IMG/VR virus record: IMGVR_UViG_3300044825_002268
Location: 1-55,765 of that record
Length of the DNA: 55,765 bases
Source: a virus
Strand: one strand, 5' to 3'
This document shows positions 1-55,765 of the stretch, piece after piece. Under the pieces are notes generated by a model. The model ran no database searches and was not told the origin of the DNA. It saw only the letters and a list, made by a program, of their open reading frames with translations. A program made the position numbers and the translations under genes. The stretch's first letter is position 1. Each line of letters opens with the position of its first letter.

Positions 1-74
1 ATCCAAGCGCCCGCCGCCATGCGGTGGTGCTGTTTTACGGCTTTTTGTTGCTCGTCTTTCTCAGTGGTTGCCAT
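1..74 (-). CDS. Small conserved phage protein downstream of portal, 5' part only (second copy of the junction gene)
   Basis: This is the first 24 codons of the 59-residue gene that is complete at 55490-55669. It is cut only because the contig begins here. The start ATG at 74 has an AGGAGG ribosome site lying in the last codons of the portal gene. Codon 11 reads AAA (Lys) here and GAA (Glu) in the right-hand copy, the only difference in the repeat. Confidence 0.75.
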   Translation of the reverse strand, partial: MATTEKDEQQKAVKQHHRMAAGAW

Positions 75-170
75 GGTTAACCTCCTAGTTGGCGTTGAAC
101 TTCGTTATTAAGTCTTACTGCGGTCTCGACCTGCTCTTTTCGGAGCTTCTGCTCGTCCAAAACCAGCTCT
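1..170. repeat. Terminal direct repeat, left copy (assembly redundancy)
   Basis: These 170 bases are repeated at 55596-55765 with a single mismatch (T at 44, C at 55639). The repeat ends inside the portal gene and carries no feature of its own. The simplest reading is an overlap from closing a circular or circularly permuted genome. A true short terminal repeat is also possible. The mismatch changes codon 11 of the small gene that spans the junction. Confidence 0.9.
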
Positions 171-2611
171 GCACTGCGTATACGCTCCTCAGTCAGGTTG
201 TTCTCGGCGTTCATGGCAATGTCTGCCTGAAGCCTTGCGGCCGCCTCTGCGGCCTTCTGCTGGTCTTTGCGCATACTGTCTTGCAGGTCAGCCTGTAGCT
301 TCTGGGTCTTGAACTGTAGGTCTGCCTGATCTGCCGCGGCCCGGCGCTGGGTTTCAGCCAAGGAAGCCTGCAATACCGCCTGAGCCTCAGCGTCAGGAGG
401 TGCCTGCATAGCCTGCTGGGCAAACTGCTGATTCATCTGGATGAGCTGCTGGAGCATAGGCATCAGAGAACCAAAGATCTGCTGGCTTTCGGCCTTTACG
501 TTGTCTGCGGCCATGGCGATCTGGTGATCCACCCCCATGACCTCGGGCATATCCTCGTACTTGGCCTGATCCATTGGCACATAGCCATTCATCCGGTTGG
601 TGTACCAAAGGACCATATGTTGCTTAACGTGCTCCAAGACCTGAGGAATCAACTGCTTGGCCATAATCGGGTTAGATCCTAAGGCTGGATCAAGGGCAAA
701 GCTCAGGTGGGTATGGATATGGGCGATCTGATCCTGCCGCGGGTAGGCGTAGGCGGTCTTACCCAAAGCCATAGCGGCATTTTCCTCGGCGGCCGATATC
801 TCATCGGTCGTTGGTGCCGTTGGCATGAGCTCGTTGACGTTGGGAACCTTTAACTGTTTGAGCATCCGAGACACCACCACCCGCTGATCAAAGAGTTGCG
901 GGTAGGCAGAGGCCATCTGCAGGACTGCCTGCATCTGGGATATCCGCTGGGTCTCGGAGAAGATGTGCGGATCAGAGACCGGCACTACGTCGCTATTGCG
1001 TTTAAAGTCCTCCCGCTGAACCGGAAGCTCGGCAACGATATCGCCCCTGCGCTGATCATCCAGATACCACCGGTTGATGCGGCCAAGCACCATTAGGAGC
1101 CGGCGCTGACTGTCATGCAGTCGGGCATGGATGGCAGAAAAGACTGCCGCACCCTGTTCGATTAGGGCTTGAGTCGTGCCTACCGGGGTGTTTTGCCCGA
1201 TGTCTGAAATCTTCTCTTCTGCGGTCGTTACAACCCCTTTGGCGGCGCTCGTAAGCCAACCCAAGAGCTGATACAGAACCGGGGAGGGTGGGTTAAAGGG
1301 CATCGGCATAGCGATCTTGCGGATATCGTCCACCCCCGGCGCACCCTCAATCTCAGTTACTTGGGTGACATCGACCTGCTGGGACTGCCCAGAGATCTTG
1401 GCTCCTTTAATCTTGAGCATGGTCGCTGAGTTATTGATATGCGCCGTGTCCAGCAAAGCCCGTAGAGCGCCTGTCAGAGCGGCCGACAAGCCCCCGATAA
1501 GGTGGGGAAGACCGATTGCATAGGCTCCACGCCAAGGGATGAACTTGAACTCAATGAGCCAGTCCAGCTTGGTCATGGTCTCATCGCCTTCCTCCCAGTT
1601 CCGATATAGACCAATGACCTCATGCTCAAGATCGTCGATCATCAGAATGTAAGGGGCGTTTTGGCCGTCGCTATAAGGATCGTCATCCAGCGTCAGGTAG
1701 GTATAGATATGAAATACTCGCCGTAGACCGTCCTCGTTATCCTCAAACTTCTTACCCTCAATCTTGTTGTTGGCCTTCTCGGCTGCGGTCTCATCCGGCT
1801 CCATGGTGGCCCGGATAAAGTCAATGTCTCGGTAAAGGCCGCGATCAATCCGGCGCTTGAACTCCCACTCCGTGATGTCGTGGATTTCTGACACCCGCTG
1901 GGCGGTATAGAAGTTAGCTGCGGCAAAAGGAATTAGAATGTTGTCTATGGGCACGAACTCTGCGCAGGGGCGCTTTTTTTCCTCGTCGTACCAGAGCTTC
2001 ATGTATTGAGAGCCGCCAAGGGGCAGCTGAGTCAGTAACTGCTCCTGCTCATCCCTAAATTCCTCGATCTGCTCAGTCAACTGCCAATTGATGTAATCCC
2101 GCTTACGCTCGGCAATCTCAGTCTTGGTCTCATCGACCTCACCCAAGATCTTGGTTCGGGCAGGGCCGTCGGGCGGGAATAGCTCTTTGATCGCCCGGGC
2201 AGCAAAGTCCACACAGGCTTCAGCCATCACGGGGTGAACCACCCGGGAAGCGCCCATGAACTGCGCTCCACCCGGGGCGTCATCACCTAAACCTGTCCGG
2301 CGGATGCCCTCTTCGTACTGCTTATCCCGCTTCTCCCTTGCCTCTTTATCCTTCTTCAGAAGGTCAAGGTAACGCATAGCGATAGCGTTCAGATCGGACA
2401 AATCATAAGAGTCGGCCAAGTTCTCATAGAAGTCTTTAGACTCCATCGGGCCGGTAAACTGATCGCTTAGGTTCACCACAGCCGATCCGTCAGGCATTTC
2501 CTCAACCTGAGTGATTTCCTCTGTCAGCTCAACGACCGCACCGCCATCCGGCGTAGTCTTTAAGCCTTGAATAAAGCGCCCGAACTCCGGGTCAATTGGC
2601 ATTTCAGGCAT
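77..2611 (-). CDS. Portal (head-tail connector) protein
   Basis: 844 residues, the size of large P22/Bcep22-type portals, which form the dodecameric ring through which DNA is packaged and ejected. The middle has the portal-like stretch around SQYMKLWYDEE followed by a wing/stem-type region. The last ~120 residues are Gln/Ala-rich and strongly helical, as expected for a portal barrel. The N terminus carries two DGGAV/DGSAV repeats (residues ~21-45) also found in the scaffold-like protein. Its start overlaps the end of the polyvalent gene by 8 bases, and the next gene downstream in transcription lies across the contig junction, so it sits in the late operon after terminase. Function is inferred from size, position and overall pattern. 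Confidence 0.85.
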   Translation of the reverse strand: MPEMPIDPEFGRFIQGLKTTPDGGAVVELTEEITQVEEMPDGSAVVNLSDQFTGPMESKDFYENLADSYDLSDLNAIAMRYLDLLKKDKEAREKRDKQYEEGIRRTGLGDDAPGGAQFMGASRVVHPVMAEACVDFAARAIKELFPPDGPARTKILGEVDETKTEIAERKRDYINWQLTEQIEEFRDEQEQLLTQLPLGGSQYMKLWYDEEKKRPCAEFVPIDNILIPFAAANFYTAQRVSEIHDITEWEFKRRIDRGLYRDIDFIRATMEPDETAAEKANNKIEGKKFEDNEDGLRRVFHIYTYLTLDDDPYSDGQNAPYILMIDDLEHEVIGLYRNWEEGDETMTKLDWLIEFKFIPWRGAYAIGLPHLIGGLSAALTGALRALLDTAHINNSATMLKIKGAKISGQSQQVDVTQVTEIEGAPGVDDIRKIAMPMPFNPPSPVLYQLLGWLTSAAKGVVTTAEEKISDIGQNTPVGTTQALIEQGAAVFSAIHARLHDSQRRLLMVLGRINRWYLDDQRRGDIVAELPVQREDFKRNSDVVPVSDPHIFSETQRISQMQAVLQMASAYPQLFDQRVVVSRMLKQLKVPNVNELMPTAPTTDEISAAEENAAMALGKTAYAYPRQDQIAHIHTHLSFALDPALGSNPIMAKQLIPQVLEHVKQHMVLWYTNRMNGYVPMDQAKYEDMPEVMGVDHQIAMAADNVKAESQQIFGSLMPMLQQLIQMNQQFAQQAMQAPPDAEAQAVLQASLAETQRRAAADQADLQFKTQKLQADLQDSMRKDQQKAAEAAARLQADIAMNAENNLTEERIRSAELVLDEQKLRKEQVETAVRLNNEVQRQLGG

Positions 2612-5600
2612 AGCGTTTTAGCTCCTGTTGGAGGGAAAAGTTAATTAAATTTCCCGCATCTGTTACGTCTGGAACGGTATTAAACGGGGCAATGATTGGG
2701 CCGCCGCGTTGCATCTTGACTGCGCCGCCCTTTTTGTAGGGCTGGCCTTTCAGCGCAGATTTCTTCAACTCCGGGGTAAATTCAATCATATAGACCGGCT
2801 CAGTCAGGTCTGCGTAACCGCCCTCCTCGGTCACACCTCTACCTACTTTGGTTTTGGTCTCATAAAACCGACCACCCATCTGCTTGGCATAGTCTTGTAA
2901 GGCTTTCTTCAGTTTATTGTCATAAAACGCCAGCATCCCTTCTTCCCGTGGGGCGCTGACGCCGGTATCAAACTTTTGCATCCGATCCCATGTCTTTTTC
3001 GTTATCCGATCAATTTGATTTTCGGACAGCCGGCGACCAATGGACTCGACTAACTCTCGTAATTCCGCTTGCGTCTTAATTGGGACGCTTTTGCGTTCTT
3101 TTAAAATTCCCCTAGCCCGAGCCTCGGCTTCTAGGTTCATACGGCCTGCAAGACCGCCTTTTTGTTCTGTGGCCGATACATTCCACCCGTCTTCGGTCTT
3201 TTCCCAAGCAATCTCTTGTGTTCCCCAGCGCTTAATCTGAGGGCTGGCGGCTGAAAATCCTACGCGGTCGTAACCGTTTCGGGCTGCGTAGTTGAGCGCT
3301 CGTTTTAGACCCAGTTTGTGCCATGTTTCTTTTAACGGCGCGTTTGGCAGAAGTTCATTTAATTTTTCGTATGGTTTTTTTGCTTCATCATATTCTTTGA
3401 GTGCTTGGTCAGCAATTTGTCGCAACTTTTGGAATTCTGGATCTTGTCCAATTTGTCCTACTATATCTCCACTTAAATATCTTTTTCCAAGTTTTTGTAA
3501 AAATTCAATTTCTTTTTGATTTTTATATTGATTTACGTTGCCCTGCGCTTCCCTTGCTAGACTTTGTTTTTCCAGATAATTTGATCTAATCTCATCAGCG
3601 TTGGCCATATTCTCTGGCGTCCGATAACCACGGTCTGCGCCCTGCTGATGCCAGTCGGACTGCAGCTCGTCCACATAAAGCATAGGCTTGCCATCGGTAG
3701 TGATTCGGTCTTGTAGTCGCAGGTGGGCTATAACATCCGGCTCCTCGATGTGCGGGTTGTCGTTATATTCATCCCGCTCGTTGGCCAACTTCGCCTTTGT
3801 CTTTAGACGATTAAAATTGACTGTGTCTTCAGGCGTCATGACCGGTCTATCTTTGTCAGGGCCAATAGATTTTCTGAACTTCTCATACAGCCCTTCGAGC
3901 TGCGCCTGCTCCCGCTTCGTAAGAGCCGGGTTTGGCTGCGGTTGATACTGAATCCAAATCTCTCGGTAGTTCTCGCCCAAAGGTAATTGATAGTCGTGAT
4001 ACAACGTCTGTCCTTCAGAGACTAGCCCCATGTCGATAGCGTGAGTGTTGGCTGCGCCTTCTGCCTCTTCCTGAGTTCGGAAGTAATCTCCGACCGGACG
4101 ACCTCTGGCATCACGAACCGTAAAACCAACATCATCGTTACCTAAAATTTCGTAACCAAGGTCGTTTTCATATCGATAGTAAGGACTTTCCCAATATTGA
4201 CTATAGGCAATGTCGTAGGCTTCTTGACGGATGTTGTCATCAATCTTCGAGTCTATGTCTGCCTTTATCGCAGGGTTAGCCAACTCTTCCGGGGTGTATT
4301 CATCATAAATACGTTGAGCTATTTCATCCCTACGACCGGGATTGTAGTTATCAAAATCATTAAAAATGTCATCAGCGTTGCTGCTTATGTAATCCGGATC
4401 ATCGATAGAATCACCCCGAAACTTCATTTCAGCCTGATCGCCTTTAGCGGCTTCGTACTGGATTTCTGAAAACTTGTATTTATTGGCCTCTGTGAACTCT
4501 TGGATATCTTCCTTAGTGACTTTCGCTTGACCCGACAGGAAGGACTGCAAGCCAGAAAACTCCAGCTCTTCGTTTGATACGCCGCCGCGTTTGAGGTCAT
4601 TCAAAAAGGCATCGCCCGTTCCCTGCTTGCGCTGAAGGTTCAATGCGGCCTTCTCTGCTTGCGAAAAAAGTCCCAGCTCGTTTGCCGGCGCCTTAATCTC
4701 TGCTGGCTTTCCGGTCTTGACTTCAGTCTTTAATACCTCAGTTATGGGCTTACCTACCGGCTCAATCGATAGGCCAACCGGTAGCGGCGGGACTTCAGAT
4801 ACCGCCTCTTTTACAGCCGTGCCTGCTTTGCCAGCTATCGATCTGAGCTGCGGTGCCATCCCGGTCAGCGAACCCGTCACCGGCCCAAACACCTCCGGCA
4901 TTAGCGGGGGCAGCTTGTACTTAGTCTCAAGCTCCTCCATGAACTTACCGAACTGTCCGACCTTCTCAGCCGCTGCGGGGGAAAGATCTCCGCTCGGAAG
5001 CATGAACTCTTCCATAGCCTTTTCCCCGGCCTTGATACCTTCTTGGGTTCCAAACTTCCCTGAGGTAATGGTTTTGTAAGCCCCGACAAACGGGGAGACC
5101 AAAGCCTTGGGGATTTGGGAGGCGATGAACTTCGTAGCCTCAAAGGTCGGGCTGCCAGAAGACTCTTGGTTCGGATCTAAGGCGGGCAACATTCCGCTGA
5201 TCTCATCCGTAATCGGTGTGCCGCCGGCCTGCATATGGACAGGTCCACCAGCCTTGTAAGCCCTAAATTGCTCTTCAAAGTTTACTGGGCCACCAGACTT
5301 TTTCTTGTATTTATTTATGCCGCCAAAAAGATCGGCCAGCCGGTTAAATTCATCTTTTGATATGACCGGCTCTCCGTTGAACTCAGCAATAATATTGACA
5401 TCAATGCCACGATCTTGGGCATTTTTAAGAATATTTGGTCTAAGCCACACCAAGTCTGCATTAGAAAGATCGCCAATGTGCGACCATTGTTGAGACTTGA
5501 TAAAGTCTTGCACGAAAGGAATGAATTCATCGTCCGGGCGCTGATTTTTCGGACCTTTAATCTGGCTAATCAACGGTGGGCGGGGCGGAACCCCAGCTTC

Positions 5601-8600
5601 TGCCAAAGCCATAGCGGTATGCTCATCTGTCAGTTCTTCCACATCCGGATGCCGCTGGCGCCACTGACGAACATATTCGCGGTACTGCGCCTTGGTCTCC
5701 CCATCGAGCTTGGCAAAATCTTCGCCGCTTACAGGATACGGTTGCGGATTGGGCGTGACTTCTATTGTGACCGCCGGTTTGCCGGCCTTATCCCGTAGAC
5801 TGAAGATCCGAGACTGGCCGCTCACGACATCCGGGCAGTAGCCCCCAACGCAGTGCTGCATTACGTCGCCTTCGTAGCGCAAGGCTTCTTCTAATGCTTT
5901 GCGCGGATTACCGGGGGTGTCTGGATAATGCTTGTAAATTCCTTCAATTACATCCTTGAGATCAGTTCCGGTGATAAGTGCGCCTCGGCCGTCATCCCCA
6001 ATTTTTCTGACCGACATAGCCCTTGGCGCCTGATTGACCACCTCAAAACCTTCTGGGAGTTTTTCAGGATACGGCAACATCTTCATCTCAACCCAGCGCA
6101 AGCCCTTCTCTGTTTCGGGATACTCTTTAACAACCTCAACAGACTTCTGGGCAGACAAGGCATTGGCTTCAGCCTTCTGCACCGAGCGGTAGGCGTTGAT
6201 TCTGTCTACAAGGTCAGCCGCCTGCTGGACGGTCATCTTCTCTAAATCTTTTGGTTTGATCAGAAGATTCTCAGGCAGGCCAGAGTTTGGATTCAGAGCG
6301 TTTTTTAGCTCGTCAACCATGTGCTGAAAGCCGGTGGTGTACTCATCCATACCGGTATTGACCATGTTGACCCGAGTCTCAGGTGGCACCTTAAACAACC
6401 ATGGATTCTCAGAGTAGACACGCTTTGCGTCGCCTTCTCTCAAATAGTAGTTTGGCTGAATGATCTCGCCGGCTTTTGAACCATATCCGACATATTTGTC
6501 AGCCGTGTCCTCCCATAACCGACCAATTTCAGAAGACGCGGTAGCTTTTTTTGGAAATCCTGCGGCGATACGTCTTTGCTCTAATGCACTCATCAATTGA
6601 GTTTCTTGGGGAGAAAAGTGCAACCCGGTACGATTAGCAATGAAGTCACGTTCCTTTTGGAGCTTTAGTAGATCCTGCCGGGACTGGGTCAGCATCTCCG
6701 GGGTAACCCCGCGCTGCCTTGCCACCTCTTCCATCTTGTCCGTAGCTCTCTGAATCTCAGCGTCTTTGTCGGCCAACAACTTTTGCTGCTTTTGCGCCCA
6801 GTCGTCAGCCCCTAAACGAAGCGGATCTTCCGGAGTGCCCATCTCGTTTTTGATATACCGATTTAACTTTTGGTCGATCCACTTATTGATCGCCACCATT
6901 GGCTTTAAATTTTCAGTCGAAACCTCAAACTGCGTTCTAATGTCTCCCGACAACTCTGGCCTTGCCAATGCCTTTTCCATTTCTACCAACGCTGCAGCAG
7001 GGTCAGTTCCACCTGCCAATTTTTCCCTGATCGGCTCAGTCTTCTTTTCGACCTGACCGGCTAACCAGTTCCCACCTTTTGGCTTAACGATTGCAGGCGC
7101 TCCCAGCTTAGTGATGGCCTCGGTGTCACCCATCGCCTTATAGATCTGCTCTGCGGTCAGATCCGGCTTACCGGTGATTGCTCTTGTTGCCGCGGTTCCT
7201 ACGCTCTCCGCCCCTCTTGCAGCTCCTCGGGCAACCGGCGGGGCAAACGGAACCATCGACAGGGTTTCGGCCACATACGGCTTATCGGTCGTAATCGGGA
7301 TATTGCTTTGCTGGGGCATCCGGAAAAGCGGGTCACCGTAGCTTAACTTCTCAACCGTTTCTGATGTCGGCAGGATTAGGTCAAGCAACGTCCCTGTCGG
7401 GGAGTTCAGCCCCTTCTGAGCTTCTTCCCTAAACTTCAGGGCTTTGGCCAAAGCGCCTAACAGGGCGTTCTGCGGCGTAGCGCTGATCGATCCGGGGTTA
7501 CCACCGTCTTGCATATGAACAGGCCCACCAGCCTTATATGCCTGATACTGCGCCTCCAAATCTGACACCACCGGTGGAATGCCTTCTGGGCTAGCAAGAC
7601 CGCCCTCGGCCATGCCCTGCTTTTGCAGGTAGGTGAGGTATTCCTCGTTGATGTCCTGAGTCGGCAGGCCCTTGCCCTTTTCACCTAAGGTCCACTCGTA
7701 GTAACCGATCCTTGCCTTGCCTTGATCTTTCAGCCTTTGCGCATAGTCCCGCATGATCTTCTCGGCCTCACCGGGCTTAAACACCATGCCGGTATCCTCA
7801 CCGGTCAGAAGATAAGGAAAGCCCGGGTGCAGGTCTGGACGGTAGACGACATTTCCCTCAAGGTTAAATAGCCGCGGTCCGACCGCAAACGTCGGGACAT
7901 CTCCGCCGTGCTCTGGGTGCAGCAAAAGAGGTTCAGTCTCTTGTTTCAGAATATCGGTCGGGCGGAAGATCACGCCCTTGCCGCTCTTCTCACCGCCCAG
8001 TGCCACGCCGCCCTTAGACGGTGGGATGCCCTTACCCAACATGATGTCTGCAAGAGCCGCCCGTTTCTCAAAGGTGTCGGCCTTCTGCCAAATCTTCGGG
8101 TCGCGGATCTCGGCACCCTCCCCGAAGGTCAGGGCCAGATTGTGATTGATCTTCTTCTCAAGCTCTTTAGTGAGCTTGCCCTCTTTCATGGCGTCAGTAA
8201 AACCTTTACGCAACTTGTTGAACACTAGCGGGTTTGACTTCAACTGGTCTTCGGCGCCAAGGATGGTTGACCAAAACGTGAAAGGATCGGACTGGCCAAT
8301 CATTTTGCTGGCTGTGCCCTTCTCACCCACGCCCCAGACCAATCCCTCATAAAAAGGGTCGACCTGCTGTAAGCCGGAGAACATGGCACCGCCGATATTC
8401 CCGCCGCCGACTCTAGTGCGGTCGGACTGGGTGACTTTTAATTTGCCCTTACCCTCGACGTTTAGGTTACCTAACGCCTCGGAGAGTTTCATCGGCTCCG
8501 TCGCCTTAGCTACATCTGCAGCCCGCCGTCCAGCCGCCGCCCGATCCGCCGCCTTAGCCGCCTCAACCAAAGCCTCTTGGTCAGTGGCCTTGGCTGCCTT

Positions 8601-8645
8601 GCCTGCGCCTTTAGCTCCAATCGTTAGGGCTGCTTTAATTGGCAT
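2604..8645 (-). CDS. Giant polyvalent protein with PcfJ-like and LPD-like regions, probably injected with the DNA
   Basis: 2013 residues. Residues ~870-1060 contain the PcfJ-like signature around 929 (VMQHCVGGYC, then SLRDKAGKPAVTIEV). Residues ~1640-1970 look like a large polyvalent-protein-associated domain (VDELQSDWHQ, then a KxTWHxLGLKRALNYAxxNGYDR segment). Such multidomain proteins in phages and conjugative elements are known as polyvalent proteins and are thought to enter the recipient cell with the DNA. Three Gly-Gly motifs break the chain into modules: KAGGPVHMQDGG (~370-381), KAGGPVHMQAGG (~1130-1141) and KKGGAVKMQRGG (~1971-1982). The N terminus is Ala/Lys rich. The gene lies between the small HTH gene and portal, overlapping both. 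That it is a virion ejection protein is inference from size, position and the shared motif. Confidence 0.7.
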   Translation of the reverse strand: MPIKAALTIGAKGAGKAAKATDQEALVEAAKAADRAAAGRRAADVAKATEPMKLSEALGNLNVEGKGKLKVTQSDRTRVGGGNIGGAMFSGLQQVDPFYEGLVWGVGEKGTASKMIGQSDPFTFWSTILGAEDQLKSNPLVFNKLRKGFTDAMKEGKLTKELEKKINHNLALTFGEGAEIRDPKIWQKADTFEKRAALADIMLGKGIPPSKGGVALGGEKSGKGVIFRPTDILKQETEPLLLHPEHGGDVPTFAVGPRLFNLEGNVVYRPDLHPGFPYLLTGEDTGMVFKPGEAEKIMRDYAQRLKDQGKARIGYYEWTLGEKGKGLPTQDINEEYLTYLQKQGMAEGGLASPEGIPPVVSDLEAQYQAYKAGGPVHMQDGGNPGSISATPQNALLGALAKALKFREEAQKGLNSPTGTLLDLILPTSETVEKLSYGDPLFRMPQQSNIPITTDKPYVAETLSMVPFAPPVARGAARGAESVGTAATRAITGKPDLTAEQIYKAMGDTEAITKLGAPAIVKPKGGNWLAGQVEKKTEPIREKLAGGTDPAAALVEMEKALARPELSGDIRTQFEVSTENLKPMVAINKWIDQKLNRYIKNEMGTPEDPLRLGADDWAQKQQKLLADKDAEIQRATDKMEEVARQRGVTPEMLTQSRQDLLKLQKERDFIANRTGLHFSPQETQLMSALEQRRIAAGFPKKATASSEIGRLWEDTADKYVGYGSKAGEIIQPNYYLREGDAKRVYSENPWLFKVPPETRVNMVNTGMDEYTTGFQHMVDELKNALNPNSGLPENLLIKPKDLEKMTVQQAADLVDRINAYRSVQKAEANALSAQKSVEVVKEYPETEKGLRWVEMKMLPYPEKLPEGFEVVNQAPRAMSVRKIGDDGRGALITGTDLKDVIEGIYKHYPDTPGNPRKALEEALRYEGDVMQHCVGGYCPDVVSGQSRIFSLRDKAGKPAVTIEVTPNPQPYPVSGEDFAKLDGETKAQYREYVRQWRQRHPDVEELTDEHTAMALAEAGVPPRPPLISQIKGPKNQRPDDEFIPFVQDFIKSQQWSHIGDLSNADLVWLRPNILKNAQDRGIDVNIIAEFNGEPVISKDEFNRLADLFGGINKYKKKSGGPVNFEEQFRAYKAGGPVHMQAGGTPITDEISGMLPALDPNQESSGSPTFEATKFIASQIPKALVSPFVGAYKTITSGKFGTQEGIKAGEKAMEEFMLPSGDLSPAAAEKVGQFGKFMEELETKYKLPPLMPEVFGPVTGSLTGMAPQLRSIAGKAGTAVKEAVSEVPPLPVGLSIEPVGKPITEVLKTEVKTGKPAEIKAPANELGLFSQAEKAALNLQRKQGTGDAFLNDLKRGGVSNEELEFSGLQSFLSGQAKVTKEDIQEFTEANKYKFSEIQYEAAKGDQAEMKFRGDSIDDPDYISSNADDIFNDFDNYNPGRRDEIAQRIYDEYTPEELANPAIKADIDSKIDDNIRQEAYDIAYSQYWESPYYRYENDLGYEILGNDDVGFTVRDARGRPVGDYFRTQEEAEGAANTHAIDMGLVSEGQTLYHDYQLPLGENYREIWIQYQPQPNPALTKREQAQLEGLYEKFRKSIGPDKDRPVMTPEDTVNFNRLKTKAKLANERDEYNDNPHIEEPDVIAHLRLQDRITTDGKPMLYVDELQSDWHQQGADRGYRTPENMANADEIRSNYLEKQSLAREAQGNVNQYKNQKEIEFLQKLGKRYLSGDIVGQIGQDPEFQKLRQIADQALKEYDEAKKPYEKLNELLPNAPLKETWHKLGLKRALNYAARNGYDRVGFSAASPQIKRWGTQEIAWEKTEDGWNVSATEQKGGLAGRMNLEAEARARGILKERKSVPIKTQAELRELVESIGRRLSENQIDRITKKTWDRMQKFDTGVSAPREEGMLAFYDNKLKKALQDYAKQMGGRFYETKTKVGRGVTEEGGYADLTEPVYMIEFTPELKKSALKGQPYKKGGAVKMQRGGPIIAPFNTVPDVTDAGNLINFSLQQELKRYA

Positions 8646-8833
8646 CAGGGCTCCCCGATCACATACTTAGACTTATTGCCGTTGCGGATTGCCAAGATGG
8701 TGTAGCCCTTTGCCCTAAGTCTATGGATTTGCGCCGGCAGACGACCGATCCCCTTCTTCTTTGCGTAGGCTTCATCGATCCAGCCGTTTGAGAGAAGTCG
8801 GTCAAGGGTTAGCATCAGTTGGCTACGCTGCAT
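8645..8833 (-). CDS. Small winged-helix/HTH-like protein
   Basis: 62 residues, mostly helical at the N terminus (LMLTLDRLLSNGWIDEAYA), then a basic GIGRLPAQIHRLRAKGYTI segment and a short beta-hairpin-like end (KSKYVIGEP). This pattern suits a winged-helix DNA-binding fold. The ATG overlaps the TerL stop by 11 bases and its stop overlaps the start of the giant gene, so it is translationally linked to packaging genes. It could modulate packaging or late expression. No specific role can be read from the sequence. Confidence 0.65.
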   Translation of the reverse strand: MQRSQLMLTLDRLLSNGWIDEAYAKKKGIGRLPAQIHRLRAKGYTILAIRNGNKSKYVIGEP

Positions 8834-10229
8834 AAGGGTTCACGCGCTTAGGTCTGAATTCGGCGTAATCATCATCGTCCCTTGCCGGTGGGTCTATGTC
8901 AAGGAACCCCGCATCTCTGAGGTATCTGAGCGCCTGAGTACAGGTATCGACAAAGTCGTCATGGGTGGATTCTGGGAATGAGCAAATCTGACTGACGAAC
9001 CCCTCAGCCCAGTCTCGGACGTATCCCTTCTTGACCATTGACTCGGGGATGTAGACCCGCTTATGGGCGATGATGTTGGCCACAATCGATAGCCTCTGGA
9101 TCTTATCCGCCCGGCCGGGGTTGTACGCCCTCACCGGCAGACGCGCCCGCTGCAGGTCTTGGATGAGACTTATGCCCGAGGCTTTGTCTTCAATGAGGAT
9201 TAGGTCAACCTTCTTGCCGTCTTTGCCCTCCCCGTAGGTCACCTTGTATTCCTCGATGACCTTCGGCCGCAGGTCGGGGTACTGGAGCCTATCCTGCCAT
9301 GCGTCTATCAGCATGACCGCGGTTGGGCCGTCCATGGGCTGGAAGATCCCCCAAGTCGTGCAGGCGGTGGGATCGTTGACGGTCTTCTCGGTATAGGCGC
9401 AGTCGTAGGACTGCAGGATGAAGTCGAACTTCGGAAACGGCTTCTCAGCCGGCCAGAGCTTGAACATTTCCCGCTTGACGATCCCCGACTCCTCGGGATC
9501 GATGATCTCAGCGTAGATCTCCTGCCGCCCCAGCTTGGTTCCCTCGTACTGAAGGATCTGCTTTTGGAAATTAGGGGACAGGTTGGCTAGGTTGTCATAG
9601 GTGGACGCAGTAGTAAGCGTTACATCGTCCCCATCCCGGCCGACCAGATCGATGATCAAGTCTTTAGGCCGCGGGGTAGTGGTGGCGATAATCCGGGTTC
9701 TGGAGCCAAGCCGGACCGAGAACATGATCTGATCCCACGCCTCATCGAGGTAGTCCCAAGCGGCCAGCTCGTCTAGCCATGCCCCGTGGAACTGCGGCCC
9801 CCGGAAGCGCTCTGGCTCCGAGGCTGGGATGCCTTTGATCAGGCTGCCATTAGTCAATTTAATCTCGTGGAAGGCGCGGTTGTAATCTGCCACAAGTGAA
9901 TCGGGTATAACTGATAGGAGCCCTGAATCTCCTTCAAAACAGGTCGCCCGAACATCGGAGCTGGTGGGCGCTCCAACCAGCCAGCGAGTGCCTGCTTCCT
10001 GCCATGCCCACCACCCCACTTGCTCCGCAGCCGTCCGGGTTTTGCCGGCACCGCGGCCGGCGAGCATAAGCCATATCGTCCACCAATCCCCAGCCGGCAC
10101 AATCTGGTGCTTATGGGCCTTAGTGAGCCAGTTAGCCCGCCAAGCCCATGCGGCCTGATCCTCGGCTGGCAAAATGGAGAACTTGGCCTGAATCTCTGGG
10201 TCGGCCAGCAACTCAGCAAGATCAGTCAT
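8823..10229 (-). CDS. terL: Terminase large subunit (ATPase and nuclease)
   Basis: 468 residues. The ATPase Walker A is G58-R-G-A-G-K-T64 and Walker B with catalytic acid is WLDE (D153, E154), followed by the coupling motif region IIATTTPRP (~180-188). The RNase H-like nuclease domain shows D276 (QSYDCAY), E347/D348 (LIEDKASG) and D424/D425/D428 (HDDFVDT). It cuts the concatemer and pumps DNA through the portal. It starts three bases after the TerS stop and overlaps the small HTH gene. All catalytic motifs are intact and the length is normal for the family. Confidence 0.96.
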   Translation of the reverse strand: MTDLAELLADPEIQAKFSILPAEDQAAWAWRANWLTKAHKHQIVPAGDWWTIWLMLAGRGAGKTRTAAEQVGWWAWQEAGTRWLVGAPTSSDVRATCFEGDSGLLSVIPDSLVADYNRAFHEIKLTNGSLIKGIPASEPERFRGPQFHGAWLDELAAWDYLDEAWDQIMFSVRLGSRTRIIATTTPRPKDLIIDLVGRDGDDVTLTTASTYDNLANLSPNFQKQILQYEGTKLGRQEIYAEIIDPEESGIVKREMFKLWPAEKPFPKFDFILQSYDCAYTEKTVNDPTACTTWGIFQPMDGPTAVMLIDAWQDRLQYPDLRPKVIEEYKVTYGEGKDGKKVDLILIEDKASGISLIQDLQRARLPVRAYNPGRADKIQRLSIVANIIAHKRVYIPESMVKKGYVRDWAEGFVSQICSFPESTHDDFVDTCTQALRYLRDAGFLDIDPPARDDDDYAEFRPKRVNPYAA

Positions 10230-10232
10230 CCC

Positions 10233-10841
10233 TCATTCCTGAGCCTGCTTCTTTAGCTCTAGGTTCTGCAGGATGGTCGAAAAGAGGGTCTTGGTCTCCA
10301 CCTGAGCGTTGATGTGCAGGGGGTTATCTTTATCCCCAGTCAGCTCCACCCGGTCCCCGTACTTCCGGGGCTTCAGTTTGGCGGCCACCCATTTGCGGGC
10401 ATCGATCCGGTTCTTCTGCCACTGGATATAGGCGCTGTGCATCTCAATTTTGATCAGCTCCCCGGTCTTACTGTAGATCGGATTCGTCTCAGGAGTTTCG
10501 TCAGCAATGGCTTGGATTTCGTCAGCCAGCGTATCGGCCTGCTCTTCCCGTGCTCGCGTGTACATCTCGGAAAACTCAGGGTGACGCGCCAACCACAAAT
10601 ACACCGACGACTGGTTTGGCATATCCTCTCTCATACAGATCTGTCTTAATGCTTCTCCGTTAGATATGCGAGTACAGATCTCTGAAGCGAGTTTTAGGTT
10701 GTAGTCTGTTGGGCGACCGGTCTTTTGTTTTGGCGGGTCTTGAACCGGCGGTTGGCCGATGGTTGAACCGTCCGTTGACGGGCCGTTTACCGGATCGTTA
10801 GCCTTCGGTTTACCCTTCGGCTGCTTAGTTGTTTCAGGCAT
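10233..10841 (-). CDS. terS: Terminase small subunit
   Basis: 202 residues from the ATG at 10841 (an upstream in-frame TTG at 10874 would add 11 residues). After a Pro/Gly/Ser-rich disordered N terminus comes a helix-turn-helix region (KTGRPTDYNLKLASEICTRI, then QSSVYLWLARHPEF) and a long helical part (EEQADTLADEIQAIADETPE), the pattern of Bcep22/Sf6-type small terminases that recognise the packaging site. The C-terminal RKYGDRVELTGD segment is also common in this group. It is the first protein gene after the structured non-coding region, which may hold the promoter or packaging signal. The N-terminal linker is encoded by a GGTT/AACC-rich repeat. Confidence 0.88.
   Translation of the reverse strand: MPETTKQPKGKPKANDPVNGPSTDGSTIGQPPVQDPPKQKTGRPTDYNLKLASEICTRISNGEALRQICMREDMPNQSSVYLWLARHPEFSEMYTRAREEQADTLADEIQAIADETPETNPIYSKTGELIKIEMHSAYIQWQKNRIDARKWVAAKLKPRKYGDRVELTGDKDNPLHINAQVETKTLFSTILQNLELKKQAQE
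10738..10806. repeat. GGTT/AACC-rich repeat, copy inside terS
   Basis: This segment contains GGTTGAACCGTCCGTTGACGG and related half-sites. It resembles the segments at 11736-11786, 18368-18406 and 18531-18560. In the minus-strand frame it encodes the low-complexity VNGPSTDGSTIGQ linker of TerS. Similarity is by eye and the boundaries are approximate. Confidence 0.5.
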
Positions 10842-10954
10842 CACCCTTAATCCAATCGAATTGATATCGGGCAATGATACGGCCTCGCTCTCTTTCCCGC
10901 TACTGTTTCATCACCCAGACTGCCCCCTACCCCAAAAGGCATGAGACAGGCTAG

Positions 10955-11537
10955 GCATCACCCCCAGTCAGAGCTGGACCCCCATGCTACGGATTGGATA
11001 CCGTACACCCTCGACTTAGGGGCACTGCCAGTCGGCGGATTCTTACGGATTTGCACCGGGTCGCCTAAGCGCCTTACCGCTACCCTTTCCTTCCGAGCGC
11101 CGAGGTTACGGCCCTACTGTCGTGCGGAGTACGGCCCAAGAAAAGAAAAAGCCCCATTACGGCTGGGTTCCAAGCTCCGACGGAAGTGAGCGGCAGAAGA
11201 TCGCTCTCGACAACCGAAACCCATGCGTAATAGGGCTAGGTCTTCTGCTAGTTCACCCTTCCGAGGTGGCCTGATCTTTTTCTCAGACGAGCCAATTATG
11301 AGATCTCCTGATCAGTCTTGCAAGTAGGAAGGGAGAGAGATGGAGTATTAGTTTCTCAATTTTCCTCCAAACCCGCACCAGTGCTCGATCTTAGGGCTTC
11401 GGCAGTGGATTTGGGGCGGGAGCCAGTTGTGTACAACAACCGAACCCACGTTGCCGGAAATTCGTTTGTTCTGGCTCCCAAGACGGCTGGGTGCTACCCG
11501 GACCGGACGACTGTTGGCAGCACCCATGCGTCTTAGG
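10955..11537 (-). ncRNA. Candidate large structured RNA between the early operon and terS
   Basis: No convincing protein gene lies between the stop at 11533 and terS. Read on the minus strand the stretch folds repeatedly: 11529-11537 with 11477-11485 plus an inner 8-bp stem; 11471-11479 with 11418-11426 (GGGAGCCAG/CTGGCTCCC); 11407-11414 with 11367-11374; 11327-11333 with 11256-11262; 11226-11236 with 11151-11161 plus an inner 8-bp stem; 11064-11069 with 11015-11020; 11001-11005 with 10988-10992; and 10984-10987 with 10955-10958. Two stems close only with G-U pairs on the minus strand, which favours minus-strand RNA. An 8-bp pairing of 11241-11248 with the loop at 11193-11200 gives a pseudoknot. 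Size and context resemble phage ornate RNAs such as GOLLD or ROOL, but I cannot match a family consensus. Confidence 0.6.
11138..11236 (-). terminator. Stem with U-run inside the structured RNA, terminator-like
   Basis: On the minus strand an 11-bp stem (GCCCUAUUACG with CGUAAUGGGGC, one G-U pair) is followed at once by TTTTTCTTTTCTT (11138-11150). The loop is large and itself structured (UGGGUUUC/GGAACCCA, then GAGCG/CGCUC). It could end or attenuate early transcription before terS, or be a processing point within a longer RNA. Confidence 0.5.
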
Positions 11538-11727
11538 CCATTGCTTCCTTAGTCTCTTGCCGCAGCACCCACGCCCGAACCTGATCGAGCTCGGCCTGCA
11601 TCTGAACCGTAGCGCGGTGGATACCGGTCGTATCAACACCATTGGCGGCCATCTTCTGGAGCTGGGTCGCTAGGATCGTCAGGCGGGCCACATTAAACCC
11701 TAAGTTATTACCGTCATCTATCTTCAA
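11533..11727 (-). CDS. Small helical protein, unknown
   Basis: 64 residues, predicted helical (ARLTILATQLQKMAANGVD, then VQMQAELDQVRAWVLRQETK). It begins with TTG at 11727, supported by AGAGG five bases upstream; no better ATG is in frame. Its stop lies in the first stem of the structured RNA region, so it is the last protein gene of the early minus operon. I do not recognise a family. Confidence 0.6.
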   Translation of the reverse strand: MKIDDGNNLGFNVARLTILATQLQKMAANGVDTTGIHRATVQMQAELDQVRAWVLRQETKEAMA

Positions 11728-11735
11728 TTTGTCCT

Positions 11736-11786
11736 CTCAACGGGCGGTTAGCCAACCGTTAACGGCCGGTTAACCGTCGGTTAAAT
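11736..11786. repeat. GGTT/AACC-rich repeat, intergenic copy
   Basis: A dense run of inverted half-sites: GGTTAGCCAACC, CCGTTAACGG and GGTTAACCGTCGGTTAA in about 50 bases between two small early genes. Related sequence lies in terS and twice in the replication initiator gene. It could be a protein-binding cluster (iteron-like), a short palindromic repeat element, or part of an origin. Confidence 0.55.
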
Positions 11787-12011
11787 TGTCTTATTCTTAG
11801 CCTCTTCGATGGTGATGGTGTAAGCCTTACCCTGCACATCAATCACCGTAATTCGCTTAGTTGTGGATAGCATACTCCCGTCCTTATCTAAGTCAAACCG
11901 GACCTTTCCTACCGAGTCGATTAGCTGGTTTTGGTCATGGGCCTTCAAGTACTTAGAAATCAGGTGGGCAAGGTAGTCGCAGTAAGCGGGATGCACGGTC
12001 AGCTTATCCAT
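11781..12011 (-). CDS. Small conserved-looking phage protein, unknown
   Basis: 76 residues from the ATG at 12011 (MDKLTVHP). This start overlaps the stop of the preceding gene; a longer reading from 12041 would overlap more with no ribosome site. The sequence has an N-terminal helical part (YCDYLAHLISKYLKAH) and a beta-rich C-terminal half (RITVIDVQGKAYTITIEE). No membrane segment or recognisable motif. It lies in the early minus operon. Confidence 0.65.
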   Translation of the reverse strand: MDKLTVHPAYCDYLAHLISKYLKAHDQNQLIDSVGKVRFDLDKDGSMLSTTKRITVIDVQGKAYTITIEEAKNKTI

Positions 12012-12213
12012 GGTTTCTGTCTCGGTTCTCAAATAGTTCAAAGGCGGTAATAAAAAGCTCTGGCCAAGTCGCTTGGATCTTCTCCCGGTTCAGGGAATCA
12101 GCCCGAAACCAAGTCAAGGCTAGGGACTCAGCAAAGCCCCCAAGATGGCCGTTAGCCATGATGTTAGCGGCTTGGTGGAAGTCCACCGGCCGGCGCATTT
12201 TGATGACTGTCAT
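12004..12213 (-). CDS. Small protein with helical core, unknown
   Basis: 69 residues from the ATG at 12213 (MTVIKMRRPVDFH), which overlaps the preceding stop as ATGA. GGGAG lies about nine bases upstream. Aromatic and acidic residues (LALTWFRADSL, TWPELFITAFELFE) suggest a compact helical protein. The spacing shows tight translational coupling to its neighbours. No family recognised. Confidence 0.65.
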   Translation of the reverse strand: MTVIKMRRPVDFHQAANIMANGHLGGFAESLALTWFRADSLNREKIQATWPELFITAFELFENRDRNHG

Positions 12214-12365
12214 CTGTTTTTCTCCCATCCATAAAAGACCCCCTCGGGGGCGGTTTCGTTAAGCCTCTCAGCCTCTTCCTGCGCCTCAAACTTCTCCTCA
12301 AACCAAGCCACCTGCTTGGCTGAGGTAAAGCCCACAAACTTAACTACGATCCATCCTAGTGCCAT
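12210..12365 (-). CDS. 51-residue protein, unknown
   Basis: ATG at 12365 (MALGWIVVKFVGFTSAKQVA) running to TGA at 12210, with its stop overlapping the next ATG. The N terminus is hydrophobic, followed by a charged helix (WFEEKFEAQEEAERLNE). It fills the only space between two coupled genes, which supports it being real. A terminator-like GC hairpin with a U-rich tail lies inside its last codons. Confidence 0.55.
   Translation of the reverse strand: MALGWIVVKFVGFTSAKQVAWFEEKFEAQEEAERLNETAPEGVFYGWEKNR
12231..12250 (-). terminator. Terminator-like hairpin inside a gene end
   Basis: On the minus strand CCCCCGAGGGGG is followed by TCTTTTAT. The stem is short with a CGAG loop and lies within the coding sequence of the 51-residue gene. 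It may attenuate read-through into the last three early genes. The T-run is weak, so function is uncertain. Confidence 0.4.
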
Positions 12366-12367
12366 GA

Positions 12368-12649
12368 CTATCTCCCCGGGATCGGATAAAACTTGTTAAA
12401 CAGCAAAACACCAGTGACCCCCGACCGAAGAGCAGCTGACTCCAAGCTGGCCTTGACCACTAAGTCGCGGTCCAAAGCCTCGACGGTTTCTACAGCCACC
12501 GAGCCAACATCACCCTCCGTGTAGGTTGACCGATTCTTGCTCCGGAGCCGGCAAATAATTTTGTCACCGGCCTCTTCGAGGCACTGAGCGATGATCCATT
12601 CATCGCCAGCGAAATCTACTGATGCGCGACCTTCGATTGCTGTTGCCAT
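12368..12649 (-). CDS. Small protein, unknown
   Basis: 93 residues starting MATAIEGRASVDFAGDEWII, with a good upstream GGAGA. It appears beta/alpha mixed with regular hydrophobic spacing (VETVEALDRDLVVKASLES) and no membrane segment. It follows the 98-residue gene by 11 bases in the early minus operon. No family recognised. Confidence 0.65.
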   Translation of the reverse strand: MATAIEGRASVDFAGDEWIIAQCLEEAGDKIICRLRSKNRSTYTEGDVGSVAVETVEALDRDLVVKASLESAALRSGVTGVLLFNKFYPIPGR

Positions 12650-12660
12650 GATTTGTCTCC

Positions 12661-12957
12661 TTATCGTGCGGTAGTTTTGACAGAGAACACTGCGGTCGTC
12701 TTGGTGTACTCGGCAACGACCTCAGCAGGAATCTTGTACTTGGCCATGATTGCCTTGTAATCAACCGTAGAACGGTTGGACTCGATAACGATAGCCTTGA
12801 AGAGATTGCCCTCAAAGACCTTGGAGCCGCCGGGAGCAGTAGCTGCATCCTTAAGCTCGTCCTTGATTGCGTCAGCCTTGGCGGTCAGATCTGCGATGGT
12901 GGCCAGCAGAGTGCCGAGTTCGTCGATCTGGGTCAGTTGGATGTCTACGGTTTTCAT
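12661..12957 (-). CDS. Conserved phage hypothetical protein with helical N terminus
   Basis: 98 residues from ATG 12957 (MKTVDIQLTQIDELGTLLAT), supported by AAAGGAAAG upstream; a longer reading from 12984 lacks a ribosome site. Residues ~10-45 are a likely coiled coil (ADLTAKADAIKDELKDAA). Then comes a beta-rich part (FEGNLFKAIVIESNRSTVDY) of the kind seen in many phage hypotheticals. The gene is the first after the operator-like site at 13002-13021 and could start a separately regulated transcript. Confidence 0.7.
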   Translation of the reverse strand: MKTVDIQLTQIDELGTLLATIADLTAKADAIKDELKDAATAPGGSKVFEGNLFKAIVIESNRSTVDYKAIMAKYKIPAEVVAEYTKTTAVFSVKTTAR

Positions 12958-13001
12958 TTCGCTTTCCTTTCGCTGTCCGGTCACTGCGACCGTAAGGAGA
13001 G

Positions 13002-13021
13002 TGTAATTTCAAGTTAGATTC
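13002..13021 (+). promoter_or_regulatory. Operator-like site C upstream of the 98-residue gene
   Basis: TGTAATTTCAAGTTAGATTC matches the site at 19015-19034 at 16 of 20 positions and the minus-strand site at 18969-18988 at 15 of 20. It lies in an 80-base gap between two minus-strand genes, where a promoter would be expected. The Cro-like protein at 18746-18955 is the obvious candidate to bind it. That link is inference. Confidence 0.5.
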
Positions 13022-13065
13022 TCTTGCAAGCCCTTTTTCAACTTTTTTTGAATACCCCCTAAGTT

Positions 13066-13365
13066 TTAGTCGGGTATTACCTTGAGGTGTCCCTGCTCGA
13101 ACAGCCATCCGATGGTCTTGCGGTGGGCTTCCTCCCACAGCTCATGACGCTCCTCCCTGTTTAGGGAAGCTCCCTGATCAAGCTCCATGTGGCAGCGGTG
13201 GCAGAGGGCGGCTATCCGGTAATCGTGGGCCTTGATTGAGCGCCCTTTTCCGTCCCGTAGCTGGTTTGAATGGGCCGCCACCACCGTTCCATCCTCCCGG
13301 CCGCAGGATTGGCAGGGAGAGGCTCTGACGACCTCCAGAAGGGTTTTATTCCGGTAATGGGTCAC
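13066..13365 (-). CDS. HNH-type nuclease, YbcO/DUF1364-like
   Basis: 99 residues. Cysteines C18 and C21 (CQSC), H32 (AAHSN), then C55/C58 (CHRCH) with H59 and D63 form a zinc-bound His-Me finger pattern like YbcO (DUF1364) and related phage recombination nucleases. The RSIKAHDYRIAALCHRCH segment is the most diagnostic. It likely nicks or resolves DNA during phage recombination, along with RusA encoded upstream. Its start overlaps the stop of the preceding membrane protein gene. Confidence 0.75.
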   Translation of the reverse strand: MTHYRNKTLLEVVRASPCQSCGREDGTVVAAHSNQLRDGKGRSIKAHDYRIAALCHRCHMELDQGASLNREERHELWEEAHRKTIGWLFEQGHLKVIPD

Positions 13366-13565
13366 TTGTTTTTGTTAAACCACTTTTTGTTTTGCTCCCC
13401 AACCCACATCCCGGCGCACCGCAGCTCCAGCTCTTCTGATGGGGGGTCAGCCTTTAAAGCGTAGTTCATTCCCAATTTAAAACCCTCCGCATGGGCCTTA
13501 TCGATTTGATGGTCAGCCAGCAACCATGCCACCGCAATCATGAAACCATAAAGAACGATTTTCAT
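13362..13565 (-). CDS. Small membrane-anchored or secreted protein
   Basis: 67 residues from ATG 13565, overlapping the Rap1a-like stop as ATGA. Residues 2-17 (KIVLYGFMIAVAWLLA) are a hydrophobic helix: a signal anchor or signal peptide. The rest is hydrophilic, with a single Cys. It sits directly after the Rap1a-like gene and may act with it in the envelope. No family recognised. Confidence 0.6.
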   Translation of the reverse strand: MKIVLYGFMIAVAWLLADHQIDKAHAEGFKLGMNYALKADPPSEELELRCAGMWVGEQNKKWFNKNK

Positions 13566-13903
13566 AGTCTTGTCGTGCCTCCACTGTTTCGATTTGCACA
13601 CGGCCAAATATTCCGAAAGGCATCTCGGAGTAAAACATCGGCGGTTCGGTGACGAATGGCTGGATTGTTTTGTAAGTACATTTTTGCAATGTCAGTTACT
13701 TGACCTATGGTTACGTTGACATTTGCAGGCAGGCAGTGGTTGATATGCTGATGGGCATCAAATACCCCAACCACATAACCCATCACATACATTCGCTCCC
13801 CACCGCTTTGATCTTGCATCTTGGTATACAAGGTATTACCTGTCTCAAACTCAGCCCGGGCCATGGCCGGGATCATCAGCATGGCGATAAGTAGTTTTTT
13901 CAC
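13562..13903 (-). CDS. Rap1a/Tai-like periplasmic immunity-type protein
   Basis: 113 residues from GTG 13903 with GAGG five bases upstream. Residues 1-17 are a signal peptide with cleavage likely after AMARA. The mature part follows the Rap1a/Tai pattern: GNTLYTKM, YVMGYVVGVFDA, a Cys (HCLP), VTIGQVTDIAKMYLQNNP, RHRTADVLLRDAF and a final PC. The Rap1a family neutralises type VI secretion peptidoglycan amidases in the periplasm, and the two Cys probably form a disulfide. In a phage it could protect the infected cell from neighbours or damp a cell-wall amidase. The role here is inference. It is flanked by two small membrane protein genes with coupled starts. Confidence 0.75.
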   Translation of the reverse strand: MKKLLIAMLMIPAMARAEFETGNTLYTKMQDQSGGERMYVMGYVVGVFDAHQHINHCLPANVNVTIGQVTDIAKMYLQNNPAIRHRTADVLLRDAFRNIWPCANRNSGGTTRL

Positions 13904-14106
13904 ATTTTCCTCTGGCAGTTAAATGCTTGAGTTCCCACCCTGAACGACCCCGAATACCTACAGTCTTCTATGATGTCGCTTTGCTTATAAAGCAATCCAA
14001 GTATTAAACCGAGTATTAGCGCAATCGCAGCTCCAAGAGATTCAGCCCAGACTGTCTTGCACCATGCCTTAAACTTTTTCCATTCAATTAAAGGATGTCC
14101 GTTCAT
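13900..14106 (-). CDS. Small inner-membrane protein, unknown
   Basis: 68 residues with one transmembrane helix at ~24-40 (LGAAIALILGLILGLLY), preceded by a basic/aromatic segment (EWKKFKAWCKTVWAE) and followed by a Cys-containing tail. The ATG overlaps the upstream stop as ATGA. It lies next to the Rap1a-like gene and may share an envelope function. Confidence 0.65.
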   Translation of the reverse strand: MNGHPLIEWKKFKAWCKTVWAESLGAAIALILGLILGLLYKQSDIIEDCRYSGSFRVGTQAFNCQRKM

Positions 14107-14903
14107 TGCGTTGCCCCCGTAACGTAGTCGTGAACTATCAGACCTCTTTCAATGTTTCCTACCCATGTCGGTTTCACCCACGACACTTTTCCGGTTCTTA
14201 ATTTTCTAAAATGCCCGCGGCGCTGATGCCGTGCCGGACTTGCATGGGTTCCGCCTTGATGCTCTTTTCTCGGCGCACTCGGTTTTAATTCAATCGTGAC
14301 CCACTCATAAATCGGTGGTTTGTTTTTAGCTCTACGCTTTTTGTTGATAAACGATGATTTTTCCTCGCCGCGATAAGCGGTCAACATGGTGTTATTAACC
14401 TCTGCTTTCCGGTTTAGTAACGCTAATGTCTTGACGGGTTTAGTCATCATAATTTGCTCTAACCCCTCGCACATTTTTTTAAAGTCTCCCCTTTCAAACG
14501 TTTTTTGAAGATCCGATCTAACGTGCAAAAAGGTATTGGTGAAACGGTTTTTTCTGTTACAGATTATGGCGGCTGGAGTGGGGTCTGGATATTCTGAGTA
14601 GTAAGCACAGATTGCTGGGCCTTCGTAACTAACTTTATAGACTTCATCGTCAAATGTTATTTGCTTACTGTAAGTGATGATGAATTGAGGTTTTTCGCCG
14701 TCATGATTAAAAATAATTGCTACGTCATCCGCAGGCATTGGAATTTCGTCTAAAGCAAAATTAGCTACATCCCAACCGATGGAACGCGAATACTCGTTAA
14801 ATTCGTCCTCATAGTCTTTTGGTAAATCAGTCAAATCAAACCAAGTGTATTCACCAGCATCAAATCCAACTTTTGATGCGTAGTGCGCAACGTTTTTGTT
14901 CAT
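14103..14903 (-). CDS. Conserved phage hypothetical protein with basic C terminus
   Basis: 266 residues, one of the larger unknowns in the early operon. The N-terminal two thirds are mixed and acidic (LTDLPKDYEDEFNEYS). The C-terminal ~70 residues are strongly basic (APRKEHQGGTHASPARHQRR, then GHFRKLRTGKVSWVKPTWVG), of the type seen at the end of a family of phage hypotheticals and suggestive of nucleic-acid binding. No catalytic motif recognised. The start has GGAGAATG immediately before the ATG. Confidence 0.7.
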   Translation of the reverse strand: MNKNVAHYASKVGFDAGEYTWFDLTDLPKDYEDEFNEYSRSIGWDVANFALDEIPMPADDVAIIFNHDGEKPQFIITYSKQITFDDEVYKVSYEGPAICAYYSEYPDPTPAAIICNRKNRFTNTFLHVRSDLQKTFERGDFKKMCEGLEQIMMTKPVKTLALLNRKAEVNNTMLTAYRGEEKSSFINKKRRAKNKPPIYEWVTIELKPSAPRKEHQGGTHASPARHQRRGHFRKLRTGKVSWVKPTWVGNIERGLIVHDYVTGATQ

Positions 14904-14913
14904 TTCATTCTCC

Positions 14914-15144
14914 TCACAATAAAGTTATTTGATGCCATTTCACTTCTAGCTTTTTCGGTTTCGGTGTACGAATCCGTCTTATCTTTTCGACCATCACATG
15001 GAATCGTTTTGGGTGCGGCCACTCGTTATCGCCCTCGACCACCACTAGAAACCGCTCCCCCTTATCGAATACCGCCTCGACCACTCCTTTTTCATTGGTC
15101 TCGCAGATCAATACCCAGTCCCCTTCCACGATCTCCGGTGCCAT
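14914..15144 (-). CDS. Small beta-rich protein, unknown
   Basis: 76 residues. The alternating hydrophobic pattern (VEGDWVLICETNEKGVVEAV) suggests a small beta-barrel or SH3-like fold, with a basic C terminus (RRIRTPKPKKLEVKW). The upstream stop and this ATG are adjacent (TAAATGG), indicating coupling. No family recognised. Confidence 0.65.
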   Translation of the reverse strand: MAPEIVEGDWVLICETNEKGVVEAVFDKGERFLVVVEGDNEWPHPKRFHVMVEKIRRIRTPKPKKLEVKWHQITLL

Positions 15145-15474
15145 TTAAATCGTTACCCTGCCCTCGGCTCTAAGGTTGGCCTGCTCGGTTCTCCAGATCT
15201 CGACCCGTGTCTGTGCAGCGACTAACTCCCAGCGCAACCGCTCTTCCATCTCAACTGCCGCCTGCAAACCTTTAATTAGCTTCCGGTAGTCCTCATGGGC
15301 ATACGCCTCTCGCTCTTGTGCCCCGATGGATTCCTCAAGGCTTCGTTTCATCAGCAATGCTTTTTGAGATTTCCGAAACTCTTCCAAATACACTCGCTCC
15401 GCTTTTGCCTTTGCGTATAGCTTTGCGTTATCAAAAATGTAATCAACTGCATCGTGCGGGTCTCTTTCATTCAT
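15145..15474 (-). CDS. Coiled-coil phage hypothetical protein
   Basis: 109 residues, almost entirely charged helix (residues ~15-100, AKAKAERVYLEEFRKSQKAL onward), consistent with a coiled coil. The N-terminal NERDPHDAVDYIFDNA segment resembles small proteins found near RusA in other phages. It overlaps the upstream gene by 8 bases. Confidence 0.65.
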   Translation of the reverse strand: MNERDPHDAVDYIFDNAKLYAKAKAERVYLEEFRKSQKALLMKRSLEESIGAQEREAYAHEDYRKLIKGLQAAVEMEERLRWELVAAQTRVEIWRTEQANLRAEGRVTI

Positions 15475-15646
15475 TTTTTAGCTCCTCTTCTCTTCGCTCT
15501 AACATCGCTTTCGCTATCTCAAACGCATCTTTTGCTAATGAGGATGGTGGTTCCATTACATCTGCCCGACCCACCAATCCAGCCAAGGCAAACCCTGCGT
15601 ACAGATCCAGCAATCCCGGCTCCTCTACTTTCTTTTGTCTAGCCAT
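15467..15646 (-). CDS. Small protein, unknown
   Basis: 59 residues from ATG 15646 (MARQKKVEEPGLLDLYAGFA), chosen because GGAGGGG lies four bases upstream; a longer reading begins at 15691 without a ribosome site. Mostly helical and acidic at the end (AKAMLERREEELKNE). Overlaps both neighbours. Confidence 0.65.
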   Translation of the reverse strand: MARQKKVEEPGLLDLYAGFALAGLVGRADVMEPPSSLAKDAFEIAKAMLERREEELKNE

Positions 15647-15744
15647 AACACCCCTCCGATAATTGCCACCATTGAAACTACGAATATCCAAACATCAGTT
15701 GCGTGTGATGCCTTGACCATCGACATCCAGATCTCTGCGTTCAT
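15625..15744 (-). CDS. 39-residue single-pass membrane protein
   Basis: ATG at 15744 overlaps the preceding stop as ATGA. Residues ~18-35 (TDVWIFVVSMVAIIGGVL) form one transmembrane helix ended by the basic LDKRK. A longer in-frame reading from 15873 overlaps the upstream gene fully and is not credible. Its role in the membrane during infection is unknown. Confidence 0.55.
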   Translation of the reverse strand: MNAEIWMSMVKASHATDVWIFVVSMVAIIGGVLWLDKRK

Positions 15745-15944
15745 GTTCCGTACTCCTTCACAGTGACTATTACTTTCACAACTTCCCCTTTCAGGGCCCA
15801 AAACTGATTCTCTTTTAACCACGCCTGCGCCTGCCGCCGGGTTCTGAATAACATCGTCCTGTCGGCTTCCCAATACTCTCTTGGCGGGTAATTCACAAAG
15901 TACTCTCGCTTCGTTTTAATTGCCCACGCTTCTCTTCTGGCCAT
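15741..15944 (-). CDS. Small basic protein, unknown
   Basis: 67 residues rich in Arg, Lys and aromatics (REYFVNYPPREYWEADRTML, RTRRQAQAWLKENQFWALKG), ending in a beta-like VVKVIVTVKEYG. The start overlaps the end of rusA by 29 bases. The composition suggests nucleic-acid contact, but there is no recognised family. Confidence 0.65.
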   Translation of the reverse strand: MARREAWAIKTKREYFVNYPPREYWEADRTMLFRTRRQAQAWLKENQFWALKGEVVKVIVTVKEYGT

Positions 15945-16287
15945 CTAATTCCTCTACTTTTATTTTCAACATCCCGCCGATGCTCTCGGCCCAATAAATT
16001 CTCAGATCTACAATCAATGAGTCATCGATATAAATACCTGCGTGACCCAGCGAATCAAGAACTGCCTTTAATAAATTGTCCAAGTCCCTTCTGCGGTTAT
16101 CCGGCCGATAGGCTTCAATCACCACCTTTACCGGCCCAACCGTAGACTTGCCGCGGCTTTGCAAAAAGACTTGCTCACCAACAGCTTTCCGATACTTCCT
16201 GCCGGCTTCGCTGATCACCACCATCCCGCGGTAAGACCTCCAGTAATGATTTACTGATGGTGGCCATGGCAGCGTTAGTTCAACCAC
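15916..16287 (-). CDS. rusA: RusA-like Holliday junction resolvase
   Basis: 123 residues, normal for RusA. The start has LPWPPSVNHYW, the family's Pro-Pro-Ser-x-Asn motif. The catalytic acids lie in NRRRDLDNLLKAVLD (D68, D70) and GIYIDDSLI (D88/D89). RusA cuts four-way junctions to give linear, packageable DNA. It sits in the early operon near the helicase and the YbcO-like nuclease. Confidence 0.93.
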   Translation of the reverse strand: MVELTLPWPPSVNHYWRSYRGMVVISEAGRKYRKAVGEQVFLQSRGKSTVGPVKVVIEAYRPDNRRRDLDNLLKAVLDSLGHAGIYIDDSLIVDLRIYWAESIGGMLKIKVEELDGQKRSVGN

Positions 16288-16556
16288 TGGCGCTCCTCTT
16301 TTGCAAAGTCCCTTGCCTGAGCTTCGATCATTTGTTTAAGGCTTTTCAGCATCCTCTTGAAACGCTCCTCGTCACCATCGGCAACCATGGCCATCGCTTT
16401 CGCACAAAGCAGGGTTCCAGTCTCATTCATCACCGCCAAAGCAAACGCCATGTCATGCTCATGAGCCAACTCCCTTAATTCTTCCAAGGCGACATTTGCA
16501 ACCCGTCCGGCCTCTTCGCATATTTCTTGAACTTTTTCTTTATTGATCATTTCCAT
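16275..16556 (-). CDS. Helical protein, unknown
   Basis: 93 residues from ATG 16556 (MEMINKEKVQEICEEAGRVA), supported by GAGG six bases upstream inside the preceding gene; a reading from 16583 is possible. The protein is helical throughout (NVALEELRELAHEHDMAFAL, then RFKRMLKSLKQMIEAQARD) with no membrane segment. No family recognised. Confidence 0.65.
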   Translation of the reverse strand: MEMINKEKVQEICEEAGRVANVALEELRELAHEHDMAFALAVMNETGTLLCAKAMAMVADGDEERFKRMLKSLKQMIEAQARDFAKEERQWLN

Positions 16557-16768
16557 GTATCGCCTCGATTTCCTTTTTTCCATTGATCCATCACATCGGA
16601 TTCCAAAATAGAGCCGGGATGTTTTTCATTCCAGCCTTGTAACCACTTATGCGTTTTGTCTCGATCTGCAAGACGCATTCGTATGACCCATCGGACAAGG
16701 TGCCGATGTCGGTCTTGATCTTCGCCCTGCCCTTCTTTCCAGTTTTTATATTTTTCATATACATCCAC
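16547..16768 (-). CDS. Small conserved-type phage protein, unknown
   Basis: Charged protein with RHLVRWVIRMRLADRDKTHK and WLQGWNEKHPGSILESDVMD, an aromatic/basic style common in small phage proteins near helicases. The start is uncertain: GTG at 16768 has AAAGG about 11 bases upstream, while TTG at 16792 would add eight residues and overlap the helicase gene. There is no in-frame ATG near the beginning. Confidence 0.6.
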   Translation of the reverse strand: MDVYEKYKNWKEGQGEDQDRHRHLVRWVIRMRLADRDKTHKWLQGWNEKHPGSILESDVMDQWKKGNRGDTWK

Positions 16769-16769
16769 A

Positions 16770-17720
16770 TCAAAAATCGCCTTTCTGATCAAACGTCATC
16801 GGCATCGAGTCTGGGTTTTCCAAAAACTGATGACTGTCTTTATGGAACCAAAGTGAGTACCAATCCTCGCTTTCCCCGTTTCGCTGCTTCTCACACATCA
16901 ACATCGCATCCGGTGTGGCGTTATCTACGCTGTTACCTGCCTGTGCGGAATGCTCCTTCTTTTTGTTTCTCCAGACAAGCAAAACGTTATCCACCTGATC
17001 TGCAATCGATCCAGTTCCCTTGATGTCGTTTTTATTTGGCGTCACTTCCTCGCTTGTAAGTTTTCTGATGTGATGAATAAGATGAATATGAATGTTGTGA
17101 TCTCTGGCCAATGCCGTCAGCTCATCAACAAAATACTTTTGAGCGTTGTAATCGTCTTCGCTTGGGACGCATTTCATAAGTGAGTCGATAAATACATGGG
17201 TGATACCAAGTTTTACCGCGCAATATCTCGCCATGGCGATCACTTGCTGTGCATTCGTAGTCCCCTGCTGGTCGTAAAACCACAAGTGATTTGCAGAAAA
17301 GTCTCTGAATCGATCCACCAGCTCTCCGATGTATCGACTCTTATCTGAGAACCGCGGCTTATCGATGTTCTCTCCCGAGAACTGTCTGATCATTCGGTAG
17401 ATCGACCGCTTGGGTTTCATCTCAAATGAGGCGATACAGACTTTCTGCCCTTGCTTTATGAGTCCCATGGCGATCTGCCCGGTGATTAGGGATTTCCCTC
17501 CCCCGTTGCCTCCGGCATACACCGTGACCTCCCCGGGCCGGAAATGGAACGACGCCTGAGTCTTAGTCCAAGGCATGGCGATCAGCGCCTCCTTGGGTGG
17601 ATTGACTACGTCTTGCTTGATGTCCTCTAACCAGACACCGGCCTCCCGAATCTTCTGCTGCGGCTCGGTAGCGTGTAGGTAGGCAGAGAAATCGATCTGG
17701 TCAGACTGCAGGATGTTCAA
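16770..17720 (-). CDS. DnaB-like replicative helicase / RecA-fold ATPase
   Basis: 316 residues. Walker A is GGNGGGKS (70-77). Walker B is HVFIDS (D179). The sensor-like HLIHHIRK (~213-220) and the DnaB C-terminal motif KGTGSIADQVDNVLLVWRNK (~234-253) follow. It corresponds to the helicase half of DnaB/T7 gp4 with only a short N terminus and no primase domain, so priming would rely on the host. It starts with TTG, supported by GAGGGAG seven bases upstream. It lies two genes after the YdaU-like initiator, which probably loads or recruits it. Confidence 0.88.
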   Translation of the reverse strand: MNILQSDQIDFSAYLHATEPQQKIREAGVWLEDIKQDVVNPPKEALIAMPWTKTQASFHFRPGEVTVYAGGNGGGKSLITGQIAMGLIKQGQKVCIASFEMKPKRSIYRMIRQFSGENIDKPRFSDKSRYIGELVDRFRDFSANHLWFYDQQGTTNAQQVIAMARYCAVKLGITHVFIDSLMKCVPSEDDYNAQKYFVDELTALARDHNIHIHLIHHIRKLTSEEVTPNKNDIKGTGSIADQVDNVLLVWRNKKKEHSAQAGNSVDNATPDAMLMCEKQRNGESEDWYSLWFHKDSHQFLENPDSMPMTFDQKGDF

Positions 17721-18048
17721 CTTTTACTCCCTCGTTGTAGATGAGATTTCCCTCGATTAGGGTGAAAACCGACTTGGCCCCGGCAAGACTGAAAGCTCGG
17801 TGGGCAGACAGAATCCGATCCCGGGTATCGTTGCCATCGATGTGAACCTGCAACCCAACCGCAAACCGAAGGTCCAAAAGATCAATCCGGTCGGCAGGCA
17901 AAATGTCCACCTCGGGGTGATTCCAAAACTCAGGAATTTCAGGCCATAGCGAGGCTAGGGATGAGGGGTTGATACCTACCCATACCCACACCGCTTTGGG
18001 AGCCTTACGGTTCATCCTCATGCGTCTGAGAGGCACATCTCCGGTCAT
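17701..18048 (-). CDS. Conserved phage hypothetical protein
   Basis: 115 residues between initiator and helicase, coupled to the former by an ATGA overlap. It contains PKAVWVWVGINPSSLASLWP and a beta/alpha pattern in RIDLLDLRFAVGLQVHIDGN, but no motif I can assign. The position suggests a replication accessory role. Confidence 0.65.
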   Translation of the reverse strand: MTGDVPLRRMRMNRKAPKAVWVWVGINPSSLASLWPEIPEFWNHPEVDILPADRIDLLDLRFAVGLQVHIDGNDTRDRILSAHRAFSLAGAKSVFTLIEGNLIYNEGVKVEHPAV

Positions 18049-18749
18049 ACAACCTTCCTCCCAGCAAAAACTCCCTCATTTGGACTGTCCCCATTAGGGT
18101 CTCCATCAAGCCACCGGGACTGGTTGATGTAGGTCATCGGAGCAGGCACAAACCCCTCCTTCCACTGCTGGGTCTGCTTCATCGCCCGGACATGGGTCAG
18201 GATCTGTTTGGCAACATCGTTTAACCCATGAGCCAGCCACTTGTCCCGACAACCGGTTTTGTTGATCTTTCGAGGTCCGGTAGGCCAAATCGACCAAAAC
18301 TCATCAAAAGGGGATATAGGGGTTTCTTTTATTGGTTCTTGGTTATTGGTTATGCCCCCCATCGGCTCGCCGCCGGTTGACGGCTGGTTAACCGCCGGTT
18401 CAGAGCCTTTACTGGCGCGGCTCTTAGAGTCTTTCTTTTTCCTGACAGACACGCTTTTTTTGGCGTTTTCGACGTTTTGTTTAACGAATCTTTGGTACTT
18501 TTTTATTTCATTTTCGCAACGCTCGTTAAACCATCCGTCAACCGTCCGTTCAAAGAACTCGTTTAGCACCGGCTCGATGACTTCCAAATCAAGCCTTACC
18601 CGCTTGGCAAGCGCACCCATATCCAAAGTCAGGGGCTTTTCAGTGATGTAGTAAAGGTCTAAAAGCCGCCTGTAGGCCAAGTCCTCGGCATCCGCTAGGT
18701 GCATGGTCCGGGTCAGGTAGTCTCCGATGTGGAATTTGTAGTAGTTCAC
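18045..18749 (-). CDS. Replication initiator-like protein (YdaU/DUF1376 family)
   Basis: 234 residues from GTG 18749, chosen because GGGGAGG is just upstream and the GTG overlaps the HTH gene stop; a reading 42 residues longer is shadow sequence. The N-terminal ~90 residues are DUF1376 (YYKFHIGDYLTRTMHLADAE, AYRRLLDLYYITEKPLTLD). A basic linker follows (RKKKDSKSRASK). The C-terminal FWSIWPTGPRKINK and PAPMTYINQSRWLDGD segments match the DnaT-like end of phage replication proteins. It probably recruits host replication factors and the phage helicase. The linker contains the GGTT/AACC repeat. Confidence 0.85.
   Translation of the reverse strand: MNYYKFHIGDYLTRTMHLADAEDLAYRRLLDLYYITEKPLTLDMGALAKRVRLDLEVIEPVLNEFFERTVDGWFNERCENEIKKYQRFVKQNVENAKKSVSVRKKKDSKSRASKGSEPAVNQPSTGGEPMGGITNNQEPIKETPISPFDEFWSIWPTGPRKINKTGCRDKWLAHGLNDVAKQILTHVRAMKQTQQWKEGFVPAPMTYINQSRWLDGDPNGDSPNEGVFAGRKVV
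18368..18406. repeat. GGTT/AACC-rich repeat, copy inside the initiator gene
   Basis: Contains CGGTTGACGGCTGGTTAACC followed by GCCGGTTCA. It shares the GGTTAACCGYCGGTT core with the intergenic copy at 11736-11786. In the minus frame it encodes the AVNQPSTGG linker between the two domains, close to the TerS linker coded by the copy at 10738-10806. Confidence 0.5.
18531..18560. repeat. GGTT/AACC-type repeat, second copy inside the initiator gene
   Basis: CCGTCAACCGTCCGTTCA is a diverged relative of the repeat core seen at 10738-10806 and 11736-11786. It is the weakest copy and may be coincidence. Confidence 0.35.
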
Positions 18750-18955
18750 TTGACCTCCCCGAATAGGTCTGGGCGAAGGTCTACCCGCTTTACACACCCC
18801 TCCGTAATCCGCTCGATCTCTAAGGCCAGCTCTGGACTGGGAACCTTGAACCCGTTTGTGATCTGCCCAAGCCATGTCCTGCTGATCCCCAAAGCCTTAG
18901 CCAGCTTGGCTTTAGAGCCATAGGGTTTAGTTGAAAAATACTCTTTTAAAGTCAT
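18746..18955 (-). CDS. Cro/YdaS-like HTH transcription regulator
   Basis: 69 residues from ATG 18955, with AAAGGG five bases upstream (a reading from 19003 would run through an operator-like site and lacks a ribosome site). Residues ~12-40 (GSKAKLAKALGISRTWLGQI) form a classic helix-turn-helix of the Cro/YdaS kind, with a short C-terminal tail. It is the first gene of the minus operon and coupled to the initiator gene. Two operator-like sites flank the divergent promoter just upstream, so it is likely an autoregulator that also controls the plus operon. Confidence 0.85.
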   Translation of the reverse strand: MTLKEYFSTKPYGSKAKLAKALGISRTWLGQITNGFKVPSPELALEIERITEGCVKRVDLRPDLFGEVK

Positions 18956-18968
18956 CTCATCCCTTTCA

Positions 18969-18988
18969 GAAGATAACTGGATGTTACA
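18969..18988 (-). promoter_or_regulatory. Operator-like site B
   Basis: On the minus strand TGTAACATCCAGTTATCTTC. It forms with site A a perfect inverted TAACTGG/CCAGTTA pair (18974-18980 and 19023-19029). It lies just upstream of the Cro-like gene start, positioned to repress it. Confidence 0.55.
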
Positions 18989-19014
18989 CTCTTTTTCAGC
19001 CATTGCAAGAGGCT

Positions 19015-19034
19015 TGTATTTCCCAGTTAGATAC
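19015..19034 (+). promoter_or_regulatory. Operator-like site A
   Basis: TGTATTTCCCAGTTAGATAC on the plus strand, matching site C at 13002-13021 in 16 of 20 bases. It overlaps the expected -10 region of the plus operon promoter, about 40 bases before the first start codon. Confidence 0.55.
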
Positions 19035-19071
19035 TTTATGCTTTAGGCTCCTTAAACACCGAAAGCGAACT

Positions 19072-19233
19072 ATGGAAGACGACAGAGCGATGTGGGAACA
19101 AGCGAATTTAGAGCTAATGCAAGAGACCGAGGATGCCCTGCATAGGGCAGAGGCAGGTCAGGCCAGTCAGGACGACTGGAAGCTGATTTGGGCCGCCTGC
19201 GGTCTTTCTAAACAAAAGGAAAGCGAAAAATGA
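19072..19233 (+). CDS. Small acidic helical protein, first gene of the plus operon
   Basis: 53 residues (MEDDRAMWEQANLELMQETE onward), helical, acidic and then more basic at the end. The ATG at 19072 is the first start after the divergent promoter; a longer reading from 18931 would cross the promoter and is rejected. The stop overlaps the SSB-like start. The leading position suggests an early function, but none is recognised. Confidence 0.65.
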   Translation: MEDDRAMWEQANLELMQETEDALHRAEAGQASQDDWKLIWAACGLSKQKESEK

Positions 19234-19877
19234 GTCTAACAGTCAAAGCCGGTAATGAAAGCAGTTTCGCCCCCGTACCCCCGGGAATGCACTTGGCCCG
19301 TTGCTATCGAATTATCGATCTTGGAACTCAGAAGTCTGAGTACATGGGTCAAACCAGATACCTACCTAAGGTCATGATTCAGTTTGAGGTTCACGGTGAG
19401 GATGATCAAGGTAACCCCTTGGTGACCCCTAAGGGTGAGCCGATGGCGATCAGCAAGAACTACACGGCATCGCTATCTGAAAAAGCCACGCTTCGTGTGG
19501 ATCTTAAAAACTGGCGTGGCCGGGACTTTACTCCTGAGGAACTTAAGGGGTTTGAGCTTAAAAACATCCTTGATAAGTGGGCCATGATCACCGTGACCCG
19601 ATCACCCGGTAAAGATGGCAAGGAATACACCAACATCGGGGCGGTCATGCCGGTTCCGGCCAACATCAAAAAAGCTGGGCTACCGGCTGGATTCAACGAG
19701 CCTGTAATTTTTTCCATTGAAACCCCAGACATGGAGTTATTTCAGACTTTCAGTGACGGCATTAAAAACAAAATCATGGCCTCACCAGAGTGGCAAGAGC
19801 GTTCCGGTGGAGTTACAGAAGGCATTCCGTCAGCAATGAACAACATTGCAAAGCTCGATGACGACATTCCTTTTTGA
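19230..19877 (+). CDS. SSB-like single-stranded DNA-binding protein with DDDIPF tail
   Basis: 215 residues. The body is beta-rich with OB-fold-like spacing (PKVMIQFEVHGEDDQGNPLV, DKWAMITVTRSPGKDGKEYT). The last residues are LDDDIPF, identical to the conserved C-terminal tip of bacterial SSB that recruits exonuclease I, PriA, RecQ and other partners. It probably coats phage ssDNA and hijacks the host SSB interaction network. The overall sequence is of a phage SSB type and not host SSB. Coupled to the next gene by TGATG. Confidence 0.8.
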   Translation: MSLTVKAGNESSFAPVPPGMHLARCYRIIDLGTQKSEYMGQTRYLPKVMIQFEVHGEDDQGNPLVTPKGEPMAISKNYTASLSEKATLRVDLKNWRGRDFTPEELKGFELKNILDKWAMITVTRSPGKDGKEYTNIGAVMPVPANIKKAGLPAGFNEPVIFSIETPDMELFQTFSDGIKNKIMASPEWQERSGGVTEGIPSAMNNIAKLDDDIPF

Positions 19878-20368
19878 TGGACATAAAGACTGAACGTGGG
19901 CAGCAAACCCTTCGGGATGAACAAGACGCTGCGCTTATTTGGGAAAGAAACTTCCCGGCGTATCAATATGTTCAAACCCCGAAGGACCAGCCCGCTTTGG
20001 TCGATGCCATGCTGGTCAAGGATAAGGTCATTATGTATTGCGTAGAAACTAAGTGTCGATACGACATGACCTTAAACGATCTGTTTACCCATCGAAACGG
20101 TGAATGGCTCGTGACCTACGAAAAGATTTTAAAGGCCAAACAGATTGCTTTAGGGCTTGGTGTTCCTCTGATTGGCTTTCTTTATTTGGTGTCAGATAAG
20201 ATTTTGCTGACCCAAAAACTTACCGACGCCTTAGGTAACTTTGTTTGCAAGATGCGCACCGAAGACACCGAAACTCAGAGAACGGTAAACGGCGGGGTAA
20301 TTACAAGAAAAAACGCTTTTATCGATATGGATGAGGCAAAAATTCTAATGAATAAGACGAAGGATTAA
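19877..20368 (+). CDS. PD-(D/E)XK-type nuclease, possible resolvase or recombination nuclease
   Basis: 163 residues from the ATG overlapping the SSB stop. D43 (VDAML) and E57-T-K59 (CVETKCRYD) match the PD-(D/E)XK core, followed by a helix with K/Q residues (YEKILKAKQIALGLGVPLIG). Small proteins of this fold in phages act as resolvases, nickases or exonucleases. It lies between SSB-like and exonuclease genes, which supports recombination or repair. Confidence 0.65.
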   Translation: MDIKTERGQQTLRDEQDAALIWERNFPAYQYVQTPKDQPALVDAMLVKDKVIMYCVETKCRYDMTLNDLFTHRNGEWLVTYEKILKAKQIALGLGVPLIGFLYLVSDKILLTQKLTDALGNFVCKMRTEDTETQRTVNGGVITRKNAFIDMDEAKILMNKTKD

Positions 20369-20372
20369 GCGC

Positions 20373-21014
20373 ATGACATTTGTTTGCCCTTTGCCACCAA
20401 TTAAGGTTTTGGTTCGCCCTGAGTATCTTTATGACTTTCAGTGTGAACCCGACGCTCCCTTAATCAAAGGCATCTGGGTCAGTGTTAAGGCTATTCGTGG
20501 CGAGGCGTTCAGGTTTGAGACTTACCTGCCAGAATACGGCGCTTTGTACGACAAGCTACCCATTCACGCCTTCAATCATCTTGACTTTAAAGAAGAGGGC
20601 GAAGACTTGCCGCTCGATGTTCTTCAGATTTGGGATGCTTTGAGTTATTACGTCACCGTGGTTGATAAGCCTTTCCTCAAGGGACTACGAGCTGAGTTTT
20701 TTGGCAAGGATCGCAAGACTCATAAGGGGGAATATATGTTCACCTTGGACACTTGTAACCCAGACCCACGGATTCCAGACTTCACCTTATCGGAAACCGC
20801 TGATGAGCATAAGAGCTACAACCTCTTGAAGCTCGACAATGGCCAGTTTGCTTTGCAGCCCAATAACCGCTGCCGCTTCTTTGAACCAGCTTTCAATCCG
20901 GAACAACTGAAGCATCCCGACTTCAAGGTGGCAACCAAAAAGTATCGGGTAGAGCAGGCTGCCAAGTGGCGACTGGGGGATACCACCACATTTACTTACG
21001 AGACAGGAGACTGA
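20373..21014 (+). CDS. Conserved phage hypothetical protein of the recombination operon
   Basis: 213 residues, acidic, beta/alpha mixed, with no membrane segment. Features include FRFETYLPEYGALYDKLPIH and NNRCRFFEPAFNPEQLKHPD. No catalytic motif is recognisable. It lies between the two PD-(D/E)XK nuclease genes and ends two bases before the next start, so it is probably a recombination or replication accessory protein. Confidence 0.65.
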   Translation: MTFVCPLPPIKVLVRPEYLYDFQCEPDAPLIKGIWVSVKAIRGEAFRFETYLPEYGALYDKLPIHAFNHLDFKEEGEDLPLDVLQIWDALSYYVTVVDKPFLKGLRAEFFGKDRKTHKGEYMFTLDTCNPDPRIPDFTLSETADEHKSYNLLKLDNGQFALQPNNRCRFFEPAFNPEQLKHPDFKVATKKYRVEQAAKWRLGDTTTFTYETGD

Positions 21015-21015
21015 A

Positions 21016-21795
21016 GTGGCGGAGCTTATTGTTTCATCATTTAAATCAGAGGCTGGGCACTGGTACACCCGGGACGGAGAGCCAGCTTACACAACGGTCG
21101 GCAGCAACAAAAAAGAGCGACCTACAACCCTGCGGGATGCTAGAAAACTAAGCCTTGTCCCATCGGTCACTACAATCCTAAATGTAATGGCCAAGCCGGG
21201 ACTTGAGAACTGGAAGCTCCAGCAAGTATTGCTTGCCGCCCTAACCCTTCCCCGCTGGGATCAAGAGGCCGAAGGTGCTTACATCGACCGGATCATTGCC
21301 GACTCAAAAGAGCAGGGCAAAGCCGCAGCCGAGGTTGGCACTGACATCCATGCAGCCATTCAAACGCATTACGAGGGTAAAACCCCAGCCGCTTACCAAA
21401 ACTATGTCGACGGATGTACTAAGGCTATATTGGCACACTTCAATGACTGGGAGTGGATTGCGGAGAGAGCCTTTGCCCATGAGCTGGGATTCGGCGGAAA
21501 GTGTGACCTCCATGTACCTGCGTCTGATAAACACGCCGGTTTGGTGGTGGACATTAAGACCAAAGAGTTTACTGACCCGGACAAAGTCGAAGGCTTTGAT
21601 GACCACCTTATGCAGTTGGCCGCCTACCGGGTGGGTCTTGGCTGTCCAACGGCTCGATGCGCTAACGTCTTCGTATCACGGAATGTTCCGGGTCTAACCA
21701 AGATCATTGAATGGTCAGAAGAGGATTTAGAGCGAGGCTGGAAGATGTTCATCCGCCTTTTAGAATTTTGGCAACTGAAGAATAACCACAAATGA
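21016..21795 (+). CDS. RecB/Cas4-like PD-(D/E)XK exonuclease
   Basis: 259 residues from GTG 21016, with AGGAG upstream in the end of the preceding gene. Motifs in order: GTDIHAAI (H112), GGKCDLHV (D164), VVDIKT (D179, K181) and QLAAY (Q200, Y204), the full signature of the RecB/lambda-exonuclease-like branch. It probably resects DNA ends to feed the SSB-like protein. No annealase of the Beta/Erf/RecT type is recognisable nearby. Confidence 0.85.
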   Translation: MAELIVSSFKSEAGHWYTRDGEPAYTTVGSNKKERPTTLRDARKLSLVPSVTTILNVMAKPGLENWKLQQVLLAALTLPRWDQEAEGAYIDRIIADSKEQGKAAAEVGTDIHAAIQTHYEGKTPAAYQNYVDGCTKAILAHFNDWEWIAERAFAHELGFGGKCDLHVPASDKHAGLVVDIKTKEFTDPDKVEGFDDHLMQLAAYRVGLGCPTARCANVFVSRNVPGLTKIIEWSEEDLERGWKMFIRLLEFWQLKNNHK

Positions 21796-22004
21796 AAACA
21801 ATAACCGCATTTCAAACGTCTGATGGCAAAGTATTTACATCTGATGTCGATGCCAAAAGACATGAGAAGTTTCTTGAGCATAGGGACGTTGTAGAAGAGT
21901 TTTTAAAAAGCGACCTAAACAAATATCAGTCCGCTGTTCAGAAAAACATTGCGAGAAACACTATTACCTATTGGGAAATATGGAAGACCCAAAATTCTAA
22001 ATAA
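21792..22004 (+). CDS. Small phage protein, unknown
   Basis: 70 residues (MKTITAFQTSDGKVFTSDVD onward). A short beta-hairpin followed by an Ala/His/charged helix (AKRHEKFLEHRDVVEEFLKS) resembles small phage proteins built around a DGKxF start. It is coupled to the exonuclease by an ATGA overlap. Confidence 0.65.
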   Translation: MKTITAFQTSDGKVFTSDVDAKRHEKFLEHRDVVEEFLKSDLNKYQSAVQKNIARNTITYWEIWKTQNSK

Positions 22005-22016
22005 ATTGAGGAAACC

Positions 22017-22196
22017 ATGACTACATATTCAATTGATTTGGTAAAAATTCCTAAAGACGTTTATGGAATATCAGAGGCAATCATTGATGATGAAACCGGA
22101 GAGACTGTATTCGTTGTTGGGGAAAACAGGGCGCTCGCAGAGCGATTGGTTGAATTTATGAACAGAATGGAACGATTAGAAAATGCTGACAAATGA
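22017..22196 (+). CDS. 59-residue protein, unknown
   Basis: ATG at 22017 with TTGAGGAAACC just before it. It reads MTTYSIDLVKIPKDVYGISE and ends RMERLENADK, with a beta-rich N terminus and a C-terminal helix. No family recognised. Confidence 0.6.
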   Translation: MTTYSIDLVKIPKDVYGISEAIIDDETGETVFVVGENRALAERLVEFMNRMERLENADK

Positions 22197-22335
22197 AGAC
22201 ATCAAGCAGGTTTTCTTTTACTGCGAAAACAAAGACCCGAATGGTTTTTACGCCAACGATGTAGACATCATTGAGTTCGCTAGGAAACTTGAGGCGTTAA
22301 TTCTTGCCGATGTGGCAAAAAAAGCCCCCGAGTAG
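22183..22335 (+). CDS. 50-residue protein, last gene of the plus operon
   Basis: ATG at 22183 overlaps the preceding gene by 14 bases; it reads MLTNEDIKQVFFYCENKDPN and stops at TAG 22333-22335. Its last codons lie within the minus-strand terminator hairpin at 22317-22340. No function recognised. Confidence 0.55.
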   Translation: MLTNEDIKQVFFYCENKDPNGFYANDVDIIEFARKLEALILADVAKKAPE

Positions 22336-22340
22336 GGGGC
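22317..22340 (-). terminator. Rho-independent terminator of the late/virion transcript
   Basis: On the minus strand GCCCCC TACTC GGGGGC is followed by seven T (22317-22323). It stands just downstream of the last virion gene (ends 22394) and prevents late transcription running into the plus operon in antisense. It overlaps the end of the 50-residue plus-strand gene. Confidence 0.85.
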
Positions 22341-22393
22341 AAAAGAGGGTGTGGCAGGAGTGTTAAGGCCACGAATCCCCCTGAGGAGACAAT

Positions 22394-24199
22394 TTAATCA
22401 GTTGGTAGACCCATCGCTTCCTTGCGACGACGCATATCTTCAGCGAAGGTTGTTAGAGCGCCAACTGGAGCACCAGCAGCGGTTCCTAAAGCTCCGCCGG
22501 GAAGTCTAGAAATAATATTGGCTGCAGTCACACCGGGACCGCTATAAGCCCCTCGAAGCGCTGTTATAAGAGCCGGCACAGCCAATGACATCTCTGGCGA
22601 TATAAAGGCTTGTGCGGCTGGAATTTGAGATCCAACGGCTGGTACCGCACCGACCGTAGTTCCTAGGGCCCGAGTTCCGGGTCCACCCTCTGGCTGAACA
22701 ACACGCTTACCCATTACGTTTACAGCCGCATCCGCAAAATCACGGATTGGAACATCAACCCCCGTCATGTTTTTAGATGCCCGACGAAGCATTCCCGGGG
22801 TAATTACCCCATTTATCGCCTCTGCATATTTCGTTGCTCGGTCATAGGGCAAACTATTTTTAAATGCAGTATGAATTTGATTTAATTCGGTAGCTACATC
22901 TGGATTAGCGTCCCTTAGTTGCTGACGCATAAATTCTTGAAACTTAAAGATTCCAGATCCTGTGGTTCGGTCAACGGCGTCTTTTGAGGAAATATAATCC
23001 ATGGCTTTGCTGCCAAGTGAGCTTTCCATTTCTCTAAAATTCTTACCAGCGATGTTATTTCCAGTTACAGCGTTTCCTAGTGTTTGATTGATTTCGTTGC
23101 GAAACATCTTTGCAGCTTTTTTTGACATTCCAGAGGCCAACTGATCAATCTGTTGTTGAATCACAGCTTTTTCTGTTGGAGTAAATGGCAACGAAATTTG
23201 ATCGGCAATTGATTTGTATCGATCTGTAATTGTGTCTTTTACAAACTTATTTAATTCATAGCCGGGTTTGAGATTTGCAGGAATATCTACTTTCAGCGGA
23301 TCAAGAACGGTCTTGGCAGCACCGTAATTAAATGAGTCTAATGCCCTACGCTCTGCTTTGACCACAGGACCAGAAACAAACGGCAAAAATCTTTGACCAA
23401 GACTTTCGGCACTTTTCATAAATTGACTTAACATTCCCGGCGTTAAGTCTGTAACGCCAGCTTGTCTTAGGCGTTGTAATTCAGAAGTAGCTGGAGCGCC
23501 CAAGAAGGTGCCTAATGTGCCCCCTGTTAAAGCACCCAAACCAGTTTGCAAACCTTTCTCTTTTGCAAACTCTTCCCCATAAACACCGGGGGTTACCGGT
23601 TGCAATCCTGCCGCGCCAGCACCACCAATTGTTCCAGTAACCGCACTTGCAGTTCTTGGCAAATTCGGAAGGGCGCGACTAGTGACATCATAGATTTTCT
23701 TGCCCACACCTGCTGGACCAACTAATCCACCGATAAATTCTGCTGGGCGCGTAGTTGCATACGATAATGGACCAGCAACTTTATTGATGTTTTCCTGCAT
23801 TACATCTACTTCTTGAATCAATCGGTCTACAGCCGATAGATCACGCTTTGGTTTATCTGCAAACAAAATATCTTGAAGAGTTTGTGATGGTTTTTCTTCA
23901 AAAATTTTTGAAATTAGTTGAGCGCCACCAAGGATTGGTCTGGCAGCACTTGTTACTAACTGCAGAGGCATCAATGCCGCACCCGTTACTGCTTGTTGGG
24001 CTATTTTTGCGGGTCCAGTCAAAGGCTCAGTTGTGCGCTCTAAAAGCGTTGGATCTCCAAAAATTGGATCTATAACCGAACCTCGGACATCCGCTACCGA
24101 TGGTTTACCCACCGTAGCACCGCGTGGAAGTTCTGGCATACCAGACGGCCTTAATGAGGCCCCCGGCGGAAGTGGTGGCAAATTTTCTAAATCATTCAT
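22394..24199 (-). CDS. Internal virion / ejection-type protein
   Basis: 601 residues, Ala/Gly/Pro/Leu-rich. The N terminus is proline-rich (LENLPPLPPGASLRPSGMPE), followed by several weakly hydrophobic helical stretches (TGAALMPLQLVTSAARPILG, VGAVPAVGSQIPAAQAFISP) and a basic end. No enzyme motif. Last of three large consecutive genes after the nozzle-like gene, a position typical of podovirus ejection proteins that form a channel through the envelope. Function is inferred from context. Confidence 0.6.
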   Translation of the reverse strand: MNDLENLPPLPPGASLRPSGMPELPRGATVGKPSVADVRGSVIDPIFGDPTLLERTTEPLTGPAKIAQQAVTGAALMPLQLVTSAARPILGGAQLISKIFEEKPSQTLQDILFADKPKRDLSAVDRLIQEVDVMQENINKVAGPLSYATTRPAEFIGGLVGPAGVGKKIYDVTSRALPNLPRTASAVTGTIGGAGAAGLQPVTPGVYGEEFAKEKGLQTGLGALTGGTLGTFLGAPATSELQRLRQAGVTDLTPGMLSQFMKSAESLGQRFLPFVSGPVVKAERRALDSFNYGAAKTVLDPLKVDIPANLKPGYELNKFVKDTITDRYKSIADQISLPFTPTEKAVIQQQIDQLASGMSKKAAKMFRNEINQTLGNAVTGNNIAGKNFREMESSLGSKAMDYISSKDAVDRTTGSGIFKFQEFMRQQLRDANPDVATELNQIHTAFKNSLPYDRATKYAEAINGVITPGMLRRASKNMTGVDVPIRDFADAAVNVMGKRVVQPEGGPGTRALGTTVGAVPAVGSQIPAAQAFISPEMSLAVPALITALRGAYSGPGVTAANIISRLPGGALGTAAGAPVGALTTFAEDMRRRKEAMGLPTD

Positions 24200-27165
24200 T
24201 TTACGGGCGTCCCATCGTCTTTATATACCCAGCCAGTATTGGCGTCATTAGGAATGATTTCTCTGTTACCTAAATAAACCGGTGGTCGTGCTGATGGTGT
24301 TGGACGGCCTTCTGGTCTAGCCCCACCAAGTCGTGACTCAAACCGTTTAAGTTCAGGTTCAAATAAGAGTGGTGATTGCCTACGATTCCACGCATCAAAT
24401 GTTTTTTCAGCAGTAATTCCTACACCAGCGTGTTGGGAAATATATTCATATCGAGCAATATCTCGTAATGCCGCAGCTCGCCTCATATAAGTTGCAAATA
24501 AGATCAGTTCTTTTGGATCTGAAATATTTGGTAATGACTGTTCTAAGAACCGACGCTCTCCTTCGGTTGGCATTCCACCAAATGCAGCTCTAATTTCTTT
24601 TGCCACCATGTCTTTAGTAGTTTTATCTACAACACCGGTTGCAATCATTCGCTTATATTGTTGAGGATTGCTAAATCCTAAAGCGTCAATCAATCGATCA
24701 TAAATTTGAATAGGCGCGGCTAAAATCCCGCCTTGTATATCTTTTGTTGCTTCAATTACGGTATTGAAATTAGCAAGATTTTGATTTGCCGCTTCATACC
24801 GGGCACGGGATTTTTGCAAAATTCCATCTTTGCCATATACAAATTCACGTTCCTGACGAATTTGATCTTCCATAGCCTTTAAGGCTTCTGGGCTTCCCGG
24901 TTCAAATCCAGACGGAGCTTTTACAACCGGCGGAGCTGCTGGTAGAGGAACTTTAAATCCATCAGCAGTTGTAAACATTTCAACGTCCCTTGGAGCACCA
25001 CTAGAAACTCTGGGCGCTCCGCTAGGTGCGCCACCAGAAGTTGTTGGCGCTGTGCCAGTAGGCGCTACAGAACCCGAGGGTGTTGCCCCGGGAAGAATTG
25101 TTGGAATTAGTTTTTTAATTTCCGCTAATGCGTTTGATTGAACTGTTCCAGTTGGAGTTCTAATATCAATTGGCTTGATTGCCTCAGTTAGATATTTTGT
25201 TGCAATACCCTGTTTAACAACAGCAGATGTATTTGGGTCTTGCAGTAAAGTTAGGTCTTTAACAATATCTGTTGGCTCCGAGTATTTAATTCGAGCTTTG
25301 GCAATATCTCCAAGAACTGTTTTTGCGTCCCCGCCAGATGAAGCAAGCATCAGCTTTGTGGTTGTTGGGTCTGGTAACCAACCGCCGTCAGTTCCTACCC
25401 GTGGACCGGTTGTAGACGGTGCAGCCTCACCAGAAGGGGTTGTTGATGGTTTTATTAAATCACCACCATACAATTGATTTAGCGCTTTCATTGCCTCTTC
25501 GTTTTGAGACAATGTGTATCTTTGACCAGCAATCGTTGCTCTAGCTTGAGCTAATGGTAATGCAGCTTCCGATGCTTTTTCTAATTTGGCACCAATTACG
25601 CCTGATGCCCGTCCTAACGCCTCACCTGCACCTCCGGTCTTACCCGGATCTAATAAAGCGCCAGCAACTTGAAACCAATTTGGTTCACCTGATGCCTTTT
25701 TTTCTAAAGTTTCTAAAATTTTTGTGACTTCATCAAAATAGTCTTGTTGAGCCTGACCGCTCATACCAAGACCCGATGGCATCGACGGAACAACCGACCC
25801 GGCGGTGGCGTATCCGCGCACATCACCGCCGTGGCGATACTTTTTTACTGCACCACCATCTCTAAACAAAATATTTGACAAATCTTCTTCAGAAAATGGA
25901 AGTCCAGCGCTTCCTGATGACCCAGAGGTTGCCCAATTTAACCAATCTTGATCAGTTAAATTTCCGCCACTTGATTTATCACCAAAAAATTTACCTAACC
26001 ATCCGCCAATCTTGTTAGCGGCAGAGGAGCCAAATTTAGTTTGACCAAGACCACCGAGAAGGGCGGCGATACCAGCGATCTGCTGAAGCGGAGAAGCCGC
26101 ATACGCACCCGGAATCGGGCCGGTGTATTGGGTTGAAACACTGGTCGGAACGGCGTATCCACGCAGGACTGCCGCCTGATTGGCCAACTGCTGCAGCGGG
26201 AAAAGTTCCTTGTTCTGCTGGATGGCTTGTTGCTGCGCACCAAGGGTTGCAAGGGCATTGATATCCGCAATGTTCATGCCCTGACCGGCTTGGGCAAGAG
26301 CGCCTAACTGTTGGCCAGCGGTCAACTGACGGGATAGATCCCCTTGCGCGGCCGCTAGGGCTTGCGTATAGCCCGACTGTAGGGCTTGGGCCTGCTGACC
26401 AAGGATGTTTTGCTGAACGTCCCTAAGAGTCTGTCCTAGGGCTTCTGCGCCCCTTTTAGAGCCGAACTGCCCAGCCCCGACAAGTCCGGAGGTAACTCCG
26501 GGGGCGATATTTTGCTCAATCTGACGCTGACCTAGTTCCCCGATGCGTTTAACCACATCCTGAACATAGGGGTTCATGTAAGCGCCTACATTTTCATAAG
26601 CCTTTGCACCACCTGCGGTCTCAGCGAACCCTGCACCTTTTTGGAGCATCGGAGCATATTGACCAGCCGCCTGACCGGTCAGATCAAAAGCGCGTTGCTG
26701 AAGGGGAGATGCGCCGACATATTGAGCGCCTTGAGCGGCCTGAGCGCTCTTTTGGGCAAGCCCGGACAAATAATCCATGTACCAAGACGGGGCAGAGGTT
26801 GCCTGCGTCTGGGTGGTCGTAATGTTCGGAAGCGGCGCACCCTGAGTAAAACTCCCCCCGGTTTGAGTCGGGGTCGTTGTGGGCGTAGTTACCGTTGTTA
26901 CCGGGGTCGTAGTTGACGGCGTTGTTGGTTTTACTGGTGTGGTTGGTGTGGTTGGGGTTGTCGTTGGCGTTCCTGCTGAGAAAAATGGCTGAACAGCGCT
27001 CAGAGGAACTTCGCTTGGAAATCCAAATAATGCAGGGTTGGTATTGATGTAATTTGTTACATCCTGAGGGCTATAACCTTGACTCTGCGCAAGAGAAGCC
27101 GCACCGGCATAATCGCCGGACTGCATTAAATTTTGGAATTGAGATAACTGCTCTTGTGTAGCCAT
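24196..27165 (-). CDS. Large internal virion / ejection-type protein with GG-K motif
   Basis: 989 residues. Residues ~1-60 are a helical Gln/Ala-rich start. Residues ~65-115 are a Thr/Pro linker encoded by repetitive DNA. Residues ~130-330 are an Ala/Gln-rich helical region (GAQYVGASPLQQRAFDLTGQ, LGQTLRDVQQNILGQQAQAL), and at ~433-447 lies RDGGAVKKYRHGGDVRG, the motif shared with other virion proteins here. The C-terminal half (~750-940) is helical with IRAAFGGMPTEGERRFLEQS. It is coupled to the 601-residue gene. The role as an ejected protein is inference. Confidence 0.6.
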   Translation of the reverse strand: MATQEQLSQFQNLMQSGDYAGAASLAQSQGYSPQDVTNYINTNPALFGFPSEVPLSAVQPFFSAGTPTTTPTTPTTPVKPTTPSTTTPVTTVTTPTTTPTQTGGSFTQGAPLPNITTTQTQATSAPSWYMDYLSGLAQKSAQAAQGAQYVGASPLQQRAFDLTGQAAGQYAPMLQKGAGFAETAGGAKAYENVGAYMNPYVQDVVKRIGELGQRQIEQNIAPGVTSGLVGAGQFGSKRGAEALGQTLRDVQQNILGQQAQALQSGYTQALAAAQGDLSRQLTAGQQLGALAQAGQGMNIADINALATLGAQQQAIQQNKELFPLQQLANQAAVLRGYAVPTSVSTQYTGPIPGAYAASPLQQIAGIAALLGGLGQTKFGSSAANKIGGWLGKFFGDKSSGGNLTDQDWLNWATSGSSGSAGLPFSEEDLSNILFRDGGAVKKYRHGGDVRGYATAGSVVPSMPSGLGMSGQAQQDYFDEVTKILETLEKKASGEPNWFQVAGALLDPGKTGGAGEALGRASGVIGAKLEKASEAALPLAQARATIAGQRYTLSQNEEAMKALNQLYGGDLIKPSTTPSGEAAPSTTGPRVGTDGGWLPDPTTTKLMLASSGGDAKTVLGDIAKARIKYSEPTDIVKDLTLLQDPNTSAVVKQGIATKYLTEAIKPIDIRTPTGTVQSNALAEIKKLIPTILPGATPSGSVAPTGTAPTTSGGAPSGAPRVSSGAPRDVEMFTTADGFKVPLPAAPPVVKAPSGFEPGSPEALKAMEDQIRQEREFVYGKDGILQKSRARYEAANQNLANFNTVIEATKDIQGGILAAPIQIYDRLIDALGFSNPQQYKRMIATGVVDKTTKDMVAKEIRAAFGGMPTEGERRFLEQSLPNISDPKELILFATYMRRAAALRDIARYEYISQHAGVGITAEKTFDAWNRRQSPLLFEPELKRFESRLGGARPEGRPTPSARPPVYLGNREIIPNDANTGWVYKDDGTPVK

Positions 27166-27167
27166 AT

Positions 27168-28925
27168 TTAACCCCTTAGGTATTCCAAAGGCGACTTGGC
27201 CTTAGGAGGTATTTTGTCCGTAGGCGCTTTACGCTTGTGCTCACGGATGTTTTCTCTCATTTTGTCCAGCATCTTGGCACCGGCCTTGTTTGAACCGTTC
27301 CCAAGTGCGGCTACGGTATCGGCATCAAACACATACTCACCGTCTGCCAGCATGGCTGGAATCTCATCTGACTGACCATCTCCACGACCCTGAACATAGT
27401 GTCCAGTGGCCCCGGTAATAAACTCAGGAATATGGCCACCCTTAGCCGCAGCTACGCCAGTTCGGGAGGCAATTGTTGATAACAAATTATCGTCTGCGCC
27501 ACGAAGCTCGGGATATAACTGCTTTAACTGCGACAGAAACTGAGCCTGTTGTTGGGTGGCACCGGATGCCGGAGCAAGATAGGTAGACTCAAGGCTTCCG
27601 GGTAAGGCATATTGTGATTGTCCGGGTTGGAGCATTGATAAGCCTTGAGCCAATAAACTTGCAGTATCTTTATTTACACCGCTCATTAAATCACCCGTGT
27701 CGCCACCGCCTCCGGTAAACGCATCGTAAATATTTTTCACCGTATTTGCGGTGCGTAGCGTTGTAAGCGGATTTTGAGTAAGAGTTTCTAATCCAGCTTT
27801 GGCAAGGTTAGATAAACCCGTAGTTGTCGATATTGCGTCCCATGCTTTTGGATCAAACGGTATGCTTCGGTCAATGATTTCTACGGGTAAATTGTTCACT
27901 AAATTACTAGCAGCAAGCGTCCCGGCAGCTTCTACTGCTGGAATGGATGTGATTGATGGAACTGCTAGTTCCCCCAAAGGAAACACCTCTACACCCGCAG
28001 CCGGCAAAACTTCCGCAGCGCCTAGACTGCCTAGACTGCTTAGTGCGTTAGTGACATACGGCGCACCAAAATAAGTTAGGGCTGCAAGAGCAGCTATATT
28101 TAACGGATTTTCATACCACTTATCTTTTTCCGGCTCTTTATAAAACTCACTGGGCTGGCTAAAACTTCCCAACACATTGGGATCGGGACTGATGTTAGTT
28201 CCGTATTTTGCGTTGTAATCCTGAATTGACTTTATATACTTATCATCAAGTTCTCTTTTTTGCTTGATAGCGGCTTCATCAGTATTCCATGGACGATCAA
28301 TGATGTTTCCAAATTGTTTTTGATAGCTCTGCGACCAAGGCTCATAGATATCTCGCCAATCCGGTGGCGGATTTTCCTTGATAACTTTGCCTTCAGGCGT
28401 ATTTCCATAGGTTTTATCCCACTCTTCCTGACGACGTTTTGTTTCTGCGGCAAGTTCAGTAGCCTGTCGTTGTAGGTTTTCTTGGCCAGACGTTGCCAAA
28501 TTTACAGGTGCTCCAAACCGTGCCTCATGGCTTTTATTCCATTCGGCAACCATACCGCTGAACGTGGGGCGCGGAGGAATAGCAGAGTCTTTTAAAACCC
28601 CACCTGACATTTGCATAATTTGATCGGCCGAAAGCCCAGTGATGCGGGCTAAATCTGCGGCTGATACTTTATTTGCCGCCGCCTCTCTAGCAATGTCGTA
28701 TTGACTACCACCCGATTGTTGAATTTCTGCTATTCGATTGGCGATGGCTTGATCTTGTCCACTGACTGCATCAAGCCGCTGCTGTATGTTTTCTATTGGA
28801 ACGCCTGTGGCCTGCGCCATTTGCATTGGCGAAACGCCATACTGCCCCATAGCGGCAGCGATCTGTTGATCGCTCATGCCGGGGTTAGCCTGCAAGTAAG
28901 AACGAATATCTTCTAAGGTTGCCAT
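27168..28925 (-). CDS. Virion protein with GG motif and IPAMLADGEYV signature
   Basis: 585 residues. The N terminus has helical repeats resembling small UBA-like units (SDQQIAAAMGQYGVSPMQMA, AADLARITGLSADQIMQMSG). The middle is Asn/Leu/Ala rich. The C terminus carries KGGHIPEF, GRGDGQSDEIPAMLADGEYV and DADTVAALGNGSNKAG, then a basic helix. The SDxIPAMLxxGEYV signature is widespread in phage virion and tape-measure-like proteins, with no known function. First of the three large internal-type genes after the nozzle-like gene and the 82-residue gene. Confidence 0.65.
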   Translation of the reverse strand: MATLEDIRSYLQANPGMSDQQIAAAMGQYGVSPMQMAQATGVPIENIQQRLDAVSGQDQAIANRIAEIQQSGGSQYDIAREAAANKVSAADLARITGLSADQIMQMSGGVLKDSAIPPRPTFSGMVAEWNKSHEARFGAPVNLATSGQENLQRQATELAAETKRRQEEWDKTYGNTPEGKVIKENPPPDWRDIYEPWSQSYQKQFGNIIDRPWNTDEAAIKQKRELDDKYIKSIQDYNAKYGTNISPDPNVLGSFSQPSEFYKEPEKDKWYENPLNIAALAALTYFGAPYVTNALSSLGSLGAAEVLPAAGVEVFPLGELAVPSITSIPAVEAAGTLAASNLVNNLPVEIIDRSIPFDPKAWDAISTTTGLSNLAKAGLETLTQNPLTTLRTANTVKNIYDAFTGGGGDTGDLMSGVNKDTASLLAQGLSMLQPGQSQYALPGSLESTYLAPASGATQQQAQFLSQLKQLYPELRGADDNLLSTIASRTGVAAAKGGHIPEFITGATGHYVQGRGDGQSDEIPAMLADGEYVFDADTVAALGNGSNKAGAKMLDKMRENIREHKRKAPTDKIPPKAKSPLEYLRG

Positions 28926-28927
28926 AA

Positions 28928-29176
28928 TTATTCCACCGGCCTATTGATAGCGTTGACCAAAGCGGCCGCCCAGTCCTGCCAATTCATAAATGGCCCCGGA
29001 CCGGGAATAGCCTCATTTGTAAATACATCTATTGCTTTTAAACCTTCCGCCCAAGACTTCCAATCCGACTCCGGACCCGGAACTGACAACTGCTGGGCAG
29101 CAAATGCCTCCACCATCAGGGAAGCCCATGAATCCCATGTGTGGTATCTCGGATCGTAGACTATGGAAATTGTCAT
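28928..29176 (-). CDS. Small Trp-rich virion-type protein with internal repeat
   Basis: 82 residues. Two related halves each contain a W-x-x-W/WxxWA helix (WDSWASLMVEAFAAQQ and NWQDWAAALVNAIN) separated by PGPESDWKSWAEGL and PGPGPF. This looks like an internal duplication. Its ATG overlaps the stop of the nozzle-like gene, so it may be a tail accessory protein. Confidence 0.6.
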   Translation of the reverse strand: MTISIVYDPRYHTWDSWASLMVEAFAAQQLSVPGPESDWKSWAEGLKAIDVFTNEAIPGPGPFMNWQDWAAALVNAINRPVE

Positions 29177-31251
29177 CAGTAGCCTCGAACATCACCGAAG
29201 TTAGCATTCAACAATACCCGACCCATCTGGTAGTTGCCACCGACCACGTTACTTCTGAATTTAAGCCTCAGCTCCCGCCGTTGCTCCCGCATATCGATTT
29301 TGTGGGTTCCGGGGGCAAAGACATAAGGATTAGAAATCTTGTCTTCGGCTTGGGCATATGGGCGGCCAACCACATAAAGCTCCATATCCCCGTTTTGCAG
29401 AAAATCTGGTTCTACCCGCTCAAGGTGGAGCCACTTATTTAGTCCATCCAGCCCCGTTTGGGACGGTCCTCCACCCACCCAGCCAAGATCTGAGGTCTCA
29501 AAATAGGACTCGATGGCCAACGAAACCTCCCCGTTGACCTCGTCTGTGCCGATCTCATGCTGCCAAAGGGTGGTAAGCCCGGGTGGGGTCAAGAAATTAG
29601 CGGTTTCCGTTTGGGTGGCCGTGGCCGCTGCGGATAGGGTAACTGTGATATTTCCGGGGGTAGCGCTTGGCGCTATCGCAACAACCGTCGTGCCGGCCGG
29701 AACGCTGGCTGAATCCACCACCAGCCCCGTCCGAATTTGATTGGTTTCGAGCATTTCAATGTCGGTTGAGGCATTGAAGGTATCAATGGTCGCCGAGAAT
29801 ACGGTCTCTTCGACTGACAAATTAGTCCCGGCATTTATTGGGTAGGCGAAGACCTGAGAGAAGTACCCGGCGGTCCTACGGGAGCCTAATGCCTGCCCAC
29901 CGTCATACCAAGTGTTCTCTCGGATGTTGTAAATAATGCAGTCATTGCACTCTTCTGAGTCTCCATTAGGGAAGAACCACCAAATCTCTCCAAACCGAGG
30001 AACCTTGGTAGCCCAGACCTTTTCCCGCTGGGAATAGTTCAGATTGTCAAAAAAGTAGTTTTGGTTCATGTTGTTCGGAATCTCTTTAACGACACCGTTA
30101 TAGAGCAGGAATCGATCAACACCTATCCAGTAATAAATTCCGTCATATTCAATAACTGACTGAGAAGACAGTATTGAGGTTTGGGTAGAAATGGTGTCAT
30201 AACGCCAGTAAAGGGTTGGGCCGTAGTTTCCTGTTCCGGCAACACCTACTGAGGTCGGAGCGTAGGACACACGAATTAAGGAATCCAGCGCCCAAAAAAG
30301 CCCTGACGGAGCGTTAGATCCGCCTCGAACTGGTAACCCTTTGACAATTTTAGTTGATGCTACATTAACCTCGTTTGCATCTGCACCGTTCCAATTAAAA
30401 GGATCTCCGGCAGATGAATTTTTAATCAGGCCGTTATCCCCATAAACAAAGACATAGGGGTGTAGGACAACTACTCCGCCGGAGACCGATATGGTTGCTC
30501 CGGTCGGATTTGAACCGTTGATGTCTTTTAAAGGTGTGGATATGCTTCCGGTAACCGGACAAGCCAATACTGGAGTGTTTACAGTGCTATCAATCTGAGC
30601 CAAGTTTTGACCGGGATGGGCTAACAGTAACGTTGCACCTACCCCTTGAGTGTCAAACATGGCGTCAAACTGCCATAAATTGTTAGGGTTAGAGTCAAAC
30701 CCGTCTTCAATAGTTGCTACAGGAACGCTGAACCCCGATCCAGTTCCGCCTATGCTTGCCGCCGTTGCGCTAAGAACATCTCCAACTTCGTAATAAGATC
30801 CGCCAGCCGTTAGGGTTACAGTAGTAACGGTATTCCCAGCGACCGTGATGGTGGCCTTTGCACCATTTCCTGACCCGCCGGTTAACGAAACATTTGTGTA
30901 TGTTCCATTAGTGTAAAGCGTTCCGCCGGTAATCGTTCCAAAAGTTACCACCGGCCCACCAAAGGTAATTTCGGTGATTCCTGATCCAACACCGTTATTG
31001 TCAATCTCTAATACTTCTAAACCGCTTTCATAACCATTAAAAACACGATTTAAGCCGTCCTCGGAGTTCACATAAATGCCTCTGGATAGGCCGTTAATTG
31101 CATTAGTGATTGCTCGATATCCAAGGATCTTACGGGGGCGCCCACGCTGAAACCTGACCCAACGACCCGCTGTATAAAAGTCTTTATCGAAATAAGTACC
31201 GTCCCGCTGAACGCCGGGACGAGTATCTAGGGCAAAAACCTTTTGTGTCAT
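29176..31251 (-). CDS. Tail nozzle / stabilisation-type protein
   Basis: 691 residues, beta-rich. It begins MTQKVFALDTRPGVQRDGTY with WVRFQRGRPRKILGYRAI, the opening seen in P22 gp10-like and SU10-like nozzle proteins. Beta-propeller-like segments follow (SQSVIEYDGIYYWIGVDRFL, ENTWYDGGQALG) and the C-terminal third is strand-rich. It lies two genes from the adaptor. The assignment rests on this start motif, size and neighbourhood. Confidence 0.6.
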   Translation of the reverse strand: MTQKVFALDTRPGVQRDGTYFDKDFYTAGRWVRFQRGRPRKILGYRAITNAINGLSRGIYVNSEDGLNRVFNGYESGLEVLEIDNNGVGSGITEITFGGPVVTFGTITGGTLYTNGTYTNVSLTGGSGNGAKATITVAGNTVTTVTLTAGGSYYEVGDVLSATAASIGGTGSGFSVPVATIEDGFDSNPNNLWQFDAMFDTQGVGATLLLAHPGQNLAQIDSTVNTPVLACPVTGSISTPLKDINGSNPTGATISVSGGVVVLHPYVFVYGDNGLIKNSSAGDPFNWNGADANEVNVASTKIVKGLPVRGGSNAPSGLFWALDSLIRVSYAPTSVGVAGTGNYGPTLYWRYDTISTQTSILSSQSVIEYDGIYYWIGVDRFLLYNGVVKEIPNNMNQNYFFDNLNYSQREKVWATKVPRFGEIWWFFPNGDSEECNDCIIYNIRENTWYDGGQALGSRRTAGYFSQVFAYPINAGTNLSVEETVFSATIDTFNASTDIEMLETNQIRTGLVVDSASVPAGTTVVAIAPSATPGNITVTLSAAATATQTETANFLTPPGLTTLWQHEIGTDEVNGEVSLAIESYFETSDLGWVGGGPSQTGLDGLNKWLHLERVEPDFLQNGDMELYVVGRPYAQAEDKISNPYVFAPGTHKIDMREQRRELRLKFRSNVVGGNYQMGRVLLNANFGDVRGY

Positions 31252-32474
31252 GTAAAGGTTCCGCCTTCTATACCACTAGGAATTGTTAAACCGCTAGATG
31301 TAAGTGTAAATTCATTTACACCTCCAACAGCAATATTAAATTGACCCGACCCAGCTCGATAAATTCCAGTTGTTGTTTCTGCTGCAAAATTTAATGATGG
31401 AGCGCCTACTGCACCATTATTCAAACTAATAGTTGATGAGCCGGCTAAGACTGTATTTGCATTAAATAAATTTACTGAGTCGCACACTAAAGTTGCTTGT
31501 TGACCTGCAGTAATGATTGCATCGGCGCCTAAACCGGTTGAAATGGTAACGGTATAGTTACTTACTCCACCCACGGTTTCATTTACGATGTAATAAACTT
31601 GAACTGTAGGTGGAACGATGACCGTGACGTTTCCAGCTAAAGTTCCAGTGTATTTCTGTATAACATTTGATGCTTCTGACGGTGTAAGAGTAAAGGTTCC
31701 TCCGGCCGCTACATCCTTAGTCAACTGAGTAAAATTAAATAAGGTAGAGCGGCCCAAACCCACCGTATAAAACGCAGTTCCTGAACAGACTAAAACACAG
31801 GAATCCGCCGGCTGCATGACAAGTGATCCTGATCCGTTGATCAAGGTTCCGCCTGATGGAGAGATTGTTAAAGCTCCGGTCCCCCCGTTTCGGATCAGCA
31901 TGAACCAGTTATTACCAAGCGTTGCAGTTGTATCAAGAGTTAACGTGCCCGCTCCACCTGTCCAAACATAGGCTTGAGCCCTGAATGCTGAGGTTGCGGT
32001 TGTATCCCCGCTAAATGTCGTAACTGGATGGGACTGGTTTAAAGTTGTTGTGACAGCCAAAAGACCGTATCCGGCGAGGCTTGCCGCATCTGCTGAGGAA
32101 GATCCCACCCCGAAGGAAATAATTCCCCAAGTTCCTTGATTATTTGGGTTTGCGGTGATGTAAATATATTTAGCCTCACCCGCGGCAATCGTGATGATCG
32201 TATTGACCCCGTTATAGTCCTTAACCGTAAAGGATGTGGCACCGACATTTCGGATTAGGGCGTCTTGTCCTACGGAGGCTTGATCCGCAGGGGGCATATA
32301 GAGGTTCAGACTGCCGGCCGTGGCCGTCACATTCATGATCCGGGCGGCATAATCATCCGTGGCGTTGCCATTGATTGGCCACTCAAGCTGTGTGTTGGCC
32401 GACAGCGTAATGGCCCGGTAGGAGACATCCGTGGGCTGAATGACGTTTCCGGTAAATGGGCTGTTATAACTCAT
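31248..32474 (-). CDS. Tail fibre-type structural protein
   Basis: 408 residues, low-charge, Thr/Ser/Ala/Gly-rich beta repeats (SGSLVMQPADSCVLVCSGTA, NTVLAGSSTISLNNGAVGAP) typical of phage fibres. The N-terminal part (SYRAITLSANTQLEWPINGN) probably attaches to the tail. It sits between adaptor and nozzle genes and is coupled to the latter by ATGA. It could be a proximal fibre or tail needle component. Confidence 0.6.
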   Translation of the reverse strand: MSYNSPFTGNVIQPTDVSYRAITLSANTQLEWPINGNATDDYAARIMNVTATAGSLNLYMPPADQASVGQDALIRNVGATSFTVKDYNGVNTIITIAAGEAKYIYITANPNNQGTWGIISFGVGSSSADAASLAGYGLLAVTTTLNQSHPVTTFSGDTTATSAFRAQAYVWTGGAGTLTLDTTATLGNNWFMLIRNGGTGALTISPSGGTLINGSGSLVMQPADSCVLVCSGTAFYTVGLGRSTLFNFTQLTKDVAAGGTFTLTPSEASNVIQKYTGTLAGNVTVIVPPTVQVYYIVNETVGGVSNYTVTISTGLGADAIITAGQQATLVCDSVNLFNANTVLAGSSTISLNNGAVGAPSLNFAAETTTGIYRAGSGQFNIAVGGVNEFTLTSSGLTIPSGIEGGTFT

Positions 32475-32476
32475 GA

Positions 32477-33112
32477 TTAGCTATCCAATACGGTGGCTTG
32501 ACGGTCGCCAATCCTCTGGATGTCTTCGGCCTTCAGCGTCTGCATGATCAAGTCATACTGCTGCTGCCACATCGGGATGCGCTCATCGTTTTTAAGGAAC
32601 GGCATGGCCTGCAAAAGGGTGCCGTAAAGCAGCGCCTGAGGCGCATAAATCGTGAACCAATTGGTCTGATTTGAGGAATCAAGGGGCTGAATCCGCTCGT
32701 AGTACAGAACCTCAAAAACAAAGTCATCGGCCGGGGTCGGGGCGACCAGCCAGTGGGTATAGTCGTAATCGGCGTAAAACTTAGGCACCCCAGTCTCGGT
32801 GGCGTCCGGCCAATACTCCCTTAGGTACTCATACTTGCGGAGCAAAACAGGGGTTTTTGACCCGTTTACCGTCACGTTCATGGACACGGTTTTATGCCAT
32901 CTAGCCGGCTTATCGATGATTGGCTGGCTGGTAGTCATGGTGCTGGTATTTACCGTCAGATTGCCCAAAAACTTAATTTGGGAGGCTATTACCTGCTCGG
33001 CCAGCATAATGAACGTCGGGATCTTCTCCAGCGTGGCCGTGTCCGTCCTCTCAAGGTAGGACGAAATATCAGCCACCAAGCTGTCATAGGTCATAACTGC
33101 CGCAACCGTCAT
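32477..33112 (-). CDS. Head-tail adaptor protein (SU10 adaptor-like)
   Basis: 211 residues. TYDSLVADISSYLERTD and KIPTFIMLAEQVIASQIKFL near the start, then PARWHKTVSMNV, GVPKFYADYDYTHWLVAPTP and VLYYERIQPL match the pattern of podovirus adaptor proteins that sit under the portal. The length fits. AGGAGC precedes the ATG, which overlaps the preceding stop. Confidence 0.75.
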   Translation of the reverse strand: MTVAAVMTYDSLVADISSYLERTDTATLEKIPTFIMLAEQVIASQIKFLGNLTVNTSTMTTSQPIIDKPARWHKTVSMNVTVNGSKTPVLLRKYEYLREYWPDATETGVPKFYADYDYTHWLVAPTPADDFVFEVLYYERIQPLDSSNQTNWFTIYAPQALLYGTLLQAMPFLKNDERIPMWQQQYDLIMQTLKAEDIQRIGDRQATVLDS

Positions 33113-33519
33113 TACCAGCTCCTATATTTTGCGGTCTTCTCAGCAATACCCTTGGGCTGAGAGACAAACTGTTTACCGGCAGCCTTTCCCTCCCGCTTGG
33201 CGCGGGTTGTGGCGGCGTATTCAGCCGAAGAAAGTCCTTGGATGGCCTTTTTGGGCAGATACCGCTCCCCGGTGGCCTTAGGGCCCTGCGTAGAGGGCTT
33301 ACCGGACTTGGTGGTCCATTCCTGCTTACCCCATTGGGAAAGGCTGTTATCGGCCTTTTTCGGGCCTTTATAGCCCCCGCCCGAGGACTTGTACTTTTGG
33401 GTAGCCAATTGAGCCTTCCGAGCCGACCACTGACCCGGAGCGCCGCCCTTGCCCGAGGCTTTCACCGAGGCAACGATGCGCTTCCACTTAGAGGGGTCAG
33501 ATTTGACTGCGGTGCTCAT
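33112..33519 (-). CDS. Small basic protein, DUF5872-like
   Basis: 135 residues, strongly basic. SKWKRIVASVKASGKGGAPG, QWSARKAQLATQKYK and KSGKPSTQGPKATGERYLPK match my memory of the DUF5872 family, which occurs in phages and giant viruses. Function unknown; DNA contact in the virion is plausible from charge. Its ATG overlaps the 28-residue peptide's stop. Confidence 0.7.
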   Translation of the reverse strand: MSTAVKSDPSKWKRIVASVKASGKGGAPGQWSARKAQLATQKYKSSGGGYKGPKKADNSLSQWGKQEWTTKSGKPSTQGPKATGERYLPKKAIQGLSSAEYAATTRAKREGKAAGKQFVSQPKGIAEKTAKYRSW

Positions 33520-33602
33520 TTTTTGGCTTTTTTGGGTGTCGGCTTAATCTTTTGCTTTAGCTTTTGAAAAAAAGCCTTTATTTTTTCTATGAGTTGTTTC
33601 AT
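33516..33602 (-). CDS. 28-residue cationic amphipathic peptide in the lysis cassette
   Basis: ATG at 33602 with GAAAGGGG upstream inside the endolysin's last codons, ending at TGA overlapping the next ATG. It begins MKQLIEKIKAFFQKLKQKIK and ends PTPKKAKK: eleven Lys against one Glu, with hydrophobics (L4, I5, I8, F11, F12, L15, I19) on one helical face. No recognisable spanin gene is present nearby, so it could be an outer-membrane-disrupting lysis peptide (disruptin-like). The good ribosome site and both-side coupling support expression. Function is inference. Confidence 0.55.
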   Translation of the reverse strand: MKQLIEKIKAFFQKLKQKIKPTPKKAKK

Positions 33603-33604
33603 TT

Positions 33605-34078
33605 TTAAACCCCTTTCAATAACGCAATCTCAGCTTTCCTGCGTTTGATTAGTCCCGGTAGCGGCCTAAAAACCCCCTGAACGGTACCGTTTACCCACCT
33701 TGTTAATTGCTCGGCAGCACCCTCCCAGTCTTGGGTGTTTATTTTACGGCGCAGAGTCGATCCCCGATACCGACCCACCCCTAGGTTGTAGGCAAAGTCA
33801 GTTATCGCCGCTAGCGCCCTAGTATGAGCAACCAAATTAGGAGAAGCGCGGAGGACGCCAACAAGATAATTATTCCGAAGCTCATGAAGTAGCCACTCCT
33901 CTGCGGTTTCTTTAGTAATCGGCGCATCCTGCATGGTGACTTTGGTTCCATCAGGCTTATATACCGTGCCATATCCAATCGTTGGATAGCCCGCCACACA
34001 GATATAGGGTTTAGATGAAAACCCCTCAAATTTTCGGCATAGGTCGGCAGCTATGTTTATCGCGTCGCTCGTTCCCAT
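33605..34078 (-). CDS. Endolysin, GH24 lysozyme (T4-lysozyme-like muramidase)
   Basis: 157 residues from ATG 34078; a 29-residue extension to 34165 is shadow of the holin gene and is rejected. Catalytic E18 (KFEGF), C27 and T33 (GYPTIGYGT) have the exact E-x8-D/C-x5-T spacing of GH24. The remainder (ITDFAYNLGVGRYRGSTLRR, LPGLIKRRKAEIALL) is the standard C-terminal lobe. No signal peptide, so release needs the holin. It overlaps the holin gene by 22 bases. Confidence 0.94.
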   Translation of the reverse strand: MGTSDAINIAADLCRKFEGFSSKPYICVAGYPTIGYGTVYKPDGTKVTMQDAPITKETAEEWLLHELRNNYLVGVLRASPNLVAHTRALAAITDFAYNLGVGRYRGSTLRRKINTQDWEGAAEQLTRWVNGTVQGVFRPLPGLIKRRKAEIALLKGV

Positions 34079-34527
34079 ACCCTGCCCACAAACCAAAAAC
34101 TTATGATCATGAACATGATCGTGACATCGTCTTGCGTCCAAATCTTGACGATGACCTCTTTCCAATCCCCGTCCTGCTCAAGGGCTAAAAGATATGCGGC
34201 TAACTTAACTAAGAAATAGGTTCCAACAAATGCGTAGGTAATGATTGGTCGAACTAAGGCAGAAACTGCGGCAACTAATTTTCCTGCCGCAGTGGCTGTT
34301 CGGCCCTGCTCTTTAAAGGCTTCAGCCATCGTGTCCATCTCAGCCATTGTCATCATGGCCTCGGTCTGACGCATAGCAATCTCACCACGAATCTTGGCAA
34401 ATTCCATCTCAGCCTGAACCATAGCCAGCTCATGCTTACGCTCGTTTGCTCGGTCAAATAACTTAAAGGCTTCCGGGGCTAGCCTCAGAAGACCTCCAAA
34501 TACACCGCCTAGCAAAGTCTCAACCAT
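34057..34527 (-). CDS. Holin-like membrane protein (GTA-holin 3-TM type)
   Basis: 156 residues. A charged helical N-terminal half (RANERKHELAMVQAEMEFAK) is followed by hydrophobic segments at ~80-115 (AVSALVRPIITYAFVGTYFL, VKLAAYLLAL) and ~135-150 (TIMFMIISFWFVGRVW). This order resembles the 3-TM holins of gene transfer agents. It immediately precedes the endolysin, which fits a holin that times lysis. Confidence 0.75.
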   Translation of the reverse strand: MVETLLGGVFGGLLRLAPEAFKLFDRANERKHELAMVQAEMEFAKIRGEIAMRQTEAMMTMAEMDTMAEAFKEQGRTATAAGKLVAAVSALVRPIITYAFVGTYFLVKLAAYLLALEQDGDWKEVIVKIWTQDDVTIMFMIISFWFVGRVWERATR

Positions 34528-34793
34528 TATCTGTCTGCCTTATTATTTAGACGATCAAATAACTGCCCAATCATGGACTCAATTTTGTTGAATCCCTGAT
34601 TCATGTCCTGACGCACCTCTTTAAAGGTCTCCCTCATCTCATCCTTTTTGGCGTAGATGTCGGGAAGATCTCGTTCAATACGGTGCATATCTCTGCGGAG
34701 CTCTTTCACGGCGTCCCAAATTTCTCTAGCAAACCATCCTAGAGCGGCTAAGAGGGAACCCCCGCCGATGTTTATGACGGTTTGCCATTCCAT
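34527..34793 (-). CDS. Membrane-anchored coiled-coil protein of the lysis cassette
   Basis: 88 residues: a weak N-terminal membrane segment (VINIGGGSLLAALGWFA), then a long charged coiled coil (VKELRRDMHRIERDLPDIYA, ETFKEVRQDMNQGFNKIES). The topology resembles a small accessory holin or an inner-membrane spanin, but there is no partner lipoprotein. It overlaps the holin gene by one base and directly abuts the 57-residue gene. Confidence 0.65.
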   Translation of the reverse strand: MEWQTVINIGGGSLLAALGWFAREIWDAVKELRRDMHRIERDLPDIYAKKDEMRETFKEVRQDMNQGFNKIESMIGQLFDRLNNKADR

Positions 34794-34967
34794 TCAATCA
34801 AAACCTCGCAAAGTTTTGGCTAATCGAGCCCGCTGGCCTAACTTTCCCGGGGCCTTGGTAGCCTTATTCAAGGTCTTGGCAGGAATCTTTTTGTCGGCAG
34901 GAACGCCCAGTTGTTTCTTTAAAGCGCCCGGTTTAGAAATTGCTTTTTGAATCCATTTTTCAGCCAT
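34794..34967 (-). CDS. 57-residue basic phage protein
   Basis: ATG at 34967, reading MAEKWIQKAISKPGALKKQL then GVPADKKIPAKTLNKATKAP and GKLGQRARLAKTLRGFD, with TGA immediately before the next ATG. The KPGALKKxLG...IPAKxL...GKLGQRARLAxTL pattern recurs in many phages as a small protein of unknown function. Highly basic, so nucleic-acid binding or capsid association is possible. Confidence 0.7.
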   Translation of the reverse strand: MAEKWIQKAISKPGALKKQLGVPADKKIPAKTLNKATKAPGKLGQRARLAKTLRGFD

Positions 34968-34970
34968 GCT

Positions 34971-35249
34971 TTACTCCACAAGTTCAGCTTCTTTTGGTTG
35001 ATTCACTACTTTGACAACTTCAGCGCCAATGATTGCTGTTGAAGTTTTTCTGTCAATCGTCATATAACCTTTACAGCAAATGTTGTAATCAACGCCGTTT
35101 TCATCTTTTTCACTTTTAATGGAAACGCTGATGTCTAAGTTTTTAAACAAATATTCTTTACCGTTCTCAAAAACACGCCATACATGATCCATCGTGCCTC
35201 GACCGGGCTGGCCTCGTTGTTTATTAAAACGAATTGAGTATTTGTTCAT
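34971..35249 (-). CDS. Conserved small phage protein next to a 2OG oxygenase
   Basis: 92 residues. MNKYSIRFNKQRGQPGRGTM followed by DHVWRVFENGKEYLFKNLDI is a recognisable conserved start in aquatic phages, and it often lies near a 2OG-Fe(II) oxygenase. Beta-rich, no membrane segment, function unknown. Coupled to the oxygenase by ATGA, suggesting a joint role. Confidence 0.7.
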   Translation of the reverse strand: MNKYSIRFNKQRGQPGRGTMDHVWRVFENGKEYLFKNLDISVSIKSEKDENGVDYNICCKGYMTIDRKTSTAIIGAEVVKVVNQPKEAELVE

Positions 35250-35923
35250 ACAACCTCCGCAGGCTGTGCGGTGTTGATTATTGCCGGCATATAAGGACGC
35301 AAACCAAGATTAAAATGGATGAATTTCATTGGTTTGTCTGATTCATTTCGGCTAAAACTATGAGGAAGCCACGCGCTAGTAAACATTAGCATTCCCGGTT
35401 TAGCTTCAAAATTGATCATATTGCTAGCATAAGTTGCCTGCGAAACATCTTTTTCGGTCCAAGAGATCAAAGGCTTGCCAGCTCTAGGATCATGGAATAT
35501 CACACGGGAAGCGTTCTCAGGCACCTCAAGAAAATAAAATCCAACTATTTGAGACCCGGCCCCATGAACGTGTTGATCCATTCCAGAGTATTTGTAATGT
35601 TCTTGACACCACATTTCTGAAAAGTAAGTCTCAAAACCGTCGAGGTTATATCCTTGCTCAACCAAAATGTTGTAAGCCGTCTGACCGATGTAATACTGAA
35701 GCGGAATAATTTCTGGCTTATCAAACAAATTTCCAGTCATATTGACCGGATAAATATCGTTTGTTTGCCGTTCTTTACGCGCCTCTACAAGCGCCTCTTC
35801 CGATATCTTGTTTGCCGCTTCTAAAAACTCAGGTTTTTCAATGGTATAAATAATTGTCGGAAAATACATATTTGCGTTAAGCACATCTTGTTTTTGTTCT
35901 TCTTCTTTATTTGCGGCGCACAT
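35246..35923 (-). CDS. 2OG-Fe(II) oxygenase
   Basis: 225 residues of the double-stranded beta-helix type. H118/H120 (DQHVHGAGSQIVGFYFLEVP), a FHDPR motif at ~143-147, then GMLMFTSAWLPHSFSRNE with H188 and KFIHFNL match the putative 2OG-Fe(II) oxygenase family (PF13759-like). Such enzymes hydroxylate proteins or small molecules using 2-oxoglutarate and iron. The target is unknown. It lies between adhesin-like and lysis genes, so a virion protein or host surface component could be the substrate. Confidence 0.82.
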   Translation of the reverse strand: MCAANKEEEQKQDVLNANMYFPTIIYTIEKPEFLEAANKISEEALVEARKERQTNDIYPVNMTGNLFDKPEIIPLQYYIGQTAYNILVEQGYNLDGFETYFSEMWCQEHYKYSGMDQHVHGAGSQIVGFYFLEVPENASRVIFHDPRAGKPLISWTEKDVSQATYASNMINFEAKPGMLMFTSAWLPHSFSRNESDKPMKFIHFNLGLRPYMPAIINTAQPAEVV

Positions 35924-35933
35924 TTTTATCTCC

Positions 35934-36926
35934 CTACCACGAATAAACTATTACACGGCCACTTCCACCATTTCCACCAGCACCAGAATTTCCTGCTCCT
36001 CCACAAGGCTTCCTTCCTCCACCGCCTCCTCCTCCGGCTGGAGTTCCACCATTTCCACCTCTTCCCGGCGTTGGCCCTCCGCCGCCTCCTCCGCCGCCAG
36101 TACCGCTTCCATTAAAATTTGTAATTCCCGGCGTTCCGTTTGTACAAGCAGCGCCACCCGCTCCGCCGCCCCCGCTTGTATATCTATTTGATCCACCTGT
36201 ACCGCCCGAAGAACCAGTAGTAACACAAAAAGCGCTTCCACCACTCCCGCCTCCTGCGCCGCCATACATTGAACTACCGCCGTTTTGTCCTGCATATCCT
36301 GCCGAAGAAGAAGTAGACCCTCCACTGCCACCTCCCCATTCAGCGTTATTTCCTACTCCGGTGGTAAGTTTTCCTGCACCACCTAAACCTATATTGCAAA
36401 GCGGGGCTGAACTATTTCCAAAAAAAGTTCCTTGCGGAGATCCGCCAACTCTTGCCGATGTTGTGCCAGTAGTTCCCGCTCCCGCGGCGCCGCCACCAGA
36501 TCCACCAGAGGCGTTAGTAGATGTACTTGTTCCCCTGTATCCACCGCCGCCACCGAAAGCCTTTACATAACAACCAAATTGAGAAGTTCCACCAACTGAT
36601 CCATCGTTTCCCACACCGCTACAAGTTGATGCTCCTCCTGTACCTCCTGCCCCTACTGTTACAGTAACGCTTTGCGGAAGTTGGGTTGCAATAAATTGAT
36701 TGTAATTTCTAGCGCCACCACCACCGCCAGTTCCGCCTCGCTGTCCACAAGTACAACCTTTTGATCCAGAGCCACCACCACCGCCGCCACCCCAAACACA
36801 AACGCGGACAAAAGAAATGCAATTGGGTTTTAGCCAGACACCTGAACTGTTAAATATCTGAATATTTCCGCCACGATTATTGACTTGATAATTAAAAGCG
36901 GAAATGTTTTGGTTAGAACGCGGCAT
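35934..36926 (-). CDS. Glycine-rich adhesin-like tail protein, paralog 1
   Basis: 330 residues. The N-terminal ~40 (NISAFNYQVNNRGGNIQIFN, then SGVWLKPNCISFVRVCVW) form a shared attachment domain, followed by long Gly runs broken by short Ser/Thr/Asn segments and ending GSGRVIVYSW. It is paralogous to 37178-38185 and 38192-39202. Polyglycine-rich domains of this kind form receptor-binding tips in phages (compare T-even gp38-type adhesins). GAGG precedes the ATG. Confidence 0.7.
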   Translation of the reverse strand: MPRSNQNISAFNYQVNNRGGNIQIFNSSGVWLKPNCISFVRVCVWGGGGGGGSGSKGCTCGQRGGTGGGGGARNYNQFIATQLPQSVTVTVGAGGTGGASTCSGVGNDGSVGGTSQFGCYVKAFGGGGGYRGTSTSTNASGGSGGGAAGAGTTGTTSARVGGSPQGTFFGNSSAPLCNIGLGGAGKLTTGVGNNAEWGGGSGGSTSSSAGYAGQNGGSSMYGGAGGGSGGSAFCVTTGSSGGTGGSNRYTSGGGGAGGAACTNGTPGITNFNGSGTGGGGGGGGPTPGRGGNGGTPAGGGGGGGRKPCGGAGNSGAGGNGGSGRVIVYSW

Positions 36927-36937
36927 AGTTACCTCGA

Positions 36938-37168
36938 TTACTGCTGAGTTGGCTCTTCAGGTGTTGGTTCTGGAGTTGGTTCTGGGATTGGCTCAGGTTC
37001 CGGGGGCGCAATAAAGTTTCCATTGTCATGTGTCCAACCGATGTCACACAAAATTTCTTCTGCTTTGACGGCAATATGACCCTCAGGAGGTCTCCATTGA
37101 GATGCCTCATCCCAAAGAACCACATTGACTACAATATTTTCAGAATTAACTACTGCGTAGCGTTTCAT
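36938..37168 (-). CDS. Small protein with Pro-Glu repeat tail, possible fibre assembly factor
   Basis: 76 residues. The globular part (MKRYAVVNSENIVVNVVLWD) resembles small tail-fibre assembly-type proteins. The last ~20 residues are a PEPxPEPTPE repeat. It lies between two adhesin paralogs with AAGGAG before the ATG, so a chaperone role for the adhesins is plausible. Confidence 0.6.
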   Translation of the reverse strand: MKRYAVVNSENIVVNVVLWDEASQWRPPEGHIAVKAEEILCDIGWTHDNGNFIAPPEPEPIPEPTPEPTPEEPTQQ

Positions 37169-37177
37169 TTTTTCTCC

Positions 37178-38185
37178 TTACCATGAATACACACGGACTA
37201 AGCCGCTGCCACCATCACCACCACTACCGCCAACTTGACACGCTCCGGTTGCTCTTCCACCGCCACCCCCACCACCTCCGTATCTACCCCCGTTTCCGCC
37301 TCTTTTTCCGGTTGTTAGACAGCCGGTTGCTCCGCCTCCACCACCTGTTCCACTGCAACAAGCAGCTGTTGTTCCTGCCGTTCCTGCTGCGCCGCAAACT
37401 CCAGCTGCGCCACCTCCTCCTGCGGAAAAACTACCTACACTTCCTCCGGCACTTGCTGCTCCCGATGTGCCACCACCACCACCGCCGCCACCAGCGCCAT
37501 GTATCGAACTACCACCAGCACCAGACTTAAACTGACATCCAGATAGCCTAAAAACGCCACCCCCGGCGCCGCCACCAAAAATAGAATTTCCACCATCTGC
37601 TGAAACAGAAGTTGAAAGAACCCCTCCACCACCGCCATAAAAATTATCTAATGTCGTGCGAGTATTACCGCCCCCCCAATAAGTGGTAACAGTTGGCAAT
37701 CCGCCTAAAGCACCTAATGTTCCGGCGGTTGCATTTGCGCCTAAACCACCGCTTCCTCCACCTCCACCACCAGCCGTTCCACTATTAGAACTTAATGACG
37801 ATCCGGCGGCTCCCCGTCCACCTCCATATGCTGTTACATAACAACCAAAAGATGAATTTCCACCAGCAGTTCCATTATTTCCGGTTGTAGCGCAAGACCC
37901 AGATCCTCCAGTTCCCCCGCTACCAGTTGTTACTGTTACTGTATTTGTTACACAATTTGCATTGAACAATGACCTAACTTTTGCACCGCCTCCACCACCG
38001 GTTGCGCCAGCCCAACACCCTCTTCCTGCTCCTCCACCACCGCCTCCTCCGCCCCAAAGGCAAACTTGGATCATGGTGACATTAGGAGGTTTTATCCAAA
38101 CACCGGATGAAGTAAATGTCTGAACATTGACATTTGGGGAGTCAACCGTGTAATTAAATGCAGATAATTGATTAGATGTCGGCAT
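37178..38185 (-). CDS. Glycine-rich adhesin-like tail protein, paralog 2
   Basis: 335 residues with the same plan as its paralogs: QLSAFNYTVDSPNVNVQTFT, SGVWIKPPNVTMIQVCLW, then polyglycine-rich repeats (CLWGGGGGGGGAGRGCWAGA) and GSGLVRVYSW at the end. It differs mainly in the segments between Gly runs, as expected for receptor-specific loops. Confidence 0.7.
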   Translation of the reverse strand: MPTSNQLSAFNYTVDSPNVNVQTFTSSGVWIKPPNVTMIQVCLWGGGGGGGGAGRGCWAGATGGGGGAKVRSLFNANCVTNTVTVTTGSGGTGGSGSCATTGNNGTAGGNSSFGCYVTAYGGGRGAAGSSLSSNSGTAGGGGGGSGGLGANATAGTLGALGGLPTVTTYWGGGNTRTTLDNFYGGGGGVLSTSVSADGGNSIFGGGAGGGVFRLSGCQFKSGAGGSSIHGAGGGGGGGGTSGAASAGGSVGSFSAGGGGAAGVCGAAGTAGTTAACCSGTGGGGGATGCLTTGKRGGNGGRYGGGGGGGGRATGACQVGGSGGDGGSGLVRVYSW

Positions 38186-38191
38186 AACTTT

Positions 38192-39202
38192 TTACCAAGT
38201 GTAAACAACTACAAGGCCATTGCCACCTCTGCCACCAGCGCCGCTCGTTCCACATCTTCCTTGTCCACCACCACCTCCTCCACCAGCAGGAAACCCGCCA
38301 TTTCCACCTCTACCAGCATTACTAAAAGCATTAGATCCAGCACCTCCACCGCCTCCTCCAGATCCACTGCCATTTGACTGCGTCACTCCATTAGCACCAG
38401 ACGCACCAGTAGAGCCGCCTGTTCCGCCGCAAGTTCCAACAGCATATCCTTGTGATCCACCAGCCCCACCAAATCTGTAAGCAGTAAAGCCACAAGTTCT
38501 TATTCCGCCACCCGCTCCGCCGCCTGAACCTCCGTAAATTGAGCCAGCACCGCCACCAGAAATTATGCAATTACTTATCATTACTCCGCCAGCGCCACCG
38601 CCCCATTCAGCTCTTCCAAATCCTTGACTAGAACAAATTGGCGATGCTCCACCGACAACTCCTAGCGCACACGCTACAACGCAACCTCCCCAAAATGTGT
38701 TTTGAGGACGACCACCTTTTGCAAGACTTCCGCTACTGGTATCACCATTTCCATCTCCACCTCCTCCGCCACCACCTGTTGAAAATGAATTGGTTAATAA
38801 CCCACCGCGACCACCTCCGCCGCCACCTGCATATAATGCAGATCCAAATTGTGTTAAACCGCCACCAGTTCCGCCACATCCAACGGTTCCAGCGATTGAA
38901 ACTTCTCCACCACCAGCACCACCGGCACCAATAGTTACATAGACTTGAGATGGCAAAATACATGAAGCAAAAAATAAACTTGTTCTTGCTCCACCACCAG
39001 CTCCAGTTGCTGCGGTTGATGAACACGATGACCCAGTTTTAGCGCCACTACCACCACCACCGCCACCACCCCAAGCGCAAACACGCACAAACTTGGCATT
39101 AGCAGGCTTACTCCATACTCCAGACGAAGTAAAAATCTGCACATCAACTGCCCGTGTGTTAACTATGTAGTTAAAAGATGACGGCTGGTAGGACTGAGAC
39201 AT
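38192..39202 (-). CDS. Glycine-rich adhesin-like tail protein, paralog 3
   Basis: 336 residues from ATG 39202 (MSQSYQPSSFNYIVNTRAVD), with GGAGG upstream; a 13-residue extension to 39241 overlaps the neighbour. It shares QIFTSSGVWSKPANAKFVRV and the Gly-rich body, ending NGLVVVYTW. Closest partner of the other two in layout; loops differ. Several Cys are scattered through the Gly-rich part in all three paralogs. Confidence 0.7.
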   Translation of the reverse strand: MSQSYQPSSFNYIVNTRAVDVQIFTSSGVWSKPANAKFVRVCAWGGGGGGGSGAKTGSSCSSTAATGAGGGARTSLFFASCILPSQVYVTIGAGGAGGGEVSIAGTVGCGGTGGGLTQFGSALYAGGGGGGRGGLLTNSFSTGGGGGGGDGNGDTSSGSLAKGGRPQNTFWGGCVVACALGVVGGASPICSSQGFGRAEWGGGAGGVMISNCIISGGGAGSIYGGSGGGAGGGIRTCGFTAYRFGGAGGSQGYAVGTCGGTGGSTGASGANGVTQSNGSGSGGGGGGAGSNAFSNAGRGGNGGFPAGGGGGGGQGRCGTSGAGGRGGNGLVVVYTW

Positions 39203-39203
39203 C

Positions 39204-39686
39204 TTAGTAGTTTCCTCCGAAAGCCGACATAGCAATTGCAATGTTAGTGCCGCCGGCAGCTACAGTTAGTCCACCATAAATACGATAACTAGCCGGAATA
39301 TTCAGACCACCTGTTGGAAGTATTAGGGGATATGTTGTCAGGGCTGAAGTTGCTAACGCCGTGACCGCTGTTGCAGGAATTGCTACTTCGCCTAAGAAAA
39401 TGTTATTTCCTGCGGTTGTGTTTGCCGATCCATTGTTAATCCAAAAACGAACCACAGTTGCCGATGATGTTCCTGATGCAGTTGCGCCATTAGTTGACGA
39501 TAAACGACAAATAACTTGATCAATACGAGCGCCATCAGCACCAGCTGTAAAAACTAAAGCTAACGCTGTACCGGCGGTTTCTGTACCATCAAACGCTTTA
39601 GTATTAGTCATTGCTGTACTAACAATTGCGTTTAACGCACCGACATTAGGCGTTTGGGTAAAAATTGGGGTTGCTGTTACTGCCAT
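39204..39686 (-). CDS. Tail structural protein, unknown
   Basis: 160 residues, Ala/Thr-rich and beta-like (IVSTAMTNTKAFDGTETAGT, TTYPLILPTGGLNIPASYRI). This composition is typical of small fibre or decoration proteins. It precedes the adhesin paralogs and is separated by two bases from the fibre gene upstream. Confidence 0.65.
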   Translation of the reverse strand: MAVTATPIFTQTPNVGALNAIVSTAMTNTKAFDGTETAGTALALVFTAGADGARIDQVICRLSSTNGATASGTSSATVVRFWINNGSANTTAGNNIFLGEVAIPATAVTALATSALTTYPLILPTGGLNIPASYRIYGGLTVAAGGTNIAIAMSAFGGNY

Positions 39687-39688
39687 GA

Positions 39689-40396
39689 TTAAAATCCTCC
39701 AAAGTTAGCTGCAAGATAAAGATTTCCTGCTGTTCCGCCACTACCTCCACCAGCAGTTGAAATTGTGATTGAACCGGTTCCGTTGGTTATTGAAATTCCA
39801 GTGCCAGCAGTCAAAGTTGCTTTTGTAAGAGTGTTACCAGTGGTATTTCCAATTAACAATTGACCATTGGTGTAGGAGGTTTGGCCAGTCCCACCCTGAG
39901 CAACGCCTAAACCTGTCGTAAAGTTAATATCGGCATTTGGTAAAGTTACTGTTCTGCTTGCAGTTAATGTGGTTGGGGTAAAAGTAACCTTATATGAGCT
40001 TGTTCCGCCTGCCCGACCAACCAGCTCAACACCGTCTTGAGTTGCGGCCGCCCTCGTTAAAATTCCCGAGGCACTTGTTGAAGTAATTGACCCAGCACCT
40101 GCAATATCACCAGTTGTATCAGCAATCGTAACTACTGAGTTTTGAATTAACTTTCCAGTGGTTAGATCAAATCGAGCGATTGCGTTATCGGTTGCACTAG
40201 CCGGTCCTACGACATCTCCTGAAGCCCCTGCGGAAGAGGCTAATAGGGTGACAGTTCCAGCGGAGTTCTCACAGTACAACTTCATATCAGCGATGTTCAG
40301 ACCCAGCTCTCCCGGTAATAGGTTAGCCGCGGTCGGAACTGCCGCACCCGTTGTGCTGTAATAAAGCCTAATCGGTGTATATCCTGCTTGTGCCAT
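39689..40396 (-). CDS. Tail fibre-type protein
   Basis: 235 residues. An N-terminal IRLYYSTTGAAVPTAANLLP-GELGLN segment, AGTVTLLASS and the VAQGGTGQTSYTNGQLLIGN motif (GGTGxTSYxxGxLLxG) are widespread in phage fibre proteins. The C terminus is Gly-rich. Probably part of a trimeric fibre. Confidence 0.75.
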   Translation of the reverse strand: MAQAGYTPIRLYYSTTGAAVPTAANLLPGELGLNIADMKLYCENSAGTVTLLASSAGASGDVVGPASATDNAIARFDLTTGKLIQNSVVTIADTTGDIAGAGSITSTSASGILTRAAATQDGVELVGRAGGTSSYKVTFTPTTLTASRTVTLPNADINFTTGLGVAQGGTGQTSYTNGQLLIGNTTGNTLTKATLTAGTGISITNGTGSITISTAGGGSGGTAGNLYLAANFGGF

Positions 40397-40408
40397 AGCT
40401 TTACCTCG

Positions 40409-40852
40409 TTAAGTAACAACCTCTAATAAATGTTCCAAAACCACTTCCGGTTCAACGAACCGGTCTGCCTTGTACTCCACCATCTCCCACCACAGAAACT
40501 GGTTTTCCGCCAAGCAAGACCGATCTTTGAGAAGATTTATATTCTCCGGGTGACCGAAGATCAGCGGATCGGACACCGACCAAAGCACTATTCCGGGTTT
40601 CTTTTCGTCCCAAGCCAGATGTTGAAAAAAGCTGTCGCATCCGATCCATGTCCTGCACTCTTTAATCAATCCTCTTAATTCAGTAATCTTTAAATTCTTC
40701 CTAAAATCCTCAACTAACTGCTCTTCACCTTCCACACCTACTTGGATAATCGGTTCATCGATCATCTCAACTAAGGTTTTCCAATACGGATAGTCCTTTG
40801 GGTTTCGCTTTCCGTTTCTTAGCTTTTTTGCATATGGTGCTATCAAAATCAT
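40409..40852 (-). CDS. C-terminal half of a GT9-like (heptosyltransferase-type) glycosyltransferase
   Basis: 147 residues. ECRTWIGCDSFFQHLAWDEK with VLWSVSDPLIFGH resembles the nucleotide-sugar half of GT-B family 9 enzymes (D-S-xx-xHLA). The N-terminal half of such a fold (VVLNGGMGDHIVF) ends the preceding protein, and the two genes overlap by four bases. It may form one enzyme with that domain. Confidence 0.6.
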   Translation of the reverse strand: MILIAPYAKKLRNGKRNPKDYPYWKTLVEMIDEPIIQVGVEGEEQLVEDFRKNLKITELRGLIKECRTWIGCDSFFQHLAWDEKKPGIVLWSVSDPLIFGHPENINLLKDRSCLAENQFLWWEMVEYKADRFVEPEVVLEHLLEVVT

Positions 40853-41817
40853 AGGTACATCTTGCGGTAAGCGTTCTCCAAACTATCCTTCCAACCCCAC
40901 TGGTGCATCTTTTTATAAATACTGTACGGCTCAATATCTCCCAATAACTGCTGGGCCTCGGCGATTGACCTGCCCGGAATAATCTCGGGATAGCACCCAA
41001 AAATCACCGGATTTTTAACATCAGGTAATACATGAGTAAAGACAATATGATCGCCCATACCCCCGTTTAGCACCACTATGGTGTCGTCTTTGTGCTTTAG
41101 GAAGTTTCTAAAAATCTGCTCGTCGTGGGCATAAAGTTCGGGGTTTGTTTCCATCCGGATTCCCCCTTCAGACTTTAGGTGCCAAGTCACCGCATTTGGA
41201 ACTGCGAGGATCTTGTAGCCCTTCTTTTTTAGGCCGTAAGTAAATAAAGTCTCCTCCCGGTGGGCTACCCTCGAAAGTCCAAGGTTGTAGTCCACCACCC
41301 CAGCTCGGTATAAAAATGAGCAGTGCAGGTGATCGATTTCTCTTGCCTTTTTAAGCTCGTCCCACTGAAGATTTGTCTCATGGTCAATATTCTCAATCTT
41401 CCCGGTGGACTTTGAGGTATCGAACTGCTTTCCGGGAATCAGGATTGCCCCGCCCACGGCTCCGACATCACCATCGGTGTAAGACAAAAGGATCTCTAGG
41501 GTATGAGGTTCAGGGATGGCATCGTCATCCACCCGCCAGACCCACTGGTAGCCCATTAGATTGGCCATCTGATGGTTGTGGTGCTGCCCCTTCTTTGCTG
41601 CGAAGACCCACTCCCAAGCGATACCCTTGCGGTCCAACATGGTCAAAAGACCCAAATAGGTGGGATCTTTCCGGACATCCTGAGGCTCGTCGTTGTCATC
41701 AAATATGACCAACTTATCCACAGGACGGGTTTGGCTTAGAACCCCTTGGATAGCCAACGGCAGGGTCGTGTGATACCGCCCCCGGGTGGAGATAGAGCAG
41801 AGAACTACCTTGTCCAT
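40849..41817 (-). CDS. Glycosyltransferase: GT2-type domain plus GT9-like N-terminal half
   Basis: 322 residues. Residues 1-~235 are a GT-A/GT2-like fold with FDDNDE and the metal-binding VDDDA at 97-100. Residues ~245-322 (DDTIVVLNGGMGDHIVFTHV) look like the start of a GT-B family 9 domain and continue in the next gene. It overlaps the GT-methyltransferase gene by 13 bases. Probable role: modification of a fibre or host glycan. Confidence 0.7.
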   Translation of the reverse strand: MDKVVLCSISTRGRYHTTLPLAIQGVLSQTRPVDKLVIFDDNDEPQDVRKDPTYLGLLTMLDRKGIAWEWVFAAKKGQHHNHQMANLMGYQWVWRVDDDAIPEPHTLEILLSYTDGDVGAVGGAILIPGKQFDTSKSTGKIENIDHETNLQWDELKKAREIDHLHCSFLYRAGVVDYNLGLSRVAHREETLFTYGLKKKGYKILAVPNAVTWHLKSEGGIRMETNPELYAHDEQIFRNFLKHKDDTIVVLNGGMGDHIVFTHVLPDVKNPVIFGCYPEIIPGRSIAEAQQLLGDIEPYSIYKKMHQWGWKDSLENAYRKMYL

Positions 41818-43253
41818 ATTTCGTTAGTCCTGCCCAAGTCTCGGTAGTTGATCATCTCGCCCTGAGAGCCTAGATCCCAAGCACCAATATGTTTGCGATC
41901 TTTAAGGGTAAACCCGAATGACTGTAATTTCTTCTCTATTACCTCAATGCCCCGATATTTGGGGTGCAGGTCCCCGTGGACCTCTAGGGCAATCGTGGTG
42001 ATCCGCTCCATGTCCTCTTCTGAGGCGTTCATCAGGATGTCGTACTCAGCCCCCTCGCAATCCATCTTGAGGAAGACATTACTTCCTTCAACCATGTCTA
42101 AGAGGTTATTTAAGGTGACGGAATAGACCTCTTCAAAGTCCTCTTGGGCGTTATAAAGGCTGTTGTGGCCCGTTTTTTGCTGAATCCCTATCCGCACATA
42201 CTCCCCAGCGCGATCAGAAACCACGGCCTTCTGCGGCTTGATGACATCCAAACCCGACTTCCAGACATTTTTAATTAGGACGTCAAAGGTCGGGGTAACC
42301 GGCTCAATCGCTATGACCTTCCTAGCCCCAAGGCTAGCGGCCAAAATCGAAAAGGTGCCCATATTTGCCCCGATATCAATGACCTCCCGGCCACGCATGG
42401 TCTCTTCAGAGGCTCCATAGACATTACCGACCACCACCTCATCGAACAATTCCTTGGCCTCAGGGCCGTTTTCGCACATCCAAGCAAGGGATGACTTAAT
42501 TTGATGTTCTTTAGCCTGTCTGTGGGCGTTTTTGGCCCATTCCGGGTTGTGTTTTTCGGCCAACTTGAGCTGGTTTTGCAAAAAGGCTGATCTCCAGTCT
42601 TTAACTAAGACCGAATCGTGAACCGTTCCCTCGCCCTTGTGATAAATCGGGAAGGCTCCGGTGTTGGTTTGCCCGTTCCAGCCCTGACTTTCGCACTGAA
42701 TTACCTTAAATCCGGCGTTTTCAGTCTCTAGGCAAAACTCAATGTCCTCGCACCCGCCGGCCCCAAACTCTGGGTTCAGCAAACCCACGGTCTCAAAGAC
42801 CTTTCGGTCGATCATCACGCAGAAAAACACCGCAAAGTCCCGGCCGGTAATCTCTGAGTGAGTCTTTAAGACGGCTGAGATCCCGCATTTCTCGTCTTCA
42901 AAGGCAGAATTCAGCATCTTTAACCAAGATCCACGCTCCTGATCCAAGAGGATGCAGTCGTTATTCAGAAGGACGATCCGATTAGCTGTCGCATGGCGGA
43001 TGGCCACATTGTTGGCGACTGGATACCCCAAGGGGATATCGCTCCATAAGACCTTAAAGTGATCCCCGAATCCAACCCGATCAAATTGATTTTTCAGCGA
43101 CTCTAAGTACCAGCGGGTGTTATCCGTGCATCCGTTAGCCGATACGATTATCTCCACCTCGGACATAACGGAATGCTTAAAAACGGACTCAAGACACGGC
43201 CGCAGCAGATCATCACAGTGGTTATAGGTCGGGATGACGACTGAATACTTCAT
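41805..43253 (-). CDS. Fused GT2 glycosyltransferase and FkbM-type methyltransferase
   Basis: 482 residues. Residues 1-~255 are GT2: VVIPTYNHCDDLLRPC, SANGCTDNT, LLNND at 95-99 and GGCEDIEF at 167-173. Residues ~285-482 are FkbM-type SAM methyltransferase: VIDIGANMGTFSILAA (291-306), AIEP, FLKMDCEGAEYDIL and a closing beta/alpha pattern. It would add a sugar and O-methylate it. The ATG overlaps the end of the collagen-like fibre gene by one base, so the two are translationally coupled. No missing key residue is obvious. Confidence 0.85.
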   Translation of the reverse strand: MKYSVVIPTYNHCDDLLRPCLESVFKHSVMSEVEIIVSANGCTDNTRWYLESLKNQFDRVGFGDHFKVLWSDIPLGYPVANNVAIRHATANRIVLLNNDCILLDQERGSWLKMLNSAFEDEKCGISAVLKTHSEITGRDFAVFFCVMIDRKVFETVGLLNPEFGAGGCEDIEFCLETENAGFKVIQCESQGWNGQTNTGAFPIYHKGEGTVHDSVLVKDWRSAFLQNQLKLAEKHNPEWAKNAHRQAKEHQIKSSLAWMCENGPEAKELFDEVVVGNVYGASEETMRGREVIDIGANMGTFSILAASLGARKVIAIEPVTPTFDVLIKNVWKSGLDVIKPQKAVVSDRAGEYVRIGIQQKTGHNSLYNAQEDFEEVYSVTLNNLLDMVEGSNVFLKMDCEGAEYDILMNASEEDMERITTIALEVHGDLHPKYRGIEVIEKKLQSFGFTLKDRKHIGAWDLGSQGEMINYRDLGRTNEIWTR

Positions 43254-45862
43254 CAGAAGGTTCCCCCTACAACCCCGCCTAGGAAAGCGTTTGTTGAGGC
43301 GTTGTAGCTCAGGTCAGAGTCCGTCAAGGCGCTTTGGCTTCCGGTTGTGCCGGCTACTAAAACTGGGTAGACCGGCGTCGTAGAAGTCGTAGCGACAGAG
43401 ACTGTTGTCGGCGGCGCACCCGAGAATCCCGATGTACCCGAAAAGCCACTCGTTCCCGAAAAACCGCTCGTTCCGGAAAACCCACTGATTCCCGAGGCGC
43501 CTGAAAATCCTGAGATTCCGCTAAATCCCGAGATTCCTGACGCACCGCTGAATCCCGAAATTCCAGAAAACCCGCTAATTCCTGAGGCTCCGCTAAATCC
43601 GGAAGTTCCCGAAAATCCTGAAATTCCTGACGCGCCGCTAAAGCCCGATGTGCCGCTGAATCCGGAAATTCCAGACGCCCCACTAAAACCTGAAGTTCCG
43701 GAAAATCCAGAGATTCCTGAAAAACCGGAGATTCCAGAAAATCCACTGAATCCCGATGTGCCGCTTTGAGCGACACCATCAAGCCCTGAATATCCTGAAA
43801 ATCCGCTAGTTCCCGAAAATCCGCTAGTTCCCGAAAATCCACTGGTTCCAGAAAAGCCACTGAGGCCCGAAGTAACAGCAAAAATTACAGGATCGTTATT
43901 AGCAAAACTGTAAGTCGATGTAATTAAAGTTACTGGATATGTCCAATAACTGTTAGACAAACCGGGATTAGTGTTCGTTGGAGTGCCATTAACTTCCCAA
44001 GTTTGATAATTAGCACTTGCAGTTTTGTCTTGAATTGTGAATCTTTGCGTTTGTTTGATCAGAGACAAAAAGATGTCAACATCGACGCCATCACTATCTT
44101 CATGGCTTACGATAATTTGTGTTGCGCTTGATTGAGTGGCGTTATTCCAAATCAGGAATCCAAGACCCGGATCACCGCTTGTTGATGTTGTTTTAGCGTT
44201 GTATGGGAAAAAGGTTGATGCAGATCCAACTGCACCTGAGAATCCACTTATTCCTGAAGCGCCGCTAAATCCTGAAATTCCGGAAAATCCTGAGAATCCC
44301 GAAGTTCCGCTAAATCCTGAAGTGCCGCTAAATCCGGATGTGCCACTAAATCCAGACTCGCCCGAAAAACCGCTAAATCCGCTTTCGCCTGAAAATCCGG
44401 AGATTCCGGAAAATCCTGAAGTTCCGCTGAAACCCGAAATTCCTGAGTCTCCGGAAAAACCTGAAATTCCGCTGAATCCCGAGAAACCCGAAATCCCCGA
44501 AAATCCGGACTCACCGGAAAATCCTGAGGTTCCTGAAAATCCGCTAAAACCCGACTCTCCCGAAAATCCGCTAAAACCAGACTGCCCAGAAAATCCCGAG
44601 AAGCCTGAAATTCCGCTAAAGCCGCTGAATCCGGATATTCCGCTAAAACCGCTAATTCCTGAAAAACCTGAGGTTCCTGAAAATCCGCTAACGCCATTTA
44701 CGATGGCAAAAATAACTTCAATATCGTCAGCAAAGCCTGTAGTTCCGGTGCCACTTGAGCTAATTAAAGTACACGGAATAGTGAAGTAATCGACAGCTTG
44801 GCTTGGAGTTCCAGTTACACGCCATTTTTGATTATTGGCGCTATTAGAAATATCCTGAATTATGAATTCTTCAGTGCTCTGAAGCAGTGCTAAGAAAACA
44901 CTGATATCAACGCCATCATCATTCAGATTACTTACATTGATTTGAGTGGCGCTAGTTTGGGTAACATTATTCCAAAGCAGTTTTCCGTATCCCGGATCTC
45001 CACCGGTGATCAAAGTATTTGTTTTGTACGGATAGTAGGTACTCGATACACCGCTGATACCTGAATAACCGGAAAAACCAGAAATGCCTGAAAACCCGGA
45101 AAATCCCGACGTTCCGCTAAAACCTGAAAATCCGCTAACACCGGACGCCCCCAAAGCGTTTGTCCAAGTGCCGCCAACCAAGCCCTCAAAGTATTGGGTG
45201 TCGGTGTTGTATCGAATCTGACCATCTGGTCCACCGCCGCGTTCAGCGGTAGTGCCGGTCGGAACCTGCATTCCGGCGTTACCCGGAATCTGAGGGTTGC
45301 TCGTAATCCCGATAGTCGGGTTGCCGGGGCCGGTGCCGTTTGTGACATCGATTTGATTGGTTGTTCCCTGAATCTCAACCGAAGTCACATTGGTGCCGTT
45401 GATGGCCACAATCCCAACGCTATTCAGGTTGGCCATCGAGGCGGCCGTGCCGGTTAGGGCGATGGTTGGGTTGCCTGCCACCCCGTTGCCGTTAGTAACG
45501 GCTAAACCAGCTCCGGTGACCGCAATAGATCGGTTTGTGACCGCATTTGCGGCGGTCTTGACTATTACCCCGTTACCCGCGGCTTCGAGGCTTCCTGCGG
45601 CCCCGTTTAGGCCAATCTCAATCGTTCCTTGAGCGCCGGTGTCGGTAAGGCTCACCCCAGTTCCGGCAGACAAAGCCCGGCTATTGATTAGGCTTGGCTC
45701 ATTATTGACCGTAATAAAGGTCTGAGTCTGGCTCGGGGAGGCCGCAATGGCCCCAGTCGTGGTCTGTACGGTCTGACCGTTTTGTACGATAGGAACCGAC
45801 TCGGTGCCCGTAATTGGGCCCGCAGCCGGTAGTTGGGTAATGGTGACTTGTGCTGAAGGCAT
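43253..45862 (-). CDS. Collagen-like (Gly-X-Ser) tail fibre protein
   Basis: 869 residues. An N-terminal attachment part (ITQLPAAGPITGTESVPIVQ, shared in style with 47685-48266) is followed by three blocks of GFSGxSGFSG repeats (Gly every third residue, Ser in the third position, essentially no Pro). They are separated by two related ~110-residue globular domains (LLWNNVTQTSATQINVSNLN and FLIWNNATQSSATQIIVSHE). The C-terminal tip is short. A triple-helical collagen-like fibre is likely. Ser-rich repeats and coupling to a glycosyltransferase gene suggest the fibre is glycosylated, which is inference. Confidence 0.85.
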   Translation of the reverse strand: MPSAQVTITQLPAAGPITGTESVPIVQNGQTVQTTTGAIAASPSQTQTFITVNNEPSLINSRALSAGTGVSLTDTGAQGTIEIGLNGAAGSLEAAGNGVIVKTAANAVTNRSIAVTGAGLAVTNGNGVAGNPTIALTGTAASMANLNSVGIVAINGTNVTSVEIQGTTNQIDVTNGTGPGNPTIGITSNPQIPGNAGMQVPTGTTAERGGGPDGQIRYNTDTQYFEGLVGGTWTNALGASGVSGFSGFSGTSGFSGFSGISGFSGYSGISGVSSTYYPYKTNTLITGGDPGYGKLLWNNVTQTSATQINVSNLNDDGVDISVFLALLQSTEEFIIQDISNSANNQKWRVTGTPSQAVDYFTIPCTLISSSGTGTTGFADDIEVIFAIVNGVSGFSGTSGFSGISGFSGISGFSGFSGISGFSGFSGQSGFSGFSGESGFSGFSGTSGFSGESGFSGISGFSGFSGISGFSGDSGISGFSGTSGFSGISGFSGESGFSGFSGESGFSGTSGFSGTSGFSGTSGFSGFSGISGFSGASGISGFSGAVGSASTFFPYNAKTTSTSGDPGLGFLIWNNATQSSATQIIVSHEDSDGVDVDIFLSLIKQTQRFTIQDKTASANYQTWEVNGTPTNTNPGLSNSYWTYPVTLITSTYSFANNDPVIFAVTSGLSGFSGTSGFSGTSGFSGTSGFSGYSGLDGVAQSGTSGFSGFSGISGFSGISGFSGTSGFSGASGISGFSGTSGFSGASGISGFSGTSGFSGASGISGFSGISGFSGASGISGFSGISGFSGASGISGFSGTSGFSGTSGFSGTSGFSGAPPTTVSVATTSTTPVYPVLVAGTTGSQSALTDSDLSYNASTNAFLGGVVGGTF
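43420..43860 (-). repeat. Tandem GFSGxSG-coding repeats, C-terminal block
   Basis: Short tandem repeats with an 18-base unit coding for Gly-Phe-Ser-Gly-X-Ser. Related blocks lie at about 44230-44700 and 45060-45140 in the same gene. Such repeats can gain or lose units by slippage or recombination, changing fibre length. They are also where assembly errors would concentrate. Confidence 0.85.
44230..44700 (-). repeat. Tandem GFSGxSG-coding repeats, central block
   Basis: Same 18-base unit as the block at 43420-43860, here between the two paralogous globular domains. Many units differ at synonymous positions, so the array is old enough to have drifted. Confidence 0.85.
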
Positions 45863-46203
45863 TATGGACTCGGGCTAATAACGTCAAGATTTCCGTTGTT
45901 CTCGGGGTCGTCCTGATTGCCTTGAGTGGAGATCAGGAATTGGCCGTAACCACCGGTCTGAAGGGCAGGCTGGACATTAGCAACGCTGACATCCGGCCTT
46001 GGAAATCGAAGGTTGATTCTTTCGGTTTGCCTAGCAGGAAGCCTGTAGGGGTCTTTCTGGTCGGCGCATCCCTGATCACATACTCGTAAACCCGGGAAGT
46101 TTGGATCTGATCCAAGGCTTACATAGGTGCGCTTCATCTTGCACCGGTCGCAAACACCGATTGCTAGAGAAGTTAGTCCGGTAGTGTCAAGGAAAATAGG
46201 CAT
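45862..46203 (-). CDS. Small protein with zinc-ribbon-like Cys motif
   Basis: 113 residues. CDRCKMKR (C18, C21) and VCDQGC around residues 42-46 form a four-Cys ribbon-like pattern. The C terminus is low complexity (NNGNLDVISPSP). Phages of this type often have such a protein between fibre and tail genes. Its role is unknown. One-base overlap with each neighbour. Confidence 0.65.
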   Translation of the reverse strand: MPIFLDTTGLTSLAIGVCDRCKMKRTYVSLGSDPNFPGLRVCDQGCADQKDPYRLPARQTERINLRFPRPDVSVANVQPALQTGGYGQFLISTQGNQDDPENNGNLDVISPSP

Positions 46204-47276
46204 TATTTTGTGTATACGCTAATATTCGGCGCCCAGTAAATTGGCGACTTATCACGCTCTTCTTGCTCTGCCTCGAAGAGGTATTTATCAGCCATTCTTT
46301 CCAAATACGCAATCCTGTCGGGCGCAACCTGCGGAAGCTCCAAAGCCATCCGGTGGGCAAGGATCATCACGACCGCCTCATACCAGCGCTGGGGAACTTC
46401 CAGCTCATCGGTCAGCGCCCCTACATCCATGATCTGGCGGGAATACCACACCGTCATTTGGATAAACGGATCTGATGGGGTTGGCCAAAGGTAAATGGAC
46501 GGCTGGGGGATCGTGCGGTCAAACCAAAACTGATAGGGCTGATTGGCCGTAAAGTTCTTATTCGGAAGATTTGTATAGTCATCCCGATTTAGTCTGGCCA
46601 TCATGATTTCTCGGCTATTGTTGCCGACATACCATTCTCTGATCGCCAAGGTCGTGCCGTTGTATCCCCGAATCCGGTAATACTCTACGGTCTCACCGGG
46701 GTCAACATCAGTCCAAATCCACTGATTGTCTCTAACAACTATTTCGCCTAAATCCTCTAACGTTTGCCAAGTGCTTCCATCCACAGAATACTCATAAATA
46801 ACGGACCAAGTAGCGCTACCGCCACCGGCAACGTAAGGCAAAAGACCAATAGATCCGGCGTATATTGGGTTGTCTGTGCCGTAGAAGACTGAGATGTTTC
46901 CGTTGGCTGAGGTTTGCTGACAATAAGTGTCAATATCGGAGTCTGCGACAAAGCTGACGTTCCCCCCTGCGCTGGTTGCGTAGTCACCGCTCGGACGGTT
47001 CATTGTCCGGTAAAGGGCGTTTAAAACATCAATTGACCCCAGCGGAAGCTGATAAATGTACTGGTCTGCTTTTAGACCGAAGACCTTTTTGCTGATTGCC
47101 CAATAATTGATGCCAATATTGGCCAAGGCAGATAGAGCGAAAAATAAAGATTCACGGGCAGATAATTGTTGCTCTGACGTTAACTCTTCAGCCAGCTTTC
47201 CGCACCGGCGGGCGCCGTGATCAATTAACGTTTGAACATCAACAACCGTCGTTCCGATTGTTCCTGAATAAGCCAT
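46203..47276 (-). CDS. Virion structural protein, possible tail/adaptor component
   Basis: 357 residues. SARESLFFALSALANIGINY, VFGLKADQYIYQLPLGSIDV and an Ig-like insertion (SVIYEYSVDGSTWQTLEDLG), then QFWFDRTIPQPSIYLWPTPS and WYSRQIMDVGALTDELEVPQ. The YLWPxP and VPxxWYEA elements resemble phage adaptor/connector proteins. A paralogous role to 32477-33112 is possible, with an added domain. Confidence 0.65.
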   Translation of the reverse strand: MAYSGTIGTTVVDVQTLIDHGARRCGKLAEELTSEQQLSARESLFFALSALANIGINYWAISKKVFGLKADQYIYQLPLGSIDVLNALYRTMNRPSGDYATSAGGNVSFVADSDIDTYCQQTSANGNISVFYGTDNPIYAGSIGLLPYVAGGGSATWSVIYEYSVDGSTWQTLEDLGEIVVRDNQWIWTDVDPGETVEYYRIRGYNGTTLAIREWYVGNNSREIMMARLNRDDYTNLPNKNFTANQPYQFWFDRTIPQPSIYLWPTPSDPFIQMTVWYSRQIMDVGALTDELEVPQRWYEAVVMILAHRMALELPQVAPDRIAYLERMADKYLFEAEQEERDKSPIYWAPNISVYTK

Positions 47277-47684
47277 TTACCACCCCGGACAGTTCCAGCG
47301 TTTCATTGATGCACGGGCACGACTTCCCCGCTCGCTTTTTTCTGCTACTGGCCCCATACGAGCACAGAACGAATCACGCCGCTTTCCTCCCTGTGGTTGC
47401 GGTGCCTTTAAATTAGACCCGGTTTCCCGGTTATATTTTTCCCTGCCTTTAGCCGTAAGACCGGCTCCTTGAGATACCGGTAGCTTTTCTCCACGACCAA
47501 CTGCAAGGCTTACCTCACCGCCTTTTTTCTTATTTTCAGGCAGCTTGGCGTAAGACTTTTTGCCCACATTAGACTCGGTATATTCAGCGGCCACCGAAGG
47601 CTTAATCCCAACCTTCTTAGCAAACTTTGGGTTGTACTCGGCCGCTTTCATAAGCCTAAATTGGGCTTTGGATTTGGCTGGCAT
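47277..47684 (-). CDS. Basic small protein with DUF3008-like and DUF6321-like parts
   Basis: 135 residues. The start MPAKSKAQFRLMKAAEYNPK matches the DUF3008 style; the C-terminal GLTAKGREKYNRETGSNLKA, SFCARM and RWNCPGW resembles DUF6321. Highly basic, with a KKKGGEV motif in the middle like the GG-K motifs of other virion proteins here. Family names are from memory. Function unknown. Confidence 0.65.
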   Translation of the reverse strand: MPAKSKAQFRLMKAAEYNPKFAKKVGIKPSVAAEYTESNVGKKSYAKLPENKKKGGEVSLAVGRGEKLPVSQGAGLTAKGREKYNRETGSNLKAPQPQGGKRRDSFCARMGPVAEKSERGSRARASMKRWNCPGW

Positions 47685-48266
47685 TTAGGCTACCTGCTGA
47701 ACAGTCACCAACATTGACGGAATTGCCGGATATAGCGCAGTTGACGGCAAATGCTCAAGCGTTACATCTAAACTCTCAGGTAACCAATAGAGTTGGACAT
47801 AATCAGCAGAATTAAGTTGGAAGAAAAAGTTCCAAGCCGCAACTTGATAACCGAAAATTCCTGCACTTTTTCTTGCCGGTATGGTTACATTTGTTGCTGA
47901 GTTTGCTAAATCTGAACCGTTAACCTTGACCCAAATTGTCACAATTTGCTGGGCATTTGAGACATTTTTAAATTGGGCGCTGAACTGAAGATCATAGATT
48001 CCGGTGTTTGGAACCGTTAACTTGCTGTTATCAACAAGCGTTACACCATCAGAAATATCTTGAGTGTTATAAGTAATTGCAGTTCCTGCAGTGGTGCTAC
48101 CTGTTTGGTCTGTGGAATCGCTCCATGCACCATACGCTCGGTTGTAAGCAATGATGTCGCCAACAGTTGTCTTCTTGTTATCACCGCTTTGAACGATAGG
48201 AACCAACTCTGCCCCGGTTAGGGGAAGAGCCGCTGCGGTCATTGCTGAAATCTTGGTATCTGCCAT
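47685..48266 (-). CDS. Fibre-type structural protein with jelly-roll-like C terminus
   Basis: 193 residues. MADTKISAMTAAALPLTGAE-LVPIVQSG is a common N-terminal module of phage fibres. The rest (YDLQFSAQFKNVSNAQQIVT, WVKVNGSDLANSATNV) is C1q/TNF-like in pattern, which would suit a trimeric receptor-binding tip. Confidence 0.7.
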   Translation of the reverse strand: MADTKISAMTAAALPLTGAELVPIVQSGDNKKTTVGDIIAYNRAYGAWSDSTDQTGSTTAGTAITYNTQDISDGVTLVDNSKLTVPNTGIYDLQFSAQFKNVSNAQQIVTIWVKVNGSDLANSATNVTIPARKSAGIFGYQVAAWNFFFQLNSADYVQLYWLPESLDVTLEHLPSTALYPAIPSMLVTVQQVA

Positions 48267-48491
48267 TTAGGACTCCAACTCAATCTTGTCGTCATTTTCC
48301 TGAAGGACATACCCTGCATCTTCCATCAGGATGTAGTACGGTCCGGCAGCAACTGGGCCTCGTACAATTACCGACTGCCCTCCCACATCATTGCCATATC
48401 CGTTATGTGCGTCGGCTACTACACCATCAGCTAAACCCGGATAGGTGTTAGCAAAATTCGCTACGAATTCAAAGCCGACGCCGCCAGCCAT
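48267..48491 (-). CDS. Small structural-type protein, unknown
   Basis: 74 residues, Gly/Ala/Val-rich and neutral (GVGFEFVANFANTYPGLADG). It overlaps the upstream gene by one base. The location among head/tail accessory genes suggests a minor virion component. No family recognised. Confidence 0.6.
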   Translation of the reverse strand: MAGGVGFEFVANFANTYPGLADGVVADAHNGYGNDVGGQSVIVRGPVAAGPYYILMEDAGYVLQENDDKIELES

Positions 48492-48796
48492 TACGCAATT
48501 CCTGCCTGAATAAGTTTCAGGGTAACGGTTCCATCACCAGAATTCATGGTCACTCGAATTGCCGTTACAGGGAAAGCATAGTTTCCGTCTGCATTAGCAA
48601 TTGCGGCCGCCACGGTAGGGTGCGGAAACCAAGTCGAAAACCCGACTGCAGGATCATCAAAGGTGTGCTGAACCGTGTAATTGACCGTTCCGGTCTTAAC
48701 CACGCCAAATCCAACATTAAACGGTGTGGCATTAAGGTTCATCACAATCGGTGTGCTTGACCCTACGCCAGTTTGAGAAACAGTTTGTAGTTTCAT
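48491..48796 (-). CDS. Small structural protein, unknown
   Basis: 101 residues, beta-rich (TPIVMNLNATPFNVGFGVVK, TVNYTVQHTFDDPAVGFSTW), with a Thr/Val/Gly pattern of phage decoration proteins. It follows a terminator, so it may be expressed from its own promoter or by read-through. Confidence 0.65.
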   Translation of the reverse strand: MKLQTVSQTGVGSSTPIVMNLNATPFNVGFGVVKTGTVNYTVQHTFDDPAVGFSTWFPHPTVAAAIANADGNYAFPVTAIRVTMNSGDGTVTLKLIQAGIA

Positions 48797-48807
48797 CTTT
48801 TAATCCT

Positions 48808-48832
48808 TAAAAAGCGGGGGCTTAGAGCCCCC
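48808..48832 (-). terminator. Rho-independent terminator after the GG-K basic protein
   Basis: On the minus strand GGGGGCTCTAAGCCCCC is followed by GCTTTTT. A clean GC stem with U-run. It separates the capsid-proximal genes from the tail/fibre genes. Confidence 0.85.
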
Positions 48833-48839
48833 ACCTTGT

Positions 48840-49886
48840 TTAGCACATACCGCCAGACCGCATTTTCATTTTTCCATACTTGCTGTAGACCTCATTGCTG
48901 TCGGCCTTAGCAGCCTTCATTGCCGGGGCGTTTTCTCCCTCATGAATTGCCTGCAGTTTTGCTTGAGCAGGGGTCATCACTTGGCCGCCCTTTTTGAAGG
49001 TTCCGGAAAGCTGATTGATGCTTACGGGTGTAGAGGGTTTTTTCTGGCCTTGCGGCATATTCACCGCCTTACCAGAGTCATTTACCGACCCACCCTTAGC
49101 ATACTTTTTTGCGGCACCACCTTTCTTGTAAGCAAAGCCCTTGCCTTCTTCCCTGTAAGAGTCATCAGCAGATGTGTAACTTTGTTTCATCTGTTCTTTC
49201 TGCTCTTTTTGAGGTTTTTGCATACCTTGTGCCATACCGCCTGATTTGTAACCACCACCGTTTGATTTGGCCACACCACCGGTTTTGTAACCGCCTCGGT
49301 TACCCAGCTTTACCTCACCAGTTTTGGCAGGCGAATGGTCAGGTTTGGCTGTGACCACCTTGGTGTTTTTATAGGGGCCTGCATCACGGGAACCTTCTTG
49401 CTCGGTGATGATGCCGCTCTTGGCTAGACCGCCGGAAGCGTATTTCTTGACATTGCCGCCCTTTTTGTAGCCGCCCTGTCCGTAAGCAACACCGCCAGTC
49501 TTTAAGCCCTTGTGAGCCTTAGAAGCCGGCATAGAAGCGTGTTTTTCTAGCTTCTTCTCGGTAGATGCCATTTTCTTGGCCTCTTCCTTATGCTCTTTTT
49601 CGGTCTCTCCGCCTTCTTTCATGGTGCGACCCATCGGACGAACAGCCATCGCCTTGCGGCGGGCGGTCATTGCGGGACGCATCGGTGAACGAACCGGAGC
49701 GTTTACTGCCGGACGACCAATTAAGGCCGGGGTTCCGGACATGGCGCCCAAGGCACCACCATCCATCTTTTTAACTGCTTTTGTGCTGCCGCCTTTTTTC
49801 ATCATGACGGCACCGCCTTTTTTGAGCTTTAGCTCAACGGTGGGCTCCGTAGTCATCATCTTGACCATTGGTTTGAACTGACCCAT
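48840..49886 (-). CDS. Highly basic Gly-Gly-Lys repeat virion-type protein
   Basis: 348 residues, extremely rich in Lys, Gly and Met with no folded-domain look. Repeats of the GG-(A/V/N)-(K/A)-(K/M) type: KKGGAVMMKKGGS (~23), TGGVAYGQGGYKKGGNVKKY (~130), ASGGLAK, YKTGGVAK, YKSGGMA, YKKGGAAKKYAKGGS and FKKGGQV. The same motif appears singly in the large internal-type proteins. A charge this high suits binding DNA or polyanionic scaffold within the capsid. Located after the capsid genes and followed by a terminator. Confidence 0.75.
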   Translation of the reverse strand: MGQFKPMVKMMTTEPTVELKLKKGGAVMMKKGGSTKAVKKMDGGALGAMSGTPALIGRPAVNAPVRSPMRPAMTARRKAMAVRPMGRTMKEGGETEKEHKEEAKKMASTEKKLEKHASMPASKAHKGLKTGGVAYGQGGYKKGGNVKKYASGGLAKSGIITEQEGSRDAGPYKNTKVVTAKPDHSPAKTGEVKLGNRGGYKTGGVAKSNGGGYKSGGMAQGMQKPQKEQKEQMKQSYTSADDSYREEGKGFAYKKGGAAKKYAKGGSVNDSGKAVNMPQGQKKPSTPVSINQLSGTFKKGGQVMTPAQAKLQAIHEGENAPAMKAAKADSNEVYSKYGKMKMRSGGMC

Positions 49887-49899
49887 TTAATTCTCCTAA

Positions 49900-50634
49900 T
49901 TAGGCTTGGGTGACGCCAAGGGCGCCAGTACGGGTTGCGTTGGGACCGACTGCGATAGCGTTTAATAGGATTCCCATTACAAGGCGCTTGGAGCCATCCG
50001 CGGCGCTCGATGGGGCATAAGTCCCACGAACATCTCCGGTGGTTGTCGTTGCGGTTGCTGTATCAGCCGCTACAAAAGTTCCAGTGTCTTGCGCTAGGGT
50101 GTTATCCCATTTAACGCTGGCTACATAACCTGCGTCGGCAATCCGGACCGGGGCGCCAAAAATGTCGGTCGTTCCAACCGTGATAGCAGTGGTTGTGCCG
50201 CCGCTAACCGTGATTGAAGCAATCTCATAAAAGGCTTTCTGTCCGTCTACCGCACTACCTGCCGAACTGGTGATTACTTCACTCATCGGTTGACCGTAGT
50301 AGTCATAGCCCGAAACAGTGAAGTTACGGTTCGATCCGCCGCCAACTTGAGTTACCGAAACTGCACGGGGTACGTCCAGTCGATAAACAGTCAAGAAGTC
50401 GGTTTTACGAACCGCTGTTACACCAGCGCCAGCAGTAAGCGTCAATGCACCACTTCCGGCCGGAGTTACGCTTGTAACAAGGTTATTTGCGGCTTTCGCC
50501 TCAGGAACCGTGTCCCAAACATAAATACGACCGAGCGGTCCAACGCCCGCAGACATCGGGGAAGGGTCGCCCAAAGACAACCCCATCCCGGTAACCGCCG
50601 TCCCCAGAAACAAATCATCATCAAACTGAGGCAT
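49900..50634 (-). CDS. Head accessory / decoration-type protein
   Basis: 244 residues, beta-rich (VPRAVSVTQVGGGSNRNFTV, AITVGTTDIFGAPVRIADAG). It begins with an acidic MPQFDDDLFLGTAV. Two genes after the capsid protein, so probably a capsid decoration or vertex protein. No specific family recognised. Confidence 0.65.
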   Translation of the reverse strand: MPQFDDDLFLGTAVTGMGLSLGDPSPMSAGVGPLGRIYVWDTVPEAKAANNLVTSVTPAGSGALTLTAGAGVTAVRKTDFLTVYRLDVPRAVSVTQVGGGSNRNFTVSGYDYYGQPMSEVITSSAGSAVDGQKAFYEIASITVSGGTTTAITVGTTDIFGAPVRIADAGYVASVKWDNTLAQDTGTFVAADTATATTTTGDVRGTYAPSSAADGSKRLVMGILLNAIAVGPNATRTGALGVTQA

Positions 50635-50654
50635 GGTTATCCCTCCTTATTTAA

Positions 50655-51686
50655 TTAGGTGGGATTAACTGCGATACCTGTTGTTCCTGCTGTCGGCGCT
50701 CCACCATCAACATAGATTTGGCCACGGCTGGTTGCGTCAGTACCAAACTCGGTAATGCCGACCATCGTTGCGTTTTTCATGACGATCTGACCACCAGAAG
50801 AGGCGGCCAAAGTTGCCAAGCCGTCCATCGTCGTGGAGGTAGAACCTACGTTGTTGATGAAGGTGCAGTCTTGGAACAGTTGATAACGATCCATTGAGGC
50901 GGCAGCCGAGGCAATCACTCCAAGCGGCGTTGAAGCCGAGGTTTGGAAGTCCAGTGTGCAACCAAAGAACGCATTCCGAGCGGTGCCGGATGCAAATTCA
51001 ATCGTTGCGTTTGCTGCGCCACGGGGAACCGTGCTTGTTCCAAAAACGCAATTAGAGAAGGTGCGCTCGCCGCCGCCAACTAACTTCAATGTCCGGGCAT
51101 TTGCACCGCTAGCCGAAGCTGCGTCAGCCATACCTTGAATATTGACGTTGTCGTAAGCATTACGCGAACCAGAGTCAGTCCAAGCAATCATGCTGGCCGA
51201 ACCCGTGGAGAATCCACAGAACACGGACAGGTTAGCAAAGTAACAGCCAGAAGCGGTTACGTTGATGAAAGCATCACTGTTAAAGGTTGTTGCCGTATAG
51301 GTTCCCGTTGGGGGAGCAATACGGGCCCGCTGACCAACCCGAGTCGGAGAGGCAATACCAACCAAATGGGTGGCGTCCTTATTCCAAGTCAGAGTGCCAG
51401 TCGTTGCTGCAGAGTTAATCGTCTGAGCAAGTGCGGTTGACAGACGGGCAGAGCCAGTTGCGGCGCCATCGCCAATCAGTACAACCACATCGTTATTACC
51501 GGCCGTGCAAAGCTGCAGGGCGCGATACAGGGTTTTGAGGGGAAGCTCAACGCTACCCTCGTTGCCGTCGGCCCCATTTACGGGGTCAACGAAGAAGTAG
51601 TTACCCGTGAAGGTAGAACCACCGATAGAACCAAGTACGGGCACACCAAAGGAGGTGATCCCGTTGGGGAAGTTTGTTAAAGCCAT
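50655..51686 (-). CDS. Pectate-lyase-like right-handed beta-helix virion protein
   Basis: 343 residues. YFFVDPVNGADGNEGSVELP-LKTL (~30-55) is the usual opening of parallel beta-helix proteins, and repeated N/C/F ladder rungs follow (SGCYFANLSVFCGFSTGSAS, RTFSNCVFGTSTVPRGAANA, FFGCTLDFQTS, FQDCTFINNVG). No lyase catalytic residue set is evident, so it may be structural, for example a head fibre. It follows the capsid terminator. Confidence 0.75.
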   Translation of the reverse strand: MALTNFPNGITSFGVPVLGSIGGSTFTGNYFFVDPVNGADGNEGSVELPLKTLYRALQLCTAGNNDVVVLIGDGAATGSARLSTALAQTINSAATTGTLTWNKDATHLVGIASPTRVGQRARIAPPTGTYTATTFNSDAFINVTASGCYFANLSVFCGFSTGSASMIAWTDSGSRNAYDNVNIQGMADAASASGANARTLKLVGGGERTFSNCVFGTSTVPRGAANATIEFASGTARNAFFGCTLDFQTSASTPLGVIASAAASMDRYQLFQDCTFINNVGSTSTTMDGLATLAASSGGQIVMKNATMVGITEFGTDATSRGQIYVDGGAPTAGTTGIAVNPT

Positions 51687-51718
51687 CGTCTGCTCCTTGA
51701 AAAGTATGACGAGGTTGA

Positions 51719-51745
51719 TAAAAGGGGCCGGATTTCTCCGACCCC
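51719..51745 (-). terminator. Terminator downstream of the major capsid gene
   Basis: On the minus strand GGGGTCGG AGAAAT CCGGCCCC is followed by TTTTAT. The stem is fully paired as RNA with one U-G. A partial terminator here would help produce high capsid message relative to later genes. Confidence 0.8.
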
Positions 51746-51752
51746 GACTGCT

Positions 51753-52667
51753 TTAGACGCCCGGAGTACCGTAGACGGCACGGGGATCAGTGAAGCCGAC
51801 GTCATAACGCTCAGTTGCCTTGTAGCGCATGGTGTCAGTCTCAAAGTCACCTTCCATCGTTTTCTCCAGCTTGCGACGCATCAGCAACTTCATGCCCTCA
51901 GGTGCGTCGGTCTGCACCCACCATGCGGTGGAGGAAGTCAGACGCGACAGAACTGCTGCGCCCTCATCCAGAAGACCAATCGACTTGATCGGGTTGATGT
52001 CGTTGTTTGCGTTACCAGCGCGGAGAACGGACTTCAGCAGAACCTCAGCTTGGAAGACGTTGCCCGGGGCCACGATCAATTGACGCGGAACCAGACGGAT
52101 CTTCTTGCCGTTGTTGTCCACTGCCTGACGGATCTGGATGAGCATCTGCTCAAGCGAGGTCTGTGACAGGTTAGCGGGCGTGGTCAGCAGGTTGCTGAAT
52201 GTGCCGTTGACGATTGGGTGTGAAGCACTATTCAGTGCAACACCGTCACCGCCGGGATAGGCAGAGTTAAACGCACGGTTGAGCACGTTTGCGCTCAGGG
52301 TCTCCTTGGTCTCAATCAGAGATTGGGCAAGGTGACGAGCGTAAACTTGACCGATACGGATATGGTCGCCGTCCTCAACAAGCACTTTGGTCAGAGCAAA
52401 AGCCAGACCATACACGTTATAAACGTAGCGCTTGAGGAACAGAACACCACCCTGCTGATACGAAACCGGGGTTCCGTCAGGCAGTTGGGGTGCCGCACCA
52501 AATCCATAAAGGACAGGCTCTTCGTGGTAGTTACGGGGAATACCTTCTTGCTCACGGAAAACCCGTGACCATTCATCGGTACGCTGATCATAGACTCCGT
52601 CGAAGCACTCATTGAGGATTGGCTCAACTATGCTTCTAAAGTCTGTACTGCGCATCGGGGCTGCCAT
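51753..52667 (-). CDS. Major capsid protein, HK97 fold
   Basis: 304 residues. An N-terminal arm (MRSTDFRSIVEPILNECFDG), the E-loop/P-domain style segment LPDGTPVSYQQGGVLFLKRY, ARHLAQSLIETKETLSANVL helix, RLVPRQLIVAPGNVFQAEVL and the closing MRYKATERYDVGFTDPRAVY match Mu-type/HK97-fold capsid proteins. No N-terminal delta domain, consistent with a separate scaffold gene. It is flanked by decoration-type genes and a strong terminator, as expected for the most abundant virion protein. Confidence 0.92.
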   Translation of the reverse strand: MAAPMRSTDFRSIVEPILNECFDGVYDQRTDEWSRVFREQEGIPRNYHEEPVLYGFGAAPQLPDGTPVSYQQGGVLFLKRYVYNVYGLAFALTKVLVEDGDHIRIGQVYARHLAQSLIETKETLSANVLNRAFNSAYPGGDGVALNSASHPIVNGTFSNLLTTPANLSQTSLEQMLIQIRQAVDNNGKKIRLVPRQLIVAPGNVFQAEVLLKSVLRAGNANNDINPIKSIGLLDEGAAVLSRLTSSTAWWVQTDAPEGMKLLMRRKLEKTMEGDFETDTMRYKATERYDVGFTDPRAVYGTPGV

Positions 52668-52680
52668 TTATCTGCCCTCC

Positions 52681-53304
52681 TTAAATAGCGATGGGCGAGT
52701 AATTGGCACCAGAGACACGGATCAGACCGTACTGGTACTCAGCGATTACTACGCGCACGATGGTGTAAGAATCTCCCCACGCATTATCTGGGTAGGGGGC
52801 TATGTCGATAACACGCATGGTCTTGACGTTATCTGCACCAGCGGCTGAGGTGCCAAGAGTGGCAGCCGACAGACCAGTACTGGTAGATCCCGAAGTTTCA
52901 TTTGTGATATCAAATTCATCGCCTACGGCAGTCTGAAGGAGCGAACCTGCAGCCTGAATTTCGTAAACGATGTTGGGGTCTTGGTAGAAATAAGCAACTA
53001 CGGAACCCACTTGGAAAGACTCGTTTGCGGGCCAAAAATTGCTTACTCGACGACGACCAGTTGCGTCGGTCCACTCAACACCAGCAAAGGCACCGAGGAT
53101 CGGCTCGCCAGTAGCGGCGACCTCAATCCAACCGGCGGTGTTCATTTTCACCGGCTGACCTTTGAAGATGTTATTAGCGTAACCGGCAGACACGTTTCCA
53201 GAAGTGGAAACGGCCTGAATGCCGTTGGCCAGCGCGAAAGCACGATCCAGTCCTGACGGATGGAATACTGGGCGCAGACCAAACGGAGCAGAGGTTGCAC
53301 TCAT
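52681..53304 (-). CDS. Capsid-associated structural protein
   Basis: 207 residues. SAPFGLRPVFHPSGLDRAFA at the start, then ILGAFAGVEWTDATGRRRVS, SVVAYFYQDPNIVYEIQAAG and QTAVGDEFDI. This gene type regularly sits immediately upstream of the capsid gene in such phages and is thought to be a capsid decoration or stabilisation protein. Beta-rich, normal start with GGAGT upstream. Confidence 0.75.
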   Translation of the reverse strand: MSATSAPFGLRPVFHPSGLDRAFALANGIQAVSTSGNVSAGYANNIFKGQPVKMNTAGWIEVAATGEPILGAFAGVEWTDATGRRRVSNFWPANESFQVGSVVAYFYQDPNIVYEIQAAGSLLQTAVGDEFDITNETSGSTSTGLSAATLGTSAAGADNVKTMRVIDIAPYPDNAWGDSYTIVRVVIAEYQYGLIRVSGANYSPIAI

Positions 53305-53337
53305 TTAACTACTCCTTAATGGTTGAAAGTCCTCCCC

Positions 53338-53874
53338 TCACTGAAATATCGGTGCGGGTAGGGGTTTGTCAATTTCGCCTAGCCCGTCGCCTTCAACCTT
53401 TCCGAGTGCTTTCCCGGAACTGTCCCGTGTCTGCATACTTTCCGCCTGAACACGAATCTTGTTGGCTTCCTCAAGAGGAGCCTCATGGTGAAAATGCGCC
53501 ATGATTTCTTGATAAATGTCTTCAGGGATTTTGAAAAGTAGCATTTCATTACACGCTACATAACCATCGTACTGTCCAGACTTTACGCGGTAATTTTCAA
53601 ACCCGGGAATATCATCGGCTTTAACCGGAACATATCCGAGGCGAATCCGCTTATCGATACTGTCGTAAGAATTGGTGGTTGATAACCAGCAAACGTGCCA
53701 CCCCGGAATCTCCGGAGCATTCGGCAGTGCGCTTTGTGTCCATTCGTCCTTCCACATCTTGCGACGCTCATCGGATGACACGAAATTGTCCTCAGGTGCG
53801 GATCTTTCCTTGTCTTGCAAGGCACGATTCTCACGACCACCAGCGGATAAAGATTTTTTTAAACGTGAGTCCAT
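53338..53874 (-). CDS. Conserved head-region protein, unknown
   Basis: 178 residues from ATG 53874 (MDSRLKKSLSAGGRENRALQ), with AGGAG six bases upstream; a TTG two codons earlier is less likely. A charged disordered start precedes a conserved core, WHVCWLSTTNSYDSIDKRIR, LGYVPVKADDI and CNEMLLFKIPEDIYQEIMAH. Families with this core lie between scaffold and capsid genes in related phages. Function unknown. Confidence 0.7.
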   Translation of the reverse strand: MDSRLKKSLSAGGRENRALQDKERSAPEDNFVSSDERRKMWKDEWTQSALPNAPEIPGWHVCWLSTTNSYDSIDKRIRLGYVPVKADDIPGFENYRVKSGQYDGYVACNEMLLFKIPEDIYQEIMAHFHHEAPLEEANKIRVQAESMQTRDSSGKALGKVEGDGLGEIDKPLPAPIFQ

Positions 53875-53876
53875 TC

Positions 53877-54896
53877 TCAACTCCTTTGTTGCCGAGCACT
53901 CTCGGCGTAGCGTTTGATCATTTTCATGCGTTTCTCAGGGTCATCCCACATACCCGCATCTTTCATGGCGCGAACTTGTTCAGGGGTCAACGTAAACGTG
54001 TTCCCCTTGCCGCCACTACTCGCTGCGTTTTCACGCCCTGATCCCGTCACTACTGACCTCGGCTTTCTAACTGGTTGAGCAGGCTCATCGTCTGCATCGT
54101 CAGTATATCGGTGCGGCAAATACTTCCGCAACCGATTCGTTAATTCTGTCCAATAGCGTTTCTGCTCGGGGTTAAACCCTTCCTCGGACAGACGCTTATC
54201 AATCTGAAGGGCGATGGCTGAGTCCTGATCCCGGCCGTTTGGGTCGTACCATGAGTTTTCGCTCATCCACTCGTTGGCGTATTGCTGAACGATTGGATTC
54301 GGAGCCCGGATGGTCTGTTCCTTTTGCGGTGCGGTAGCTTTTTTCTTCAGCTCCTGCAAGGCTTCGTGGTTTTTTCGTGCCTCAAACCACATTTCTTGGG
54401 CAGAAGCCAAAAGATCGCCGTTTCCGTTCTCGGTAGCCTCTTTAATCTTGGCTTTGGCAAAGGCAATCCGAGTTTCTTGGTCTTCAATCGCCTTATTTAT
54501 CTGGGCAATCTCCGATCCATGCGTTTTGCGCTCCAAAATGGCCATGCGCTCCCGCATTTCTTGGTTTTCTTGCCTCAAAAGCTGCAGCTCAATGTTCTTT
54601 TCGGCCGCAACCTGCTTGTGATACTCCTTGCGGGCCCTGCGTTTAGCCCTTTTTGCCTCCCGAACAGCCTCTTGGTCGGGATCTACCTCCCCACCAGCGG
54701 CCATTTCTGCCTCTCGGGCTGCCTCATCCTCCTCATCTGACCCCTCAGAGTCATCCGAAGCGGCAACTTCTGCCGGTTTTTCCTCTACATCCGGGCTAGG
54801 GATGTCTGCCGGTAGCTCAATAACGGCAGATCCGTCGGCAGACTCCTCAATCTTTATCAGATCAAGGTCTTTCTGTGCGTTTTGTGTCTCGCTCAT
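53877..54896 (-). CDS. Scaffold-like head assembly protein
   Basis: 339 residues. The N-terminal ~75 are very acidic and carry SADGSAVIELPADI (~19-32), shared with the portal. A long basic coiled coil follows (RQENQEMRERMAILERK, NKAIEDQETRIAFAKAKIKE). The C-terminal third has NEWMSENSWYDPNG and TLTPEQVRAMKDAGMWDDPE with a basic last stretch. Acidic coiled-coil protein before the capsid gene with a basic C terminus is the scaffold pattern in podoviruses. Coupled to the GroES-like gene by ATGA. Confidence 0.8.
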   Translation of the reverse strand: MSETQNAQKDLDLIKIEESADGSAVIELPADIPSPDVEEKPAEVAASDDSEGSDEEDEAAREAEMAAGGEVDPDQEAVREAKRAKRRARKEYHKQVAAEKNIELQLLRQENQEMRERMAILERKTHGSEIAQINKAIEDQETRIAFAKAKIKEATENGNGDLLASAQEMWFEARKNHEALQELKKKATAPQKEQTIRAPNPIVQQYANEWMSENSWYDPNGRDQDSAIALQIDKRLSEEGFNPEQKRYWTELTNRLRKYLPHRYTDDADDEPAQPVRKPRSVVTGSGRENAASSGGKGNTFTLTPEQVRAMKDAGMWDDPEKRMKMIKRYAESARQQRS

Positions 54897-55321
54897 ACCA
54901 GTGCCTTCATTTCTAATGGGTTTCCGGTGACCTTAGCGATCACTTCGTGGTCGTTTAAGACCATGAAAAGGGCTGGCTCTTCTTCGCCCGGGACTTTTAC
55001 CTCCCAGCGATCACCACCCCACTTGGGAACTCGTAAGTAGTCACCTACTTCGCACCACGACCCCTCAGGCCATGGCTCCATGGTGTCTCGCTTCTTAAAA
55101 GCAAGCGGGCCAATCTCAATGACTTTGGCCACCATGTTGTTCCACTTTTCGGCTTCTCTGGTCTCTTCGACCAAAATAATCCCGGCACTTGTCGTTTTCT
55201 TCTTTGTGCGACGCAACTGAACCAAAATTCTTGCGCCTAGAGGCTTCGCACCGGGGTCTACAGCAGGAAAGGCATCCCGCAAATCGGCGGATTCACCCGC
55301 CACCGGTTCATTCATCTTCAT
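54893..55321 (-). CDS. GroES-like co-chaperonin (Cpn10 family)
   Basis: 142 residues. PLGARILVQLRRTKKKTTSA-GIILVEET, then AKVIEIGPLAFKKRD, GDYLRVPKWGGDRWEVKV and ALFMVLNDHEVIAKV follow the Cpn10 order: PLxDRVLV, TxGGIxLPxxxxE, G-V-xAVG, GDxVxF, Y-x-G and DDILAxI. The middle GIILVEETREAE aligns with the mobile loop that binds GroEL. Phage versions (T4 gp31 type) let host GroEL fold the capsid protein. It lies directly upstream of scaffold and capsid genes. Longer than host GroES because of insertions. Confidence 0.85.
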   Translation of the reverse strand: MKMNEPVAGESADLRDAFPAVDPGAKPLGARILVQLRRTKKKTTSAGIILVEETREAEKWNNMVAKVIEIGPLAFKKRDTMEPWPEGSWCEVGDYLRVPKWGGDRWEVKVPGEEEPALFMVLNDHEVIAKVTGNPLEMKALV

Positions 55322-55493
55322 CTTCTTCCTTTAAAAGGTTGTTAAGGATGGAAAGAGCCTGTTCAAGTCCTTGATATTCCCCGACTAAACGCTGATAGGC
55401 AGACCAATCGACAGGGTTACCCTGTGCCATGGACTGCTGGATCAGCGCCTGACGCGCCTTTACGGCGCCAATAAAGTCGGAGGTATACCTCAT
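55308..55493 (-). CDS. Small helical head-region protein, unknown
   Basis: 61 residues: RYTSDFIGAVKARQALIQQS, then VDWSAYQRLVGEYQGLEQAL and an acidic EEDEDE end. Probably a helical hairpin. Coupled on both sides by overlaps. Proteins with this look occur next to portal genes in many aquatic phages; function unknown. Confidence 0.65.
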   Translation of the reverse strand: MRYTSDFIGAVKARQALIQQSMAQGNPVDWSAYQRLVGEYQGLEQALSILNNLLKEEDEDE

Positions 55494-55669
55494 GCGTTGG
55501 ACTTATCCACACCCTTGCCGCTTGAAAAATTACCGTGGTCGCTGTTGGCTTTTGGAAGTGTCGCTGTACCTTGCTCTTTTAGTTCGCTACCCGTAATCCA
55601 AGCGCCCGCCGCCATGCGGTGGTGCTGTTTTACGGCTTCTTGTTGCTCGTCTTTCTCAGTGGTTGCCAT
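55490..55669 (-). CDS. Small conserved phage protein downstream of portal (complete copy)
   Basis: 59 residues: MATTEKDEQQEAVKQHHRMA then AGAWITGSELKEQG and a Gly/Ser-rich end. AGGAGG precedes the ATG. Its stop overlaps the next start as ATGA. In the circular genome it follows the portal directly. Function unknown. Confidence 0.7.
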   Translation of the reverse strand: MATTEKDEQQEAVKQHHRMAAGAWITGSELKEQGTATLPKANSDHGNFSSGKGVDKSNA

Positions 55670-55765
55670 GGTTAACCTCCTAGTTGGCGTTGAACTTCGT
55701 TATTAAGTCTTACTGCGGTCTCGACCTGCTCTTTTCGGAGCTTCTGCTCGTCCAAAACCAGCTCT
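55596..55765. repeat. Terminal direct repeat, right copy
   Basis: Right-hand copy of bases 1-170, with C at 55639 where the left copy has T at 44. It ends inside the portal gene's 3' end, so the portal continues at position 171 of the left side. It shows that the contig is closed. Confidence 0.9.

Follow-up and report, generated by a model that had tools for sequence, protein, structure and literature searches.

Analysis of the virus record IMGVR_UViG_3300044825_002268 (positions 1 to 55,765, referred to here as the window, that is the whole 55,765-nucleotide stretch of DNA analysed) points to a structured RNA gene of approximately 380 nt on the minus strand, which is probably free-standing, transcribed from its own promoter and acting in trans, and which would represent a new non-coding RNA family of aquatic tailed phages. 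Comparison of the copies found in other phages shows a conserved structure with two covarying pseudoknots and a sharp 3′ boundary for the predicted RNA, and a gene that behaves in these genomes as a separable entity, being present or absent as a unit and occupying several genomic positions in both orientations.

The locus and boundaries of the predicted RNA

The region between terS and the small CDS upstream of it (Table 1; RNA coordinates refer to the minus strand) comprises 658 bases without a supported gene, in keeping with the gene-free stretch described in an earlier note made from the sequence of the window. Folding of the whole 658-base region in comparison with dinucleotide shuffles gave z values of -3.5 for the minus strand and -1.4 for the plus strand, and the complementary minus-strand segments that the note had described are present. 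The note had further taken 10955-11537 as a single RNA of about 580 bases. An RNA is indeed predicted there, but its length is 0.37-0.38 kb and the span covers two elements. A DNA search of relatives, fetched with TerL and TerS, split the region into the predicted RNA gene and a separate putative hairpin pair, and the RNA 3′ end (10907-10954) lies outside the earlier span. The predicted RNA is approximately 371-382 nt in length, and inclusion of the promoter extends the gene to 11323. In pairwise comparisons of copies from different contexts the 3′ limit of homology is sharp, falling at about +124 to +129 (~126 bases) from the start of AAGAATCC.

Many relatives, whether or not they have the RNA, carry the second element immediately before terS, with GTGGGGTTCGGTTGTTGTACACA as a common stretch; it may be a site for packaging or another RNA element. 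The motif ACGCAUGGGU...ACCCAGCCGU of this element occurs again in the P2 hairpin of the window. Upstream of the terminase region the window also carries a small HNH endonuclease gene (phrog_131, 13066-13365, minus strand).

Table 1 Features of the predicted RNA gene and its surroundings in the window
Feature	Position	Strand	Details
Small CDS	11533-11727	minus	flank upstream of the RNA region
Two-hairpin element, separate from the RNA	11415..11534	minus	conserved before terS
-35 element TTGCAA	11318..11323	minus	sigma70-like site search
-10 element CATAAT	11295..11300	minus	17-base spacer after -35
Predicted ncRNA	10907..11288	minus	start placed from the promoter; 3′ end is the homology boundary
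5′ hairpin P1	11254..11268	minus	loop CGGAAG (11258-11263), complementary to 11181-11186
Long hairpin P2	11151..11239	minus	strands 11239-11226 and 11161-11151
Putative kissing partner CUUCCG in hairpin P2	11181..11186	minus	6-bp complementarity; by analogy with other copies
U-run 3′ of P2, terminator-like	11140..11150	minus	in nearly all copies; short in L179 and L212
Conserved core, match of covariance model R1	10978..11134	minus	152.7 bits, E 8e-40; window itself in the model
Pseudoknot Hd	11082..11106	minus	11106-11103 with 11085-11082; helix 5
T-loop-like hairpin CCGGUGCAAAUCCG	11046..11059	minus	helix 9; conserved columns
Helix Hh	11012..11034	minus	11034-11030 with 11016-11012; helix 10, 99.5% paired; crosses Hi
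Pseudoknot Hi	10978..11023	minus	11023-11018 with 10983-10978; helix 11
3′ G-rich hairpin GGGGUAGGGGG	10920..10949	minus	helix 14
terS (phrog_1482)	10233..10874	minus	
terL	8823..10229	minus	

Covariation and the core fold

We aligned 39 copies with plain MAFFT and named 58 pairs, two pseudoknots included; 84.2% of the resulting cells pair. Cells in which both sides had changed numbered 379, in comparison with 127 ± 10.5 in shuffles, none of 500 of which reached the observed value, and with 48-94 in controls in which the partner strand had been slid. The first helix displays GC, CG, UA and AU pairs among the copies. The covariation that the earlier note had suggested looking for in relatives was thereby found, as expected of the structured non-coding minus-strand RNA of aquatic phages that it had proposed, and the conserved protein gene that would have spoken against this proposal was sought without success: open reading frames extend over the core in at most 14 of the 39 copies in any frame and none is conserved, making it unlikely that the region is coding. 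Folded as a single sequence the RNA gene alone gave no significant result (sense z -1.35, antisense -2.1); this fold was therefore left out as evidence, the proof being the comparison of copies.

R1, a 154-position covariance model of the core, has one match in the window's own genome and detected further diverged copies elsewhere; a match before terS in L017 scored 42.6 bits. The window shares with the R1 family the predicted helices Ha, Hd and He, the T-loop-like hairpin, AAGAAUCC, the Hh/Hi pseudoknot and the compensatory changes. Hd pairs in 94.9% of cells with both-side changes in all three of its pairs, its fourth pair (helix 4) being weak at 29%, and Hi pairs in 94% with both-side changes in five of six pairs. 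The claimed structure leaves out helices 4 and 13, both of them weak. Towards the 3′ end, many of the pairs between GGGGUAGGGGG and its pyrimidine partner strand are G-U pairs, possible on the minus-strand RNA only, so that helix 14 depends on the kind of strand-specific pairing already remarked upon in the earlier note. The 3′ halves of the copies contain a short motif twice per RNA (CGAGGAA...CGAGGAA or GGGUGAA...GGGUGAA), the two occurrences of which change in step, as though the two repeats could meet one partner.

A putative promoter and kissing-hairpin domain at the 5′ end

A sigma70-like promoter was identified upstream of most copies (for example TTGCAA-17-TATCAT), the best site lying in a consistent place, mostly -230 to -310 from AAGAATCC. 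Promoter scores of at least 11 were obtained for 48% of 44 copies and for 12.5% of mononucleotide shuffles, a modest statistic; these sites support, and lead us to infer, a sigma70-type promoter of its own driving the RNA gene. Every copy inspected contains a short hairpin followed by a long hairpin and usually by a U-run. In each of the 20 copies whose 5′ domain aligns best, the loop of the 5′ hairpin and a strand within the long hairpin are perfectly complementary over 7 bp, and seven sequence versions of this match occur. Such pairing of the P1 loop with P2 may take place inside one molecule or equally between molecules.

The 5′ loop pairing would be made between molecules if the RNA formed RNA-only multimers as for GOLLD or ROOL, a reading in keeping with the dense structure, the pseudoknots, the exact 7-bp loop pairing and the phage location, and with the cages and intermolecular kissing loops reported for both of these families (PMC12286853). 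We consider it quite improbable, however, as the loop pairing is equally possible within a single molecule and the RNA has no sequence match to GOLLD or ROOL and at most half the size of GOLLD.

P2 and the U-run together resemble an intrinsic terminator in most copies, L179 and L212 being less clear cases. If the RNA is a free-standing gene, pairing of the 5′ loop, together with the U-run hairpin, would serve to fix its fold, or would set the ratio of short to long transcripts. As a counterpoint, a terminator-like hairpin in the middle of the RNA could indicate that the core is perhaps made only under control.

Distribution and genomic contexts

We searched IMG/VR viral contigs with two sequence patterns, each based mostly on a different half of the core. 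These matched 51 and 68 viral contigs respectively, together approximately 85 loci and 49 distinct copies, indicating that the predicted fold is found again, at varying positions, in dozens of further aquatic phages. The right-half pattern had no match in 84,980 bacterial and archaeal genomes (GTDB), an exact pattern being liable to miss diverged copies, and the 5′-domain pattern gave four chance-like matches in GTDB genomes, which fall in coding DNA. No match to the window RNA was obtained among INPHARED phages, where other family members matched only MW202545 and, over a short stretch of the insert module, Pseudomonas phage ZC03. A literature search returned no description of the RNA.

The closest relative, whose TerL is 99% identical, has 33 bases between the same flanks that enclose 541 in the window, and an R1 search of its whole 54-kb record (G001) identified no copy; the empty site, combined with the lack of a copy elsewhere in this relative, indicates that the RNA gene is present or absent as a unit. 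Unit presence or absence would also be expected of a ribozyme or a self-excising mobile RNA element inserted beside genes, for which the conserved unpaired bases and pseudoknots could likewise be cited. Such an element appears very improbable, given that no Rfam intron or ribozyme family matches, that no endonuclease or transposase is encoded inside and that the RNA lies between genes rather than within them and has a putative promoter of its own.

Some copies precede terS or separate it from terL, and some lie in antisense orientation between terL and the structural gene that follows; others precede primase/helicase, PAPS reductase or replication genes. The core itself recurs before terS in L125/L126 and also antisense beside terL in other phages. 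The location before terS emphasised in the earlier note accordingly applies to the window, while elsewhere the RNA takes other positions on either strand. These positions, combined with the absence from the closest relative, argue for a separable gene and against a leader of terS.

The principal alternative to a free-standing gene is a cis-acting leader, consisting of the promoter, an attenuator-like U-run hairpin and a structure controlling read-through by processive antitermination or attenuation. The U-run hairpin inside the transcript fits such a leader, as does the co-orientation of the nearest long ORF downstream in 31 of 45 copies, which frequently stand at the head of a replication or packaging operon. 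A leader should always lie upstream of, and co-oriented with, the gene that it controls, however, whereas in the remaining 14 of 45 copies the ORF is opposed (10 of these 14 belong to one lineage, and genes were called by a crude ORF picker). The copies in antisense orientation between terL and the structural gene next to it, like the other opposite-strand contexts, speak for a free-standing RNA rather than an obligatory leader; in addition the closest relative has none before terS despite having the same terminase, and one copy (L260) is followed by a clear terminator of its own. We therefore regard the leader as unlikely. As a free-standing gene, the RNA would be folded and act in trans, holding or sequestering a partner from the host or the phage, for which a protein, a part of the ribosome or another RNA are candidates, and would not control the adjacent gene.

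Different 3′ domains joined to a related 5′ domain

Searching with the 5′-domain pattern also identified copies joined to other 3′ domains, the types of which were sorted by eye rather than by models. These show that a related 5′ domain is joined to different 3′ domains. In L228 (MW202545), L231 and L233 the 3′ domain is the Betaproteobacteria-1 RNA (RF02932; 90.6-100.1 bits, cut-off 49.4), preceded by a 5′ domain made up of promoter, P1, long hairpin and U-run, and the window's type of core lies behind the same kind of 5′ domain in L226, L230 and L234. In MW202545.1 the Betaproteobacteria-1 RNA with its 5′ domain occupies 3330-3620 on the minus strand, directly downstream of a six-tRNA array, and two annotated hypothetical proteins overlapping it are probably not genes. 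Betaproteobacteria as the host would be a guess from the name of RF02932. A search of plasmids for bacterial RF02932 copies carrying the 5′ domain gave no match.

Other kinds of 3′ domain are found in L229/L240/L270, in L239/L243 with L242 and L247, in L238/L244, and in L259, L261 and L262. An Rfam scan of these domains from L229, L238, L239, L240, L243, L244, L259 and L270 returned no match, and they are likely to be further undescribed kinds of RNA. An extra domain is inserted in the core of L205, L245, L260 and L263. An unannotated segment of Pseudomonas phage ZC03 (L271, 1585-1720), situated between tRNA-Arg and tRNA-Leu, resembles part of the inserted domain, as seen in L205/L260.

Tentatively, and with considerable doubt, these arrangements may be read as a modular phage RNA platform, in which a common 5′ promoter and kissing-hairpin domain would be combined with unrelated 3′ domains of no fewer than four or five kinds, Betaproteobacteria-1 included, and with inserted subdomains; these would be swapped, each 3′ domain serving for a different host target or defence, in the way that tail-fibre or anti-defence protein modules are exchanged among phages. 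If true, the swapping of 3′ domains downstream of a shared 5′ domain would constitute a new pattern for phage non-coding RNAs.

Comparison with known RNA families

To our knowledge only a small number of large structured RNAs, GOLLD and ROOL among them, are known from phages, and these have not been explained. The RNA described here would add a family whose members are numerous and diverse, with clear boundaries and a likely promoter, and the natural pair of genomes with and without it renders its function directly testable. Covariance-model searches of Rfam, which the earlier note had proposed, gave nothing on the RNA at the gathering threshold or at E up to 10, GOLLD and ROOL included, consistent with its suggestion of a possible new class outside the known families. 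A short resemblance to the cobalamin riboswitch (GGUGCAAAUCC) had no match up to E 10 and was read as a general T-loop-like hairpin, and group I introns, RNase P and tmRNA, which the RNA resembles by eye, likewise had no model match.

The likeness to GOLLD or ROOL put forward in the earlier note was not upheld on the features tested. With GOLLD (RF02032) the RNA shares its structured, phage-borne nature and its origin in lake and other aquatic samples, but there is no covariance-model match and its ~380 nt contrast with the more than 800 nt of many GOLLD members (PMC12286853). GOLLD is, moreover, often near tRNA genes, whereas the window contains no tRNA gene and only 3 of 60 related loci do. 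ROOL (RF03087) is similarly a phage-borne structured RNA with pseudoknots, from which the RNA differs in the lack of a model match and in the rarity of a tRNA neighbourhood (the same 3 of 60 loci). By the features tested the predicted RNA is thus placed outside both families. The core of the window also differs from Betaproteobacteria-1 (RF02932), having no match to its model and no common motifs by eye, and the 5′ domain falls outside the 120 positions of that Rfam model. Nevertheless the same kind of 5′ domain precedes both RNAs (MW202545, L231, L233), by which Betaproteobacteria-1 gains a phage context and possibly its missing 5′ part.
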